Source: Rubidibacter lacunae KORDI 51-2 (GTDB lineage: Bacteria; Cyanobacteriota; Cyanobacteriia; Cyanobacteriales; Rubidibacteraceae). From it: 64,000 nucleotides of DNA. Where the stretch lies: the NCBI RefSeq assembly GCF_000473895.1, contig NZ_ASSJ01000076.1, positions 124,001 through 188,000 on the forward strand, read 5' to 3'. The notes beneath the pieces are model-generated. The model searched no databases. It was not told the origin of the DNA and worked only from the letters and a program-made list of their open reading frames with translations. Both the position numbers and the translations under genes were made by a program. Every line of letters begins with the position of its first letter. Positions within the stretch are counted from its first letter, which is position 1. Of this stretch, positions 1 to 64,000 are shown in pieces.

Positions 1-2
1 CA

Positions 3-128
3 CCTATCGCGTACCAGCTAATCGACCGATTGCTTGCCGGGTCGGTTGCACGACCGGTGCAAGTGACTGCTATGACTGCGGTCGCTTTTGCGTATACGAC
101 CCGAGTCCGAACTCCTAGTTCGACTTGA
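3..128 (+). CDS. possible 3' tail of an upstream gene
   Basis: A frame is open from the window edge to a TGA at 126-128 and gives about 41 residues. No family is recognisable in so short a piece. In several cyanobacteria a radical-SAM gene precedes RNase E, but nothing here proves that. It could equally be chance read-through. Confidence 0.15.
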   Translation, partial: PIAYQLIDRLLAGSVARPVQVTAMTAVAFAYTTRVRTPSST

Positions 129-488
129 CCCTTTCTCAGGCTGCGGTGCGAGTGCAGCCGCTCCGACTGCCATTCCCTGCAGTCACTCCAACTGTCATTC
201 CCGGCAGCAACATGGAGGAACCCGGGCGCACGGCGTCGGGTCTTGCGAGCAGAGCGGGCGCATCCGATGCTATGCGGCAGAGCCGCTGCCCGAGGATTCA
301 ACACCAGGCCTTGCTTCGCGACGATTTTGAGATTTTGACCGTTAGGACTTCGACCGCTTTGAACCGTAACTAGCAGGCGCGGGGGCACCGCACGCGATCG
401 CGAGCAGCAGAGTCATGCGAGCATCGGTGCTGGAGGCAGCGAGACCTGTCTTAGGTGCCCGCCCGTGCATGGGTTTTGAGGAACTTGC
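129..488 (+). other. gene-free leader upstream of RNase E
   Basis: No convincing gene on either strand. The stretch probably holds the promoter and 5' untranslated region of the RNase E gene. RNase E leaders are autoregulatory cleavage targets in other bacteria, but I see no specific element here. Confidence 0.4.
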
Positions 489-2573
489 ATGCCAAAGCAA
501 ATTGTTATCGCCGAACAGCATCGCATCGCTGCCATTTTTTCCGAAGATCGTGTTGAGGAGGTTATCGTATCTGCCGGAACCCAGCAGGTCGGCGACATTT
601 TCGTCGGTACCGTTGAGAATGTTATCCCCGGTATCGACGCGGCCTTCGTTAACATCGGCGATGCCGAGCGCAACGGGTTCATCCACGTCACCGACCTAGG
701 ACCGCTCCGCTTGCGCCGGAGCGCCGGAGCGATCACAGAGCTGCTATCGCCGAGCCAGAAGGTGCTGGTCCAGGTGGTTAAGGAACCGACTGGCAACAAG
801 GGGCCGCGACTGACTGGAAACCTGTCCCTGCCGGGACGCTATTTGGTATTGATGCCCTCCGGTCGCGGCGTTAACCTGTCGCGCCGTATCGAGAGCGAGA
901 GCGAGCGCAGCCGCCTGCGAGCACTGGCAATTTTAATCAAGCCGGCAGGGATGGGGTTGTTGGTCCGCACGGAAGCAGAAGGTCAGCCAGAAGAGGCTAT
1001 TATGGCCGACCTCAAAGCACTCCAGCAGCAATGGAAGTCGATTCAGGAAGCGGCTGCAGCCGCCCGACCGCCTGCATTGCTCAACCGCGACGATGATTTC
1101 ATCCAGCGAGTGCTGCGCGACCTGTTTACCGGCGACGTCAATCGCATCGTGGTGGAAAACCCGGCCAGCGTCAAACGCATCAAGCAGCAGCTCGCAGTCT
1201 GGAACGGCGGGCGGCCGCCCAACGGTGTTTCCGTCGATCATCATCGCGATCGCCTGCCGATTTTAGACTACTTCCGGGTTAATGCCGCTATTCGCGAAGC
1301 GCTCAAACCCCGCGTCGATTTGCCTTCTGGCGGCTACGTCGTAATCGAACACACCGAAGCGCTAACGGTTGTTGACGTTAACTCCGGCTCGTTCACGCGA
1401 TCGGCAACCTCTCGCGAGACAGTCTTGTGGACGAACACGGAGGCTGCGACAGAAATTGCTCGGCAGCTACGTTTGCGAAAAATCGGCGGCGTTATCGTCG
1501 TGGACTTTATCGACATGGACTCGCGCCGCGACCAACTTAAGGTGCTGGAGCACTTTGATAAAGCGCTTAAAGCTGATAAAGCCCGGCCGCAAATTGTGCA
1601 GCTGTCGGAATTAGGATTGGTGGAGTTAACGCGCAAGCGCCAAGGTCAGAGTCTGACAGAGCAGTTCGGCCAGCCCTGTCCGACCTGCGGTGGGTTGGGG
1701 CATCTAGCGCTCCTGCCAGGCGAAAACGGTCAGGGAGAGTCGCTCGTTGCACCGCTTGCCCCACTTGCCCGGTCCTCCGAGCGGCCGAGTGGGCGGTCCT
1801 CTCCTTCTAACGAGGATCTTGAAGCATTCTTCGAGGTATCGGCCGAAGATGACGACCTCGATTTAACCTCGCATCCGAATTATCAAGAAATCGGCAGTGG
1901 CAACCGCCGCCGCCGCCGCCGCGATGGCACGCGCGATGGCAATCGGGGTAAATCGCGCCAGGGCCGAGATCGCAAGTCCCCCGAACCAGAGAAGACGCTA
2001 GCACCGGTAGTCGATCGCCTGCCGGAAAAGGTCGAGAAGCTGGAGCCAATTGAAACCGTCGAGAAGACAGACAAGCCCGAAAAGACGCGGTCGCCGAAAG
2101 CGCCGGTTCCAGAACGCGAGGTGCAGCACATCGCCGTTGAGATGACGCATCTGGAGCAAGAAGTCTACGCGCTCATGGGTTTGTCTCCATTAGTGCGCAT
2201 GAGTAATGGCAACACCGTCCAGCCCGGTAGTCGACCGGTCGTGACGGTCTACGCGCCGGGCGAAACCCCATCCGTCCCGGTGGCAGTGGGTGCTGCTGTT
2301 GGTGGCGACGAAGAATCGCGTTCGTTCGAGCCAGAATCTGAAGGGACATTTGAGGTCGCCTCCGATGAGGTATCCGACGCACCGGACGTCCCCGATGTCG
2401 ACAATAACGGCGACGCGCCTGAGGAACTGCTCGTGATAACAGCAAATAGCAATCATAGTGCGCCGAGCGAAGCAACTGCGGTAGTAGCAGCTGCATCTGA
2501 GGAAACTCCTGAGCCGGCAAGCGGCACTCGCATTCGCCGCCGCCGCCGCCGCTCGTCTGCGACGAACAGCTAG
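489..2573 (+). CDS. rne: ribonuclease E/G family endoribonuclease (RNase E)
   Basis: A 694-residue RNase E, the main endonuclease of mRNA decay and rRNA/tRNA processing. The N-terminal catalytic half holds an S1 RNA-binding domain (about residues 35-120). The DNase I-like core has the two metal-binding aspartates in VVDVNSG (about 295) and VVDFIDMD (about 339). The Zn-link cysteines are in CPTCGG (about 397-402). The C-terminal half is charged and apparently disordered, with arginine runs near 470-480. It ends in RRRRRRSSA (683-691), matching the nonapeptide known from cyanobacterial RNase E to bind polynucleotide phosphorylase. The start is set by the family's usual N terminus (MPKQIVIAE). 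RNase HII, often the next gene in cyanobacteria, is not adjacent here. Confidence 0.96.
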   Translation: MPKQIVIAEQHRIAAIFSEDRVEEVIVSAGTQQVGDIFVGTVENVIPGIDAAFVNIGDAERNGFIHVTDLGPLRLRRSAGAITELLSPSQKVLVQVVKEPTGNKGPRLTGNLSLPGRYLVLMPSGRGVNLSRRIESESERSRLRALAILIKPAGMGLLVRTEAEGQPEEAIMADLKALQQQWKSIQEAAAAARPPALLNRDDDFIQRVLRDLFTGDVNRIVVENPASVKRIKQQLAVWNGGRPPNGVSVDHHRDRLPILDYFRVNAAIREALKPRVDLPSGGYVVIEHTEALTVVDVNSGSFTRSATSRETVLWTNTEAATEIARQLRLRKIGGVIVVDFIDMDSRRDQLKVLEHFDKALKADKARPQIVQLSELGLVELTRKRQGQSLTEQFGQPCPTCGGLGHLALLPGENGQGESLVAPLAPLARSSERPSGRSSPSNEDLEAFFEVSAEDDDLDLTSHPNYQEIGSGNRRRRRRDGTRDGNRGKSRQGRDRKSPEPEKTLAPVVDRLPEKVEKLEPIETVEKTDKPEKTRSPKAPVPEREVQHIAVEMTHLEQEVYALMGLSPLVRMSNGNTVQPGSRPVVTVYAPGETPSVPVAVGAAVGGDEESRSFEPESEGTFEVASDEVSDAPDVPDVDNNGDAPEELLVITANSNHSAPSEATAVVAAASEETPEPASGTRIRRRRRRSSATNS

Positions 2574-2694
2574 CCTCGAGCTCGGAACGCTGAGCTAATG
2601 AGTTACGCTCGAAGTCGACTGGGAAAGCCAAGCACGTTGTAACTGTCTGCCATGTGATAGCCGCGTCCGACCGCTGCGCAGAAGGGTCTGTCAC

Positions 2695-2949
2695 TCAGCC
2701 GCCACTGACCGGCGGAATCAGCACGACCTCATCTCCCGGTTGCAGGAGCGTTTCGGGTAGGGCAAGTTGCAAGTTGATGCCGAATCGCGTGAGCCTCCGC
2801 CATTGCTCTAACTCTGGGTGCTCGGAGATCGCGCGCGCCAGCACCTCGGCAACGGGCGTGCCCGGTGGGAATTGCCAGTGCAGTTCCCCGTGACCGTAGG
2901 CCTCTTGAAAAGCGGCAAAAAGTTTGACCGTAACAGTAATGGGTTTCAT
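2695..2949 (-). CDS. moaD: MoaD/ThiS-family ubiquitin-like sulfur carrier
   Basis: An 84-residue beta-grasp protein ending in Gly-Gly, the C terminus that is adenylated and thiocarboxylated in MoaD. It has the LFAAFQEAYG start and the GDEVVLIPPVSGG end typical of molybdopterin synthase small subunits. A ThiS-like role is less likely given this tail. The start at 2949 (MKPITVTVKLFAA) fits the family; the frame stays open upstream without homologous sequence. It is last in the efp-accB-dacB-moaD series, 71 bp after dacB. No other molybdopterin gene is in the window. Confidence 0.85.
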   Translation of the reverse strand: MKPITVTVKLFAAFQEAYGHGELHWQFPPGTPVAEVLARAISEHPELEQWRRLTRFGINLQLALPETLLQPGDEVVLIPPVSGG

Positions 2950-3020
2950 GCGATCGCAGGCGGGCAGATGTGTGGATAACTGGCAGGCTGTTGGAAGCCT
3001 AGCACTGAGGCAGGAGTGCG

Positions 3021-4454
3021 TCAGCGCCCGTCTGGGCAACGGTCTATTTGGTTCAATCGCTCGACAATGGCATCGAGGGCGGCCCGCTGTTCGCGGGGCG
3101 AACGGTCGCTATGGTTGAGCAGCAGTGCGAAAACAAGCGGGGCGAACTGCGGCGGGTCGAGATACCCAGCGAGGGCGACAACCCCCGCGAGCGTTCCCGT
3201 CTTGGCTCGCAGGTCGAGTGATGCTAAGCGCCAGCGCAGCGTGCCCGTCTCGCCACCCGCAGCAAGTGACTGGCGGTAAAGGGGAGCATAGGGCGCGGTT
3301 GTTACCCCTCGTAACGTTTGCACGAGCGCTTCGGGACTGACCAGATTTTGACGCGATAACCCTGAACCGTCGACGAGCGCGTAGCCGTCCGGATCGACGC
3401 CAAGGATCTTCAGGCGATCGCGCCGCACGGAAATGCTACCAGCGTCTGGCACGGCACGTCCGAGCTGCCGCAACAGCACTTCGGCAACCAGGTTATTGCT
3501 GTCTCGATTGGCTTGCACGACTAGTTCGCCAAGGGGCGGCGAGACAATTACCGCTAGTTCCGTACCTCGTTCGGGAGGACGCGAGCGAGCGAGCGCGGTG
3601 CGCTCCACAACAATGCCAACTGCTGCCAGTTCGCGCAGGAAGACATCGCGGAGGTAAGCGTGGGGATGCGGCACGGCCAGCTCCCAAACGTCTGGGCCGT
3701 TATCGGCAGGAATGCTGCCGACGATCTCCAACTGCGTCGTCCCCAACTGCGGGCGCAGTTCCAATGCGTAGGGCGTACCTGCAGCTGCCGTAACCCCGCG
3801 ATTTGTCACTTGCCACTGCTGGCCGGCGATCGCGTCATCCCAGCTCCAGCTCGGCGGCTGGCCGACAGCTTGCGGCACTACAGTGAACGTCACGGCATTT
3901 TCGTGCAGAATTGTACCGTTAGCTGCCGTACCATAGGCTGCAATAATGTCGTCCTTTTCCCAGCTGGGTACAACGTCCGGTTCGACGAACGCACTATCTT
4001 CGACAACCAGCGTCCGGACGCGAACGATGCCGCGATCGCGGACTTGCCGTGCCAATACCTGTAAGCCTTCACGCGACAACGTCGGGTCGCCGCCCCCAAC
4101 CAACCGCAGCTCTGTTGCGACGGGCGAAGCCTCCGTTCCATAAACTGACGTGCGCGCGCGCCAGCCCGGTCCAAAGTGCTGGAGGGCCGCTGCCGTCGTC
4201 AGCAACTTGGCAGTCGATGCAGGTATGAAAAAACGTTCGGACTCGCGCGCGTAAAGGGTACGCCCCGACGCCATTTCCCGAATGAGGATGCCCCACCGCG
4301 CGCGTTGCCAATCGGGATGCTCGACAACACGCGCGATCGCGGCCGGCAACTCTGCCGGGCAGAGCGCCCGGGCTGGGGTTGCTTGCATGCCAGTCAGACC
4401 ACAGGCTAGCACGGTTGTCAGTGCGGGCAATACTAATCGCAAACGCCCGCGCAT
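3021..4454 (-). CDS. dacB: D-alanyl-D-alanine carboxypeptidase/endopeptidase (PBP4 type)
   Basis: A 477-residue class C penicillin-binding protein acting on peptidoglycan cross-links in the periplasm. A signal peptide spans residues 1-30 (cleavage near TPARA). The serine motifs are S80-T-A-K83, SNN in RDSNNLVAE, and KTG in RAKTGTLAG. The long region between the first two motifs matches the extra domains of PBP4. Its ATG overlaps the accB stop by one base (TGATG at 4456-4452), so translation is probably coupled to accB. The upstream open frame is accB sequence in another frame, so this start is preferred. Confidence 0.93.
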   Translation of the reverse strand: MRGRLRLVLPALTTVLACGLTGMQATPARALCPAELPAAIARVVEHPDWQRARWGILIREMASGRTLYARESERFFIPASTAKLLTTAAALQHFGPGWRARTSVYGTEASPVATELRLVGGGDPTLSREGLQVLARQVRDRGIVRVRTLVVEDSAFVEPDVVPSWEKDDIIAAYGTAANGTILHENAVTFTVVPQAVGQPPSWSWDDAIAGQQWQVTNRGVTAAAGTPYALELRPQLGTTQLEIVGSIPADNGPDVWELAVPHPHAYLRDVFLRELAAVGIVVERTALARSRPPERGTELAVIVSPPLGELVVQANRDSNNLVAEVLLRQLGRAVPDAGSISVRRDRLKILGVDPDGYALVDGSGLSRQNLVSPEALVQTLRGVTTAPYAPLYRQSLAAGGETGTLRWRLASLDLRAKTGTLAGVVALAGYLDPPQFAPLVFALLLNHSDRSPREQRAALDAIVERLNQIDRCPDGR

Positions 4455-4933
4455 CAAGCCGGCTTCACGCGCATCAACACCTGACCGTACTCTACGGGTT
4501 CGCCGTTTTCGACCAGAATCTCCATCACCTCGCCCGACACCTCGGCTTCGATTTCGTTCATCAGCTTCATAGCTTCGATAATGCACACGGTCTGCTCGCT
4601 ACCGATTCGATCGCCGACATCCACAAACGGCGCTTCGCCGGGAGCTGGGGCACGGTAGAACGTCCCGACCATCGGCGACACGACATCCGACCACTTACTG
4701 GTATCGGGCTTATTTGTCTCGGGGGTAGGAGCGACTACGTCAGGAACCAGGGCAGGGACCCCGAGGGGAGCTGGGGCGACAACCGGAGCCGCACTCGGTA
4801 CGATCGAGGCGGTCGAAGTCGCGCCTTTGCGCACGGAAAGCTCGAACTCGTCGCATTTGAGCGTTAGCTCGGTAATTTCAGTTTGAGCAACAGCGGCGAG
4901 CAACTCGCGAATCTGGTTGAAATCTATAGGCAC
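4454..4933 (-). CDS. accB: biotin carboxyl carrier protein of acetyl-CoA carboxylase
   Basis: A 159-residue BCCP that carries biotin between the carboxylase and carboxyltransferase halves of acetyl-CoA carboxylase, the first step of fatty acid synthesis. An N-terminal helical segment is followed by a Pro/Ala-rich linker (about 45-75). The biotinyl domain has the modified lysine in EAMKLMNE (K123). It lies 45 bp downstream of efp. The efp-accB order is usual in cyanobacteria. Confidence 0.97.
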
Positions 4934-4978
4934 GAAGGCTGGACCTCACTCGACGGGGCTGGCGGGGCTGGCATGGCG

Positions 4979-5542
4979 CTATGATGATTCGCGCCCGAGG
5001 TAGGTATCCGTCCGGGTGTCGATGCGAATGCGCTCGCCGACCGAAAGGAAAAGCGGCACGTTCACCTGAGCGCCCGTGGCGACGATCGCGGGCTTGGTGC
5101 CGCCAGTTGCGGTATCGCCCTTGACGCCGGGGTCGGTCTCAACAATCTCCAACGTGACGGAGTTCGGGAGTTCGACTTCTAAAACCGTCTCATTCCAGAA
5201 TACGACCGACACTTCCATGCCCTCGCCGAGGTACTTCACGCGATCGCCGATCTGCGCGGCATCCAGTGTAGCCTCTTCGAAAGATTCCATGTCCATAAAG
5301 ACGAACCGATCGCCGTCTTTATAGGTGTGCTGCATGGTACGCTTTTCGAGGATCGCTTGGGGCACGGTTTCCCCGGCGCGGAAGGTACGCTCGACGGAGT
5401 TACCCGTCTTAACACTTTTAAGCTTGGTGCGCACGAATGCCGAGCCTTTCCCCGGCTTGACGTGCAGAAACTCGACAACCCGCCACACGTCGTCGTCGAG
5501 CACGATGGTGACGCCCGTCCGGAAGTCGTTGCTGGAGATCAT
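4979..5542 (-). CDS. efp: translation elongation factor P
   Basis: A 187-residue EF-P, which rescues ribosomes stalled at polyproline stretches. It shows the KOW-like N domain with loop [10 protein letters not shown] (K32 at the tip that is modified in some bacteria) and two OB domains ending in [12 protein letters not shown]. The start at 5542 ([10 protein letters not shown]) matches the family; 11 further codons upstream are open but not conserved. It heads the efp-accB-dacB-moaD operon. Confidence 0.97.
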
Positions 5543-5822
5543 GAGGCGGTCCGTTCCCTGGCTTACGATCGCCACTCATTGTACAGCGAGGCGGGACGCC
5601 CTCCGCCGCGACGCCAAGAACGGATGGCAAGCGCTGGTGCAGCTTGCTCTGCCGCGGCAAATCAGCCCTTGCCAAAAATGCCTGGCATTGCCGACCGCAA
5701 TCGACTAAGGTCCAAAGCTTAGAGCGATCCCTCGCTGTGCCAAAGACGGACGCCCGAGCACCTTCGACATTAGGGATAGCGGCCGGTCAGGCGATGATGA
5801 CCCCTTACAAGAGACATGACAA

Positions 5823-6002
5823 GTGAAGGAAAACGACACCCAGCCTATCCAGCCGGTAGATTACGTCGAGGCGACCGCATACCTACTAGAGTTGGACGTC
5901 GCGCCCTATCGGGCAGGCGTTGTCGAAAATTTCGCCCGATTGCGCGCAATCGCACTCGCGCTGGATACTGTCGCGCTGCCGACAACTGTTGAACCCGTAT
6001 AG
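5823..6002 (+). CDS. DUF4089 (AtzG-like) small protein
   Basis: A 59-residue gene starting with GTG at 5823. An in-frame TGA at 5817-5819 rules out any earlier start. The product has the DUF4089 look: a helical stretch around DYVEATAYLLEL, then VAPYRAGVVENFARL, ending ALALDT. In other bacteria this domain is encoded beside AtzE/GatA-type amidases and resembles AtzG, the small amidase partner. No amidase gene is nearby, so the partner is unknown. No clear Shine-Dalgarno sequence is visible. Confidence 0.65.
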   Translation: MKENDTQPIQPVDYVEATAYLLELDVAPYRAGVVENFARLRAIALALDTVALPTTVEPV

Positions 6003-6102
6003 CAGTTTGCGCCCGAACGTTGGTGCACCGAATAACCTCAAATGCTCCTGTGCAGACTTCAAACTGTTTGGAGAATGCTGAGTTGACGGCGCGGTAGCCG
6101 GA

Positions 6103-6753
6103 TCAGCTGGCCTTGCGGACCTGCGCTCGCCCGCTCGGGCGAGCAGAGGGATCGGACGGACGGTCGGGTTCGCGAGCCCGGAGCAGCGACTCGCGACCGT
6201 TGCGTGCGATGCGCAGCATCTCTAAAAGCTGGCGTTCGAGATCGAAAAGCGCTTGAGTTGCGTAGTCGTCCGCCTCGTCGCGCAGACGATCGCAATCCTC
6301 GCGGGCTTGGTCGAGCAACAGTTCGTTGTCTACATGCGTCTGCTTGCGCAAGCGATCGCACTCCTCGCTGATTTGCGCGTGGAGTTGCTGGGCTTCCCGT
6401 TGTGCCCGCTGCACGATGCCAGTGTCATCTAGAATCTGTGCCGCGCGGCGCTCGGCAATTTGCATCGTCTCGCGCGCATAGGCTTCTGCTTCCTGAAGGA
6501 TCTCGTGCTTCTGCTCCAAGATGGTGCTTGCTTGTTCGATCGCGATCGGCAGATTCGTCCAGATGGCATCGATCTGAGCGAGTAACTGGTCTTCACTCAC
6601 CACCGACCATTTGGTAAAGGGGATATTCGCGCCGGTCACGATGTCTTCTAGGCGTGAAAGTTCTTTTTGGAATCGCAAACTCTCGGCGGTGTCGGCGGCG
6701 GACTCGGTTCGATCGCGGTTGGTTTCACTGTGGGGGGAGTCTTGGCGAAGCAT
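6103..6753 (-). CDS. coiled-coil protein, DivIVA/AtpF-like
   Basis: A 216-residue protein, mostly long amphipathic helix from about residue 60 to 190 (runs such as [19 protein letters not shown] and repeated ECDRLR/DCDRLR), resembling DivIVA-like or ATP synthase b-type stalk proteins. Cyanobacteria often keep such a gene after coaD. The tail is basic ([14 protein letters not shown]). The start at 6753 ([10 protein letters not shown]) lies inside coaD, giving a 106-bp overlap in a different frame. A later start is possible. Function is unknown; a role in cell shape or division is only a family-level guess. Confidence 0.72.
6125..6144. repeat. near-perfect palindrome in a coding region
   Basis: Nine-base arms GCTCGCCCG and CGGGCGAGC are separated by CT. 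They lie near the 3' end of the coiled-coil gene and encode part of its Ser/Arg/Pro tail. The palindrome could act as an RNA hairpin, or be a by-product of GC-rich low-complexity sequence. Confidence 0.5.
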
Positions 6754-7214
6754 TGATAAAGGTCTAACGCAACAAGTTCTGGGGTCAGGTGCTCGACAGA
6801 GCCGCCGAAACGAGCGATTTCTTTGACGACGCTGCTGCTGAGGAAGCTGTATTCGTTCGAGGTCGCGAGGAAAACTGTCTCGATGCCGTCCCAGAGTGTC
6901 TGGTTTGTGTGCGCCATCTGCAACTCTTTCTCGAAGTCCGACAACACGCGCAAACCGCGCAGCAGAACGTTTGCGTTGCATTGTCGAGCATATTCCACGG
7001 TCAAGCCTGCGAAACTGTCGACTTCGACGTTGGGCAGGTGCTGCGTACAGGCACGAATCTGACGAACGCGTTGGGAAACAGGAAAGAGGGGTTGCTTGTT
7101 GGGATTACCGAGCACGGCGACGATCGTGTGCTCGAATAAGCGGCTTCCGCGCTCGATGATGTCGAGATGCCCGAATGTGATCGGGTCGAAGCTACCGGGG
7201 TAGATGGCAATCAC
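6648..7214 (-). CDS. coaD: phosphopantetheine adenylyltransferase
   Basis: Makes dephospho-CoA from 4'-phosphopantetheine and ATP. The nucleotidyltransferase core has [15 protein letters not shown], the (H/T)xGH variant typical of CoaD, and [20 protein letters not shown] is the C-terminal motif. The GTG at 7214 gives the usual N terminus ([11 protein letters not shown], 188 residues); a GTG at 7232 would add six residues. The enzyme is normally about 160 residues. Here a Pro-rich tail of about 28 residues runs into the downstream coiled-coil gene and creates the overlap. A CoaX-type pantothenate kinase is also in the window. Confidence 0.95.
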
Positions 7215-7594
7215 GGACGTTGGGCAAAGCACTGGTGGGCGCCCGAGGCTGGGGACGGCTGGTTGGGATTGCCACTACATTAGCGGATCTCAACGAGCGC
7301 GATCGCGCGAGTGTTGAACGCCCCCAGGGATGGGCAAACCTGCAGGCACGAGCGGCTTCTGCTAAGTTGTTCAGTGAGAAGTTGCCGGACGCGAACACTT
7401 CATGGCGGCTGTTGCATCGCGTCTGGAGGGGTGGTTTGCGCGGAGCGAACGGGAGGCAAAGCACCAGCTTGAGATCCTCGTGACGGTCGCCCTGACAAGA
7501 TGTTTCCGTCTAGCAAACCGTCATAGATACTTGCTATGCCACCGCATCGGCTGTAATAGCCATTTCACTCTACGCCAATAGGGAACGATTCATC
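7215..7594. other. intergenic, divergent promoters of coaD and glyA
   Basis: No gene is supported here. The gap separates leftward coaD from rightward glyA, so it should hold two outward promoters. I cannot assign boxes with confidence. Confidence 0.4.
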
Positions 7595-8878
7595 GTGACT
7601 GATACCAACCACGACTTTCTTCTGCAAACCGATGCGACCGTTGCCGACCTAATTCAGAGCGAGCTTCAGCGCCAGCGCCAGCACTTGGAACTGATCGCGA
7701 GCGAAAACTTTACCTCGCCCGCGGTATTGGCTGCACAAGGCTCGGTGCTGACCAATAAATATGCCGAGGGACTGCCCGGCAAGCGCTACTACGGCGGTTG
7801 CGATTTCATCGATGCGGTAGAGCAGTTGGCGATCGATCGCGTTAAGAAACTGTTCGGAGCGGCGGCAGCAAACGTTCAGCCGCACTCCGGCGCGCAGGCG
7901 AACTTCGCGGTGTTCCTGGCGTTGCTGAAACCGGGCGACAAAATTATGGGCATGGATTTGTCCCACGGCGGCCACCTGACCCATGGCTCGCCGGCTAACG
8001 TGTCCGGCAAGTGGTTTGACGCGTGTCACTACGGTGTTAGCAAAGAGACCGAGCGCCTGGATTACGATACGATCCTCGACCTAGCACTGCGCGAACGACC
8101 GAAGTTGATCGTCTGCGGCTACTCGGCCTACCCGCGCGTCATCGATTTTGAAAAATTCCGAGCGATCGCCGATGAGGCAGGTGCATATCTGCTGGCAGAC
8201 ATCGCACACATTGCCGGTCTGGTCGCGTCAGGACATCACCCCAACCCAATTCCCCACTGCGATGTGGTGACGACGACAACTCACAAGACCCTACGCGGTC
8301 CCCGCGGCGGTCTGATCCTGACTCGCGATACGGATCTGGGCAAGAAGTTCAACAAAGCGGTGTTCCCCGGCACGCAAGGGGGTCCTTTAGAGCACGCGAT
8401 CGCCGGCAAGGCCGTGGCATTCGGCGAGGCGCTCGAGCCCGAATTCAAGGCATACTCCGGTCAGGTTATTGCCAATGCCCGTGCCTTGGCTGCGCACTTG
8501 CAGGAGCGAGGTCTCAAGCTCGTTTCCGACGGCACGGACAACCACTTATTACTGATCGATTTGCGTTCGGTCGGGATGACCGGCAAGATAGCGGACCAGC
8601 TGGTTAGCGAAATCAACATCACCGCTAACAAGAACACGGTGCCGTTCGATCCCGAGTCGCCGTTCGTCACCAGCGGGTTGCGCCTGGGTTCGCCGGCGCT
8701 GACAACCCGAGGTATGGGGGAAGCTGAATTCTGCGAGATCGCCAACATCATCGCCGATTGCTTGCTCGACCCGGATAGCGATGCCGTCAAGCAGGACTGC
8801 CGCCAACGCGTTGCCGCCTTGTGCGATCGCTTCCCGCTTTATCCGCACCTGGACGCAGCAGTTCCGGTACTGGCATAA
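7595..8878 (+). CDS. glyA: serine hydroxymethyltransferase
   Basis: A 427-residue PLP enzyme that interconverts serine and glycine while loading one-carbon units onto tetrahydrofolate. It shows ASENFTS near the N terminus, the [16 protein letters not shown] segment, and the PLP lysine in [14 protein letters not shown] (about K231). Length is normal. The start is GTG, reading TDTNHDF. A hairpin lies 50 bp after the stop. Confidence 0.98.
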
Positions 8879-8927
8879 CGCGACCGTGCGGGTCGCCGCG
8901 GGAGGGACGGGTTACCTCACCTGCACG

Positions 8928-8968
8928 CCCGCCAGTTACCCGCTCGACACGAGCACGGTACTGGCGGG
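8928..8968. terminator. hairpin between convergent glyA and LysR gene
   Basis: Nine-base arms CCCGCCAGT and ACTGGCGGG are separated by 23 bases, in the gap between rightward glyA and a leftward LysR gene. The following sequence is T-rich (TCAGTTTTACATT) but has no long T run. A terminator for glyA, possibly for both genes, is the simplest reading. Confidence 0.45.
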
Positions 8969-8995
8969 TCAGTTTTACATTGTCAGTTTTACATT
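8968..8995. repeat. 14-bp tandem repeat, two copies
   Basis: GTCAGTTTTACATT occurs twice head to tail directly after the glyA hairpin. It probably arose by slippage and may add T-rich sequence to the terminator. Confidence 0.8.
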
Positions 8996-9038
8996 GCCTG
9001 TGAGGAGAATCGCACCCGGCGCTCGGCCGTCACTGCAT

Positions 9039-9968
9039 TCACATCGACTCGTCGGCCACCGCACCGTTGCGCTCTCTCTGAGCCATCTGCTGCAGCGTAT
9101 CGACGAAGGCAAAAACGGCAGGCGGGTGCAAAACATCGGCCAGGAAAGCCGCACCAATCACGCGCTCTAGGAGGGAAGGCAGCGATCGCGTTACGATGCC
9201 GGGCGGGATCGGCTGCGCGGCCAGCCGCGCCATCACCGTCGCACCTAAGCCGCGCTGGACCATGCCGAGGATGGTGGAATCTTCTTTCACTTCGTAGGCA
9301 GGGTCAATCTGTTGGTTGTGGTGGGCGAGGTAGTTGGTGATAATTTGGTGGCAGCCGTACTCCTCTGGCGAGAGGATGAGCGGGTAGCGTTTGAGATGTT
9401 CCCAGGTCAGCGTCTCGGGAGGCGGTGGGTCCGGCGGTAACAGCGCGATGTAGTCGTCGCGGAAGAGTTCGCGCGTTTCGAACTCCGGACCGGCGGGTAA
9501 GTAAGTAAAGCCGAGGTCGGCGCCTCCTTGCCGGATGTCGTCCTCGACTGCGCGAAACAGCTGATATTCGTTAATCGTGACCCGGATTCCGGGAAACCGC
9601 CGGTGGAACTGCGCGATCGCGCCGGGCAAAATGTGGGTGCCGATGCTGCGGAAGCACGCGATCGTGAGTTCGCCAGTCTCGAGGCTGCGGGCAGACTCAG
9701 CTTTACGACCGATTTCAACGAGTAAATCGAGTACGCTGCGCGCGTCAGCGGCAATGTCCGCACCGATGCTGGTGAGGAAGGCACCTTGACGACCGCGCTT
9801 GACCAGGATAGCGCCCAGTTCGTCTTCGAGAGTGGCGATCGCGTGGCTGATGGTGGACTGGGACAGAGCGAGCTTGGCAGCCGCTTGGCTGAAGTTGCCC
9901 GTGTCGGCGACAGCAACAAGCGCCCGCAGTTGCGAGAACTTGAGTTTGGTCAGGTCGATGCGGCTCAT
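9039..9968 (-). CDS. LysR-family transcriptional regulator
   Basis: A 309-residue LysR protein. The winged helix-turn-helix is at about residues 8-65 (FSQLRALVAVADTGNFSQAA, ALSQSTISHAIATLE), followed by a periplasmic-binding-like effector domain (about 95-295). The start at 9968 (MSRIDLTKLKFSQL) fits the family; the upstream extension is Arg/Pro-rich and not conserved. It is clearly different from the RbcR-type regulator at 18.3 kb. Effector and targets are unknown, and no divergent structural gene sits beside it. Confidence 0.9.
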   Translation of the reverse strand: MSRIDLTKLKFSQLRALVAVADTGNFSQAAAKLALSQSTISHAIATLEDELGAILVKRGRQGAFLTSIGADIAADARSVLDLLVEIGRKAESARSLETGELTIACFRSIGTHILPGAIAQFHRRFPGIRVTINEYQLFRAVEDDIRQGGADLGFTYLPAGPEFETRELFRDDYIALLPPDPPPPETLTWEHLKRYPLILSPEEYGCHQIITNYLAHHNQQIDPAYEVKEDSTILGMVQRGLGATVMARLAAQPIPPGIVTRSLPSLLERVIGAAFLADVLHPPAVFAFVDTLQQMAQRERNGAVADESM

Positions 9969-10342
9969 CGGATTGCCCCTCGGAGGACTTGCAGAGCAAT
10001 GGGAGCGGCGCAGACGGCTGATGGGGCTCGGTCGAAACGTATCGAGGTCTCGCGTCCGCGACACTAACTAAGTACTTTTGGCGGATTCTACCGCGAACCG
10101 CCCCCCGAGTTATCTTCTCTGGAAGAAATTTGAGACGAGATGCGGGCGACACACTTACCGCAGCGGAGATTCAACCGGGAGATCGGCACGTGCTGCCCTC
10201 TACCGCCAGCTAGCAATAGCTCTGCAAACCCGTTCGGTTGCTCTCGCGAGTGGATTGCAATCGCGCACCGCAACCTCGAATTTGGCAACCGCCACAACAG
10301 CTCGTGCAAACGCGATCTACATATAACGAACGTGACTTAAAA

Positions 10343-10414
10343 CTCCCCAGGCAAGATTCGAACTTGCGACCAATCGGTTAACAGCCGACCGCTCTACCGC
10401 TGAGCTACTGAGGA
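10343..10414 (-). tRNA. tRNA-Asn (GTT)
   Basis: A 72-base cloverleaf on the minus strand. The acceptor arm TCCTCAG/CTGGGGA has discriminator G, the D-arm contains AGCTCAGCGGTAGAGC, and the anticodon loop CTGTTAA has anticodon GTT. The T-arm contains GTTCGAATC. The CCA end is not encoded, as is common in cyanobacteria. Confidence 0.95.
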
Positions 10415-10635
10415 ACGCGGGTCGATGCTTTTGTGCATCTCGGTTCACCAGTCTAACAACAGGATATTAACCTTGACAACCAATTGGGCGGATTTGCTGA
10501 CGGAGCCCCACCCTGCAGGGTCGCCCGCGATCGCGATCGACTGTGGCTTCCCCGAACCGCGGGGGAGGACTGCAGCGCGGTAGTACACTGTGGAGACGAA
10601 CGCCCCGTAAGCGCCCGCTCGGGCGACCTGCCGTT

Positions 10636-12789
10636 ATGCCTACCTTTCTGTTGGAAGTCGGGACCGAAGAGTTACCTGCTGCTTTTGTCACGAGCGCGAT
10701 CGCGCAACTTCAAACCTCGGTACCCCAGAGCCTCGACGCTCGGTTCCTGACTTCGGAAGCGATTGCGGTATACGGCACGCCGCGCCGCTTGGCAGTGTCG
10801 ATTAGCGGCTTGCCGGCCAAGCAGCCGGATCGCGCCGAGGAGATCAAAGGTCCCCCTGCTAAAGCTGCCTTCAAAGAGGGCAAGCCGACGAAGGCAGCCG
10901 AAGGTTTCGCGCGCAAGCAGGGCGTGGCACTAGACGCGCTGGAATTGCGCGATACCGATAAGGGCGAGTTTGTTTTTATCAATAAAATCGCGATCGGGCA
11001 GCCGACGAAGGACGTTTTAGCCGCATTGGTGCCAGAGTGGATTGGCAGCTTGGAAGGCAAACGCTTCATGTGTTGGGGCGACGGCGACTTGCGCTTCTCG
11101 CGACCGATTCGCTGGTTGGTGGCACTGCTAGATCGGGACGTACTGCCGATCGCGCTGACCAACGGCTCGGAAACCGTGCGAAGCGATCGCTTTACCCAAG
11201 GACATCGCGTCCTGTCGCCGCAACCGCTAACGATCCCGCATGCCGACGCGTACGTCGAGGTGCTCGCCAAGGCTCGGATTGTCGTCGAGCCAGCACGCCG
11301 GCGGACGACGATCGCGCGCGACGTGCAAGAGGCTGCTGCGACCAAAGGCGGGCACGCGATCGTTTATGACGACTTGCTCGCAGAAGTCTCCGAACTCGTG
11401 GAAGCCCCCTCAATCGCGCTCGGCGGTTTTGACGAGCAGTTTTTGGAGCTGCCGGTGGAAGTGGCGACGACGGAGATGATCGCCCACCAGCGCTACTTCC
11501 CAGTCTGGAAGGATGCCAGCGCTACCGAATTGCTGCCCTACTTCATCACCGTTTCTAACGGCGATCCCACAAAAGCCGACATTATCGCTGCCGGCAACGC
11601 GCGGGTGCTGCGGGCGCGGCTGGCCGACGGTCAATTCTTTTTCGACCGGGATCGCCAACAGTCGTTGGAAGCGTTTGTACCGAAGCTGGATGCGGTAACG
11701 TTCCAAGCCGATCTGGGGTCGGTGGGCGCGAAAGTCGGGCGCGTGCGAGCGGTTGCCGGCTGGATTGCCACCCAGTTAGCATTGTCGGCCGGCGATCGCG
11801 CGCTCGTCGATCGCGCTGCGCTGCTGTGCAAGGCCGACTTGGTGACGCAGATGGTCGGCGAGTTCCCCGAACTGCAGGGCATTATGGGTGAGAAATACGC
11901 CCGCGCAAGCAGCGAACCTGAGGCCGTGGCTGTAGCGATTGCGGAGCACTACCTACCGCGCGGCGCGACGGACGGCCTGCCGCAAACGACTGTCGGTCGG
12001 GTCGTGGGCATTGCCGATCGCCTCGACACCCTAGTCGGTATTTTTGGCGTAGGTCTGTTGCCAAGCGGATCGTCCGATCCCTTCGCCTTGCGGCGGGCAG
12101 GCAACGCAATCGTCGCGATCGTTTGGGACGGCCTGCTGCCCCTGGATTTGTCAGATTTGCTGCAGCGTGGCGTCACGCAGTTCGAAGAGGCGTTTGGGCA
12201 AGGCGATCGCACGAGCGGGTTGCTAGATCAGTTGCAGGACTTCTTCGTGCAGCGCGTGCGGAGTTTGCTCGGTGAGGCGATCGACTACGACCTCATCGAC
12301 GCACTCCTCGGAAACGAAGCCGATCGTGAATACCGCGATCGCGCTCTCAACGACTTACCGGACCTGCAAGCCCGCGCGCGTTTTCTGCAAACCATTCGGC
12401 GAAATGGCCGGCTCGACGCCATCTACGAAACAGTTAACCGTTCTGCGCGCTTAGCTGAAAAAGGCGACTTGGACCTGCAGACCCTCGATCCTAGCGCGAT
12501 TGTATCGCCCGCCCGCTTCGAGAAAGCCTCCGAGCAGGAGGTGTTCGATGGATTGGTAACATTGTTGCCGCAAACCGAAACCGCTCGCGCCGAGCGCAAC
12601 TACCAGCTACTTGTCGATGGCTTGATCGCACTCGCACCGGCTGTCGGCCGCTTTTTCGACGGACCCGATAGCGTGTTGGTGATGGACGAGGACGAGGCAG
12701 TGCGACGCAACCGCCTGAACCTACTAGGCGCGATCCGCAACCATGCGCGGGTGCTTGCGGACTTCGGCGCGATCGTCAAACCGGGCTAA
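10636..12789 (+). CDS. glyS: glycyl-tRNA synthetase beta subunit
   Basis: A 717-residue beta subunit of the alpha2-beta2 bacterial glycyl-tRNA synthetase. It starts with the family sequence [13 protein letters not shown] and carries [18 protein letters not shown], the HD-like region (about 380-520), and a C-terminal DALR-like anticodon-binding region (about 590-717). The ATG at 10636 is chosen because upstream open sequence is not conserved. The alpha subunit (glyQ) is not in the window. Confidence 0.97.
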
Positions 12790-13189
12790 CAGCTCCTGAA
12801 AACCCTGTAAACATCAAGTACCGCTGCAGGGGGCTAAATATCTCAAAGTGCTGGCAATTTCCGAGCGCTGGCAGCTGGTCGAGAGATTCGAGCAATGATC
12901 GTAATGCAGCCGCAGGTGATATCAATTTACACAATGCTTCTGACAGATGAGGCAAACAATCCCTTGGAGTAAAAATTCCCGTCCTGCCATCTGTCGAAGC
13001 ACTTCCGAGAGTTGGCATGACTTGCCCTAAAAACTGGCGTTACGGATCGTCTAGGCAACAGACATATGTGACGCACCCCCCACGCGAAGCGACAGTGCAA
13101 CGAACCTCCATACTCGTTTACTAAGATTGTGGTCGGGAACCTCTCCCCTCACCACCAACTCGCAGGTAGCAGTAGGCTCGACTTCGGGA
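12790..13189. other. intergenic, nothing recognised
   Basis: About 400 bases between rightward glyS and the leftward small membrane protein gene. Short open frames look non-coding. The only clear structure is the hairpin that follows at 13190. Confidence 0.4.
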
Positions 13190-13216
13190 CAGAGCGGCGA
13201 GATTGTCGCCGCTCTG
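13190..13216 (-). terminator. strong hairpin after the membrane protein gene
   Basis: Arms CAGAGCGGCGA and TCGCCGCTCTG (11 of 11 paired) enclose a five-base loop. It sits 30 bp past the stop of the leftward gene. No T run follows, so it could be a Rho-assisted or processing hairpin rather than a classic terminator. Confidence 0.55.
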
Positions 13217-13246
13217 CGGCGTCACGACCGATAAGGGCAATCGCCG

Positions 13247-13618
13247 TTAGCGGCTCAATTCACCTACGCGATTTCGTCTGACAAGCGCGGCGCGTCCCCA
13301 ACCATACAGCCGTTGCAGCGAGCCCGGCGCGGCGATCGCCCACAGCGACTCAGCCCAACACACCAACGCCAACGCCAGCAACACAAACGTTACGGGCGTT
13401 ACCACCCGAACTGCCAGCCACGTCCCGACGTGCAAGACCATGATGGTCGCCACCAGCAGCGCGCCACCCGCCGCTCCGTAGCGCCAGCGGCGGGTGCGAG
13501 CGCGCATCGTCCACCACAATGCCAGTGCTGTCAGCGCGACACTACCCGGCACCAATACCGCACAGATTGCCGCGCAGTGCGTGCGAGACAGTTCGGCGAT
13601 CGCGAATAAATCGAGCAC
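13247..13618 (-). CDS. small conserved membrane protein
   Basis: A 123-residue protein with about three hydrophobic helices (around AICAVLVPGSVALTALALWW, ALLVATIMVLHVGTWLAV, TFVLLALALVCWAESLWAI). The GTG at 13618 has GGAGAA eight bases upstream and gives LDLFAIAELSRTHCAAICA, resembling a conserved cyanobacterial hypothetical family from memory. The function is unknown. A hairpin follows the stop. Confidence 0.65.
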   Translation of the reverse strand: MLDLFAIAELSRTHCAAICAVLVPGSVALTALALWWTMRARTRRWRYGAAGGALLVATIMVLHVGTWLAVRVVTPVTFVLLALALVCWAESLWAIAAPGSLQRLYGWGRAALVRRNRVGELSR

Positions 13619-14009
13619 GAGTTCTCCACCAAATTCTGACTGAACGAGAATCAAACGAGGACGGCGACGCAATGAGCAACAGCCAAGCCTTAGAAAAACT
13701 ACCAGGAAAGTAAGGCTTGATTTAAGACCATATCAACCGCGATCAGTACTTAAACCAAAAACCGATCGTTTTCAGTTACGATCGCGTGGATCCTGGATGT
13801 CGATGTAATCGATTTTTACAAAACGATACGCTAAAGCGAGTTAATACCTTAGCTATCGTGTCACAACCGATCGCAGGCAAACGTTAAGTCTGTTTGCGAG
13901 ACGTTTACGAGTTATTAAGTTAACGCCACGCACCCGGTCCGCCCCAGAGTTCGATTTTAGGATGATATTTAGATGAGGTTGCTCAACATAACGATTAGGA
14001 AGTTTTATC
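13619..14009. other. AT-richer intergenic region
   Basis: No gene is seen. The region is richer in A and T than its surroundings and probably contains promoters for the leftward membrane protein gene and the rightward hypothetical gene at 14010. Confidence 0.4.
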
Positions 14010-14333
14010 ATGCCCCTTAAGATTGTCAACAAATATGACACGAACGTTACACTCACCCATGACGCGCGTAACATTCTTTTTTCGTTACTCTCAAGCACCG
14101 GATTTACGAAACAGGTTTGCGACCGTTGTCAAGCAGTTGGGGTTGGCTTTGCCGGACTTGTTTTCCCTCCCGTGCCCTACAGCGAGGAAACCCCCCACGG
14201 GATGCCCGTCGAGTTTGAGCCGTACCACTTCTCAGACGATTATTTAATTGTTAATGTCCCGCCGAAGTTCATGTTCCAAGCAAAGGTATTCCAACCCAGC
14301 CGCTTGTGCGCGATCTACCGCCTCCAGCGCTAG
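14010..14333 (+). CDS. hypothetical protein
   Basis: A 107-residue frame with AGGA eight bases before its ATG. I recognise no family. It contains a CDRC motif (residues 37-40), a Pro-rich middle and a basic end, with no signal peptide or membrane helix. The Shine-Dalgarno match and long AT-rich leader favour a real gene, though coding potential is only moderate. Confidence 0.4.
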   Translation: MPLKIVNKYDTNVTLTHDARNILFSLLSSTGFTKQVCDRCQAVGVGFAGLVFPPVPYSEETPHGMPVEFEPYHFSDDYLIVNVPPKFMFQAKVFQPSRLCAIYRLQR

Positions 14334-14813
14334 ACCTGCTGCAAAACTCGCGGAGCTTTAGTCCTCAGTTTTCGCTTGCTTCCCGCATCTTCAAATTGAC
14401 TCGCCGAGTTTTTGCAAATTGAGGCGGCACGTGGTGTCGCAATTCTCAGTTGAGTACCCGAAGGGTGAATTGTTCTATCGAAAATAATGCTTGTGTTGGC
14501 TCGCACTCCGTAGGCCAAGGCTTATGGATGGGGGCTATCTCTTGCGTAAATTCTTTTTAGCCAACTGCTTTGGAAGCCGGCGGTTGCCGACAGTTACCGA
14601 CGATCGATTAAAAACGCTAAAAACCACACGCAAGGAAAGATTGGGATACCTGCAATCCTTCCTTGCGTCTTGTGAACTGTGCATCCCCTGCAGCCGCGAT
14701 CGCATGCCCGAGGCTCTGGTGTGTGGCAATCGTTGCAGTGCCCAGTTAGTCCCAAGGCGCGAGAAGCCGACGGCTAGAATAGTTTCGGTCGAGTCGTCGG
14801 CACTTGCCTGAGG
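14334..14813. other. intergenic before the Ser/Thr kinase
   Basis: No gene is supported. An inverted repeat lies at 14629-14667 (arms CGCAAGGAA and TTCCTTGCG, 21-base spacer), of unknown role. The kinase promoter should lie between it and 14814. Confidence 0.4.
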
Positions 14814-16508
14814 ATGCCCATTATGGCTGCTGTATTGCTCAACAATCGATATCAAGTCCTGCGCGAACTCGGTCGTGGAGGTTTCGGGCGGACCTACCTT
14901 GCGATCGATACGCACATGCCCTCCGGGCAGCAATGCGCTATCAAGCAGCTCAAGCCTTTGCTGACCGACCCCGATCGATACGACCTTGCTTGCGAACGGT
15001 TCCAACGTGAAGCCGCCGTGCTCGAAGCCCTCGGCCGCGACAGCGAATGTATTCCCTGCCTATACGCGTATTTTGCTGAAGCTAATACGTTTTATTTGGT
15101 GCAAGAGTGGATAGACGGACCGACGCTGACACAGGCCGTTTCCGATAGCGGCTGCCTGTCACCCGGCGAGGTCCGCGTTTTGCTGGAGGACCTGTTGGGA
15201 TTATTAGATTTCGTTCACCAGCGCCGCATCATTCACCGCGATATTAAGCCAGACAACGTCATCCTACGTGCCTCCGACGGCAAACCCGTTTTGATCGACT
15301 TCGGAATTGTTAAAGAAGCGGTCGATACGCTTTTAGATCTCGATGGGAGCGGCACGAGATCGCTGTCAATCGGTACACCGGGCTATATGGCGCCGGAGCA
15401 GGCAGCAGGGCGGCCGGTATACTCCAGCGACCTATACAGCCTCGGCTTGACTGCCGTATACGCCCTCAGCGATCGCTCTCCTCAGGAGTTAGAAACCGAT
15501 CCGCGGACGGGCGAAATTGCCTGGCGCCAGGTATTACCAGACCTACACTCGTCGCTGGCTGGCGCCCTCGATCGCTGCTTGCGGTTTCACCCGCGCGACC
15601 GATTTTCGACAGCAGCGGAGATGCTGGTATCCTTGCGCGGCGGCCCGGTTCCCATCCGCGCGACAGTCCCCACCAGTGCGACCGCTCTCAGCGCACCCGC
15701 GACTGCTGCTGCACCGCCGACCGCGACGGCAATTACCGATCCGACAGTCGCAACGCAGGTCTTGCCGCGACCGGAACCCCCACCACCTCGCGATCGCTTT
15801 TGGCTGGTGACCGGTTTCCTAGCATCGGGCGTCGTCGCTGCCGGGTTAATTGCCGGGTACGGACTGGTGCGCTTTAGCGACGCGCTATCACAACCTACGG
15901 TAAACCGACGGCTGGAAGGCCAGCGGTCAGCAAGTGTCGCCCCCTTCGAGCTACTCCCCGATTCGATTGCTGCTAGCAAACCGGAAGACACGACCGAGGC
16001 GGAGTCGGACACCGCGATCGCGCCCGAGCCCGAGCCCGAGCCCGAGCCCGAAGCAACCCTGCCGCGCCAGCCACCAACCGTTATCGTTCCAACCGAGCCA
16101 ACACCGTCCCCACCAGCAGTACGCTGGTTTGCAGAAGGCACCCCCGAACGCGAAATTCGCGAGGCATTGGGCGAGCCAGCTGCCACGACACCGGGGAGTT
16201 TATTGGGCACGGACGTGGTTCTCTACCGCGATATTGCCACCAAGGCCGACTTGGGTTATGTGGTTGATAGTTCCTCGCGGCGCTTGCGCCAAACCAACGT
16301 ACACTTCGCTCCCAACGATAGTCTTGAGGGGATCCAAGCGGCTTTGACCGAGCTCCTCGGCGGTTCTCTGCCACCAGCCACTGCCAATGCCCTGCGCCAG
16401 GTTTATGCAGGCGAAACCGACCGCCGGCAGTTCGCAAGCAGCAGAGTTGCCGGGATGGTCCACCGCAATCGCGGTCGACTGGCGGTTAGCTTTTGGGATG
16501 CCAACTAA
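14814..16508 (+). CDS. serine/threonine protein kinase, membrane-anchored
   Basis: A 564-residue Hanks-type kinase. The N-terminal kinase domain (about 13-275) has the glycine loop GRGGFGRTYLA, ATP lysine in CAIKQLK, catalytic HRDIKPDN, DFG in LIDFGIVKEA, and GTPGYMAPEQ. A Pro/Thr/Ala linker precedes one membrane helix (about 330-350). A periplasmic part follows, with a Glu-Pro repeat (EPEPEPEPE, about 403-411) and a C-terminal domain starting VRWFAEGTPEREIREALG. A start at 14823 (MAAVLLNNRYQ) is equally likely. It ends 11 bp before the Sua5-type gene. Substrates are unknown. Confidence 0.93.
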   Translation: MPIMAAVLLNNRYQVLRELGRGGFGRTYLAIDTHMPSGQQCAIKQLKPLLTDPDRYDLACERFQREAAVLEALGRDSECIPCLYAYFAEANTFYLVQEWIDGPTLTQAVSDSGCLSPGEVRVLLEDLLGLLDFVHQRRIIHRDIKPDNVILRASDGKPVLIDFGIVKEAVDTLLDLDGSGTRSLSIGTPGYMAPEQAAGRPVYSSDLYSLGLTAVYALSDRSPQELETDPRTGEIAWRQVLPDLHSSLAGALDRCLRFHPRDRFSTAAEMLVSLRGGPVPIRATVPTSATALSAPATAAAPPTATAITDPTVATQVLPRPEPPPPRDRFWLVTGFLASGVVAAGLIAGYGLVRFSDALSQPTVNRRLEGQRSASVAPFELLPDSIAASKPEDTTEAESDTAIAPEPEPEPEPEATLPRQPPTVIVPTEPTPSPPAVRWFAEGTPEREIREALGEPAATTPGSLLGTDVVLYRDIATKADLGYVVDSSSRRLRQTNVHFAPNDSLEGIQAALTELLGGSLPPATANALRQVYAGETDRRQFASSRVAGMVHRNRGRLAVSFWDAN

Positions 16509-16519
16509 TCGCAAGTCAT

Positions 16520-17110
16520 ATGCCGCTGGTCTCTGAAGCTGAATTAGTTGCCGGCGCAATCGCTGGGAAATTAGCGAGTTTCCCGACCGATACTGTACCC
16601 GCGCTAGCGGTCCGACCCGACTGCGCAGCATCGATCTTTGCCGCCAAACAGCGCCTGCCGGATAAGCCGTTGATCTTGATGGGGGCAACGGCAGCAGACC
16701 TGTGGGACTATGCCTGCGGCAGCGATCTCGAGCGTGCCGCGTGGGCAAGTGCGGTACGGAATGACTGGCCGGGGCAACTGACACTCGTGCTACCGGCCGG
16801 ATCGAACGTGCCGCCGGCAGTCAACCCCAACGACCCGAGCACCATCGGGCTGCGCGTTCCCGACAGCGATTTTGCCCGTGCTATTCTAGCTGCGACCGGG
16901 CCGCTTGCAACGACCAGCGCCAATCGCTCGGGCTGTGCACCGCTAAAGACCCCCGAGGCGATTGCAAGAGCCTTCCCCGATGCCCTCGTGCTCGATGTGG
17001 CAGTACCGCCTAGCAGTGGCGTGCCCTCCACCGTGGCGAAGTGGACGAAAGCAGGTTGGGAAATCTTGCGTCATGGAGGAGTCGCGGCTGACTCGTTGCC
17101 CACTATATGA
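16520..17110 (+). CDS. L-threonylcarbamoyladenylate synthase (Sua5/YrdC family)
   Basis: A 196-residue Sua5/YciO/YrdC protein. It has the KLASFPTDTVPALAV active-site entry and the conserved end PLATTSANRSGCAP. The family makes the threonylcarbamoyl adenylate needed for t6A37 in ANN-decoding tRNAs. It is probably co-transcribed with the kinase gene. Its 3' end overlaps the convergent coaX gene by 40 bp. A start at 16493, inside the kinase gene, is possible but less likely. Confidence 0.9.
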   Translation: MPLVSEAELVAGAIAGKLASFPTDTVPALAVRPDCAASIFAAKQRLPDKPLILMGATAADLWDYACGSDLERAAWASAVRNDWPGQLTLVLPAGSNVPPAVNPNDPSTIGLRVPDSDFARAILAATGPLATTSANRSGCAPLKTPEAIARAFPDALVLDVAVPPSSGVPSTVAKWTKAGWEILRHGGVAADSLPTI

Positions 17111-17856
17111 GCGAGCCCCCTTAGTACTAGATCTCGATCGATTGCCAGCTGCGCTGCGAGCTCCGGCGAGCGGGAGCATAGCATCGCGTGGACCGAGGAC
17201 GCATCGCCGCCGGTCAATACCACCGTTGCGCTGGGGTAGTGCTGCCACCAATCTGCGATCGCCTCGCCAACCCCAGCGGCGACAGCGTAAAGAATACCGC
17301 TGCGAATTGCGACCTCAGTGGAACGCGCCCAACGCGGGGGCAGCTCGGCAGAAAGCGAATTCATCAATACCTCAGGCAGCGCGCTGGTCCCGGTACCCAA
17401 CGACCGCGCCTGCAAGCTCAACCCAGGCCAAATTGCTCCGCCAATCAACTCGCGATCGCGATTTACCCCGGTTAGCGTGAGTGCCGTCCCCGCATCGACG
17501 ACCAACGCGGGAAATCCGCGTTCTATACCTGCTCCATATACGGCCAGCGCGCGGTCGATCCCAAACGTCGGGTAGGCACCGCGCAAGGGTACGCGATCGA
17601 GGGCGATCTCCCGTGCCTGTTGCAGATTTTGCCAGTACGCTGTCTGCTCTCCGACCACCGAAGCTAGATACAACGGGGTTTCGGAAGCTAGGTTAATGTT
17701 TGCCGGCAGCCACTGTTCGAGTTCGCCAGCTGCTATGGGAGTGCTAGGGTGCGGACTATGCCAAGTTTGCAAAAGCGTCGTTCCGCGCCCGAGTGCCCAA
17801 TGCAAGCGCGAGTTACCTGTCACTATTCCGAGCCAACTTGAAGTTTCGTTCACCAA
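17071..17856 (-). CDS. coaX: type III pantothenate kinase
   Basis: A 261-residue CoaX, catalysing the first step of CoA synthesis. The ASKHA-fold motifs LVVDAGTALTLTG and LIGGAIWPGLSLQ are clear, with GTDxxA-like GTSALPEV following. The phosphate-1 loop GNSRLHWAL is near the N terminus. It converges on and overlaps the Sua5-type gene by 40 bp. With coaD at 7 kb, two CoA pathway genes lie within 11 kb but not in one operon. Confidence 0.92.
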   Translation of the reverse strand: MVNETSSWLGIVTGNSRLHWALGRGTTLLQTWHSPHPSTPIAAGELEQWLPANINLASETPLYLASVVGEQTAYWQNLQQAREIALDRVPLRGAYPTFGIDRALAVYGAGIERGFPALVVDAGTALTLTGVNRDRELIGGAIWPGLSLQARSLGTGTSALPEVLMNSLSAELPPRWARSTEVAIRSGILYAVAAGVGEAIADWWQHYPSATVVLTGGDASSVHAMLCSRSPELAAQLAIDRDLVLRGLAHIVGNESAATPP

Positions 17857-18314
17857 ACTAGGTCCGAACCCAAACTGTTACCAAGTGCCGCCATCGGTTG
17901 CGCGGTTGCAGGTGCCATAAAACACAATCAGTTAGAACGCTCTCGCTGCCGATGGTAAGGATGCCTTTGTCGATCCTACATAGTGGTTTCTGCCAAACAG
18001 CGATGGCTTCACCCAGCCGAATCTAGCTGGTGCGAACGGACCGACCTGTCGGGTGCTGCCGGAGTAGCAATTGGGCGTGGTGCTCAGCATAGAATGCAGT
18101 GGAGATGGCTGCAGTTGCCTCGCGGGCCGGTTTCGTAACTTCAGATATTCATGAAAATCTGACAACGGCAAGGGTGTGATAGTGTCAGGGCAGGTATGGC
18201 TGCGCCTCCGGCGCGGATAGCAGGAGCGTGCCTACCGCTTGCGCGATCGCTCTGATGGGGGGCGATCGCACTATCGGGAATCATCACTGCGGCCTTGCGC
18301 AAGGCGGAAGCTTC
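17857..18314. other. divergent promoter region of coaX and rbcR
   Basis: A 458-bp gap without a gene. It contains an inverted repeat TCAGAT-N10-ATCTGA at 18141-18162, 153 bp before the rbcR start, annotated separately. Confidence 0.4.
18141..18162. promoter_or_regulatory. candidate LysR-type operator upstream of rbcR
   Basis: TCAGAT and ATCTGA form an inverted repeat with a 10-base AT-rich spacer, 153 bp upstream of the LysR gene. LysR regulators usually bind such T-N11-A type dyads and often control their own gene. Assignment is by position and symmetry only. Confidence 0.35.
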
Positions 18315-19319
18315 ATGTCCGACATTCCCTTTACGCTCGACCAACTCCGGATCCTAAAGGCGATCGCTTCGGAGGGTAGCTTTAAACGCGCAGCCGACAC
18401 GCTGTACATTTCTCAGCCGGCCGTAAGCCTGCAGGTGCAAAATCTAGAGCGCCAAATGGATGTCCCGCTATTCGACCGCGGCGGTCGGCGCGCGCAATTG
18501 ACTGAAGCCGGGCAGCTCCTGTTGAGTTATGGCGAGAAGGTACTATCCCTCTGCCAAGAAACGTGCAGGGCGATTGAGGACCTACAGAACCTTCAAGGCG
18601 GCACCCTGCTGATTGGTGCCTCCCAGACAACCGGAACCTACCTGCTACCACGCATGATCGGTGCTTTCCGACAGAAATACACCGACGTTGCGGTCCAGTT
18701 GCACGTTCACTCGACTCGCCGAACGTCCTGGAGCGTTGCGAATGGCCAAGTCGATCTCGCCATCATTGGCGGCGAAGTTCCAACCGAGCTCCAAGATACG
18801 CTCGATATTTATCCCTACGCCGAGGACGAGTTAGCGCTGATCGTGACGGGGTCACATCCGATGGCCAAGCTCGAGGCCATCCCCAAGGAAGATCTGTACA
18901 AACTCGGGTTCATTACCCTCGACTCCCAGTCGACCATTCGCAAGGTGATCGATCAGGTTTTGGTTCGCCATAACATCAACTCCAAACGACTGAAGATCGA
19001 AATGGAGCTTAATTCTATAGAGGCGATCAAAAATGCAGTGCAGTCCGGTCTCGGAGCGGCATTCGTCTCAACGACGGCGATCGAAAAGGAGTTGCAGATG
19101 CAAACGCTAAGACGGCTGGCGATCGAGGACGTGTCGGTGCGGCGGACGCTTTCACTGATCGTCAATCCCAATCGCTATCGCTCCAAAGCAGCCGAAGCCT
19201 TCATGCAGGAAATCTTGCCGCTATACTGCACGGACGGATGGTTCAAAGGTCTGGATACGCCGCAGCCGACCCAGTCTAACCGTCGCCGCGCTGCAGCTTC
19301 TAAGCCCAGTCGCAGTTGA
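18315..19319 (+). CDS. rbcR: LysR-family regulator of RbcR (Ycf30) type
   Basis: A 334-residue LysR protein. The N terminus [20 protein letters not shown], the [18 protein letters not shown] and the effector-domain stretch [20 protein letters not shown] closely match cyanobacterial RbcR/Ycf30, which responds to carbon metabolites and controls Rubisco genes. The related CmpR and NdhR cannot be wholly excluded. The ATG at 18315 fits the family. A divergent dyad lies 153 bp upstream. No rbc genes are in the window. Confidence 0.85.
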
Positions 19320-19467
19320 GCGATCGCTGCGGACAGTTGCGCGGAGCAAGGTGTCCTCAGGACGGATGTCGTTGTTAGTTCGCGCTAGGGGACGAGGCGG
19401 GCGCCCGCGGGGCGATCGCTACAATCGAGGGTAGACAGCGAACATTCCAAGCAAAGGCCGCACGTCC

Positions 19468-20079
19468 ATGATCCCAACCGTCATCGAAAGCTCCGGTCGC
19501 GGCGAACGCGCATTTGATATCTACTCGCGCCTGCTGCGGGAGCGCATCGTTTTCCTCGGACAGCAAGTCACCGACGAACTTGCTAATGTTATCGTCGCGC
19601 AAATGCTGTTCTTGGAAGCAGAAGATCCCGACAAGGATATCTATTTGTATATCAACTCCCCTGGCGGTTCGGTTTACGCGGGATTGGGCATCTTCGACAC
19701 GATGAACCAAATCCGCCCGGACGTGAGTACTATCTGCTTGGGTTTGGCTGCTAGCATGGGCGCGTTTTTGCTCAGTGCTGGAGCGAAGGGTAAGCGCCTT
19801 AGCTTGCCGAACTCGCGCATTATGATCCACCAACCGCTCGGCGGCGCTCAGGGTCAGGCGGCAGATATCGAGATTCAGGCGAAGGAAATCCTGTATCTAA
19901 AGCAGCAGCTCAATCAATACATCGCCGACCATACCGGACAGCCGCTGGATCGCATTGCTGAAGACACCGAACGCGACTTTTTCATGTCGCCCTTCGAAGC
20001 GGCAGAGTACGGTTTGATCGACCAAGTAATCGATCGCAAACCCTCCGCCAGCAACCCACCCGACACCAACGGTAACTAA
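19468..20079 (+). CDS. clpP: ATP-dependent Clp protease proteolytic subunit
   Basis: A 203-residue ClpP with an intact catalytic triad: S96 in [10 protein letters not shown]121 in MIHQPLGG, D170 in TERDFF. The N terminus [20 protein letters not shown] matches the ClpP1-like paralogue of cyanobacteria. It degrades unfolded or tagged proteins with ClpC/ClpX. No other clp gene is adjacent. A hairpin 30 bp after the stop probably ends the transcript. Confidence 0.97.
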
Positions 20080-20109
20080 CATCACCCACTAACAACAAGA
20101 TGCCACTCG

Positions 20110-20155
20110 ACGAGCGACTGTCTCCGTTCTCCTCCGGGAGCGTGCAGTCGCTCGT
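20110..20155 (+). terminator. hairpin downstream of clpP
   Basis: Arms ACGAGCGACTG and CAGTCGCTCGT (11 bp) enclose 24 bases, followed by TTGTATT. It lies 30 bp past the clpP stop, which suits a terminator although the T run is weak. Confidence 0.6.
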
Positions 20156-20500
20156 TTGTATTAGCGTTTGCCCGGCAGCTAACTGGAAATGGCAAGAAGG
20201 TTGCGCGTTGAATCGGCGAGATCGAAAAAATCTAGCAAAGGAAGGGAGCGTCAGGACAGTTTCTCGAAGGAAAGTCTAGGAGCAACGTCCTTTCAGTGGC
20301 TCTTTGCAAATTCAAATTACGCGCAATCGGGCACAAACTCACAACAAGCGAATGGCCTTTATGTTCTTTTAGGGTCGCTCGGGGTAGTCCGATCCCCGGC
20401 TAGACCCCTTTCAAACAGCTTTTTAGCTTAATCTCCCCCGAGTTATCTCCGCTGAAAACATCCCACGCAAGCCCAAAGTTCGTTCTCAGATTTGCTGCTC
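20156..20500. other. intergenic, nothing recognised
   Basis: No supported gene. An 80-codon basic open frame starting at 20189 has no recognisable features and is taken as chance. Confidence 0.35.
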
Positions 20501-21019
20501 ATGACCATTTGTTTGTGTCCCGGCATCCACGCCCCACAGCTCACCCGCGAGTTTGCTGCTGCCATCGGACTGAGCGCACCGAAAGTTGCCCCTGGCAGTC
20601 CATTCGCGATCGCCGATCTTCTGAGCTTCCTGGACGGAGCGATCGCCTCGACCGAACCCCTAACGTTCATTGCCTTCAGCGCGGGAGTTGTCGGTGCAAT
20701 TGGGGCTGCACCTTTGTGGCAGCAACGCGGCGGCATCGTGCGTTCGCTCCTTGCCTTCGACGGCTGGGGCGTCCCGCTCGCTGGCACGTATCCCCAACAT
20801 CGCTTCAGCCACGATCGCTTCACTGCTTGGAGTTCGACCCTGCTCGGTGCTGGCGACGACCTTTTCTTTTGCGACCCACCCGTTCCGCACCTTGATCTAT
20901 GGCGATCGCCACACACTGCCCGTGGGTGGCACGTCCCGCGTCCCGGCTGGCACCACCGCACGACTGCCGCCGACCTGACGCGATCGCTCTTGGCTCGCTA
21001 CGGGGAAAACTTGAATTAA
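20501..21019 (+). CDS. alpha/beta-hydrolase-like conserved hypothetical
   Basis: A 172-residue protein starting TICLCPGIHAPQLT. A nucleophile-elbow-like AFSAGVVG (about 65-72) follows a predicted strand, and the fold pattern suggests a small alpha/beta hydrolase. A late histidine-rich segment (GWHVPRPGWHHR) could supply the histidine. ATG 20501 is preferred over TTG nine bases upstream. Its substrate is unknown. It is monocistronic as far as can be seen. Confidence 0.65.
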   Translation: MTICLCPGIHAPQLTREFAAAIGLSAPKVAPGSPFAIADLLSFLDGAIASTEPLTFIAFSAGVVGAIGAAPLWQQRGGIVRSLLAFDGWGVPLAGTYPQHRFSHDRFTAWSSTLLGAGDDLFFCDPPVPHLDLWRSPHTARGWHVPRPGWHHRTTAADLTRSLLARYGENLN

Positions 21020-21339
21020 CTCTGGAGGATGGGAAGAGCAAACGGTCGCTCGGCGATCGCAATGCATGGCAGGGGGATTCTCAGCAACCTGCAAAATATT
21101 TAACAAAACTCTTAAAATAGGGTTCCAATCGTTCAGATGGCCGTAGCATCATAAACAACGTTGTTAGCACCTAATTAGGATCGGAAGGCGTAAGCGATGG
21201 AGTTGCGAGTTGCTCCTCGCCCCCGGGCTTTGGCGATCCAGTCCGAAATATCTTCGCGAAGCAACCTGCGGTGGCTTTGCGCCGCCGACTTACAAGTAGC
21301 TAGTTCTAGCTAGCGTCTGAGAAGTGTAGGTTAAAGAAA
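21020..21339. other. ilvB leader and promoter region
   Basis: A 320-bp gap before ilvB. It has an AT-rich patch near 21100-21180 that may be the promoter. I see no leader peptide rich in branched-chain amino acid codons. Confidence 0.35.
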
Positions 21340-23217
21340 GTGACAGCAACCCTGGGCAACCCACACGCATCCTCCGAAATGCCCCCCGCGATCGCCATCC
21401 ACTGCAAGCGGCGTACAGGAGCTTACGCGCTGATGGATAGTCTCAAGCGCCACGGCGTCACGCACATTTTTGGCTATCCTGGGGGCGCGATCCTGCCGAT
21501 CTACGACGAACTCTATCGCGCCGAAGCCCGCGGCGACCTAAAGCACATCCTCGTCCGCCACGAACAGGGTGCTTCCCACGCCGCCGATGGGTATGCTCGG
21601 GCTACGGGTCGCGTCGGTGTTTGTTTCGGAACCTCCGGTCCCGGTGCGACCAACCTCGTGACTGGCATCGCTACCGCCCATATGGACTCGATTCCGCTCG
21701 TCGTCGTCACCGGTCAGGTGCCGCGCAATGCGATCGGGACCGACGCTTTCCAAGAAACCGACATCTTCGGCATTACGCTGCCGTTGGTAAAACATTCCTA
21801 CGTTGTGCGCCATGCCTCTGACATGGCCCGCATCGTCGCCGAAGCGTTCCACATCTCCAGCTCCGGCCGGCCGGGACCGGTGTTGATCGACGTCCCCAAA
21901 GATGTGGGCATCGAGGAATGCGATTACATCCCCGTCGAGCCGGGGCACGTCAATTTACCTGGCTTTCGCCCAACCGTGAAGGGCAACTCGCGTCAGATCG
22001 CTCACGCAGCGCGGATGTTGCAGGCGGCGGCACGACCGCTTCTATACGTTGGCGGCGGTGCGATCGCTGCCGGTGCCCACGCCGAGATCGTGCAGCTCGC
22101 CGAGCATTTCCAGATTCCCGTTACGACGACGCTGATGGGCCTGGGTGCATTCGACGAACGCCACGCCTTGTCCGTCGGTATGTTGGGGATGCACGGCACG
22201 GCTTACGCCAACTACGCCGTCAGCGAATGCGACTTACTCGTGGCGATCGGGGCGCGGTTCGACGATCGCGTTACGAGCAAGCTCGACGAATTTGCTTCCC
22301 GTGCCAAGGTCATCCACATCGATATCGATCCAGCAGAGGTCGGTAAGAACCGAGCGCCCGAAGTCCCGATTGTCGGCGATGTAAGGGTTTGCCTGCAACA
22401 GCTGCTCGCACGGATTGCCGACTTGGGAATTGATGCCGATAGCAGTCGCACCCACGCCTGGTGCGAGCGCATCTCGCGTTGGAAGCGCAACTACCCGTTG
22501 GTAGTCCCGCACCCGGATGGCAAGCTCTCGCCCCAGGAAGTCATCGTCGCTATCGGGCAGCATGCCCCCAACGCCTTCTACACGACCGATGTCGGCCAGC
22601 ACCAAATGTGGGCTGCGCAGTTTATCAACTATGGCCCGCGGCGTTGGATTTCAAGTTCCGGTTTGGGCACGATGGGTTTCGGGTTACCTGCTGCGATGGG
22701 CGTCAAAGTTGCCCTGCCGGACGAACAAGTCATTTGCATCAGCGGCGACGCCAGCTTCCAAATGAACTTGCAGGAACTTGGCACGCTTGCACAGTACGGA
22801 ATTGCAGCCAAAACTGTCATTATCAACAATGGCTGGCAGGGCATGGTGCGCCAGTGGCAGCAAACGTTCTTTGGCGAACGCTATTCGGCGTCGAATATGC
22901 AAAGCGGGATGCCCGATTTCGTCAAGCTCTGCGATGCCTACGGTCTCAAAGGCATGGTGGTTGGCGATCGCGCTCGGCTCGACGACGCCATTGCCGAGAT
23001 GCTGGCCCACGACGGCCCGGTTTTACTGGACGCCCACGTGACGCGCGACGAAAACTGTTACCCGATGGTCGCACCGGGTAAGAGCAACGCTCAGATGCTC
23101 GGACTGCCAGAACCGCAAGAATCCGAATCCCCCCCAGAACCGGTGGTCTGCAGCAACTGCGGCATGGCTAACCCTGCCGCACACGCTTTCTGCTTCCACT
23201 GCGGCACCAAGCTATAA
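21340..23217 (+). CDS. ilvB: acetolactate synthase large subunit with C-terminal zinc ribbon
   Basis: A 625-residue TPP/FAD enzyme of branched-chain amino acid synthesis. It shows the TPP glutamate in [16 protein letters not shown], the central FAD region, and the TPP/Mg segment [14 protein letters not shown] followed by [12 protein letters not shown]. After the usual end (MLGLPEPQ) there is a linker and a four-cysteine ribbon: CSNC, then CFHC after 12 residues (last 24 residues). The start is GTG 21340; ATG 21379 is an alternative. The small subunit IlvH is not adjacent. The ribbon may bind zinc; its role is unknown. Confidence 0.95.
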
Positions 23218-23579
23218 GTGCTGCGTCTATACGAGACGTAACGGCTGCCGCTACGCGCCCTCCTGCCATAGCGGGGACGGTTTCCGCGAAATTGGGTGCT
23301 TGAAGCACAGGTGATAGCTTAAGGGGAGCCGCATTTAAAGCGGTTAAGTGCTCTCCCCATCAAAATTAGGGCGCGTTCTCTCACCGCATTTTCGCAGGAT
23401 GCTTGGATACTGCTTTCCCGCTTCGATCGTCACGGAACGCTTGACCGGCAAGAGCACTCGCTTTATGGCAGCTTGCCGAGATCGGTCCCACCAACCCCAC
23501 TGTTGCGAACTGCTGTTGAACCCCGATTTTAGGAAGCTTGTCTAAGCGCACAACTGCAAACAAGGAGGAAGCAACGCGG
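23218..23579. other. intergenic before the ECF sigma operon
   Basis: A gap of about 360 bp. It should carry the promoter of the sigma operon, possibly autoregulated. A GGAAC at about 23431 could be an ECF -35 element, but no matching -10 is convincing. TTG 23538 could extend the sigma gene by 14 codons. Confidence 0.35.
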
Positions 23580-24146
23580 GTGTTGGCAGAAGACCGGACA
23601 CAGGCCAGCGATCGCGAACTCGTTCGGCGCTGCCAGCAAGGCGACACCGACGCATTCCGTCACCTTTATCGACGCCACCAGCAAAAGGTGAGATCGCTGC
23701 TGTATCAGCTTTGCGGCGGACAGGTGCTGGACGATCTGGTGCAGGAAGTATTTCTGCGGGCCTGGAAAGGCTTGCCGAAAATGCGTCAAGCAGCTACTTT
23801 TTCCACCTGGCTATACCGCATTAGTTGGAATGTGGCCAGCGACCAGCGTCGCAAGTTTGCTCTCCAGCGCCGCGATCGGGCCGCGATCCAATCCGACCGG
23901 GCCGACGTTGCAGCAACTGAAGCGCCCGATTTGATGCAGCTCCATCACCGCGAACTCGTCCAGCAGGGCCTCGATGCCCTCGCTCCCGAGCAGCGCCTGT
24001 TGATCCTCCTGCATGAAATCGAAGACGTGCCGCATAAGGAAATCTCCAAAATTCTGGGCATTCCGATCGGGACGGTAAAATCGCGACTGTTCTACGCGCG
24101 CCGCGCATTGCGCGAGTATCTGCAACAGCAAGGAGTCTATCCGTGA
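23580..24146 (+). CDS. sigG: ECF RNA polymerase sigma factor, SigG type
   Basis: A 188-residue extracytoplasmic-function sigma factor. Region 2 runs from DAFRHLYRRHQQKVRSLLYQ through LDDLVQEVFLRAWKGL and FSTWLYRISWNVASD. Region 4 runs from LAPEQRLLILLHEIEDV to the HTH EISKILGIPIGTVKSRL. It resembles cyanobacterial SigG. GTG 23580 is chosen because AAGGAGG lies 11 bases upstream; TTG 23538 is the alternative. Its last four bases (GTGA) overlap the start of the downstream anti-sigma gene, so the two are translationally coupled. Confidence 0.92.
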   Translation: MLAEDRTQASDRELVRRCQQGDTDAFRHLYRRHQQKVRSLLYQLCGGQVLDDLVQEVFLRAWKGLPKMRQAATFSTWLYRISWNVASDQRRKFALQRRDRAAIQSDRADVAATEAPDLMQLHHRELVQQGLDALAPEQRLLILLHEIEDVPHKEISKILGIPIGTVKSRLFYARRALREYLQQQGVYP

Positions 24147-24535
24147 GCCAGCCCCCTCCCCAGAACGAAGACCGCTTGGCTGACTTTCTGCGCCGCTATC
24201 AACCGGAGCCGCCTCCAGCCACGCCCGAATTCGAAGAGCAGCTGATGCGGCAAATTGGCTTAGCAGAGACGCCAAATCGGCGGTTGCGCTCATTTCGCCT
24301 CCTTGGAACAGCCGGGGCGATCGCAACAGGAGCGCTGCTGATTTGGGGGGGCTTGCGTTGGATGGCTTCGCGGCCGGCCGCAAGTGTTGCTGAAGCTGAA
24401 GTCGAACTCGAAACGTTCGTTTTCGAGACATGGACCGGAGCAACGACCGGGCCGGTTGTCGCAGATCCGGCCGCAAGCAGCTGGTTGAAGGCAACGGATG
24501 CTGGGCCGATCCAGCCAGCACAAAGTTCTGAATAA
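24143..24535 (+). CDS. probable anti-sigma factor, single-pass membrane protein
   Basis: A 130-residue protein with a cytosolic N terminus (ADFLRRYQPEPPPATPEFEEQL), one membrane helix (about 50-72, LLGTAGAIATGALLIWGGL) and a short acidic periplasmic tail. It lacks a zinc-binding HxxxCxxC. It starts with GTG inside the sigma gene stop (GTGA). Position, topology and coupling match the anti-sigma genes that follow sigG in other cyanobacteria. Confidence 0.8.
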   Translation: MSQPPPQNEDRLADFLRRYQPEPPPATPEFEEQLMRQIGLAETPNRRLRSFRLLGTAGAIATGALLIWGGLRWMASRPAASVAEAEVELETFVFETWTGATTGPVVADPAASSWLKATDAGPIQPAQSSE

Positions 24536-24649
24536 AAGGGCCCAAGGCTGCGCTAGCCAGCCAGCTGTGCCTTGCTCGCGGCGGTTGTTGCAGGAGAGCA
24601 GGCCTGAACTTGCAGACAACCGTGACTTGACTCGATGCGGAGAATCATC

Positions 24650-25177
24650 GTGAACGAACAATTTCGCCACCTGACTGGATTGTCGACTGTAGTATTGTCG
24701 CTATCCTGTCTGCTCCTGCTCTCGCTACCGAGCGAGGGTGCAACTGCTGGTGAATGCAACCGTTTTGCACGCGCGCAGACCCCGATCGCGCATGCTAGTG
24801 GCGAGTCAAACCGCCCGCCCCGCCCTCGGGCCGGGGCGGGCGGGCCACCTCCGACAGTGACGATCGAGGAACTTAACCTCAGCAACCAACAACTGCAGCA
24901 AATCTCGACCATCCGCGCAGCATATCGCGCTCGCATCGAGCAACGCGAGACCAGTCTAGAGAGAGCTCAGGACCGACTGCGCGAGTTAATGGCGGGAACG
25001 GCTACGGTAAGCGAGATTCGCGCTCAGTACGGGCGCGTGGAAGAACTGCGCCAGCAGCTCGGCAACCTGCACTTCGAGAGCACCCTGGAGATGCGGAATG
25101 TACTGACGCCAGAACAACGTCAAGAACTGAACGAGATGTTGGAAGAGCGTCGCGCAAAACGTCGCTGCGTCAAATAG
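24650..25177 (+). CDS. Spy/CpxP-like periplasmic protein
   Basis: A 175-residue exported protein. The signal peptide (about 1-32) has the core LSTVVLSLSCLLLLSLPSEG. A Pro/Gly/Arg linker and a helical domain with the LTxxQ-type motif LTPEQRQELNEML near the end follow, plus an earlier LNLSNQQLQQIS copy. Such proteins act as periplasmic chaperones or stress sensors (Spy, CpxP, ZraP). GTG 24650 has GGAG seven bases upstream; ATG 24635 would add five residues. It lies 114 bp after the anti-sigma gene on the same strand and is a likely regulon member. Confidence 0.75.
   Translation: MNEQFRHLTGLSTVVLSLSCLLLLSLPSEGATAGECNRFARAQTPIAHASGESNRPPRPRAGAGGPPPTVTIEELNLSNQQLQQISTIRAAYRARIEQRETSLERAQDRLRELMAGTATVSEIRAQYGRVEELRQQLGNLHFESTLEMRNVLTPEQRQELNEMLEERRAKRRCVK
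24811..24843. repeat. GC-rich inverted repeat inside the Spy-like gene
   Basis: Arms CCGCCCGCCCCG and CGGGGCGGGCGG (12 bp, all G-C) enclose nine bases. The repeat encodes the Pro/Arg/Gly linker of the Spy-like protein. In the mRNA it would be a very stable hairpin just after the signal-peptide codons. Confidence 0.8.
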
Positions 25178-25295
25178 AGCGATCGCCTGCCAATTGACAG
25201 CATGCACGTTTTTCTGCGAACTGAGGTGCATTAGCCGCGCTGCCACCCTCGCCGAGCCGGCGTCTGCTTATGAGAGTCCGCTTATGAGCGCCCGC

Positions 25296-26129
25296 TTAAT
25301 AAAGCACTAGCATCAATTCCTGCTGGTAGCGTTGCGTGAGCTCGCGATCGGCACCGAGCAACTTAAAAATTGCCAGAGCAGCCTTGCGCGCGCCATCGCT
25401 TCGGTACTTGCGGCTCGCACTTACGATCTCGAGGAGTAAAGGCAAAGCGCGATCGTAGTCTTCCGTTAGCGCGAAATGGATAGCTTTGGCAAAGGGGGGA
25501 TCGAGGTCGCTTCCGGTTTCACTGCAGGCTGCTTGCTGCAAGTGAATTAGCTCGATCAGCGCTTGGGCAGGAGAATAGTGCTCGATCTGGCGCACGTCGA
25601 TCGCCTGCAACAGCTTTTCAGCATCTTCGAACCGACTGCCGTAAACCAAGAAACGCGCTGCTTCGAGAGTCAGTGCCGGATGGTTGGGGTAGCGTTCGAA
25701 GAGGCGATCTAGGTGGGTCTTTGCGCACGCTAAGTCATCGGCAGCAACAGCTGCTCGTACCTCGTTTAGTCCTGTTGCCAGCGCCGAGTGCAGCTGCAAT
25801 CGGGTTTCCAGTAATTCGCGCAGTTGTGGCTCTGGGAGCGCGCCAACGAACCCCGGCAATACCTCCCCCGCAACCGCCAAGCGGACGTCCGGGACGCCCT
25901 CGACCTGATATTGGTTTGCCAGGTCTTGGGCGCGGTCGATATCCACCTTTGCCAGCACGAAGTCGTACTCCTGGACCAATTGCTCTAGTAGCGGTCCTAA
26001 CATCTGACACGGACCGCACCACTTAGCATAAAAGTCGATCAGCACCGGACGCTCGTGGGAGGTGGCGATGACGGCGGACTCGAAATTGCCGCGGTCTACT
26101 GCGACAATAGAGCCGGTAGTGATTCCCAT
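25296..26129 (-). CDS. thioredoxin-TPR fusion (YbbN/CnoX-like)
   Basis: A 277-residue protein. The thioredoxin domain (about 8-110) has an intact WCGPC redox site (about 37-41), unlike the inactive SxxC form of E. coli YbbN. It is followed by a TPR-like helical region (about 115-275) and the typical C-terminal block ending ALAIFKLLGADRELTQRYQQ. Such proteins act as redox-active co-chaperones. It appears monocistronic. Confidence 0.9.
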   Translation of the reverse strand: MGITTGSIVAVDRGNFESAVIATSHERPVLIDFYAKWCGPCQMLGPLLEQLVQEYDFVLAKVDIDRAQDLANQYQVEGVPDVRLAVAGEVLPGFVGALPEPQLRELLETRLQLHSALATGLNEVRAAVAADDLACAKTHLDRLFERYPNHPALTLEAARFLVYGSRFEDAEKLLQAIDVRQIEHYSPAQALIELIHLQQAACSETGSDLDPPFAKAIHFALTEDYDRALPLLLEIVSASRKYRSDGARKAALAIFKLLGADRELTQRYQQELMLVLY

Positions 26130-26375
26130 CGGGGCTGTCTCTCCTCTCTAAGTAATGGCACGCAACCAACACGCGTGTTTGCAGAAAGTTCGTAACCTAA
26201 AGCACTTTCTGCTTAAAGGTCCCTCGATTTTAGACCGAGGACTGCAGACTGCAGTGAGGGCGCTCCGCATGCTATGCAGTCTCTACAACGCAAACTGCTG
26301 CGCTCGGAGGGTATTTTCCGGCAATAGCGATCGCTGTGAAAATCAGTTCGTGCGGCTTGCTGTTATTCGACCAGT

Positions 26376-28265
26376 TCAGTCAGCAAGTTCGACCGTAGGG
26401 TCCGAAGAGGGCGGCACGCCCTCAAGCACGAGCAGCACCTCCATCACGGATTTGACAATCGGTGCGGCAACGGTCGAACCAAAAATGACTCCTCGTGTTG
26501 GCTCGTCTACGACTGCCAGAACCACGTAGCGTGGTGCTTCTACGGGGACAATGCCAACGAAACTCGTAATCCTAGCGTTGGTGTAATAGCCATTCAGCGC
26601 TTTCTGAGCAGTACCGGTTTTCCCTGCAATTCGGTAACCGGGGATGCGCGCGGGTTTCCCGCTGCCGTCGGTAACAACGGTTTCCATGAGTTTTAGGACT
26701 GCCCGCGTTGTCACCTCGGAAAAGACTCGGCGGGACGGAAACTCAAACTCTTTTTGCAAATCACCATTTGCATTCACCAATCCGCGCGCCACGTGTGGCG
26801 TAACGAGGCGACCGCCGTTAGCGATTGTGGCGTGTAGTTGCGCTAGCTTGAGCGACGTCAATGAAATCCCTTGCCCGAAAGCGGCAGTTGCCGGTTCGAT
26901 CGGATAATTCAAGAATTGAAACTCGCTCTTAATATGACCGGGGGTTTCGCCGAGCAAATCGACGCCGACGGGCTTTTCCATACCCAAGTTCAGCAGCGCC
27001 TTGTAGTATTGGCGCGGGGACAGCTTTTGCATGATGTGGATCATGCCGACATTGCTGGAAACCTGCAGCACCTTGGCGACATTAATGCTACCGTTACCGC
27101 CACGACTGTAGAAATCGTGGTTGGAAATCGGCCAGCCGCCAATAGTGACTCTACCGGGATCGTAGACCACTGTTCCGGGCTCAATCGCACCAGCTTCCAA
27201 AGCGATCGCCACGTTGATCGGCTTGAACGTAGAACCGGGTTCGAACAGGTCGCCGATCGCCCAGTTTTGTAACTCTTCGAGTTCGTGAGCGAAGTAGCGA
27301 TTGGGGTTGAAGCTCGGCTCGCTGACCAGTGCTACTAGGGCGCCTGTATGCACGTCCATGACGATGACGGTTCCGCGCTTAGCAGCAAAGACCTCCATCT
27401 GTGCCCGCAATGCCTCGCGCGCAGCGCGCTGCAAGCGCAGATCCAACGTCAGCTGCAGGCGCGAGTCATCAAACTGCACGGCATTGTCGGGCAGCGATCG
27501 CGGTAAAAGTTGCCCGTTCCCTGCTTGCTGAACTCGTAAGGGATCTCCCTGACGGGATAGCAGTTCTTCCCGGGCATACTCAACACCCGCCTGACCGCTC
27601 CGCTCGTCGCGCTGCACGTAACCGACAATACCCGCTGCCAGATCGTGTTGTGGATAGTAACGTGCGTATGTGCGTTCGAGGTCGATACCACTGAGCCGCG
27701 CGTCGGCGATCGCGCGCGCGACATCCTCAGTGAGATTGTCGGCGACGCGGATACCGGTATCTTGTTGGCGAAAGCGCTCGGCAAGTTCGTCTGCCGTGTA
27801 GTTATCCAGCCAGGGCGCGATTCGATCTGCAACCGCTGCAGCGTCGTCGACTAAGGCAGCTCCTCCATCCGATCCCGCATCATCTGAGGTGTCCACCAAA
27901 CTCTCTAGCCTGGGAAACATTTCCGGATGAGCGTAGAGCGTGTACACGACGCGATCGCTGGCGAGGACGCTGCCGCGCCGATCGACGATCGCGCGACGTG
28001 GAATGTATGGAGGGAGCGGCACCGTCCGCTGAGCCCGAGCACGTTCGGGCAAGGATGGCTTACCGCCGCCGGAGGTTTGCAAACTCGCGATCTGCAACCA
28101 GTAGGCGCGCGTACCGAGGGCAAAGCTGGCAAGCAATAAAATTAACCAAACCACCAGCAAGCGACGCGTTTGTTGCTTCCGGACTCGCTGTTGTTTGCGG
28201 CGAGACAATGAACTCATGCAGGGTTTGTTGGAGGAAGCAAGCGACGCCCGCGCAGTAGGTGCCAT
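26376..28265 (-). CDS. ftsI: division transpeptidase, penicillin-binding protein 3 (FtsI)
   Basis: A 629-residue class B PBP that cross-links septal peptidoglycan. A basic N terminus and one membrane helix (about 35-57) precede the dimerisation domain. The transpeptidase domain has the active serine in EPGSTFKP (S345, K348), SSN in VSSNVGMIH, and KTG in AGKTGTAQKA. There is no PASTA domain. ATG 28265 overlaps the stop of the upstream FtsL-like gene (TGATG), supporting coupling; ATG 28217 is another possible start. Neither has a good Shine-Dalgarno sequence. Confidence 0.95.
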   Translation of the reverse strand: MAPTARASLASSNKPCMSSLSRRKQQRVRKQQTRRLLVVWLILLLASFALGTRAYWLQIASLQTSGGGKPSLPERARAQRTVPLPPYIPRRAIVDRRGSVLASDRVVYTLYAHPEMFPRLESLVDTSDDAGSDGGAALVDDAAAVADRIAPWLDNYTADELAERFRQQDTGIRVADNLTEDVARAIADARLSGIDLERTYARYYPQHDLAAGIVGYVQRDERSGQAGVEYAREELLSRQGDPLRVQQAGNGQLLPRSLPDNAVQFDDSRLQLTLDLRLQRAAREALRAQMEVFAAKRGTVIVMDVHTGALVALVSEPSFNPNRYFAHELEELQNWAIGDLFEPGSTFKPINVAIALEAGAIEPGTVVYDPGRVTIGGWPISNHDFYSRGGNGSINVAKVLQVSSNVGMIHIMQKLSPRQYYKALLNLGMEKPVGVDLLGETPGHIKSEFQFLNYPIEPATAAFGQGISLTSLKLAQLHATIANGGRLVTPHVARGLVNANGDLQKEFEFPSRRVFSEVTTRAVLKLMETVVTDGSGKPARIPGYRIAGKTGTAQKALNGYYTNARITSFVGIVPVEAPRYVVLAVVDEPTRGVIFGSTVAAPIVKSVMEVLLVLEGVPPSSDPTVELAD

Positions 28266-28792
28266 CAGTAGCCAAGAGGCGATGTCACCGGGACGAGTTC
28301 GTCGAGTGTTGAGGACGAAGAATCTGACGCCGGTTCGACAGACATTGGTCCGCTGGCAATCTCAGCAGGCGGCTCAACAAAGATTGCCCTTGATGGAGCA
28401 GCGCTTTCCAGACCGCGATCTGGATCGGCAGCTTGTTCTGCCAGCTCGTATTGAAGTGTTTCAATTGCGACTGTGAGGTCGCGTTCCTGCTGCTGCAAAG
28501 AAGCCAGTTCTTGAAAATCCTGGTTCCATGCTCGCTGTTCGGCTAGCGTCCACGCATATATGCCGAGGGCCGCAGTCGCGAGCCCAATTGTTGCCAGAGA
28601 CACCGCTTGCTGCGTAGAGGCAAGCAGGCGGAACAGCGGCGGCAGCTTGCGCGTTCCATCAGTTGTCTTCTGGCGACCAGATGGAAAGTGCTCAACTCTT
28701 CGCTCAACCCGCCGCGATGGGCGTCGGCGTGTCGGAAGTTCGCGCTCGGGCAGTGGTGCTAGCGGGGGGCGATACCGGGGAGCTACTGACAT
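28265..28792 (-). CDS. FtsL-like bitopic membrane protein
   Basis: A 175-residue protein: a basic, Pro-rich cytosolic part (1-58), one membrane helix (about 62-82, AVSLATIGLATAALGIYAW), then a short coiled coil (about 90-118, ELASLQQQERDLTVAIETLQ) and an acidic tail. This is the architecture of FtsL/DivIC, and the gene sits directly before ftsI with a one-base overlap, as ftsL does in many bacteria. Sequence similarity to known FtsL is too low to be sure. Confidence 0.65.
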   Translation of the reverse strand: MSVAPRYRPPLAPLPERELPTRRRPSRRVERRVEHFPSGRQKTTDGTRKLPPLFRLLASTQQAVSLATIGLATAALGIYAWTLAEQRAWNQDFQELASLQQQERDLTVAIETLQYELAEQAADPDRGLESAAPSRAIFVEPPAEIASGPMSVEPASDSSSSTLDELVPVTSPLGY

Positions 28793-29945
28793 AAAATTTG
28801 CCGATAACTTTACGATTTCAAACTGTCTAAATTGTGAGCTGTTTATACACTGACTTCATCCTAGCATCGCATGTTTCCCGATCTCGATAGTTTTAGCATT
28901 TGTTTTGTCCGCGAAAAAACACACATCAAGCCAAACGCGCGATCGCGCGAATCGTACTATATTTTGTTCTATTAGTTCTTTTGTTCTTACCTGGGCTCGC
29001 GACTTAAATTCATGCGAAAAATACTATTGGGAGAGGCAGGCAAAGGGCAATACGGTAATCGCCAGGCAGAGGGCTCCTGGCGAGATAGAACACATGAACC
29101 AGTCTGGCGTCGTGCGAGCACCACTGGTTGCTTGCAATAGATCTCTTAAATTTTGGGAGTTGCGTTTGGACGGGTCTCAAACGAGATAGGTCCAGCACGA
29201 TTGGAGAGATTTTGAGAGATTTCTAGTGGGTATAGTCTTAGCAAACAGCCGCGATCTTGCAGGAATGCCAGATGCCTAAAGCGATCCAGATGGCAGGCGA
29301 AAGAATGCTGTCCGGGCTACAAGTTTTGGACAAGAAACAGCCGTGTTGTATGTCCCTGAGCCCGAGCTATTTTCGTGACAGATAGAGGGGCAGAGTAGAT
29401 TCCTCTGTGTCTCTGTTTTTTCAGGGTGTTCGGGCAACACTCGGGTACGTTCCTAGGATTTTACAAGTCATCCAAATTCTATAGGTCTGATACTGGCTGA
29501 GTGACACATCTCATGAAACCCCTGAAATCTCCCAATTAGCTGGCGTGGTTGAAGCACTTGTGTCAGTCACTCAGGGCGTGATGACTGACTCCGCGCTTTC
29601 AATCGGCAACTCGGGTCGTCTAGGCGCATTTATTGCTACCTGCAGCGGTGTTGGCATCGACGGGCTTTCAGGAAGTTGCGACTGCTAGAGCTTAAGTCAA
29701 CAATGCAGCGCGAGAATTACGGTATGTATTGCTCTGCTGCTGGAGTCTGTCAAAGATATCTTGCACGCATTGCCGCGGATGTAGAAATTGAAAACTCAGC
29801 GGTGCTCAACATGCTTATTTCAGCGCTTTGCCTAAATAGTCCGTCCTTGCGTGAGGCTGGGGTTACGGATGGAATCAGCGCTTTGGTTGTTAATGGTCTG
29901 GTTACTGTCTTTCCACCTATTCCCATCGCAGCAGACGAGAAAGCC
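28793..29945. other. long gene-poor region
   Basis: About 1.15 kb without a convincing gene on either strand. The first 200 bases are AT-rich and probably hold the promoter of the FtsL-like/ftsI pair. The rest contains only short open frames with no recognisable product. The following transposase relic suggests this is decayed insertion DNA. Confidence 0.45.
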
Positions 29946-30140
29946 AATCCAAGACAGGCGGCGCTGATGGACAATGCCAGCTTCCATAAAGTGTCAGCAA
30001 TGGTGGAGGCAATCGACAAGTTGGACGCAAGCTGCCGTTCCCGGTTGCCGTAATTGCCGGGCTCGAATAAGCTTGAGAAGTTCTGGGCGAGGTTGAAGCA
30101 ACATCTGCGTCAGCAACTGGACCCGTCGGAGGATTTCTGA
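29946..30140 (+). pseudogene. relic of IS630-type transposase (3' end)
   Basis: One frame encodes LMDNASFHK, a stop at 30051, then NKLEKFWARLKQHLRQ to a stop at 30138. These are the second Asp and the final Glu blocks of IS630/Tc1 DDE transposases (DNASFHK, then IEKFWARLK). The LPPYSPD block that should join them is reduced to RLP, a stop and LPGS. The sequence upstream to 29676 is open in the same frame but not recognisable, so the 5' limit is unknown. No flanking inverted repeats were found. Confidence 0.75.
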
Positions 30141-30335
30141 GAAGACGCGGACCGAGGATTCAGAGAGCCAACCTAACCAACCTTTCAACTGCCAGAAAAA
30201 GAGCGAAAACCTACCTGTTGTCCCAGCTCAAACCAAACACAATCGAACTCCGTTTATGCGACGGATATTTAAAAAAAGGGGCAACTGCCGAGCAGCTGCC
30301 CCAGAGCTTGGGAACACGCTTAACCGAAGCCGGGA

Positions 30336-30686
30336 CTACTGAACGACCAGTTTGACGTTTGCCCCTTGCAGGTTATGTTGCTTGACGTCCGCCAGGGTTT
30401 TGTTGACCGCGTACTTCTGGTTGATCGAGTTGATCAGCTCGGTCTGATTGTGCTTCTTCGCCACGCCCCAGAGGTCGGCGATAAGATCGAAGGTGCCGTC
30501 GCTGTTGCGCGACCAACCTAGATCGTAATCGCCATCTAGGACTGCCACGATATCAGCACGCAAGCGCTGACCGTTGTAACCGCGAACGTCTGCATCGAAC
30601 TGTACCGTCAGACCGAGGTCGCGCAAGGACGACTTAAGAATTACGGCATCGGCAATCTTGGTACGCAGAGTGCTAAAGTGTGACAT
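30336..30686 (-). CDS. ycf35: DUF1257 family protein, Ycf35
   Basis: A 116-residue protein found in cyanobacteria and red-lineage plastids. It starts SHFSTLRTKIADAVILKSSL and contains DYDLGWSRNSDGTFDLIADLWG. Biochemical function is unknown. ATG 30686 has GGAGG eleven bases upstream. It follows ycf46 by 139 bp on the same strand and is probably in its transcript. Confidence 0.93.
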   Translation of the reverse strand: MSHFSTLRTKIADAVILKSSLRDLGLTVQFDADVRGYNGQRLRADIVAVLDGDYDLGWSRNSDGTFDLIADLWGVAKKHNQTELINSINQKYAVNKTLADVKQHNLQGANVKLVVQ

Positions 30687-30825
30687 TGGGGGGTATCCTC
30701 CTGTGTAGAAGAGACGTAAACGACAACGTTTGGGGTTTTTGCCGCTGGCGCACGCGCTGTGCGGCTTTTTTTCTGTCGGCTCTCGACGAACCGACCTTCG
30801 CCCTGCCAAGCAGGGACAAAGCCTG

Positions 30826-32343
30826 TCAGAACTCCAGCCGCTGGTACTCAGCTACTGAAGCAGAAGCCGGTCGAGCTCGCTGCCGCGCCCACTCTCGTAG
30901 CGCTGTCACTTGCTCGGTCATCGTCCGTGACAGCGGCAGCGTTGACTTCATCGCAGCAATGATGTCGAGCTGGGTGAACTCGCGGTGTTGAGCAAAAGCG
31001 TCATACATAGCTGCAACGATCGCCTGTTCGATCTCGGCTCCAGAAAATCCATCCGATGCAGCAGCCAATTGCTCTGGGTTGAAGCGATCGGCATCCGGAC
31101 GCCGCTTGCGCAGGTGGATTTTGAAGATTGCTGCTCGCTCTTCGGTATTGGGTAAATCGACGAAGAAAATTTCGTCAAAGCGACCCTTCCGCAAAAACTC
31201 ACCCGGAAGACGTTCGACGCGGTTTGCCGTCGCCATCACAAAAACGGGTTGCGTTTTCTCTTGCATCCAGGTCAGAAAAGACCCGAATATCCGGCTGGAC
31301 GTCCCACCATCGGAGTCAGCCGAGCCAGCACTTCCAGAGAAAGCTTTGTCAAGTTCGTCAATAAAGAGGATGACTGGGGAGATCGACTCGGCAGTGCGCA
31401 ACGCGTTCCGAAGGTTGGCTTCCGATCGCCCGACCATGGAACCATCGTACACGCGACCCATATCAAGGCGGAGCAGCGGTAATCCCCACAGTCGCGCAGT
31501 TGTTTTGGCAATCATTGATTTGCCGCAGCCGGGAACGCCGAGGATCAGCATGCCTTGGGGTTGGGGTAAGCCATACTCACGAGCACGCTCGGTGAAGGCA
31601 TCGGAGCGCTGTCTCAACCATACTTTCAGCTCGTCCAGACCGCCAACAGCGTCGATGGTCTCGTCGTGTTCGATGTACTCGAGAATCCCATTCCGACGAA
31701 TCAGCTGCTTCTTCTCGGTGTGAATGATATCAACTTCCGCTTCGGTAAACTGGGCGGATTTGACGTAAGCTTTGCGGAAAACTTTCTCGGCTTCATCGCG
31801 CGTCAAGCCCAGGGCAGCTTTCAGTAGCTTTTCTCGCACATCAGTGGTCACGCGACGATTGGTTTTGTCGATTTGCTCTTGCAGGACGTCGTCGAGCTCG
31901 CTGAGGGAGGGCAGCGGGAAGTCGAGGACGACCACTTCCTTCTCGAGCTCGATAGGAACCTTCTGTACAGGCGACATCATTACTAGCACCTTATCCGTAC
32001 CCTTGAAACTGGCGACCGCATCGCGCAACCATCGCGTCACAGCTGCTGAATCGACAAACGGGTGCAAGTCTTTAAAAATGTAGATGCCGGGATCGCGCTG
32101 GCGTAGGGACCATTCAATAGCTGCTTCAGGCGAGAGCGTGTTGTGTTGAGTGCTGGTACGAGGTTGACCGTGCTCGACTAGCCCACTGGTTACCGTCCAC
32201 ACGTAAACCCGGCGCTGAGACGACGAAGACAGTCGCAAATCGGCGAGAGCGGCGATCGCCTGCTCGGCACGCTCCTCTTCAGAGGTGACAAGATAGATCA
32301 AAGGGTATTGAGCTTTGAAAAGTAGGCTAAGCTCTTCTTTCAT
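30826..32343 (-). CDS. ycf46: AAA+ ATPase Ycf46
   Basis: A 505-residue AAA protein conserved in cyanobacteria and some plastids. The N-terminal domain (about 1-235) starts ELSLLFKAQYPLIYLVT. The AAA domain has Walker A GVPGCGKS (K275), Walker B ILFIDELDKA, and an arginine-finger region around GEFLRKGRFDEI. Ycf46 has been linked to stress responses and inorganic carbon use in Synechocystis; the molecular job is unsettled. It follows the RHH/CPxC gene by 112 bp. Confidence 0.95.
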   Translation of the reverse strand: MKEELSLLFKAQYPLIYLVTSEEERAEQAIAALADLRLSSSSQRRVYVWTVTSGLVEHGQPRTSTQHNTLSPEAAIEWSLRQRDPGIYIFKDLHPFVDSAAVTRWLRDAVASFKGTDKVLVMMSPVQKVPIELEKEVVVLDFPLPSLSELDDVLQEQIDKTNRRVTTDVREKLLKAALGLTRDEAEKVFRKAYVKSAQFTEAEVDIIHTEKKQLIRRNGILEYIEHDETIDAVGGLDELKVWLRQRSDAFTERAREYGLPQPQGMLILGVPGCGKSMIAKTTARLWGLPLLRLDMGRVYDGSMVGRSEANLRNALRTAESISPVILFIDELDKAFSGSAGSADSDGGTSSRIFGSFLTWMQEKTQPVFVMATANRVERLPGEFLRKGRFDEIFFVDLPNTEERAAIFKIHLRKRRPDADRFNPEQLAAASDGFSGAEIEQAIVAAMYDAFAQHREFTQLDIIAAMKSTLPLSRTMTEQVTALREWARQRARPASASVAEYQRLEF

Positions 32344-32455
32344 AGCTTCAAACAGTTAATCTCCTGTGTTCCAGGCGCAGACAGCGCCGAATCTAGTTGT
32401 CCGATACCACCCAGAATTGGTTTTTTACCCGACGCCTCCAGCGACCGAAAGAGTG

Positions 32456-32860
32456 CTAGCAGGGAACGAGTTCGCCTTCGCCCGGCGAATCCGAGTGCGA
32501 TACAAAGTCTTCACAAATTTCCTCAACAGCTAGCTCCTCGATCTCCTCAGCCGTAAGCTCATCGGTGACAATCGTCGGATGGCGACCGAGGGTCAAAATC
32601 CCGTTCTCGCGAAAAACCAGCGAACTCGCGCACTCGGGACAGTTATAAACCCGGTGCGTATTGCAACTGGCTGCCTCCAGACTCTCGACGGCTTCGGGAT
32701 GTTGAAGATAAAAACCCAAAGCTCGCTCCGCTAGTGCAGACATCGATTCGGCTTCAACAGCAGCTCGGATCTTCAGCTGGCGATGCAACCCCGGCGGCAC
32801 ATACAGCGTGAGCTTTTGCTTTTCTTTTGGCTTGTCTTTGCTAATTAACTGGTCCGGCAT
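32456..32860 (-). CDS. ribbon-helix-helix-like protein with CPxC motif
   Basis: A 134-residue protein. A basic N terminus precedes a ribbon-helix-helix-like stretch (KLTLYVPPGLHRQLKIRAAV, then SMSALAERALGFYLQHPE, about 15-55). The middle has CNTHRVYNCPECASS (a CPEC pair with a nearby cysteine, possibly metal-binding), and the C terminus is very acidic (TAEEIEELAVEEICEDF). ATG 32860 is preferred; upstream residues are not conserved. It lies just before ycf46 and may be the third member of the stress operon known around ycf46 in Synechocystis. Confidence 0.7.
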   Translation of the reverse strand: MPDQLISKDKPKEKQKLTLYVPPGLHRQLKIRAAVEAESMSALAERALGFYLQHPEAVESLEAASCNTHRVYNCPECASSLVFRENGILTLGRHPTIVTDELTAEEIEELAVEEICEDFVSHSDSPGEGELVPC

Positions 32861-33027
32861 GTCACTTACAGGTACTACCCGGGTATACCCTGCCACGCTA
32901 GAGGCTACAAACGTAAACGTCAAGCCGACTTACCACCTTGACGGCAGTTCTGTCATGAATATTTACAATTCGAGTTTGCCTTTGGCGAGCAGTGTATGGT
33001 TACGGCGAGAGGGGTGAGTCCTCGCGC

Positions 33028-33417
33028 TCAGGCGATCGCGGCGATGCACTCGATCTCGATGCGAGCATCTTTGGGGAGGCGGGAGACTTCGACGCAAGCG
33101 CGGGCGGGGGCGATCGCGGGGTCAAAATAGGTGCTGTAGATTTCGTTAACTGCGGCGAAGTCGTTCAAGTCAACAAGATAAATCGTGGTTTTGACCGCGT
33201 TCGACCAGTCAGTGCCAGCGGCTGCGAGAACGGCAGCCAAGTTAGCCATCACCTGCTGGGTTTGAACGACAATGTCATCCGCGCCGACGAGCTGGCTAGT
33301 GGTAGGGTCGAGAGCAATTTGGCCGGAAACGAAGACGAGCTGCCCATCAGTGCTGACGGCTTGGTTGTAAGGTCCGACCGGAGCAGGAGCGCGATGGGTC
33401 TGGATTGCTTGATTCAT
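33028..33417 (-). CDS. ridA: RidA/YjgF/UK114 family enamine deaminase
   Basis: A 129-residue RidA protein, which hydrolyses reactive 2-aminoacrylate and related imines. It has APVGPYNQAV, FVSGQIALDP, and the C-terminal RACVEVSRLPKDARIEIECIA with the conserved arginine and glutamate. ATG 33417 fits the family. It is upstream of the RHH/CPxC gene on the same strand (167-bp gap). Confidence 0.95.
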   Translation of the reverse strand: MNQAIQTHRAPAPVGPYNQAVSTDGQLVFVSGQIALDPTTSQLVGADDIVVQTQQVMANLAAVLAAAGTDWSNAVKTTIYLVDLNDFAAVNEIYSTYFDPAIAPARACVEVSRLPKDARIEIECIAAIA

Positions 33418-35753
<2,336 letters not shown>

Positions 35754-35832
35754 AGCTAATTCCAGCAGCGGGATGCGCTGCAGCAGAGCGCGAGCTCTGA
35801 CCGCCTCAGTAAACCTTTCAATCCCGAGATCC

Positions 35833-38397
35833 ATGCTAGATACGCCTCCGCAATCCGACACTCCGCAGTTCGAGGCTTCGCAGTCCGACATTTGCTGTAT
35901 CGAAGACGATCGTACCGGGTTGAGCCTCGAGACCCTCGTACGGGGCTTTGCCGACAACCTGTTCTACGTGCAGGGTAAATATCCGGGGAATGCGACCCTC
36001 AACGACTACTACATGGCGTTGGCGTATACCGTGCGCGATCGCTTGTTGCAGCGCTGGCTGAATACTATCCAGAGTCACCTGCGCGAAGACGTGCGCGTGG
36101 TGTGCTATATGTCAGCGGAATATTTACTGGGTCCGCACCTTGCGAACAACTTACTCAATCTCGGACTGGAGGAGCAAATTCGCCGGGCGGTAGAAGCCAC
36201 CGGTTTGTCGCTCGATGACTTGATCGCTCAGGAAGAAGAACCCGGACTCGGGAACGGCGGCTTGGGTCGTCTTGCAGCGTGCTACATGGATTCCCTTTCG
36301 ACGCTGGAGATTCCTGCGGTCGGCTACGGTATCCGCTACGAATTTGGCATCTTCGACCAGGCAATCCGCAACGGCTGGCAGGTGGAAATCACCGATAAGT
36401 GGCTGCAGCTTGGCAATCCCTGGGAAATCGCGCGTCCGGAGGAAGCCGTTGAGGTTAAGCTCGGCGGATACACCGAGGTTTATCACAACAGTCAGGGGGC
36501 CTACCGCGTTCACTGGCATCCCGGGCGCACAATTAAAGGCGTGCCCTACGATACGCCGATCCCAGGTTATCGCGTCAACACGGCCAACACGCTGCGTCTC
36601 TGGAAAGCCGAAGCGCCCCAAGACTTCGACTTCCAAGCCTTCAACACTGGCGATTATTACGGCGCGGTCAAGCAAAAGATCCTTTCCGAGAACATCACCA
36701 AGGTGCTCTATCCCAACGACGAGCAGATTGAAGGCAAAGAACTGCGCTTGGCTCAGCAGTACTTCTTTGTATCGTGCTCGCTCCAGGACATGATTCGCAT
36801 GCACCTGAATGCAGGTGGCAGCCTGGAAACGTTCCACCAGAAGTACACCGCACAGCTGAATGACACGCACCCTGCCGTGGCAGTTGCCGAACTCATGCGC
36901 TTGTTAGTGGATGTGCATCACTTCCAGTGGGATAAGGCGTGGGATATCACTCGTAAGACGTTTGCGTACACCAACCACACCTTGTTACCAGAAGCGCTGG
37001 AGAAGTGGCCGCTGGAACTCTTCGGACGTTTGCTGCCGCGGCACTTGGAGATCGTCTACGAGATCAACAACCGCTTCTTGGATCGCGTCCGCGTTAAGTA
37101 CCTTGGCGACGAAGGACATTTGGCGCACCTGTCGTTGATCGACGAGCAGGGCGAGCGCTACGTGCGGATGGCGCACTTGGCTTGTGTTGGCAGCTACGCG
37201 ATCAATGGCGTAGCTGCTCTGCATACCGAGCTGCTCAAGCAGGACGTCCTGCACGATTTCAACGAGCTTTATCCGGGCAAGATTCAGAACAAGACTAACG
37301 GCGTAACGCCTCGCCGCTGGTTAGCTCTGTGCAATCCGCGGCTGACGGATCTGCTGCGCGAGACTATTGGCGAGGATTGGCTCGTTCACCTCGACCAACT
37401 CCGCAAGCTCGAGTTTTTTGTCGACGATGCGGGCTTCCGGGAGCGCTGGCGCGGCGTGAAGCAGGCAAACAAGCAAGCGCTATCGGCTTACGTGCGCGAG
37501 CATCTGAACATCGATATCGATCCGAACTCGCTGTTCGACGTGCAGATCAAGCGCATCCACGAGTACAAGCGCCAGCATCTGAACGCGCTGCATATCGTCA
37601 GTCTCTATGCTCAGATCAAACTCGACCCGAATGCCGACATCGTTCCACGCACGTTCGTGTTTGCGGGTAAGGCAGCGCCGGGCTACTTCATGGCCAAGCG
37701 CATTATCAAATTGATTACCTCGATCGCCGATATAGTCAATAACGACCCGGATGTAGGCGAGCGCTTGCGAGTAGTCTTCGTACCGGACTACAACGTTACG
37801 AACAGCCAGCGCTTGTATCCGGCGGCAAATCTGTCAGAGCAGATTTCGACGGCAGGCAAGGAGGCGTCGGGGACGGGCAACATGAAGTTTGCCCTCAGCG
37901 GCGCGCTGACAATCGGGACGCTCGATGGCGCAAACGTTGAGATTCGCGAGGAAGTGGGAGCAGAGAACTTTTTCCTGTTTGGGCTGACGGCTCCGGAAGT
38001 CAAGCAGCTCAAGCAGCAAGGTTACCGCCCCCGCGATTATTACAAATCCAATCCGCTGTTGAAAGAGACGATCGACTTGATTGCCTCGGGATACTTTTCC
38101 CACGGCGATCGCGAACTGTTTGTGCCCTTGCTGGATTCGCTGCTGAAGTACGATCCGTTCTTGGTGCTGGCGGACTTCCAAGCTTACGTAGACGCTCAGA
38201 AGCGCGTGAGCGCGGCGTATTGCGATACAGAGAACTGGACGCGGATGTCGATTTTGAACTCGGCACGGATGGGCAAGTTCTCTTCCGATCGCGCTATTCG
38301 CGAATATGCTCGCGATATCTGGAAGGTTCAGCCGTTGCCCATCGAACTTGAAGGTAGTGTGGAGTTTTTCGAATCCTCTACTAACCGGCACAACTGA
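35833..38397 (+). CDS. glgP: glycogen phosphorylase
   Basis: An 854-residue GT35 enzyme releasing glucose 1-phosphate from glycogen. Clear blocks are GNGGLGRLAACYMDSLST, the KRIHEYKRQ segment, and the PLP lysine in GTGNMKFALSG (K685). Length and order are normal. ATG 35833 is preferred over one 60 bases upstream, since the first added residues are not conserved. The product feeds the phosphoglucomutase encoded upstream. Confidence 0.97.
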   Translation: MLDTPPQSDTPQFEASQSDICCIEDDRTGLSLETLVRGFADNLFYVQGKYPGNATLNDYYMALAYTVRDRLLQRWLNTIQSHLREDVRVVCYMSAEYLLGPHLANNLLNLGLEEQIRRAVEATGLSLDDLIAQEEEPGLGNGGLGRLAACYMDSLSTLEIPAVGYGIRYEFGIFDQAIRNGWQVEITDKWLQLGNPWEIARPEEAVEVKLGGYTEVYHNSQGAYRVHWHPGRTIKGVPYDTPIPGYRVNTANTLRLWKAEAPQDFDFQAFNTGDYYGAVKQKILSENITKVLYPNDEQIEGKELRLAQQYFFVSCSLQDMIRMHLNAGGSLETFHQKYTAQLNDTHPAVAVAELMRLLVDVHHFQWDKAWDITRKTFAYTNHTLLPEALEKWPLELFGRLLPRHLEIVYEINNRFLDRVRVKYLGDEGHLAHLSLIDEQGERYVRMAHLACVGSYAINGVAALHTELLKQDVLHDFNELYPGKIQNKTNGVTPRRWLALCNPRLTDLLRETIGEDWLVHLDQLRKLEFFVDDAGFRERWRGVKQANKQALSAYVREHLNIDIDPNSLFDVQIKRIHEYKRQHLNALHIVSLYAQIKLDPNADIVPRTFVFAGKAAPGYFMAKRIIKLITSIADIVNNDPDVGERLRVVFVPDYNVTNSQRLYPAANLSEQISTAGKEASGTGNMKFALSGALTIGTLDGANVEIREEVGAENFFLFGLTAPEVKQLKQQGYRPRDYYKSNPLLKETIDLIASGYFSHGDRELFVPLLDSLLKYDPFLVLADFQAYVDAQKRVSAAYCDTENWTRMSILNSARMGKFSSDRAIREYARDIWKVQPLPIELEGSVEFFESSTNRHN

Positions 38398-38525
38398 CTC
38401 GATGCATCCGGCACGAACGGCGCAGGATGCCTAGATTGTGCCTGACTTTACTGAAGTGTGGGGCGAGGAGCGCAATCGGTCCCCAAGGGACGCGTCCCAT
38501 CGGTTCGAGCTCTCCGTTGTCGAGA

Positions 38526-38563
38526 GCGCTGGCTTCTTAAAGCTCATTCAAACAAGCCAGCGC
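38526..38563. repeat. 10-bp inverted repeat
   Basis: GCGCTGGCTT and AAGCCAGCGC pair perfectly around an 18-base spacer, about 130 bp after glgP. It might be a terminator or part of decayed mobile DNA. No T run follows. Confidence 0.6.
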
Positions 38564-38616
38564 CTCGCGCTCCCGAAAAACTGAGGATGTTACTAATCCC
38601 ACTGCAGTGACTACGA

Positions 38617-38702
38617 GCAGAAAATAGCTGAAACGACCGATCTTCGCTCGATCGGGCTCGGACATCTTTACCAAAACAGAGGAAGTTCGGAGCAGCTTTT
38701 TA
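38617..38702. repeat. dispersed repeat, copy A
   Basis: Aligns without gaps to 55908-55993, about 73% identical over 86 bp by eye (shared blocks include AATAGCTGAAA, GATCTTCG, GGCTC and AAAACA). On the minus strand both copies read MSEP, then KI, then FSY in the same frame, so the repeat may be a fragment of a decayed protein-coding element. Confidence 0.6.
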
Positions 38703-39019
38703 TTGAAGCAACTAACGTGAAATACCATAGGGAATCGTGATGGAATGTGCTGAGTGCCAGAAACCTAGCTGGTTCTGGATTTCAACTGCTGCAGGATAGC
38801 AGCTTCCCGCACCCGAGAGCGGTTACTCTCTTTGAGAGGCATCCACTTCCCCATTACCGCAGCTCAGCGCTCCTGACAAACCTCAGCCACTTGTTTTTAA
38901 CTGTTGCTTGAGGCCTGACGCAAGCGATCGGCACACCCGTCAGACACGACACCTGTCTCCTGCGAGTATTCTGTCTCAGTCGCAGGGCGCACGGCAGCTA
39001 ACTTGGGTTCGGGATGGCA

Positions 39020-39583
39020 TCAATTGGCTGCAGCCAGCCGTACGCCGGTGTTCCCAACCCGTGCGGCCAGTTGTCCGATACTGAGACCCGATCGCGGCTC
39101 GATCCAGTCGGCGGCGATCTCGGCAAGAGGAACGAGAACGAAAGCACGTTCGCCTAAGTGCGGATGGGGAATCTGGAGTCGCGGTAGGTCCACTACGCGA
39201 TCGCCGTACAGCAATACGTCGAGGTCGAGGGTGCGCGGTCCCCAGCGTTCTCGACGTTCGCGCCCGTAGCCTGCCTCGATTGCCTGTAATGCAGCCAGCA
39301 ACTCAACGGGCAGTAGCGAAACGGTTAGGAGCGCGCAGCCGTTAAGATACTCTGGCTGCGGCGGTCCAACTGGAGCAGTGCGATACCACCGCGATTTTGT
39401 CTCGACCCGGATGCCGTCCGTGGCGTTGAGGTCCGCCAGTGCTGAGGTTAAGGTAGCTTCCACATTACCGAGGTTGCCACCGAGCGCGATCGCGCAGCGC
39501 TCGTCGTGGTCATTCGGGTTGTCGGGCTGTCCCGGATGCTGCATCTTGCTGGCGCAAATCTCAACTGATTGGTCTCCAACCAT
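39020..39583 (-). CDS. folK: hydroxymethyldihydropterin pyrophosphokinase
   Basis: A 187-residue HPPK of folate synthesis, transferring pyrophosphate from ATP to 6-hydroxymethyl-7,8-dihydropterin. It has IALGGNLGN, SRWYRTAPVGPPQPEYLNG, GPRTLDLDVLLYG and the signature IPHPHLGERAFVLVPLAEI. ATG 39583 has GGAGG 11 bases upstream; ATG 39544 is nearer to the conserved domain and is the alternative. It is divergent from the cysteine desulfurase gene (68 bp). Confidence 0.95.
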   Translation of the reverse strand: MVGDQSVEICASKMQHPGQPDNPNDHDERCAIALGGNLGNVEATLTSALADLNATDGIRVETKSRWYRTAPVGPPQPEYLNGCALLTVSLLPVELLAALQAIEAGYGRERRERWGPRTLDLDVLLYGDRVVDLPRLQIPHPHLGERAFVLVPLAEIAADWIEPRSGLSIGQLAARVGNTGVRLAAAN

Positions 39584-39651
39584 AGCGCGGCGAACCTCCG
39601 AGTGGCGCTACGCTAGAGACGGATCGATGCCTTGAGAATTCAGTCGCCGGT

Positions 39652-40815
39652 ATGGCCGCTCCCCGACCGATTTACCTCGACTACCACGCCACAACGCCGG
39701 TCGATCGGCGCGTGGTAGAGGCGATGCTACCTTACTTTACCGAGCACTTCGGCAATCCCTCATCAACGGGACACATTTACGGCTGGGAAGCCGAAGCAGC
39801 CGTTGCGCAAGCACGCGATCGCGTCGCCGCGGCAATCGGCGCGCGATCTGAGGAGATTGTCTTTACAAGCGGCGCGACGGAAGCAAACAACCTGGCAATC
39901 AAGGGCGTGGCGGAAGCGTATCTCGATCGCGGCCGCCACATCGTCACGGTACAAACCGAGCACAGTGCCGTCCTCGCACCCTGTCGCTATTTAGAGCGGC
40001 TCGGATTCGAGGTAACGTATCTGCCGGTGCAAGCGGATGGCTTGCTGGGGCTAGCGAACCTAGAAGCAGTGCTGCGGTCGAACACGGTGTTGGTGTCGGT
40101 CATGGCGGCAAATAATGAAATCGGCGTGCTGCACCCGCTGGCGGATATCGGCGCGCTCTGTCGCGATCGCGGTATCCTTTTCCACACCGACGCGGCCCAG
40201 GCAATTGCCAAGATCCCGCTCGATGTGGAGGCAATGTCAGTCGATCTGCTGTCGCTGACGGCGCACAAGCTTTACGGTCCCAAAGGGATTGGCGCACTCT
40301 ACGTTCGGCGGCAAGTGCGGGTGGCGGCGCAACTGCACGGCGGCGGGCAGGAAAGCGATCGCCGTTCGGGAACGCTATTCGTACCGCAGATTGTCGGGCT
40401 GGGGACGGCAATCGCACTGGGACTGGATGAAATGGAGTGTGAAGGACGGCGGCAGCTGGCACTGCGCGATCGCCTGTGGCAGCACCTGCAGGTAGCGGGC
40501 GATGTGACACTCAACGGACATCCGACGCAACGGCTACCGGGCAACCTCAACGTCAGTTTTGCGGGGGTAGATGGTGCGGCGTTGCTGCTGGGTTTGCGAC
40601 CGACGGTGGCAGTATCGTCTGGCTCAGCCTGTGCGTCGGAATCGCAACAGGTCTCGCACGTGTTGCGAGCCTTGGGGCGTTCGCCGGAGTTGGCGCGGGC
40701 GACGCTGCGCTTCGGCATCGGCCGGTTCGTGACGAAAGAGGAGATCGAACGGGCGGCTGCGGCAACGATTGATGTAGTGCAAAACCTGCGATCGCCGAGC
40801 GTTGCTGTAAGATAA
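39652..40815 (+). CDS. cysteine desulfurase (IscS/NifS family)
   Basis: A 387-residue PLP enzyme that takes sulfur from cysteine for Fe-S clusters and thiolation. It shows YLDYHATTPVD, HTDAAQA, the PLP lysine in TAHKLYGPKG (K206) and the active cysteine in SSGSACASES (C327). The last region matches group I enzymes. It starts a rightward run with the DUF3153 gene 25 bp downstream. Which paralogue it is cannot be told from sequence. Confidence 0.95.
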   Translation: MAAPRPIYLDYHATTPVDRRVVEAMLPYFTEHFGNPSSTGHIYGWEAEAAVAQARDRVAAAIGARSEEIVFTSGATEANNLAIKGVAEAYLDRGRHIVTVQTEHSAVLAPCRYLERLGFEVTYLPVQADGLLGLANLEAVLRSNTVLVSVMAANNEIGVLHPLADIGALCRDRGILFHTDAAQAIAKIPLDVEAMSVDLLSLTAHKLYGPKGIGALYVRRQVRVAAQLHGGGQESDRRSGTLFVPQIVGLGTAIALGLDEMECEGRRQLALRDRLWQHLQVAGDVTLNGHPTQRLPGNLNVSFAGVDGAALLLGLRPTVAVSSGSACASESQQVSHVLRALGRSPELARATLRFGIGRFVTKEEIERAAAATIDVVQNLRSPSVAVR

Positions 40816-40840
40816 GCGCGTCGAGGCGGGAAAGCAAGAC

Positions 40841-41557
40841 ATGATGCTGCGACGAGTTTGGGCGCTGGTTTTGGCGGGCTGCATGTTGCTCTTGTCGGGC
40901 TGCGTGCAGTACGACGCGGGCATTCGCTTCGAGGGATTGCATCGCGGCGCGATCGTCCAACGCGTGCAGCTCGGCGATCGCCTATCGAGCTTTAGCAAGT
41001 CGAGCGTGCGGGAATGGCTGCGGAGTATCGAGCGGCGGGCCCAGCAGCTCGGTGGGAGAGTGGAACGGGTGTCGCCGCTGGAATTAGCGGTCGAGATTCC
41101 GTTCGGAAGCGGTCCGGAACTGGCACAAAAGTTTAACGCCTTCTTCCATCCCGACGCACCGGCAAGTAGCGACTTGGTGGCGTTCGATGCCAGCTTGGAC
41201 GTGCGGCAGACCAACTTACTATTGGTGCAGCGGACGTACCTGAAGCTGGCACTGGACTTGCGGGCATTGGCACTGCTGTCGCCGGAGGCAGCAGAAGTTG
41301 TCGATGCGGGGTCGCTGGTCGATCTGGAGTTCCACCTCGACGTGCCTGGCTCGGTCCGTAAGGCGTCTCCAGGTGCACGGCGCGAAGGTTCGCAACTCGT
41401 GTGGACATTACAACCCGGTACGATCGCTTCCTTGGAGGCAGCATTTTGGTCGGTGGAACCCCTGGGTTGGGGCGCGATCGCGATTGCCCTTTTCGTCGTC
41501 GGCGGGTTTTATCTCAAGTACCATCATTTGCCTTGGTCGGCACCGCGATCGTCTTAA
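40841..41557 (+). CDS. DUF3153 family lipoprotein
   Basis: A 238-residue conserved cyanobacterial protein. A lipoprotein signal ends at LLLSGC (C21 is the likely lipidated residue). The body has a YDAGIRFEGLHRGAIVQ start and FNAFFHPD, and a C-terminal membrane helix (about 207-227, WGAIAIALFVVGGFYLKY) anchors it. The function is unknown. It lies 25 bp after the cysteine desulfurase gene and is probably co-transcribed. Confidence 0.85.
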   Translation: MMLRRVWALVLAGCMLLLSGCVQYDAGIRFEGLHRGAIVQRVQLGDRLSSFSKSSVREWLRSIERRAQQLGGRVERVSPLELAVEIPFGSGPELAQKFNAFFHPDAPASSDLVAFDASLDVRQTNLLLVQRTYLKLALDLRALALLSPEAAEVVDAGSLVDLEFHLDVPGSVRKASPGARREGSQLVWTLQPGTIASLEAAFWSVEPLGWGAIAIALFVVGGFYLKYHHLPWSAPRSS

Positions 41558-41663
41558 TCCGAGACGCGTGCGCGGTGGGTCAGATCGCCGCGAACGTTTT
41601 TTTGCCCGCCCGCCTGCGCGACCTGCAGTACAGTTGGGGCAGAACCAGACGGAGGGTACCTCG

Positions 41664-42302
41664 ATGAGTCTGAGACTGTACCTGCTGCGGCACGGCGAAA
41701 CTACCTACAGCCAGAAAGGCGGCTTCTGTGGCATCCTCGATCCCGACCTCACGTCCGAAGGGGCCACCATGGCCGAGGCGTTTGCAGCGGCTTATCGCAA
41801 TCTGGATTGGAAAGCCATCTACGTCAGCCCGATGCGCCGCACGATCGCAACCGCCAAGCCCATATGCGAGGCCGCTGGTTTGCAGATGCAGCTCCGCGAC
41901 GGACTCAAGGAGCTAAATTATGGCGAGTGGGAGGACCAAACCCACGAAGCCGTCGAGCGGCGCTTCAATGCCGACTACGTGCGCTGGCTGACTGAACCGG
42001 CTTGGAACCCACCAACTGGCGGCGAGACGGCAACGCAGGTCTCCAGTCGCGCGATGCCCATCATTGCCGAAATTGAAGAGAATTATGCTGACGGCAACGT
42101 GCTCGTGGTGTCCCACAAAGCGACGATACGGATCGTTTTGTGTTCGCTACTCGGCATCGACCTCGGGCGCTATCGCGATCGCATTGCCGCTCTGACGACG
42201 TCGGTGTCGATTGTCAAGTTCGACGTTCACGGACCGCTGCTGGAGGTCCTCGGCGATCGTACCCACATCCCCGAACACATCCGCAACCGACCGGGCACCT
42301 GA
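41664..42302 (+). CDS. histidine phosphatase superfamily protein
   Basis: A 212-residue phosphoglycerate-mutase-like enzyme. The catalytic RHG is in LYLLRHGETTYS. DLTSEGATMAEAFAAAY, SPMRRTIATAKP, LKELNYGEWED and the second histidine in VVSHKATIRIVL complete the site. ATG 41664 has GGAGG upstream (41651). Substrate is not predictable; alpha-ribazole, sugar or phosphoglycerate phosphatase roles all occur in this family. Confidence 0.9.
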   Translation: MSLRLYLLRHGETTYSQKGGFCGILDPDLTSEGATMAEAFAAAYRNLDWKAIYVSPMRRTIATAKPICEAAGLQMQLRDGLKELNYGEWEDQTHEAVERRFNADYVRWLTEPAWNPPTGGETATQVSSRAMPIIAEIEENYADGNVLVVSHKATIRIVLCSLLGIDLGRYRDRIAALTTSVSIVKFDVHGPLLEVLGDRTHIPEHIRNRPGT

Positions 42303-42474
42303 CAACCTGCGCCACCCACGCAGTCGCGCCCGCACAGCTGGGTTCGGAATGGTCTGGCGCGCGTGGGCAACCCATCGGGGGAGTTATTTGCCAACGAGCG
42401 AAAATTTCATGCGTAGATGATTTTCTTGCAAAAACGACGTGTTCGTTAAGACGCTAGACGATCTCGACGGCTGG

Positions 42475-42498
42475 AGCGAACTAGTTAGCGAACTAGTT
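42475..42498. repeat. 12-bp tandem repeat, two copies
   Basis: AGCGAACTAGTT occurs twice in direct succession in the gap before the membrane protein gene. Each unit contains the palindrome AACTAGTT. A slippage product is likely, but a paired regulator site is possible. Confidence 0.8.
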
Positions 42499-42595
42499 AA
42501 AGATGCCTGCCAGAAGTCTGGTGTTGTTTGCCACAGACCGCAGTTGCTGACAGTTGTGAAACAATTCAATCACCAGTTCACTTAACGGTCTATTG

Positions 42596-43315
42596 ATGAA
42601 AGCTATGAACGAACTCGAACCTGAAACCACTGGAACATCTGATGGCGGGGCACTGGTCTCGAACCACACCGACATTGACGAACCTCGCCGTGCCCCTGCA
42701 CCGGCCGCGCTTCCACGCGAGAGCGACCTGCAGGCGATGAACCGCTTGCTGCTCGATCGCATGGCTCGGGGCAGTACGGATATAAGCGACATCGAGCGCC
42801 TGGCCGATCTTTGCAGCGAACTCGAGCGCCGCGGCGAGCGCGAAGCTACCGATCGCTTCAAACGGCGGATGGTTGTGACCCAAACGATCGTCGCGATCGC
42901 AACCGGCTTCGTGACCACCACCATCGGGTTGTGCCTGACGGTCACGGTTTCGCCGCTGCTGGGACCGGTTGCCATTGTCCTGGGAGTGGTGGGAGTCTGG
43001 GGAAAGTCGCTCGCCCAGGAACGGGTGCAGCCAGTCCTTAAGGACGAGAAAACCCACCCCTCGTATACCTTTTTGACGGGTTTGCTGCTCTTAGCGGTTG
43101 TATTGGCGTTATTAGCTGCGACTATCTGGGCCGACGGTACACTGCCCTTAAAACAAGCATTAGTTGCGATCGCGACGTTGGTTCTCCTCGCTGCCCTCGA
43201 CGTACTAAAGCGTCTAGCAACCGGAAGAGCAACCATCGTGTCAAGCACGCGCGCAGATCGTGTTGAATCAACAATGGCTGATGCGTGGAGTGAAGACCGA
43301 TCGCTGCAGCCTTAA
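42596..43315 (+). CDS. hypothetical membrane protein
   Basis: A 239-residue protein that I do not recognise. The N-terminal 90 residues are charged and cytosolic, with helical stretches (SDLQAMNRLLLDRMARG, IERLADLCSELERRG). Four membrane helices follow (two in about 95-140, one near 160-183, one near 187-207), then a short polar tail. ATG 42596 is used; TTG 42593 and ATG 42605 are alternatives. No Shine-Dalgarno sequence is clear. Confidence 0.6.
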   Translation: MKAMNELEPETTGTSDGGALVSNHTDIDEPRRAPAPAALPRESDLQAMNRLLLDRMARGSTDISDIERLADLCSELERRGEREATDRFKRRMVVTQTIVAIATGFVTTTIGLCLTVTVSPLLGPVAIVLGVVGVWGKSLAQERVQPVLKDEKTHPSYTFLTGLLLLAVVLALLAATIWADGTLPLKQALVAIATLVLLAALDVLKRLATGRATIVSSTRADRVESTMADAWSEDRSLQP

Positions 43316-43632
43316 AGAATCGCTCGCAAACTGGCTGCAATTTACCGGCAGGATCTGCCTGGATTTTGGGGCTTAGGATTCGGCTTGTATGGATACACCA
43401 GAGCGTAGCGATCGGCTGCCGCGAATTCTTCAGAGAGTGGTTTGTGCCAGCTTAGAGTCGCTCAAATCCGGGTTCTCCTGGCTATCTATCAGGAAGTTCT
43501 CAGGAACGCAACCTACGGTATTTTAAGTTAGATACGCTTGTCGAAAGCCGAGATTTGACATCGTGCCTGCCCGCAATTGCGGGATGTTTTTTGGCAGGCC
43601 GCCTCACGATCGAACGTTTTACTCCCTACGCC
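43316..43632. other. intergenic before the HAMP kinase
   Basis: About 320 bp with no recognised gene. The kinase frame is open back to 43555, but the conserved part and a good ATG begin at 43633. Confidence 0.35.
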
Positions 43633-45096
43633 ATGCCTATCCCAAAGCAACTGGCACGCGCTCCTCGCAGCTGGTTGAATGCTTGGAAGCGACGCTGGCT
43701 GGAATTGCTCGCGCCCAATTCGTTGCGGACGCGTTTGACTGTAGGCGTAGCGGCCGTTTCAGTAGTCAGTTTGGGAAGCGTGGCACTGTGGATGACTTGG
43801 AGTATGCAGCGTATCCTGGTCATGAGCCACACGCAAAATATTGAGTACATAGCCCAACGCTTGCCGGATGATGTAGGACTTTACAGTCAGTCAATGCCGA
43901 CGGAACGGGCGATTCAAAAGGCAATTGACAACCTCGGAGCGGGCAACACCCTGGTTTGGGTGGAAAATCATCAAGATCGGATCGTCGCTCATTCCCAGGG
44001 CACCGGTCATTCAATGGTCCTTTCGCTGCTGTCTGGTCGAATCGAGCCGGATCGCACGACACGAGTTTTTGAAGTGGGCGGACGCTATTGGGTGCTATGT
44101 GGCGGACCGTTGATCTCGAACAGCATGGGCATCGGCACATTTTATATCGCCCAAGATATCGACAACGATCGCCAGCTGTTCGACCAGTTGATCGGGAGTT
44201 TGACGTTGGCAAGCGTGTTGGCAACTGGTGCGATGACCCTCGCTATTGCCTTGTACGTGCGTCACTCGCTTGCGACGTTGCAGAGTATGGGACAACTGGC
44301 GGAGAATATTTCGGTTGAAAGCCTAAGCAGTTCGCAAATCCAACTCGAACATGCGCCAAGTGAGGTGCAGGACTTAGCACGAACGTACGACAAGATGCTG
44401 GCGCGGCTGTCGATGTCTTGGGAGCAGCAGCGCCAGTTTGTGAGTAACGTATCCCACGAACTGCGGACTCCGCTGACGATTGTTTCGGGGTATTTGCAGA
44501 GTATCCTGCGGCGAGAAACGAACCTCACCGAACCCCAGCGTGATGCCCTGACGATTGCCGCATCTGAGTCCGATCGCGTCACGCAACTGCTGCAGGACTT
44601 ATTGACCTTGGCGCGGGCCGACAGCGGGTACATGCACTTTCAGATCGAAACATTGGATTTGTGCGAGTTCGTCAACAAGATTGCCGAGATGGCTCGCGCT
44701 TATAGCAACCGCACCGTGACGGTGGATCTCAACAGCTGCGACTGCAAGGTGCGGGCCGACGAGAGCCGCCTGACGCAGGTACTGCTCAACCTCATCGACA
44801 ACGCCGTTAAATATTCTGCCCCGAACCAACCGATCGCCTTGCGGGTCTTGCGTCCGGGCAACGTTGCCTGTATCCAGATTTGCGATCGCGGCGTCGGGAT
44901 TCCACTGCCGCACCAGGAGCGTATCTTCGAGCGGTTCTATCGGGTTGATGAGGCGCGATCGCGATCGACTGGTGGGACGGGACTGGGATTGTCAATCGTC
45001 AAAATCCTTGTCGAGGGCATGGAGGGCGACGTGTGGGTTAACTCCAAGCCCGGGGAAGGTAGCACGTTTACGGTCAGCGTGCCGCTGGCAGCGTAG
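43633..45096 (+). CDS. two-component sensor histidine kinase (HAMP)
   Basis: A 487-residue membrane kinase. The first helix is at about 36-58 (LTVGVAAVSVVSLGSVALW); a periplasmic sensor of about 130 residues follows; the second helix is at about 195-218. HAMP runs to about 275. The dimerisation domain has the phosphorylated histidine in VSHELRTPLTIVSG, and the ATPase domain has NLIDNAVKYS, DRGVGIP and GTGLGLSIV. No response regulator gene is adjacent, so it is an orphan here and the signal is unknown. Confidence 0.93.
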   Translation: MPIPKQLARAPRSWLNAWKRRWLELLAPNSLRTRLTVGVAAVSVVSLGSVALWMTWSMQRILVMSHTQNIEYIAQRLPDDVGLYSQSMPTERAIQKAIDNLGAGNTLVWVENHQDRIVAHSQGTGHSMVLSLLSGRIEPDRTTRVFEVGGRYWVLCGGPLISNSMGIGTFYIAQDIDNDRQLFDQLIGSLTLASVLATGAMTLAIALYVRHSLATLQSMGQLAENISVESLSSSQIQLEHAPSEVQDLARTYDKMLARLSMSWEQQRQFVSNVSHELRTPLTIVSGYLQSILRRETNLTEPQRDALTIAASESDRVTQLLQDLLTLARADSGYMHFQIETLDLCEFVNKIAEMARAYSNRTVTVDLNSCDCKVRADESRLTQVLLNLIDNAVKYSAPNQPIALRVLRPGNVACIQICDRGVGIPLPHQERIFERFYRVDEARSRSTGGTGLGLSIVKILVEGMEGDVWVNSKPGEGSTFTVSVPLAA

Positions 45097-46745
45097 CGAT
45101 CGGTCTCTGTGCCGTTAAGAGCTTTAGGTACTGCGTTCGAGCAGTTGGGAAGAAAGCTAGTCTTTCTTTAGAACCGCTGCTGGCTGGAATCTTTAGAGCC
45201 GCTGCTGGCTGGAATGAGGGCACGTTAGCAGCGTTGCTTGCGGCTAAGAGATTGTTGAGAGCGGCTTGATGAGCGTCACGACTTATGTAGCTGGTATCGA
45301 GAGCATTGGTATGAGCCCGCTTCATGGTCCCTGGTTTGCGAGCTGACTGGAGGGCTCTGAAACCTCCCGCCAGAGGCGCATAGCGATTTAGCAGCAAATT
45401 GCTTACGTCGCGTCTGAAATCAGAGTGGCAATGTAAACAAGGCGGCAATAGTGGACTTTACAGGCGCTCTGCTCACACTTCGGCACACCCGATCGTCTTA
45501 GAGCAAGATTTGGGGGAACCAATGATTAAGCAGCTTGTAGAGCGCAATCGCGCCGCTGACGAGCGATGTCCGCATGCCGGCGACACATGGCAGCGAATCG
45601 AGTGGGTTGTAGGCTTCTGCGAGGGCGCGCGCGGTGACAATGCCCGGGAGGGTTCGACAACGGAGTACTACGAGGGGTTTCTGAGTGGGCTGCGCTGGAT
45701 CGGGAAACGTAAGTACGACAGAGCTCGAGATGGCAAGATCTCTACTGGAAGGGGCTTTGCGGGATCGCAATGCGATTGCTTGTTCTCAATCGTTAGCATT
45801 TGTTGCGAAGAGCGGTCGGTATTCTCAGTTACAGAGCTTACTGCCACAAAACTACGGCTACTCTGATATTCGCTCAACTTCTAGCAAAGGTTACAGCAGT
45901 CAGTTCCATCAAGCTCACATGAGAAGAAATATAATGCCACCACTCGCCACAGTGGGCTACGCGTTGATTGTGCTGCTGCACAGGGATGCGATCGCTTGGG
46001 TGAACGCGCGTTCGAATCCTTCATTGGTCTGTTGGGGTAATTGCTAAACTACTGCACGAAACCGCCCACCAAAACGGCACCTTCTGGGGGCAAATATGCC
46101 CAGCTTTTACCGTCTGAGAGATGGCGATCGCGCGCGCGACTTTGTCCTCATTACGCTCCAACTTCCTCAGCTAAACCGGCAAACTCGCACTGCGTTGCAG
46201 CTTCTGAACCAGCGACTTCCCGCTTACTTTGTCTTCGGCTAATGGACTTTGGAAAAAGCAGCTCAATGGCGAGAGAAAAGATCGGATTCGAGTATGAATT
46301 TATTGCCAACTCGGATGGATTGAAATCAAAAACTAGGGCAGGCGTTGGCTGTAGACCTGATAGTCCGCAATCAACAAGATTGGACCGATAGTGCTGGAAG
46401 AGGGCAATCGCTCCTCAAGAGGCATGACCCTTAATTGGCAGGGGATCTCGGTAGTTCTGAGTCAGACCAAAATGGTTTGAAAGCTCGGATCTAATCAGCG
46501 GACAGCCAGGGCGAGCATAGCCAAAATAAAGCGCTTTTAAATGACTTTGACCGGACTGGAGTCGACTATTTTCAGATTTGATGAAGGTTTCAACGATCGC
46601 AGGTTGCAGAAGTAGCTTTAAAGTCTCAATGCCCTACAAAACGTCGTACTCTTCATAGAACGAAATAGCCTTGGTTTGTTCCCTCCGCAGATGACAGTCT
46701 CGTTGCGAGCACTAGTTGCCGACTTCAACCACAATTGCGTTTAAC
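45097..46745. other. long gene-poor, probably decayed region
   Basis: About 1.65 kb with no confident gene. It holds overlapping short frames, a 25-bp tandem repeat (45166-45215), and a 48-codon rightward frame at 46096-46242 whose product ends QLLNQRLPAYFVFG but matches nothing I know. Frames near 45525-45870 and 46266-46391 give protein-like pieces that break off, consistent with pseudogenes. Confidence 0.45.
45166..45215. repeat. 25-bp tandem repeat, two copies
   Basis: Two adjacent 25-base units differing at one position (CTTTAGAACC or CTTTAGAGCC followed by GCTGCTGGCTGGAAT). They lie 70 bp after the HAMP kinase gene. No function is evident. Confidence 0.85.
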
Positions 46746-47360
46746 CTAGTGCCCATCCCAACGCTTCAGGGGGACGCAGTCGATGTCGAGGCGATCGAGC
46801 GCCCGCGCAACAACAAAGTCGACCAGATCTTCGATGGTTTTGGGATTGTGATACCACGCTGGAATCGCAGGAACGATTGCCGCACCAGCTTCAGCAAGGA
46901 CCGTGAGATTGCGCAGGTGAATCAAGCTAAATGGCGTCTCGCGTGGAACGATCGCCAGCGGTTTGCCTTCCTTGAGCTGCACGTCTGCCGCTCGTTCCAG
47001 TAGGTCCGAACTCAACCCGGCTGCAATCTTCGCCACCGTACTCATGCTGCAGGGTATGACGATCATGCCGAGCGATCGATACGAGCCGCTCGCGATCGTG
47101 GCACCGACGTCGCCCCAGCGGTGGCAGCGTAGTTTGCCTTTGCTGGGGCAGCCGGCTTGCTCGTGCCAGAACATAGCTTGCAAATCCGGTTCGGCTGGTA
47201 CGCGCACGCCCTGCTCTGCCTGCCAAACAATGAAACTTGCCTTGGAAGCAACAACGTCTACAGTGTAGTCAGCTTCGAGGAGCCACTTGAGAGCACGGAC
47301 GGCGTAAACCATGCCGGAGGCTCCGCTAATACCTAGAATCAACGGGCGATCGCTTGTCAT
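46746..47360 (-). CDS. ubiX: flavin prenyltransferase UbiX
   Basis: A 204-residue UbiX/Pad1 protein that makes prenylated FMN, the cofactor of UbiD decarboxylases. It shows the N-terminal flavin loop ILGISGASGMVYAVRALK, the CSMSTVAKIAAGL segment, and PRETPFSLIHLRNL. ATG 47360 is family-consistent; the long upstream open frame is not conserved. UbiD is not in the window. In cyanobacteria the pathway serves plastoquinone synthesis. Confidence 0.95.
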   Translation of the reverse strand: MTSDRPLILGISGASGMVYAVRALKWLLEADYTVDVVASKASFIVWQAEQGVRVPAEPDLQAMFWHEQAGCPSKGKLRCHRWGDVGATIASGSYRSLGMIVIPCSMSTVAKIAAGLSSDLLERAADVQLKEGKPLAIVPRETPFSLIHLRNLTVLAEAGAAIVPAIPAWYHNPKTIEDLVDFVVARALDRLDIDCVPLKRWDGH

Positions 47361-47881
47361 ACGATTGAAGTTAACTTGATGGCCTTGGCACTCGCGAGTC
47401 GATCGAAACGCTTGCTGTAATTCAGGTCGGCCGGAGATTGCTCCGAGGGTAGCGCTTCGATGCACTCGGCAAGTAGTGCTGCCACTCGTCACCCTTTTAC
47501 ACTCGCAAGCGGGTGTCAGGGCAAACTCGTTAACACGACTATCCCTGAAGCCGAGTGCTATAGAACTTTATTTTTAGCTAAGCGTTCGAGTAAAAGTATC
47601 GGCTTTGGGAGCGATTTTGCCGATAAGATCGCGCGTCCGTTGGAAGGGCGGACGTGTTACCTGTCCGAAAACTAATATGGGTTCTTGAAGAATCTTCAGA
47701 CCAAACTTTCTGCAGAATCAGGGATTCAGCTACCCAGACTCAAAGCTTCTGACATCCCTATGACTGAAGTAGATGGGTTGCGGGAACAACACACTGGCTC
47801 TTCCTTGGGGTATCGCCAATCTCCATTACGAAAAGCTGACATATACCGACCCACGAATGGATGTTGATTCGGTATCTCCCC
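47361..47881. other. intergenic, nothing recognised
   Basis: A 520-bp gap between leftward ubiX and the 3' end of leftward tldD. Small open frames lack any recognisable product. No RNA gene or strong hairpin was seen. Confidence 0.4.
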
Positions 47882-49279
47882 CTAGTCCGCTTCTCCGCCC
47901 ACAATCGCGTCTCGAATCCGCAAGCTCGGACCGCCACATCCAACGGGCAGACCGTTCTGACCCCCTTTCCCGCAACCGCCGGATTCGTCCCAATAGAAGT
48001 CGTCCGCGATCGCTTCTATATTCGCGAGGGTTTTGAATACATTGCCCGAGAGCGTCACGTCCCGAACCGGATCGGTCAGCTTGCCGTTGCGGATCGTCCA
48101 GGCTTCCCCAGCACTGAAGGTGAACATTTCGCCATTGGTCATGCCGCCGAGCCAGTTGCGTGCGTAGATACCGCGATCCACGTCGCGAATCAGGTCGGCG
48201 ACGGGCGTGGTGCCGCGCTCGATCCAGGTATTGGTCATGCGCACGATCGGCGAATATTGGTAATCGAGACAGCGCGCATTCCCCGTTGGTTGCTCCCCCA
48301 ACTTGCCTGCCGTTTCCCGCGAGTGCAGCCGTCCGACCAGAATGCCATCGCGGATCAGTTGCGTGGTCGTGGCAGGCGTCCCCTCATCGTCGATCGCATA
48401 GCTGCCGCGATGGCCGGTCGGTGCCGCGCCGTCGAAAATCTGCAGCTCCGGCGGTCCGAAGCGGCGGCCGAAACTCATCACCTCCAGCAAATCGGGATTC
48501 TCATAAGCCATATCGGCTTCAGACAGATGCCCAAACGCCTCGTGCACGAACAGCCCGGTCAAAATCGGGTCGATGACGACGGTGTAGGTACCGCCCGTGA
48601 CGGGCGGAATCGACAGGGCGTGGGTGGCACGCTCGGCCGCGGCGCGCACGCGATCGTCGAGATCGCGGAAGTCTTCGAAGGCGCTACGCGAGCCAGTAGT
48701 CTCGCGGCCGGTTTGCACCAGTTCGCCACTGCGAGCGGTCGCCGCAAAGCGCGCTTCCAGATCCGACCACACCTGCTCGACCAGGGTGCCGTCAGAAGTG
48801 GCGAGGGTCACGCGCTGGGTCACATCTCCATAGCGAACGGAGGTGGTTGCGATGCGCGGATCGGCATCGCACAGGATGTGGTTGTAGCGATCGCATAGCG
48901 CCTTCTTCTCGGCCAAAGGGACGTGTCGCGGGTCGGTCCCCGTCAGAGGCAAACGATAAACACCTTCAACGGGCGTCACGGGCGCGATCGTCGTGGTTTC
49001 CGTTCCCACCATGCGCGCGGCCGCGATCGCCTCGCCGATGCGGTCCTCGAGATCGTCAAGATCGTTGCAGGTGGCTAACCCCCATCCGCCTTTGTAGCAA
49101 GCGCGAATCTGAGCGCCGATCGCCCGCTCCTCCGTCAGAGTTTCCACGCGATCGCCGCGCAGATAAATGTCCGTCCCTTCCGATTCTTCCAGGCGAATGG
49201 TGAGAAAATCGACGCGCTGGCGATAGCGGGCCATCAAGTCGGCCAGTCGGTTGCGGCCGTCGGCCAGTCGGTGAGGCAT
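47882..49279 (-). CDS. tldD: TldD/PmbA family metalloprotease
   Basis: A 465-residue TldD-type protease with the metal motif HExxxH in FVHEAFGHLSEAD and the C-terminal GTPATTTQLIRDGILVGRLHSRETA and GGMTNGEMF blocks. TldD works with TldE/PmbA to cut small modified peptides and antitoxins. The partner gene is not in the window. The start ATG gives PHRLADGRNRLADL. An RHH protein gene lies 124 bp upstream on the same strand. Confidence 0.93.
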   Translation of the reverse strand: MPHRLADGRNRLADLMARYRQRVDFLTIRLEESEGTDIYLRGDRVETLTEERAIGAQIRACYKGGWGLATCNDLDDLEDRIGEAIAAARMVGTETTTIAPVTPVEGVYRLPLTGTDPRHVPLAEKKALCDRYNHILCDADPRIATTSVRYGDVTQRVTLATSDGTLVEQVWSDLEARFAATARSGELVQTGRETTGSRSAFEDFRDLDDRVRAAAERATHALSIPPVTGGTYTVVIDPILTGLFVHEAFGHLSEADMAYENPDLLEVMSFGRRFGPPELQIFDGAAPTGHRGSYAIDDEGTPATTTQLIRDGILVGRLHSRETAGKLGEQPTGNARCLDYQYSPIVRMTNTWIERGTTPVADLIRDVDRGIYARNWLGGMTNGEMFTFSAGEAWTIRNGKLTDPVRDVTLSGNVFKTLANIEAIADDFYWDESGGCGKGGQNGLPVGCGGPSLRIRDAIVGGEAD

Positions 49280-49403
49280 GAGGCTAGCTCGGGTAGAGGT
49301 TGAGGGCGATGGTGCAACTGCGTCGCGCTACTAGGCTAGCTTGGGTGCGGTACGGCAGTGCGGTGCCGCGATCGCTAGTGGCGAGGGTCAGCTGAAGCGA
49401 TCG

Positions 49404-49706
49404 CTACCCCAGTAGGCTTTCGATGCTGAGGGGAACCAAGTCACCCGCTACCGTCAGTCCCAGCCACATTTGTTGCAGGGGCGCGATCGGCGCACCCGTG
49501 AGCGCGCAGCATTCCTCTCGACGCGCCGTTGCCGCAAAACTTGCGCGGATATCTTCGGCTGCCAGCCCGCGCGACCCATTCTGACCTCGTTCCTGCACGT
49601 ATTCCCACAACACATCGCGAATCAAACTCTGGTAGCCGAGGTCGCCAGACAGCTCCTTCAGGCGCTCCTTTAGCTCGGGTTCGAGGCGAATGCTGGTGAC
49701 CTCCAT
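49404..49706 (-). CDS. ribbon-helix-helix (CopG-like) protein
   Basis: A 100-residue protein. The RHH motif is at the N terminus: strand EVTSIRLEPEL, helices ERLKELSGDLGYQS and IRDVLWEYVQERG. The second half (about 50-100) is of unknown fold, with a CC pair in REECCALTG. ATG 49706 starts the fold directly; ATG 49745 adds 13 residues. It may regulate itself through the palindrome about 100 bp upstream. No toxin gene is evident next to it. Confidence 0.7.
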   Translation of the reverse strand: MEVTSIRLEPELKERLKELSGDLGYQSLIRDVLWEYVQERGQNGSRGLAAEDIRASFAATARREECCALTGAPIAPLQQMWLGLTVAGDLVPLSIESLLG

Positions 49707-49803
49707 CTTGGTGGTTGAGGTTCGGTGTCGTGTAGTGATGGTCATGGCTGCGAGTAGTTGCGAGACGTTACAAAAAAATGTTGGTCGATCTACTGGACAT
49801 CTT

Positions 49804-49823
49804 ATACTACAGTCCTGTAGTAT
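49804..49823. promoter_or_regulatory. perfect palindrome, candidate operator
   Basis: Nine-base arms ATACTACAG and CTGTAGTAT are separated by TC, in an AT-rich patch 98 bp upstream of the RHH gene start. It resembles the TACA/TGTA dyads of BlaI/MecI-type operators. RHH proteins also bind inverted repeats in their own promoters. The TATACT at its left edge could serve as a rightward -10 box. Confidence 0.5.
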
Positions 49824-49850
49824 CGAACCAGCGAGCCAATCGGGAATCCC

Positions 49851-50165
49851 ATGCGAGTCCCGTTCGCTCCGACGAATTTTTCCGACACGCTTTACCCAAC
49901 CGACTTTTTATCAGAGCTTCCGCTCATGTTAGGACGCTTCACCGCCATAGGACTCAGCACGCAGAATGGCCACCCCTCGTGGATGCCAGCCTATGCAGCG
50001 CAGCTCGGCGCGGCGATCGCGTCCATTTTTAGCGGACAGATGGGTCTTGGCATTTTGACCCCCATTGGTTGCGAGGAGGTCAAACGCGATCGCCGGGGCA
50101 ATCAAATAAATCCGGAAAAAGCCAGATACAGCGGGCGGAGTAGGCAGGAGCTTATTCCAATGTAG
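49851..50165 (+). CDS. hypothetical ORF upstream of a strong terminator
   Basis: A 104-codon frame; an inner ATG at 49926 gives 79 residues starting LGRFTAIGLSTQNG. A moderately hydrophobic stretch, AYAAQLGAAIASIFSGQMGLG, is followed by a basic tail. No family is recognised and no Shine-Dalgarno sequence is clear. Support is indirect: a textbook terminator lies 23 bp downstream on the same strand and a palindrome lies just upstream. It could instead be a non-coding transcript. Confidence 0.35.
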   Translation: MRVPFAPTNFSDTLYPTDFLSELPLMLGRFTAIGLSTQNGHPSWMPAYAAQLGAAIASIFSGQMGLGILTPIGCEEVKRDRRGNQINPEKARYSGRSRQELIPM

Positions 50166-50188
50166 GGACAGAACGAACTTCTTCCGAC

Positions 50189-50226
50189 CCCCCGCTACTG
50201 GATATCAGCAGCGGGGGTTCTTTTTT
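50189..50226 (+). terminator. Rho-independent terminator
   Basis: Arms CCCCCGCT and AGCGGGGG (8 bp) enclose 13 bases and are followed by TTCTTTTTT. It is the clearest intrinsic terminator in the window. It ends a rightward transcript that begins between the RHH gene and 50188. Confidence 0.85.
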
Positions 50227-50325
50227 GCAGCGCTGCTTCGCTTCATCCTCATCCACCATTTTTCAAACTCAACAGCAGAACGGACCGCGCGAGCGGAGTC
50301 TGTCCATCCTGGGGAATTTACAGTC

Positions 50326-50871
50326 ATGCAAACGCAACACATGCCCCGGTCGGTGTTTCACAACTCGGTCGTGGTGTTCTCCAAAAACTACCTGCCCCTA
50401 ACGCGGGTGGATCTCAAGCGCGCGATCGCCTTATTGGCAACGGGTAAAGCCGTCTGCCTCGATAACATTGACGCGATTAACACCCACAGTTGGACGGTTC
50501 GCTCGCCGAGTCTGGTGTTGACCGTACCGACCTGCATTCGCTTGACGGGTACCAGCACCGAACGCATGTGGAAGGTGCCGCCAGTCAGTCGCCGAGAAGT
50601 TATGCGCCGCGACCGGCACGCCTGCCAATACTGCGGCAGTACCCGCAACCTCACCCTCGACCACGTCCAACCGCGATCGCGCGGCGGTGCCCACACCTGG
50701 GATAACGTCGTCGCCGCTTGCGCTCCTTGCAACTCTCGCAAGGGCGCTCGCACGCCTGCGGAAGCGGGAATGCCCTTGTTCCGCAAGCCCAAGGCTCCCA
50801 TGCACCCTGCGCTTGCCTTTGCAGAAAAGTTTTGGAAAACGCGACCGGCCGCGCCGCCGATCGCCGAGTAA
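50326..50871 (+). CDS. HNH endonuclease family protein
   Basis: A 181-residue protein conserved in cyanobacteria. The N-terminal part (SVVVFSKNYLPLTRVDLKRAIALLATGKA) is typical of this single-copy family. The HNH/McrA-like domain (about 92-145) has CQYCG, TLDHVQPRSRGG and a second pair CAPCNSRKG, together a zinc site and catalytic histidines. Its target is unknown. It begins the HNH-DUF1818-DUF72 run, with 15 bp to the next gene. Confidence 0.92.
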   Translation: MQTQHMPRSVFHNSVVVFSKNYLPLTRVDLKRAIALLATGKAVCLDNIDAINTHSWTVRSPSLVLTVPTCIRLTGTSTERMWKVPPVSRREVMRRDRHACQYCGSTRNLTLDHVQPRSRGGAHTWDNVVAACAPCNSRKGARTPAEAGMPLFRKPKAPMHPALAFAEKFWKTRPAAPPIAE

Positions 50872-50886
50872 AGAGACAAAAAGCTG

Positions 50887-51273
50887 ATGTTGAAGTTGAA
50901 CTACACGGAAGACGGTTTGTACCTGGAGCGAGTCGCCAAGTCTCTCGAAGACGTCCTGCGCGATCGCGTGGTTTTGATGGCGCGCTTGGGCGAAACTCTA
51001 TATGTGGAGTCAGGCAGTGCCTCTTTCCTGCTCCCGCAGGACGCACCCGGGCTGTCGCGGCTAGTGCAGTTGCTGCAGCACGAACGTTATGAAGATGTTG
51101 CAGTTGCAGCCGTCGATGATGAGTGCGTTGAGATTTGCATGGAGGGTTGCTGGATGGCTGCGAGTCCCGATGCCGATACGGGAACATTTTTAACCGCGCT
51201 CGATGATGAAACCGAGTTTCTCGTCGCTCGTCTCTGGGAAGCAACTCAGGTCCAAGCGACGTTCCTAGCCTAA
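50887..51273 (+). CDS. DUF1818 family protein
   Basis: A 128-residue conserved cyanobacterial protein of unknown function. It is acidic and soluble, with RVAKSLEDVLRDRVVLMARLGE and FLLPQDAPGLSRLV near the start, and TGTFLTALDDETEFL near the end. It follows the HNH gene by 15 bp and is very likely in the same operon. Confidence 0.8.
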   Translation: MLKLNYTEDGLYLERVAKSLEDVLRDRVVLMARLGETLYVESGSASFLLPQDAPGLSRLVQLLQHERYEDVAVAAVDDECVEICMEGCWMAASPDADTGTFLTALDDETEFLVARLWEATQVQATFLA

Positions 51274-51400
51274 ATTTCGGGAACGTTGCTGACACAACTC
51301 CCGGCTGCAGGGGCGATCGCCTCTTGAAGACCAACATCCCACACAATCTCCAATGGCGTTACAGTGCGGCATAACGGTTCAATGTAGTGACGCGATCGCG

Positions 51401-52327
51401 ATGTTTTGGCTGGGCTGTGCTTTTTGGTCCTACAAAGAATGGGCGGGCGAGTTTTTCCCACCGGGGAGCCGACCGACCGACTACCTGCGGTTGTATTCAC
51501 AACGCCTGCGCGCCGTCGAAGGCAACACGACCTTCTATGCCACGCCCGATGCTGCCACTATTCGGCGCTGGGCTGCTGAGACCCCACCGGGCTTCGCCTT
51601 CTGTCCAAAACTTCCACGCACCGTCAGCCACGCAGGCTCTCTCGTCCCACAGCTCCCGGAAGCACTTGCCTTCGTGGAACGCCTGCACGCTCTCGGCGAT
51701 CGCCTCGGACCCCTCTTCCTGCAACTTCCGCCCAGCTACGGGCCCGACGCGATCGACGATCTAGAGCAATTCCTGATGCAGTTCCTTCAGTGCTGGCAGG
51801 AACGCTTTCCAGATCGGTTCTCCACGACGATTGCCGAGCCGCGATCGCTTGCCAAATCCGATCCCTTGCCGAGATCTGGCTTGAGCGTCGAAGTGCGTCA
51901 TCCCAGCTGGTTCGTTGCCAGCCATGCCGATCGGTTAACCGATTGCCTAGCATCTCTGGGCGTCGCGCGAGTGTTGCTGGACACCCGACCGGTTTACTGG
52001 ACTCCAGACGACCCGCAAGTTGGCGCGCGTCGCAAACCCGATGTGCCCTTGCACCCACAAGTGACTGCTGGGTTTACTCACGTCCGCTTTATCAGTCACC
52101 CCGAGCCGGCCCGCAACGATCGCTTCCTGAACGAATGGGCCGAGCGCGTAGCGGCATGGTTGCATCAAGGGACGCAAGTGTATTTTTTCGTGCACTGCCC
52201 CCAAGAGACGCGATCGCCCCACACTGCTCGTGACTTCCAGAAACGCCTGGAAGCACTAGGCGCGCCCGTGCCATCCTTACCTTGGGATCGCCTTGCCCCT
52301 GCCCCCGAGCAACTACGCTTATTTTGA
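51401..52327 (+). CDS. DUF72 (YecE-like) protein
   Basis: A 308-residue TIM-barrel-like DUF72 protein. It has GCAFWSYKEWAGEFFPPG, VEGNTTFYATP and FCPKLPRTVSH near the start, LSVEVRHPSWF in the middle, and VYFFVHCPQET near the end. The function of the family is unknown. ATG 51401 begins the conserved part; the frame is open 48 bases further upstream. Confidence 0.9.
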   Translation: MFWLGCAFWSYKEWAGEFFPPGSRPTDYLRLYSQRLRAVEGNTTFYATPDAATIRRWAAETPPGFAFCPKLPRTVSHAGSLVPQLPEALAFVERLHALGDRLGPLFLQLPPSYGPDAIDDLEQFLMQFLQCWQERFPDRFSTTIAEPRSLAKSDPLPRSGLSVEVRHPSWFVASHADRLTDCLASLGVARVLLDTRPVYWTPDDPQVGARRKPDVPLHPQVTAGFTHVRFISHPEPARNDRFLNEWAERVAAWLHQGTQVYFFVHCPQETRSPHTARDFQKRLEALGAPVPSLPWDRLAPAPEQLRLF

Positions 52328-52635
52328 GCAACTGCTTTTGAGAGGTGGATTCGGAACCATCAGGTAAGCGAGATTGCTCTAGTACGGACAATGGATTGAA
52401 GCGCTGGCTGTATCTGAGTATCCAGCACGGCTCGGATGAAAAATACCCACCTCTGTACTGAAACCCTTCAAACACCTCTTCAGCCAGTCGACCTAAGACC
52501 GATCCGGAAAAACTCTCGGCACCGGGAAAACGCCCTGAGATAGTGTCGCCAAATCAGGCTTTCCCGATCGGCTCCTCCCCCATCGGCAGGAAAGGTTGTC
52601 CAAGTTGCTATTTAGTGCTATAAATTCGCAATTGA
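52328..52635. other. intergenic before the Gly-Gly-Glu repeat gene
   Basis: About 310 bp with no gene. The last 40 bases are AT-rich (near TATTTAGTGCTATAAAT) and look like the promoter of the next gene, with a possible -10 box TATAAA at about 52619. Confidence 0.35.
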
Positions 52636-53565
52636 ATGAGTTTTATCGCGAAAATCATGCAACAAGTCAAACTTTGGCTCGGTGTTGGTAGTTACGTGTT
52701 CGTAAGCGCTGGGGCCGTGTCGCCAGCGATCGCTCACGATGCCGTTCCCGAGCAGTTTTCCCGCTCGGAAATCTCCGAACTCGCCCAAGGCGGTGAAGGA
52801 GCTGAAGGGGGTGAAGGAGCTGAAGGCGGTGAGGGTGGCGAAGGTTTCAAGCCTTATAATCCCTTCGGCAGCGGAGGGGAAGGTGGCGAAGGCGGTGAGG
52901 GTGGTGAAGGCGGTGAAGGCGGTGAGGGTGGTGAAGGCGGTGAAGGCGGTGAAGGCGGTGAAGGCGGTGAGGGTGGTGAAGGCGGTGAGGGTGGTGAAGG
53001 TGCTGCCTCAAGCTTTCAAAACCTTGTCAGTGACACTGTATTAGTCACTGCACTGCGTCAAGGCGGACACATCATCTTCTTCCGGCACGCCCAAACCGAG
53101 AAGGACTACGCCGACCAAGTGAGCGCCGACCCAAATGATTGCTCGACGCAGCGCACCCTTAGCGAAGCTGGTTGGCAAGATGCAAAGGAGATTGGTGAGG
53201 AATTTGAAGACCTGAACATTCCCATCGGCGAGGTCTATTCCAGCCAGTATTGCCGTGCTTGGCAAACTGCAGACCTAGCATTCGACTCCTATGAAAAAGT
53301 TTCCGGGCTGAACTTCGCTCCAGCAGAGGAGTACACCGAGGCTCAGGTCGCGCAGATGCGAAGAGGCATCATGCCGCTGCTAACCGCCACCCCAGCAAGA
53401 GGGACGAATACGGTCGTTGTCGGGCACGATGATGTCTTTGAATCCGCAACGGGTATTTACCCCGAACCGCAAGGCGTCGCCTACATTCTGAAGCCCGACG
53501 GTCGCGGCGGCTTCGACATCATGGCCATGCTGCTGCCATCAGACTGGTCGCAACTGCCTCGGTAG
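52636..53565 (+). CDS. secreted histidine phosphatase-like protein with Gly-Gly-Glu repeats
   Basis: A 309-residue protein. A signal peptide (about 1-33, cleavage near SPAIA-HD) is followed by 6 Gly-(Gly/Ala)-Glu triplets (52789-52842), a short spacer, and 14 uninterrupted Gly-Gly-Glu triplets (52873-52998). The rest is a histidine phosphatase domain: IIFFRHAQTEKDY with the catalytic Arg-His, TLSEAGWQDAKEIGEEF, VYSSQYCRAWQTA, and the second histidine in VVVGHDD. It probably acts in the periplasm or outside. The acidic repeat may bind metal ions or act as a spacer. Confidence 0.85.
   Translation: MSFIAKIMQQVKLWLGVGSYVFVSAGAVSPAIAHDAVPEQFSRSEISELAQGGEGAEGGEGAEGGEGGEGFKPYNPFGSGGEGGEGGEGGEGGEGGEGGEGGEGGEGGEGGEGGEGGEGGEGAASSFQNLVSDTVLVTALRQGGHIIFFRHAQTEKDYADQVSADPNDCSTQRTLSEAGWQDAKEIGEEFEDLNIPIGEVYSSQYCRAWQTADLAFDSYEKVSGLNFAPAEEYTEAQVAQMRRGIMPLLTATPARGTNTVVVGHDDVFESATGIYPEPQGVAYILKPDGRGGFDIMAMLLPSDWSQLPR
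52789..52998 (+). repeat. 9-bp coding minisatellite (Gly-Gly-Glu)
   Basis: Two blocks of the nonamer GGNGGNGAR inside the phosphatase gene: 6 units at 52789-52842 (two with Ala instead of Gly) and 14 at 52873-52998. Third-position changes keep the protein sequence constant while the DNA varies, which suggests selection on the peptide. Confidence 0.95.
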
Positions 53566-53874
53566 CGCTAGCAAAAAGAACGCGCGCGATCGCCTCTGCA
53601 GTTCATCTTTGGTGGCGATCGCGTAACTTAGAACTGTTTTTGATAAACAAGGATCTATCCTATGACTGCCCTTGAAGAGAACAGCCTGCAATAATTAGGC
53701 TCTCTCAGCGCAGTTTAATGACGAATGACAGCAACTAGAGCAGTTGGCGCGTCGGTTTTGCTCCGAACGCACCGGTAGTCCGGCGGAAAACCCCACCTGA
53801 GTTACGTCGCCTCGCTTCTCGCCGTTCGCTACAGTGAGCCCAGGACATTACGAAACTTTACGTCGCGTCAGACT
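53566..53874. other. intergenic with possible leader peptide
   Basis: A 309-bp gap. It contains a 10-codon frame at 53662-53694 (MTALEENSLQ) with AAGGA eight bases before its ATG, followed by a small AGCCT/AGGCT dyad. It may be a leader ORF for the S9 peptidase gene or a truncated gene start. Confidence 0.3.
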
Positions 53875-55770
53875 ATGACCACTGCCACAGCTCCGCAAGC
53901 GTCTACGCAACTACCGCCGTTAATTCCACGCGAAGTGCTTTTTGGGAACCCTACGCGGACCAGCCCACGCCTATCGCCCAACGGACAAAACCTCGCCTAC
54001 ATCGCTCCCGACGACAGCGATGTGCTGCAAGTGTGGCTGCAATCTTCAGATGGCGATCGCCAGCTCACCCAAGACAAAAAGCGTGGCATCCGCATGTTCT
54101 TCTGGACCTACGAGCCCGGTCAGCTTGTTTACTTGCAAGATTCCGACGGCGACGAGAACTTTCACCTTTATCTTGTCGATATCGACACCAGCATGGTTCG
54201 CGATCTGACGCCTTTCCAAGGAGTTAAGGCTCAGTTTATTGACAGCGATCGCGACCATCCCAACGCGCTTCTAGTCGGACTCAACCTCAAAAACTCGCAA
54301 ACCTTCGATGTTTACCGCATCGATCTCAAATCCGGAGCGGTCGAGTTCGTGGCTGCCAACCCTGGCAACATCGTCAGTTGGGAAGCAGACGCAAACTTTG
54401 AAATCCGTGCCGCTGCTGCCGCAACCTCCGATGGTGGTAGCGAACTACTTTACCGTGCTAGCGCCGATGCCGACTGGGAAACCTTGCGCCGCTGGGGACC
54501 CGATGATGAAGGCGGACCCAGTCACTTCTCGAAAGATGGGAAAACCCTCTACATCATTGGCAACCATGATGCCAACGCCCAGCGCTTGATCGCTCTCGAC
54601 CTCGACAACCGCACCGAAACGGTCTTAGCTGAAGACCCGCAGTACGACCTCAGCGGTATTCTCCTGCACCCGCAAACCCGCGAACTGCAAGCAGTGTCTT
54701 TTTACGAAGACAAAGTGCGTTGGCAGGTGTTTGATGCTGATGTTGCTGAAGACCTCGAGGCAATTGCCCAAATCCGCAACGGTGAATTTGCGATCGCCAG
54801 TCGCACCGATGACGACACCGTCTGGCTGGTCGCTTTCCTCACCGATGACGGTCCGGTGTACTACTACCGCTACGAGCGCGCCACCAAGCACGCCGAGCTG
54901 ATGTTCAGCCACCGCCCGGAACTAGAAGCACTTTCCCTATCTTCGATGCAGGCGATCGAATATACCGCTCGCGACGGTCTTACAATTCACGGCTATCTCA
55001 GTACACCCGTCGGCGTGCCAGCTGAAAACCTGCCAACTGTGCTACACGTTCACGGCGGTCCCTGGGCGCGCGACACTTGGGGTTATTCGCCGTCGGTGCA
55101 GTGGCTGACCAATCGAGGTTATGCCGTGCTGCAAGTGAACTTCCGCGGCTCGACGGGTTATGGAAAAGCCTTCCTGAATGCCGGGAACCGCCAGTGGGGG
55201 GCGGCTATGCATGACGATTTGCTCGACGCTGTCGAGTGGCTCAAAGCCAAAGGCATTAGCGACCCAGATCGCATCGCCATTATGGGTGGCTCATACGGTG
55301 GCTACGCTACGCTGGTCGGCTTAGCGTTCACGCCCGAAGTGTTTGCTTGCGGCGTCGATATCGTCGGCCCGTCGAACCTCGTAACGTTGATCCAGAGCGT
55401 CCCACCCTACTGGAAACCGCTCATGGCAATGTTCGCGCACCGCGTCGGCAACTTGGAAACTGAGGAGGATTTCCTCAAGGCGCGATCGCCGCTGTTTATC
55501 TGCGATCGCATCCAGAAGCCGCTGCTGATCGGCCAGGGTGCCAACGACCCCCGCGTCAAGCAAGCCGAGAGCGAGCAGATCGTGGACGCCATGCACGCGG
55601 CAGGCAAGCCAGTCGAATACGCGCTCTACACCGATGAAGGGCATGGCTTTGCTCGGCCGGAGAACCGCATGCATTTCTACGCGCTCGCCGAAGAGTTTCT
55701 CGCGAAATACCTCGGCGGTCGGGCCGAACCCATTGGCGAACTAACCGGACATTCGGGCATCGTGCGCTAA
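53875..55770 (+). CDS. S9 family serine peptidase (prolyl oligopeptidase type)
   Basis: A 631-residue peptidase. The N-terminal beta-propeller (about 25-370) has TolB-like repeats (RLSPNGQNLAYIAPDD). The alpha/beta-hydrolase domain has HVHGGPWARDTWGY, the nucleophile in GGSYGGYAT (S473), the aspartate in QGANDPRV and the histidine in DEGHGF. No signal peptide is visible, so it is probably cytoplasmic, like acylaminoacyl- or dipeptidyl-peptidases. A hairpin lies 40 bp after the stop. Confidence 0.95.
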   Translation: MTTATAPQASTQLPPLIPREVLFGNPTRTSPRLSPNGQNLAYIAPDDSDVLQVWLQSSDGDRQLTQDKKRGIRMFFWTYEPGQLVYLQDSDGDENFHLYLVDIDTSMVRDLTPFQGVKAQFIDSDRDHPNALLVGLNLKNSQTFDVYRIDLKSGAVEFVAANPGNIVSWEADANFEIRAAAAATSDGGSELLYRASADADWETLRRWGPDDEGGPSHFSKDGKTLYIIGNHDANAQRLIALDLDNRTETVLAEDPQYDLSGILLHPQTRELQAVSFYEDKVRWQVFDADVAEDLEAIAQIRNGEFAIASRTDDDTVWLVAFLTDDGPVYYYRYERATKHAELMFSHRPELEALSLSSMQAIEYTARDGLTIHGYLSTPVGVPAENLPTVLHVHGGPWARDTWGYSPSVQWLTNRGYAVLQVNFRGSTGYGKAFLNAGNRQWGAAMHDDLLDAVEWLKAKGISDPDRIAIMGGSYGGYATLVGLAFTPEVFACGVDIVGPSNLVTLIQSVPPYWKPLMAMFAHRVGNLETEEDFLKARSPLFICDRIQKPLLIGQGANDPRVKQAESEQIVDAMHAAGKPVEYALYTDEGHGFARPENRMHFYALAEEFLAKYLGGRAEPIGELTGHSGIVR

Positions 55771-55809
55771 ACGACAGCGTCCCGAACTCCCGCACGAACA
55801 GCTATCCCT

Positions 55810-55850
55810 CCGGCAGCGATTGCCCTTATCCGCGGCGCGATCGCTGCCGG
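55810..55850 (+). terminator. hairpin downstream of S9 peptidase gene
   Basis: Arms CCGGCAGCGAT and ATCGCTGCCGG (11 bp) enclose 19 bases, 40 bp after the peptidase stop. Sequence AATGCGTTTT follows. Confidence 0.6.
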
Positions 55851-55907
55851 AATGCGTTTTATGGATTCAATGCCGTGCTGGTGAATCGTCCATCTTTAGC
55901 TATTACG

Positions 55908-55993
55908 GCAGAGAATAGCTGAAAGAACAGATCTTCGTGTGATTCGGCTCAGACATCAGTATGAAAACATAGGGAGACCAGAGCGAATTTTTG
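55908..55993. repeat. dispersed repeat, copy B
   Basis: Matches 38617-38702 without gaps, about 73% over 86 bp by eye. The minus strand reads MSEP, KI and FSY in one frame, followed by a stop, so any coding capacity is lost here. Confidence 0.6.
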
Positions 55994-56136
55994 GGCTTCC
56001 TCACTTATTGGTCTTCCTAAAGTAACTTTAGAGTGATTAGCACTGGATGAGGGAGCTGGCAATCGCACTACCGAACACAACCGGTATGTCGCGCGATTGG
56101 TCTCGGTAACAGGTGGCGATCGCCCCGGGGGCAACT

Positions 56137-57297
56137 TTACTCGCCGATCAACAATTGAGCGAGTGCCGTCCGCTGTTCCGGTTCGTAGTGAGGCGGGCTC
56201 TGACGCGAGTCGGTAATCAGCCAATCGAGAGCGGCTGCCTGCACGTCGATCGCCGCGCCATCCTTGTCCACGCAGTAACGACCGAATACGAGTTTGTCTA
56301 CCAAGCGCACCTTCGGACCCAAGCGCGAGTAATCGAAGATGATGCTGTTGTTGACCGTCGCGCCGCTGCAGACCCAGCAGTTAGGACCGATCATCGTCGG
56401 TCCGACGATCCTCGCGCCGTCTTCGATGTGCGTCATACCGCCAATATAAACCGGACCCTCGATGTCCACTTTGTCCCAATTCACCGCCACGTTCAGACCC
56501 GTGTAAATACCGGGGGCAACTTGCGTACCAGGGATCTCCACGTTCTTGATTTCCCCAAGCAGCACGCCGCGAATTGCCTGCCAGTAGTCCGGTACTTTAC
56601 CGATATCGACCCACTCGAAGTCCATATCGATCGCGTAAAAAGGCGCGCCCATTTCCACCAAGCGCGGGAATAGCTGGCTGCCCAGGTCGAACTTTTGATT
56701 CTGAGGAATGTAATCGATAACTTCCGGTTCGAGGATATAAATACCCGTGTTGATCGTCGTGCTGAGGGCTTCTGCAACCGACGGTTTTTCCTGGAAGGTT
56801 TGGATGCGACCCTGCTCGTCCGCTACCACGACGCCGTAGCTCGACACTGCCTCGCGCGGCATGGATTTGGTGACCACCGTCGCGATCGCGCCCTGCTCTC
56901 GGTGAAACTTGACCGCTGCCGTCAAATCCAAGTCGATTAGCGCATCGCCGCAGAGAACGATAAAAGTGTCGTCGAAAAAGCAGTTGAAATCTTGCACGCG
57001 GCGAATGCCGCCAGCCGAGCCAAGGGCTTCGCCGACGAGCTGCCCGTCGACAATGCGTCCTTCAAAGGAATAAGCAATATTGACGCCGAAGCGCTGACCG
57101 TCGCGGAAGTAACTCTCGATCTCGTTAGCCAGGTGGCTGACGTTGACCATGACCTCGGTGAAACCATGTTGGCGCAACAGCTCCAATAGAAACTCCATCA
57201 CGGGTTTCTGCAGGATCGGAATCATAGGCTTGGGAACTGTGTAGGTAATCGGGCGAACCCGCGTCCCCTTACCCGCCGCCAAAATCATGGCCTTCAT
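56137..57297 (-). CDS. NDP-sugar pyrophosphorylase
   Basis: A 386-residue nucleotidyltransferase. The N-terminal Rossmann domain has LAAGKGTRVRPITYTVPKPMIPI and the metal aspartate in LCGDALIDLD. A left-handed beta-helix follows from about residue 255, with repeats such as VYIGGMTHIEDGARIVGP and TMIGPNCWVCSGATV. Likely products are GDP-mannose or a dNDP-glucose used for cell-surface glycans. The C-terminal 40 residues are not typical. It follows scpA after 240 bp. Confidence 0.92.
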   Translation of the reverse strand: MKAMILAAGKGTRVRPITYTVPKPMIPILQKPVMEFLLELLRQHGFTEVMVNVSHLANEIESYFRDGQRFGVNIAYSFEGRIVDGQLVGEALGSAGGIRRVQDFNCFFDDTFIVLCGDALIDLDLTAAVKFHREQGAIATVVTKSMPREAVSSYGVVVADEQGRIQTFQEKPSVAEALSTTINTGIYILEPEVIDYIPQNQKFDLGSQLFPRLVEMGAPFYAIDMDFEWVDIGKVPDYWQAIRGVLLGEIKNVEIPGTQVAPGIYTGLNVAVNWDKVDIEGPVYIGGMTHIEDGARIVGPTMIGPNCWVCSGATVNNSIIFDYSRLGPKVRLVDKLVFGRYCVDKDGAAIDVQAAALDWLITDSRQSPPHYEPEQRTALAQLLIGE

Positions 57298-57537
57298 AGA
57301 CGGTGCTCCTAAACTGCAGCGTGTCCCACCGTGGCTTGGTGGTTGAGTCTGATTCTACTCAGTTGCGTCAATCCGGCAACCCTCTTGGTAGCAGGGACCG
57401 TGCAATCAACGCGTCTGGAAGCCTTGCCAGCAGGCAACTCTTCGAGACTTCCCATCAGTATAGGCGCAAGTGCGTCAACGCCAATCCGGCAGATCCCAAT
57501 CTTGCCCCAATCTTGCCCAAAAACAGCTGATTATCGA

Positions 57538-58356
57538 CTAACTTCGGGCAGTAGCAACCGTAGAAGCTGGGAGTGTCTCCGGCTCGAGCCAGCGAACGCT
57601 CAAATCCTGATAGAACTCGTTTTGGGAAAGCTCGACCTTAGACTGCGACGACAGCAACAGCAGCGCCCAAAACACCCCCACGCGATCCCCGGTTGGAGAT
57701 TGATGGCGCTCCCCCTGCACGGCGGATGCCGATTCCATCCACCAGCACAGGAGTTGCTCTAGGTCGAGCCAACTGTCCTCTAACTCGCAATCGCTTCCGT
57801 CCGACAGGCGATCGCTCAGTAGCGCTTCCAGTCGCGCCGCCAGCTCGGTCAGGTTCTCGTCATGAGCGAGTTGTGCGATCGCGGCCGTTGCTTCTCGGCG
57901 CGACATCTGGCGCGGGCGCTCCGGCCGCGGGCGATCGCCGAGCGCGTCCCATTCGGCTGAAAGATCCCGGATCTGAGCGAGCAATTCGGGTAGGGTAGCC
58001 CTGCGCCGGCGCGGCGGCGGGACAGCCGGACGGCGGCGAAGGTGGCGCTCTAAATGCAGCGGTAACCCGCGCTCATCTGCTATAACCAGCAATTCCTCCT
58101 CGCACTCCGAGGCGTCGTCTTCAGTTGCTTCGGCCAGACGCTGTAGTGCATCGGCCTTGAAGTAAACCAACATCGACGCCCATAGGAATGCCTGTCCCGA
58201 GAGGGGGAGGTCGGCGCGATCGCCGCTGCGGCGTTCGAGCTCGTCTAAAACGCGATCGATGGCGTCGATGACGCGTACGTCCCAGGGGTCGATCTCGCCG
58301 CGTTCGACTTGTTCTAGCGCGTTATGTAAGGCGGCGCGGGCAGCGCTGAAGCTCAT
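57538..58356 (-). CDS. scpA: segregation and condensation protein A
   Basis: A 272-residue kleisin of the SMC-ScpAB complex. The N terminus SFSAARAALHNALEQVERGEIDPWDVRVIDAIDRVL binds the SMC neck. The middle is Arg/Pro-rich, and the C-terminal winged helix is in VGVFWALLLLSSQSKVELSQNEFYQDLSV. ATG 58356 has GAGGAG six bases upstream, so it is preferred over the longer frame starting at 58440. It lies 92 bp after the LapA-domain gene. Confidence 0.93.
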   Translation of the reverse strand: MSFSAARAALHNALEQVERGEIDPWDVRVIDAIDRVLDELERRSGDRADLPLSGQAFLWASMLVYFKADALQRLAEATEDDASECEEELLVIADERGLPLHLERHLRRRPAVPPPRRRRATLPELLAQIRDLSAEWDALGDRPRPERPRQMSRREATAAIAQLAHDENLTELAARLEALLSDRLSDGSDCELEDSWLDLEQLLCWWMESASAVQGERHQSPTGDRVGVFWALLLLSSQSKVELSQNEFYQDLSVRWLEPETLPASTVATARS

Positions 58357-58448
58357 GCCGGTCTCCTCAATAATTCCTAAAAAGTTCCTCAAAGCTTCTT
58401 CGGTTTCCAGTTGGCGTTGGGGACGCGTTGTAAGCACCAACGACCCGG

Positions 58449-58817
58449 CTAGGTAGAAGCGTCCGACGCAGAGGGAGGCCGTTGCTCTTCAGGGGGTAGC
58501 AGGAGCTGACGCTGCTTGTCGAGTTCAGCCTTGTAACCTTCAATGTCCTGAGTCAGGGATTGAATTTGCTCGTCTTTGGAGCGCAACTCGCGTTGATCGC
58601 GAGCGCCTTCTAGCTGTCGTAACAACCGACTCCATGCCCCAAATACCCAGGCCACCAGCGCACCAACTCCCAACGCCACGATCATCTCGATCGCCAGCGG
58701 CGCTTGCACTTCATAGCCGGGTACGATTTGGATGCGAACGAGTTCGGTATTCTCCAATCCAAAGAGCACGAGAGCGAGACAGACCGTAAAGATGATGAGG
58801 AAATTCAATTGGCGCAT
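58449..58817 (-). CDS. LapA-domain (DUF1049) membrane protein
   Basis: A 122-residue inner membrane protein. Two helices (about 4-20, LIIFTVCLALVLFGL; about 42-62, AIEMIVALGVGALVAWVFG) are followed by a coiled coil (about 63-110, RSKDEQIQSLTQDIEGYKAEL). This matches LapA-like proteins, which in E. coli help assemble lipopolysaccharide; the cyanobacterial role is unknown. ATG 58817 is family-consistent. It is co-directional with scpA. Confidence 0.85.
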   Translation of the reverse strand: MRQLNFLIIFTVCLALVLFGLENTELVRIQIVPGYEVQAPLAIEMIVALGVGALVAWVFGAWSRLLRQLEGARDQRELRSKDEQIQSLTQDIEGYKAELDKQRQLLLPPEEQRPPSASDAST

Positions 58818-59072
58818 TGACCGGACTCCCGAAGTCGAGAAGCAGCAATACCTGTTAGGCGACCGATCCCACAGTCGCCTATTTACGATAACGAGGGAGA
58901 TGCGGTGGCGCACCCAAGCGATACCGACCGCTGCGCGCGGCCGAGCGTTCCCGAAGAACTGCTGCCCCACGTGCCATCCTTCGCCGCGATGAATTTCGCG
59001 GTGAATTTACAGTGCTAGAAATCGCGCTAACTTTGCAGGAAAAGAAGCTAAAGATTCTGCCGACTTTGCCTC

Positions 59073-59744
59073 ATGAGTACTTCCTCTGGCTCGTCTGCAA
59101 CGAGCATGTCTTCTGCCGAACTGCGCCGCAGCTACACCCGGGCCGGACTCAGCGAAACCGATGCCGCGACCGATCCGTTGGTCCAGTTTCACCGCTGGTT
59201 CGAGGAAGCCGTTGCTGCCGAACTGCCCGAACCCAATGCCATGACCCTGGCAACGGTTACCCCGGAGGGCAAGCCCGTCGCGCGACTGGTATTGCTTAAG
59301 GACCACGGCGATCGCGGCTTCATCTTTTTCACGAACTACGAGAGCCAGAAAGGGCGCCAGTTGCAGGCAACTCCGTGGGGCGCGCTGGTATTTTGGTGGG
59401 CCGAGTTGGAACGCCAAGTGCGCGCGATCGGACGCGTGGAGCAAATTGCTTCCGAGGAGTCGGATGCTTATTTTCAGTCGCGTCCCCACGGCTCGCAGTT
59501 AGGGGCTTGGGCATCGCCGCAAAGCCAGGTGGTGGAGTCGCGAGCAGTCTTGGAAAAGAATTTAGCGGCGCTGGCAGCCAAGTATCCCGAGGGAGAACCC
59601 GTGCCGCGACCGCCGCACTGGGGCGGTTTTCGGTTGGTGCCGGATGAAATTGAATTCTGGCAGGGACGGCCGAATCGCCTACACGATCGCCTGCGCTATC
59701 GTCGCACCAATGGCGGCTGGACGCGCGATCGCCTCGCACCCTAA
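59073..59744 (+). CDS. pdxH: pyridoxamine 5'-phosphate oxidase
   Basis: A 223-residue FMN enzyme that oxidises pyridoxine or pyridoxamine phosphate to PLP. It has [20 protein letters not shown] at the start, [20 protein letters not shown] and [13 protein letters not shown] (FMN site), and the conserved end [17 protein letters not shown]. The first 12 residues are Ser-rich; ATG 59109 ([10 protein letters not shown]) is a plausible alternative start. Several PLP enzymes (glyA, glgP, cysteine desulfurase) are in the window. Confidence 0.96.
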
Positions 59745-59925
59745 GGTCTGGGTAAGCGCGAAGCGAGCCCGTCTGTTACGTTCGGCAATCGGTCGTGCGC
59801 GCGTCGGTAGGGGATGATGCCTTCACCCAAAAGCGCGACGGCAGGCATTGCTGCAGCAATCGCTGACAAAACGACATTTTTTGCAAGCATCGGCGGTAAT
59901 ATCGAGTTCGAACTGCGGGCGACCT

Positions 59926-61065
59926 ATGACCGATACCATTCTCGCTACCGAGCATCTCACTGTAAGCTTTGATGGGTTCAAGGCGCTGAACGACCTTAAC
60001 TTCAGTTTGGCTGCCGGCGAGCTGCGCGTCGTAATCGGACCAAATGGAGCGGGCAAAACCACGTTCCTAGATGTCATCACCGGCAAGGTGCAACCTACAG
60101 AAGGACGCGTGTTGTTTAAAGGGCAGGACTTGCGCGGCCGGCCGGAACACAAGATCGCGCGACTCGGAATCGGGCGGAAATTTCAGACGCCGCGGGTGTA
60201 CTTGCAACTCACGACTCGCGAAAATCTCGACCTTGCCTGCAACCGCAACAAAGGCGTGTTTTCAACTCTATTCGGGCAAGCGGCTGTGGAGGACAAGCGC
60301 AGAACGATCGCGCTGCTGGAAACCATTGGGCTGTCGGCGAAGGCGGACATGCGCGCGCAGTTTTTGTCTCATGGCGAGAAGCAACGCCTGGAAATTGGGA
60401 TGCTGGTGGCGCAATCGCCGGATTTGCTGCTCGTGGACGAGCCGGTTGCTGGACTGACCGATGAAGAAACGGAAAACGTCGGCAATTTGTTGCTGGCACT
60501 GGCGGAAAGCCATTCGCTGATCGTCATCGAGCACGACATGGAGTTCGTGCGGCAAATCGCGCGGCAAGTGACCGTATTGCACCAAGGCTCGGTGCTCTGT
60601 GAGGGCAGCATCGAGACAGTCCAGAACGACCCGCGAACGATTGAAGTGTATTTGGGACAAGCGCCGACGATTTCTCCCGAACAGCTGAAGGTATTGCGGA
60701 TCGTGGCCTCGCTGGCATGGTCGGACGGTAACCTCACATCAGAAGAGGAAAAGGCAATCCTGGAGCGATTGAGCCGCGTGTTTGCCCAGGATATAGAACA
60801 GCAGCAGGAGCTGCAACGGGAGTTGCGGGATTATTTAGCGGCTGACTTGGGTATGGATGCGCTGGCGGCCGAATTGAAGAGCACTCGCGATCGCGAGCTG
60901 GTGCTGAAGCTCGGGTACGAGGTTATCCTTGCCCACGCCCGTAGGTCGCACGAACCGCATATCAACGAATACGAGCGACGAGCCTACGAGAAATTGGTCG
61001 GCCTGTTGGAGTTCGATCGCGAAACCGTCGCCCGTCTGGAAGCCGAAGTTGAGGGAGATAGCTAA
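59926..61065 (+). CDS. urtD: UrtD-type ABC transporter ATPase fused to a TerB-like domain
   Basis: A 379-residue fusion. Residues 1-250 are a branched-chain amino acid/urea-type ABC ATPase: Walker A GPNGAGKTT, signature LSHGEKQRLEIG, Walker B LLLVDEPVAGL, ending EVYLGQ where UrtD normally stops. Residues 255-379 form a helical domain like TerB/DjlA (LRIVASLAWSDGNLTSEEEKAI to HINEYERRAYEKLVGLLEF). ATG 59926 fits UrtD. The stop overlaps the urtE start (TAATG). UrtA, B and C are not upstream. Confidence 0.92.
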   Translation: MTDTILATEHLTVSFDGFKALNDLNFSLAAGELRVVIGPNGAGKTTFLDVITGKVQPTEGRVLFKGQDLRGRPEHKIARLGIGRKFQTPRVYLQLTTRENLDLACNRNKGVFSTLFGQAAVEDKRRTIALLETIGLSAKADMRAQFLSHGEKQRLEIGMLVAQSPDLLLVDEPVAGLTDEETENVGNLLLALAESHSLIVIEHDMEFVRQIARQVTVLHQGSVLCEGSIETVQNDPRTIEVYLGQAPTISPEQLKVLRIVASLAWSDGNLTSEEEKAILERLSRVFAQDIEQQQELQRELRDYLAADLGMDALAAELKSTRDRELVLKLGYEVILAHARRSHEPHINEYERRAYEKLVGLLEFDRETVARLEAEVEGDS

Positions 61066-61811
61066 TGGCGCAAGCAGTTACCAACTCACTCCATACGAAA
61101 ACCGCACCGATGCTGCAGGTGTCGGATCTGAACGTCTACTACGGCGAGAGTCATATTCTGCGGAATGTGGACATGCTCGTACCGACCGGGCAGATGGTGT
61201 GCTTGATCGGCCGCAACGGTGTCGGCAAAACCACCCTGCTGAAAACGGTTGTGGGATTGCTCGCACCGCGCACGGGCGAGCTCCGGCTTGAGGGGCGCCC
61301 GATCGCTCAGCTGACGCCCGATCGCCGCGCGCGTCTTGGCATCGGTTACGTGCCCCAAGGACGCGAGATTATTCCGCGCTTGACAGTTGAGGAAAACCTG
61401 CTGCTGGGTCTGGAGGCACGGCCGCAAGGTCGTACGGGGAGAGAAACGATTTCTGAGGAGATCTTTACGCTTTTTCCGGTGTTGAAAACCATGCTGTCGC
61501 GGATGGGCGGCGACCTCAGCGGGGGACAGCAGCAGCAACTTGCGATCGCGCGCGCGTTAATGGGTAACCCGCGTTTGTTGGTTCTCGACGAGCCGACGGA
61601 AGGAATCCAGCCGTCGATCGTCATGGAAATCGAAGCAGCGGTTCGACGTATCATTGCCACCCGCGGCATCTCCGTACTCCTCGTCGAACAACACTTGCAC
61701 TTCGTGCGCCAGGCCGATCGCTACTACGCCATGCAAAAAGGGGGCATCGTTGCTTCGGGTCCGACGAGCGAGCTATCGCAGGTCGTGATCCAACGCTTCT
61801 TGGCAGTCTAG
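61065..61811 (+). CDS. urtE: UrtE-type urea ABC transporter ATPase
   Basis: A 248-residue ABC ATPase of the LivF/UrtE type. It shows LNVYYGESHILRNVDM, Walker A GRNGVGKTT, LGIGYVPQGREIIPRLTVEENLL, signature LSGGQQQQLAIARAL and LLVLDEPTEGIQPSI, which are all closer to UrtE than to LivF. The first ATG (61065) overlaps the urtD stop by one base, so the pair is coupled. A start at 61110 (MLQVSDLNVYY) would suit the family core. Confidence 0.94.
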   Translation: MAQAVTNSLHTKTAPMLQVSDLNVYYGESHILRNVDMLVPTGQMVCLIGRNGVGKTTLLKTVVGLLAPRTGELRLEGRPIAQLTPDRRARLGIGYVPQGREIIPRLTVEENLLLGLEARPQGRTGRETISEEIFTLFPVLKTMLSRMGGDLSGGQQQQLAIARALMGNPRLLVLDEPTEGIQPSIVMEIEAAVRRIIATRGISVLLVEQHLHFVRQADRYYAMQKGGIVASGPTSELSQVVIQRFLAV

Positions 61812-61913
61812 TTCTGGGGTCTGCTGTCTTCTCGGCGGTTGTGCCAATAGTGGAACCTATCTGCAAGAGCCTAACGCCCCATTTTGAGCCGTATTGGGCT
61901 TCATCGGCGGCAC

Positions 61914-62477
61914 CTAGGTGCCGGTCACGCGCTGGCGAATTGCTAGCAAGTTAACCGTTAAATCCCGACGCAGGCGCTGGGCAATCAAACCGACCGGCAT
62001 TGTGCGCGGCGGCAGCACCGTGAGGTTATAGGTCAGGGTTGTGACTTCGCCAGCCGTCGGATCGGTTGTGGGGGCGAGCGACCAGTAACCTTCAAAGCGG
62101 CGAAAGTCGCCCTCAACCATGCGGAAATGGATCTGCTCTGGATAAATCTCATCGAGATCGAGAACGACGCGGGCACGGAAGTTAACCCTCAACAATTGCT
62201 GGAATCCAATCTGCTCCACGCGCACCCCGCCATGTGGATGTGCCAGTCGCCGACTTGCTTCCAAGCTCGGGATGAACTCGGGCAGTGCCTCGTAGTTTGT
62301 GAGCACCTGCCAAATTGGCTCCAGCGGCCGCGCGATCGCGATCCGCGCTGTCAGACAGCGCTCGCGCTCGCGTGCTTCGGTGGTAATTTCGACTGCATCA
62401 GCCGCCTCAACAGTCGGTTCCGGCTCCAGCAGCTCCGACCCATCTAATGAGGTCGGTAAAAGGTCTTCTTCGTTCAC
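61914..62477 (-). CDS. SRPBCC (polyketide cyclase/COQ10-like) protein
   Basis: A 187-residue START-like protein. The first 35 residues are acidic. The fold starts at RCLTARIAIARPLEPIWQVLTNYEALPEFIPSLEASRRL and ends in a long helix (RTMPVGLIAQRLRRDLTVNLLAIRQ). Such proteins bind hydrophobic ligands; in cyanobacteria none is established for this one. It lies 63 bp downstream of the histidine kinase gene on the same strand. Confidence 0.85.
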   Translation of the reverse strand: MNEEDLLPTSLDGSELLEPEPTVEAADAVEITTEARERERCLTARIAIARPLEPIWQVLTNYEALPEFIPSLEASRRLAHPHGGVRVEQIGFQQLLRVNFRARVVLDLDEIYPEQIHFRMVEGDFRRFEGYWSLAPTTDPTAGEVTTLTYNLTVLPPRTMPVGLIAQRLRRDLTVNLLAIRQRVTGT

Positions 62478-62540
62478 GAACAGTTAGTTAGAAATTGGCA
62501 TATTGGTCGTCAGTGTAACAATCTCGAGTGTCCTTGCAAC

Positions 62541-64000
62541 TCAGTTGGCAGACTGCGGGAGTGCTAGCGTAAACCGCGTATCGCAAGGCATACCATCGCG
62601 GAAGTCGCTGGCTGCTTCGAGCGTGCCGTCGAGCTGTTTGACCAAGCTTTCCGCCAATGCCAATCCTAAACCCGTCCCGGAAATTGCTTGCTTGGTGGCC
62701 CCGCGTCCGCGTCGAAACGGCGCGAAAATATGGGGTAAGTCTTCGGGATGGATGCCCACGCCGGTATTGGTAAATGTTAGAACCAGGCGATGGCCGCCGG
62801 CAGTATCGGTTCGCTGGGAGATTTGCAGGCGCACGCTGGTGTCGGCGGCGGCAAACTTGCTGGCATTCGTTAACAATTCTTGGATCACCCGCCGCAGGGC
62901 ATTGCCATCAGCTCGCACTTGCAGGAACGTTGTCTCCGACAGCGGCGGGAGATAGGAGATCGACAGCGTTAACCCCCGCGTCTGCAAGGTTTCTGCAAGC
63001 TCGGTTTGTATGTCGTGCAACAACGCATGCAGGTCGAGATCCCGCACGCTCCGGCCGGAGCGTGCGGGGTCGGTCTGCGAGGATGCAATTTGTTGGAGTG
63101 CCAGCAGATCTCGAATAAGCGCGCTCTCGCGTCGCAGCTCGCGATCGAGGATATCGAGGTACTTGGCGCGACGCTCGGAGTCGAGTCCGGGTTGACCGAG
63201 CATCTTGACAGCAATCTTCATCGTCGCCAGTGGCGTATTCAGCTCGTGGCTCATCGTACTGAGAAATTCGTCTTTGAGCTGATTGAGATGCTGGAGTTGG
63301 TTGACTTGCTGGCGCGTCGTTTCGTAGAGCTTGGCCTGGACCTCTAGGCTGTGCTGGAGCTGGGCCGTACGCGCTTCCACCAACGCTTGCGATCGCTGGA
63401 GCACTTTGTGGTGGAGGGTGGCCGCACTCACCTGCGACGCAACGAATTGCAGCAACTCCAGCTCTTCCCCGTGCCAATGGCGTGGGTAGTCTTGCTGGAA
63501 CACCAGGAACCCCAGTACGCACCCCAGATCGTCCTCGCTGCTGGGGCGCCCGGCTAGTGGGACGAGCGTCCACGCTGAAGCGCCTTCTTCGCAGAGCAAT
63601 GCAGTCGCACAACTTGCCAGTGGCAACGGTCCAGCTGCCAAATCAGCAATCGCCAGCGGCTCGGGGGCTTGTTGCCAAGCTTGCTGGCAACAAGGTGCAT
63701 CTGCCAGTGCAAAGCTCGTGCCCAGGGGCGGCAGCGGCGTTTCCGGGCTGGCCGCCCATCGCGCGATTACTTCCACCTTGGCAGTCGGTACTGTTGGGCT
63801 GCTGCAACAGGCGGCTAGGGGATCGTCATACTTGAGCGCTAGCACAAAAGCGCGCGCGACCTCCAGAGCACGCCCCGTTGCGCCGAGGGCGACTGCCAGC
63901 ACTTCGTTGAGATGCAGCGCCGTGCGCAAAATGTCGCCGAGGTCGCGTCGTAATCCTTGATAGCGGGCTTGGTGCTGAACGCTCTCCTGCAACCCAGCCC
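62541..64000 (-). CDS. GAF-domain sensor histidine kinase (5' end outside window)
   Basis: At least 486 codons reach the window edge. The frame is open through 64000, and the first usable start inside is a TTG at 63992, so the true N terminus is probably beyond. A GAF-like sensor region (about 20-190 of the visible part) leads to a coiled linker, the phosphorylated histidine in TMSHELNTPLATMK, and the ATPase motifs ELLTNASKF, TGVGIHPEDLPH and GTGLGLALAESL. No membrane helix is seen, so the visible part is soluble. A perfect 28-bp palindrome lies inside it. Confidence 0.92.
   Translation of the reverse strand, partial: AGLQESVQHQARYQGLRRDLGDILRTALHLNEVLAVALGATGRALEVARAFVLALKYDDPLAACCSSPTVPTAKVEVIARWAASPETPLPPLGTSFALADAPCCQQAWQQAPEPLAIADLAAGPLPLASCATALLCEEGASAWTLVPLAGRPSSEDDLGCVLGFLVFQQDYPRHWHGEELELLQFVASQVSAATLHHKVLQRSQALVEARTAQLQHSLEVQAKLYETTRQQVNQLQHLNQLKDEFLSTMSHELNTPLATMKIAVKMLGQPGLDSERRAKYLDILDRELRRESALIRDLLALQQIASSQTDPARSGRSVRDLDLHALLHDIQTELAETLQTRGLTLSISYLPPLSETTFLQVRADGNALRRVIQELLTNASKFAAADTSVRLQISQRTDTAGGHRLVLTFTNTGVGIHPEDLPHIFAPFRRGRGATKQAISGTGLGLALAESLVKQLDGTLEAASDFRDGMPCDTRFTLALPQSAN
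63041..63068. repeat. perfect 28-bp palindrome in a kinase gene
   Basis: CCCGCACGCTCCGG is followed immediately by its reverse complement, with no spacer. It encodes part of the stretch DPARSGRSVRDL between the histidine and ATPase domains of the kinase. Confidence 0.95.

Follow-up and report, generated by a model that had tools for sequence, protein, structure and literature searches.

Collagen-like Gly-X-Y repeats are paired with prolyl and lysyl hydroxylases, and the PKHD enzymes take their name from hydroxylation of proline and lysine. Among the PKHD-type Fe(II)/2-oxoglutarate dioxygenases, the PiuC/YbiX family (NF003974) is widespread, and we know of no substrate assigned to it. A published report places the piuC gene of Pseudomonas next to the gene of a siderophore receptor (PMC11878004). 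A different kind of precedent is given by the GlyGly-CTERM/rhombosortase (PMC3237569) and PEP-CTERM/exosortase (PMC1569441) systems in which a short tag is carried by unrelated exported proteins, is co-distributed with one enzyme and is often encoded next to it. The Gly-Glu repeat described here likewise occurs on unrelated exported proteins and is co-distributed with, and often encoded beside, a single type of enzyme, a PiuC/YbiX-like PKHD dioxygenase.

The starting point is an open reading frame of 309 codons at positions 52636-53565 on the + strand of the window, by which we mean the whole stretch of 64,000 nucleotides that was analysed (GC content 57.7%). Its features are as follows.

52657..53565, + strand: gene of a GGE-tagged, putatively secreted histidine phosphatase; the reading frame opens at 52636, the likely start is the ATG at 52657
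52657..52734, + strand: signal-like leader MQQVKLWLGVGSYVFVSAGAVSPAIA, recognised by eye and in the leader alignment
52789..52842, + strand: first repeat array, six units (4 GGE and 2 GAE), residues 52-69
52843..52872, + strand: linker GFKPYNPFGS, ten residues, with a counterpart GF(T/Q)PYDPY in the GGE-bearing helical proteins of the family
52873..52998, + strand: main repeat array, 14 perfect GGE units, residues 80-121
53020..53562, + strand: histidine phosphatase branch-1 domain, according to Pfam, NCBIfam and the predicted model
53083..53088, + strand: presumed catalytic Arg-His, R22-H23 of the domain, invariant in 36/36 sequences
53254..53256, + strand: presumed catalytic-site Arg, R79 of the domain, invariant in 36/36 sequences
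53425..53427, + strand: presumed second catalytic His, H136 of the domain (VGHDD), invariant in 36/36 sequences

The N-termini of the relatives read MNQKIKLWVG or MSQKIKLWVG. Since the leader that opens at the internal ATG 52657 (MQQVKLWLGVG) resembles these better than the one from ATG 52636, translation probably starts at 52657. Judged by eye, the leader suggests that the phosphatase is secreted. With repeats masked, it aligns to the leaders of GGE-bearing helical proteins from three genomes of the same family with scores of 81-95 (shuffle maximum 39), and the domains behind these similar leaders, phosphatase and helical, are unrelated. The probable explanation is that leaders, together with their repeats, have moved from one gene to another.

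The predicted phosphatase domain is intact and ordinary; the repeat is not. The domain matches Pfam PF00300 (E = 2.2e-7, above cut-off) and NCBIfam NF004841 (PRK06193.1-1; 284.9 bits, cut-off 178), and its predicted model (pLDDT 94.7) has SixA (1ujb) as the best Foldseek match, with a TM-score of 0.62 by query length. Domain, catalytic residues and fold are thus common to the window protein and the NF004841/SixA group. Against the model of the periplasmic heptose phosphatase PmrG (NF052369) the domain scores 29 bits, below the cut-off of 170. According to record titles, relatives occur in cyanobacteria, proteobacteria and actinobacteria but, unlike the window protein, none of the nine tested outside cyanobacteria (9/9) has a GGE leader. 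Relatives in Corynebacterium and in two actinobacterial drafts (L134, L145, L146) carry acidic lipoprotein-like leaders without GGE, and gene transfer is possible for these three. A further relative lies on a contig labelled Candidatus Gracilibacteria (L096); as it groups inside the cyanobacteria on the phosphatase tree, the label or the binning of this draft is doubtful. The window itself holds a second histidine-phosphatase-like reading frame at 41298-42302 (LYLLRHGETTY).

In the preliminary description, GGE triplets and Ala variants of them separated a signal peptide from a histidine phosphatase domain. We recover this order, with 14 GGE units in one array, 4 GGE and 2 GAE in the other, and an intact domain. 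It had also stated that the DNA units differ silently while the peptide stays constant. Indeed, the 14 GGE units comprise five DNA versions, and every difference lies at a third codon position and is silent. Because 20 of the 27 single-base changes possible per unit would alter the amino acid, the repeat peptide looks constrained, with the proviso that duplicated blocks in the array make the independent events fewer than the units. TRF detects this same array, with its 9-bp unit, at 52879-53000. A 27-base pattern for three GGE units matched the 4.15-Mb genome at this array alone, with 12 overlapping matches on one strand, none on the other and none for the reversed control; the repeat is far beyond chance. 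The composition is not that of collagen-like, Pro-rich Gly-X-Y triplets, all 14 units being GGE and free of Pro. Two other repeats were seen in the window, five perfect GCCCGA copies at 16022-16051 that encode a Glu-Pro run in a Ser/Thr-kinase-like gene, and, at 45165-45215, immediately past a histidine-kinase-like gene, a 25-bp unit repeated twice at 96%.

Among the 18 phosphatase orthologues of the order the number of GGE units ranges from 0 to 18, and across 69 named loci, where part of the leaders are truncated, from 0 to 14. The suggestion that the array could change its length is plausible on these figures, which compare orthologues rather than strains. As evidence against its own reading, the preliminary description had named relatives that lose the repeat with no consequence for the gene, and this is found in part: three of the 18 orthologues persist without GGE. 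All three sit in genomes without the PKHD dioxygenase, which suggests that the partner was lost and not that the repeat has no meaning. Overall, the first reading is partly supported. It missed that the repeat is a module found on proteins of unrelated kinds and linked to a single family of oxygenases.

The three-GGE DNA pattern matched 42 of 148 genomes of the order, and in-frame reading found leader-bearing or long repeat proteins in 30 of these. This set of tagged genomes was accepted by eye; the matches read in the other 12 lay outside any leader-bearing or long repeat ORF, and those of G016, G100 and G145 were read in part. In line with a search suggested in the preliminary description, the repeat also precedes other secreted domains in cyanobacteria. 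Phosphatases, proteins with a helical domain of about 200 amino acids, small lipoproteins ending in the repeat, and one 693-aa protein with GEA, GES and GEG triplets carry it. The small lipoproteins consist of little beyond leader and repeat and end in GGEGGEG or similar. By eye, the tag stands either behind the leader or at the protein end, without a following transmembrane segment. The peptide is found again, encoded by different DNA sequences, in unrelated genes from many families, and its composition changes with lineage, the third residue giving mostly GEG, GES, GEA or GED (318 of 354 triplets) while G-E is kept every third residue. We read the GGE stretch as a variant of a portable G-E-x triplet tag, a module that unrelated exported proteins share together with a recurring signal-like leader.

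The helical secreted domain occurs in 73 of the 148 genomes, and a small multicopper oxidase adjoins it in many of the loci read. Leaders were counted for 70 of the 73 genomes; of the other three, two had only fragmentary proteins and in one no ORF could be read. For three domains tested (A1 family, e.g., L087:5629-6543) no Pfam or NCBIfam model scored above cut-off. A GHPVEE motif suggested imelysin (PF09375) as a candidate, which the searches did not support: the Pfam imelysin model gave no match, hhalign with six imelysin sequences gave a probability of 7%, and the best matches of a PDB profile search were designed helical proteins, none of them imelysin-like. Many helical proteins without GGE (L210, L212 and similar) carry a different N-terminal segment, ININTAILSELDKLEAKLG..., which appears ComEA-like by eye. 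The 693-aa protein (L275:5852-7930, genome G013) has long GEA/GES/GEG repeats and RTX-like segments and adjoins a PKHD gene; its matches to bacterial collagen-like adhesin models remained below cut-off.

The neighbourhoods of tagged genes recurrently hold a PiuC/YbiX-like PKHD dioxygenase, and some also hold a multicopper oxidase, a bacterioferritin or iron-uptake porins. We collected 60 full-length PKHD genes (E < 1e-70, weaker matches being left out) from 57 of the 148 genomes, together with flanks of at most 5 kb. A leader-bearing or long G-E repeat ORF lies within 1.5 kb of 51 of the 60 genes, compared with 5 of 146 equally long control stretches taken from the named loci. One near-variant of the GExGE motif was accepted in this count, and the 51 neighbours were read singly; they comprise 13 helical proteins, five phosphatases, 32 small proteins (60-125 aa) with a leader, and the 693-aa protein. 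The five positive control ORFs include no small protein resembling the tagged ones. Within 700 bp, a GExGE ORF was found at 49 of 60 PKHD genes and in 2 of 108 control stretches from the same loci, and (GEx)3 at 36 of 60 and in none of the 108. Nine PKHD genes are without a tagged neighbour; in eight of these cases the genome encodes a tagged protein at another locus, G027 being the exception. The window genome shows this unlinked arrangement, with the PKHD gene at C55:49888-50559 and the tagged phosphatase on C76. In the named genomes a tagged ORF was seen in 13 of 27 PKHD neighbourhoods and none in 14, with flanks of about 1.5 kb or less.

Recognised iron genes stand near a minority of the 60 PKHD genes only: multicopper oxidase at 13, bacterioferritin at four and iron-uptake porin at four. 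In four genomes of the window's family (loci L250, L251, L260, L277) the PKHD gene is divergent beside an ABC substrate-binding gene, with no tagged gene there. These binding proteins look FutA-like, as does the one beside the PKHD gene of the window genome; two of the PKHD-adjoining genes were tested and had NCBIfam matches to PhnS/SfuA only, below cut-off. Upstream of the tagged genes, the best matches to a 19-base Fur consensus could not be separated from AT content, and k-mer enrichment gave no clear Fur motif but mostly words resembling shared ancestry.

The partner enzyme is a member of NF003974 above cut-off, also in the window genome itself (290.8 bits, cut-off 143). The enzyme looks active, since the residues H96, D98, H157 and R167 (HxD...H...R) are kept in at least 59 of the 60 proteins. 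By eye, the PKHD proteins begin without an obvious signal peptide.

Tag and dioxygenase also go together at the level of genomes. PKHD is encoded in 30 of 30 tagged genomes and in 27 of 118 untagged ones (Fisher test, 6.8e-16); with the unfiltered DNA pattern the figures are 33 of 42 and 24 of 106 (4e-10), and permutation of PKHD within families gives p of about 5e-6 over 10 informative families. Of the two controls, multicopper oxidase is present in 19 of 30 tagged and 47 of 118 untagged genomes, and the helical family in 22 of 30 and 49 of 118. The tag follows PKHD far more tightly than either of them. Helical proteins with at least two GGE units are in PKHD genomes in 18 of 18 cases, compared with 13 of 52 for those with fewer, and none of the 39 helical proteins from PKHD-less genomes reaches two GGE units. 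Phosphatases of the order with at least two GGE units belong to a PKHD genome in 14 of 15 cases, those with fewer in none of three; these counts cover 18 of 30 genomes, twelve weak, paralogous or fragmentary matches being left out.

For the named genomes PKHD was searched at 50 of the 69 loci, nine of them non-cyanobacterial, which leaves 41 cyanobacterial genomes. PKHD is encoded in 20 of the 22 with at least two GGE units on the phosphatase leader and in 6 of the 19 with fewer. The two exceptions among the 22 are metagenome drafts (L110, L137) with a tagged phosphatase and no PKHD detected. Where the phosphatase of a named cyanobacterium has no GGE at all, 4 of 15 genomes still encode PKHD, and each has a small G-E tagged protein beside it. 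In the order, the tagged genome G018 shows no more of PKHD than a C-terminal fragment. Genus g57 offers an apparent case of joint loss: tag and PKHD are both present in G087 and G134, and in G119 the phosphatase has no GGE and full-length PKHD is missing. An independent-pairs test on the phosphatase gene tree found only five supported pairs, a mean of 2.2 in the same direction and 1.0 in the opposite one, and was underpowered and not significant. Tag and PKHD are co-distributed and their genes often adjacent, and such co-distribution cannot separate a substrate from a functional neighbour.

In the explanation that we favour, and to which we give about an even chance, the repeat is a portable tag that the PKHD dioxygenase modifies or cooperates with, probably in the handling of iron. 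The chance that the repeat is itself the substrate of this enzyme is roughly even as well; a role of the repeat in iron binding is somewhat less likely than not. Since the PKHD proteins have no obvious signal peptide and keep the HxD...H...R residues, a cytosolic dioxygenase would most naturally act on the pre-protein ahead of export. It would most likely hydroxylate the G-E-x repeat, and the tagged protein would then be exported. Glu is our guess for the oxidised residue; by general chemistry, hydroxylated Glu in such repeats should provide strong ligands for hard metals, and the acidic repeat might then serve iron handling at the cell surface. The iron genes near some loci fit this proposal. 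The GGE arrays hold neither Pro nor Lys, and this counts against the repeat as a PKHD substrate. In its boldest form, exported Gly-Glu tags, hydroxylated by a dedicated PiuC-like dioxygenase (perhaps to hydroxyglutamate), would serve lipoproteins, phosphatases and ferroxidase-linked proteins as siderophore-like iron ligands encoded in genes, and would form a post-translational modification system that has not been described; we regard this as unlikely, if conceivable.

The same loci could be read without any modification: the repeat may be an acidic Fe- or Ca-binding segment on iron-uptake lipoproteins, and PKHD a co-regulated gene of the iron regulon. Multicopper oxidase, bacterioferritin and iron-uptake porin genes near some tagged genes agree with this, as does the ABC substrate-binding gene, presumably FutA-like, next to the PKHD gene of the window genome. 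The PiuC relative in Pseudomonas is moreover an iron-dependent oxygenase whose gene is reported beside that of a siderophore receptor (PMC11878004). Against this reading, PKHD is present in all 30 tagged genomes, multicopper oxidase in 19 and the helical family in 22; multicopper oxidase, the commonest iron gene, is near only 13 of the 60 PKHD genes; and the 39 helical proteins from PKHD-less genomes are without exception short of two GGE units. We hold this explanation to be somewhat unlikely.

The repeat could also be a flexible acidic spacer that holds the enzyme off the membrane or sheath; its length would then drift by slippage, and its link with PKHD would reflect the shared ancestry of certain lineages. 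The range of 0 to 18 GGE among 18 orthologues, the full domain of the GGE-less ones and the non-significant gene-tree contrast agree with this, but the small proteins, nearly all leader and repeat, have nothing to space, the neighbourhood enrichment and the within-family permutation go beyond ancestry alone, and the triplets are largely restricted to GEG, GES, GEA and GED; a spacer is improbable. A functionless, neutral minisatellite would account for tandem nonamers that are able to slip and for an array with repeated blocks of unit variants. It does not sit well with 14 units that differ only silently, nor with a peptide that returns under other DNA spellings in unrelated genes of many families, and we disfavour it as very improbable. 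The tag modified by, or working with, PKHD is the reading that we carry forward.

In the literature searched, no link between PiuC/YbiX enzymes and a secreted G-E repeat was found. The open full-text literature gave no paper recognisable as dealing with this repeat or with PKHD enzymes in cyanobacteria, although an earlier mention is possible, and the strings GGEGGEGGE and GEGGEGGE turned up there in two drug-delivery reviews only. As an almost constant companion of one PKHD branch, the tag would provide a concrete candidate substrate for the PiuC/YbiX enzymes and, if the proposal is true, a pointer to extracellular iron handling in cyanobacteria. With the collagen-like repeats the G-E tag has in common the period of three, Gly at each third residue and, as a candidate here, a hydroxylase partner; unlike them, the GGE arrays are free of Pro and Lys and carry Glu throughout. 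With the LPXTG, PEP-CTERM and GlyGly-CTERM types of system it shares the co-distribution of tag and enzyme, but not the C-terminal motif with transmembrane helix and basic tail. GlyGly-CTERM and PEP-CTERM combine a motif, a transmembrane segment and a basic stretch with a membrane protease, whereas the G-E tag is a soluble repeat, placed after an N-terminal leader or at the C-terminus, and its partner is a soluble oxygenase. If the proposal is true, a second enzyme class, an oxygenase and not a protease, would join the tag systems in which many proteins answer to one enzyme.
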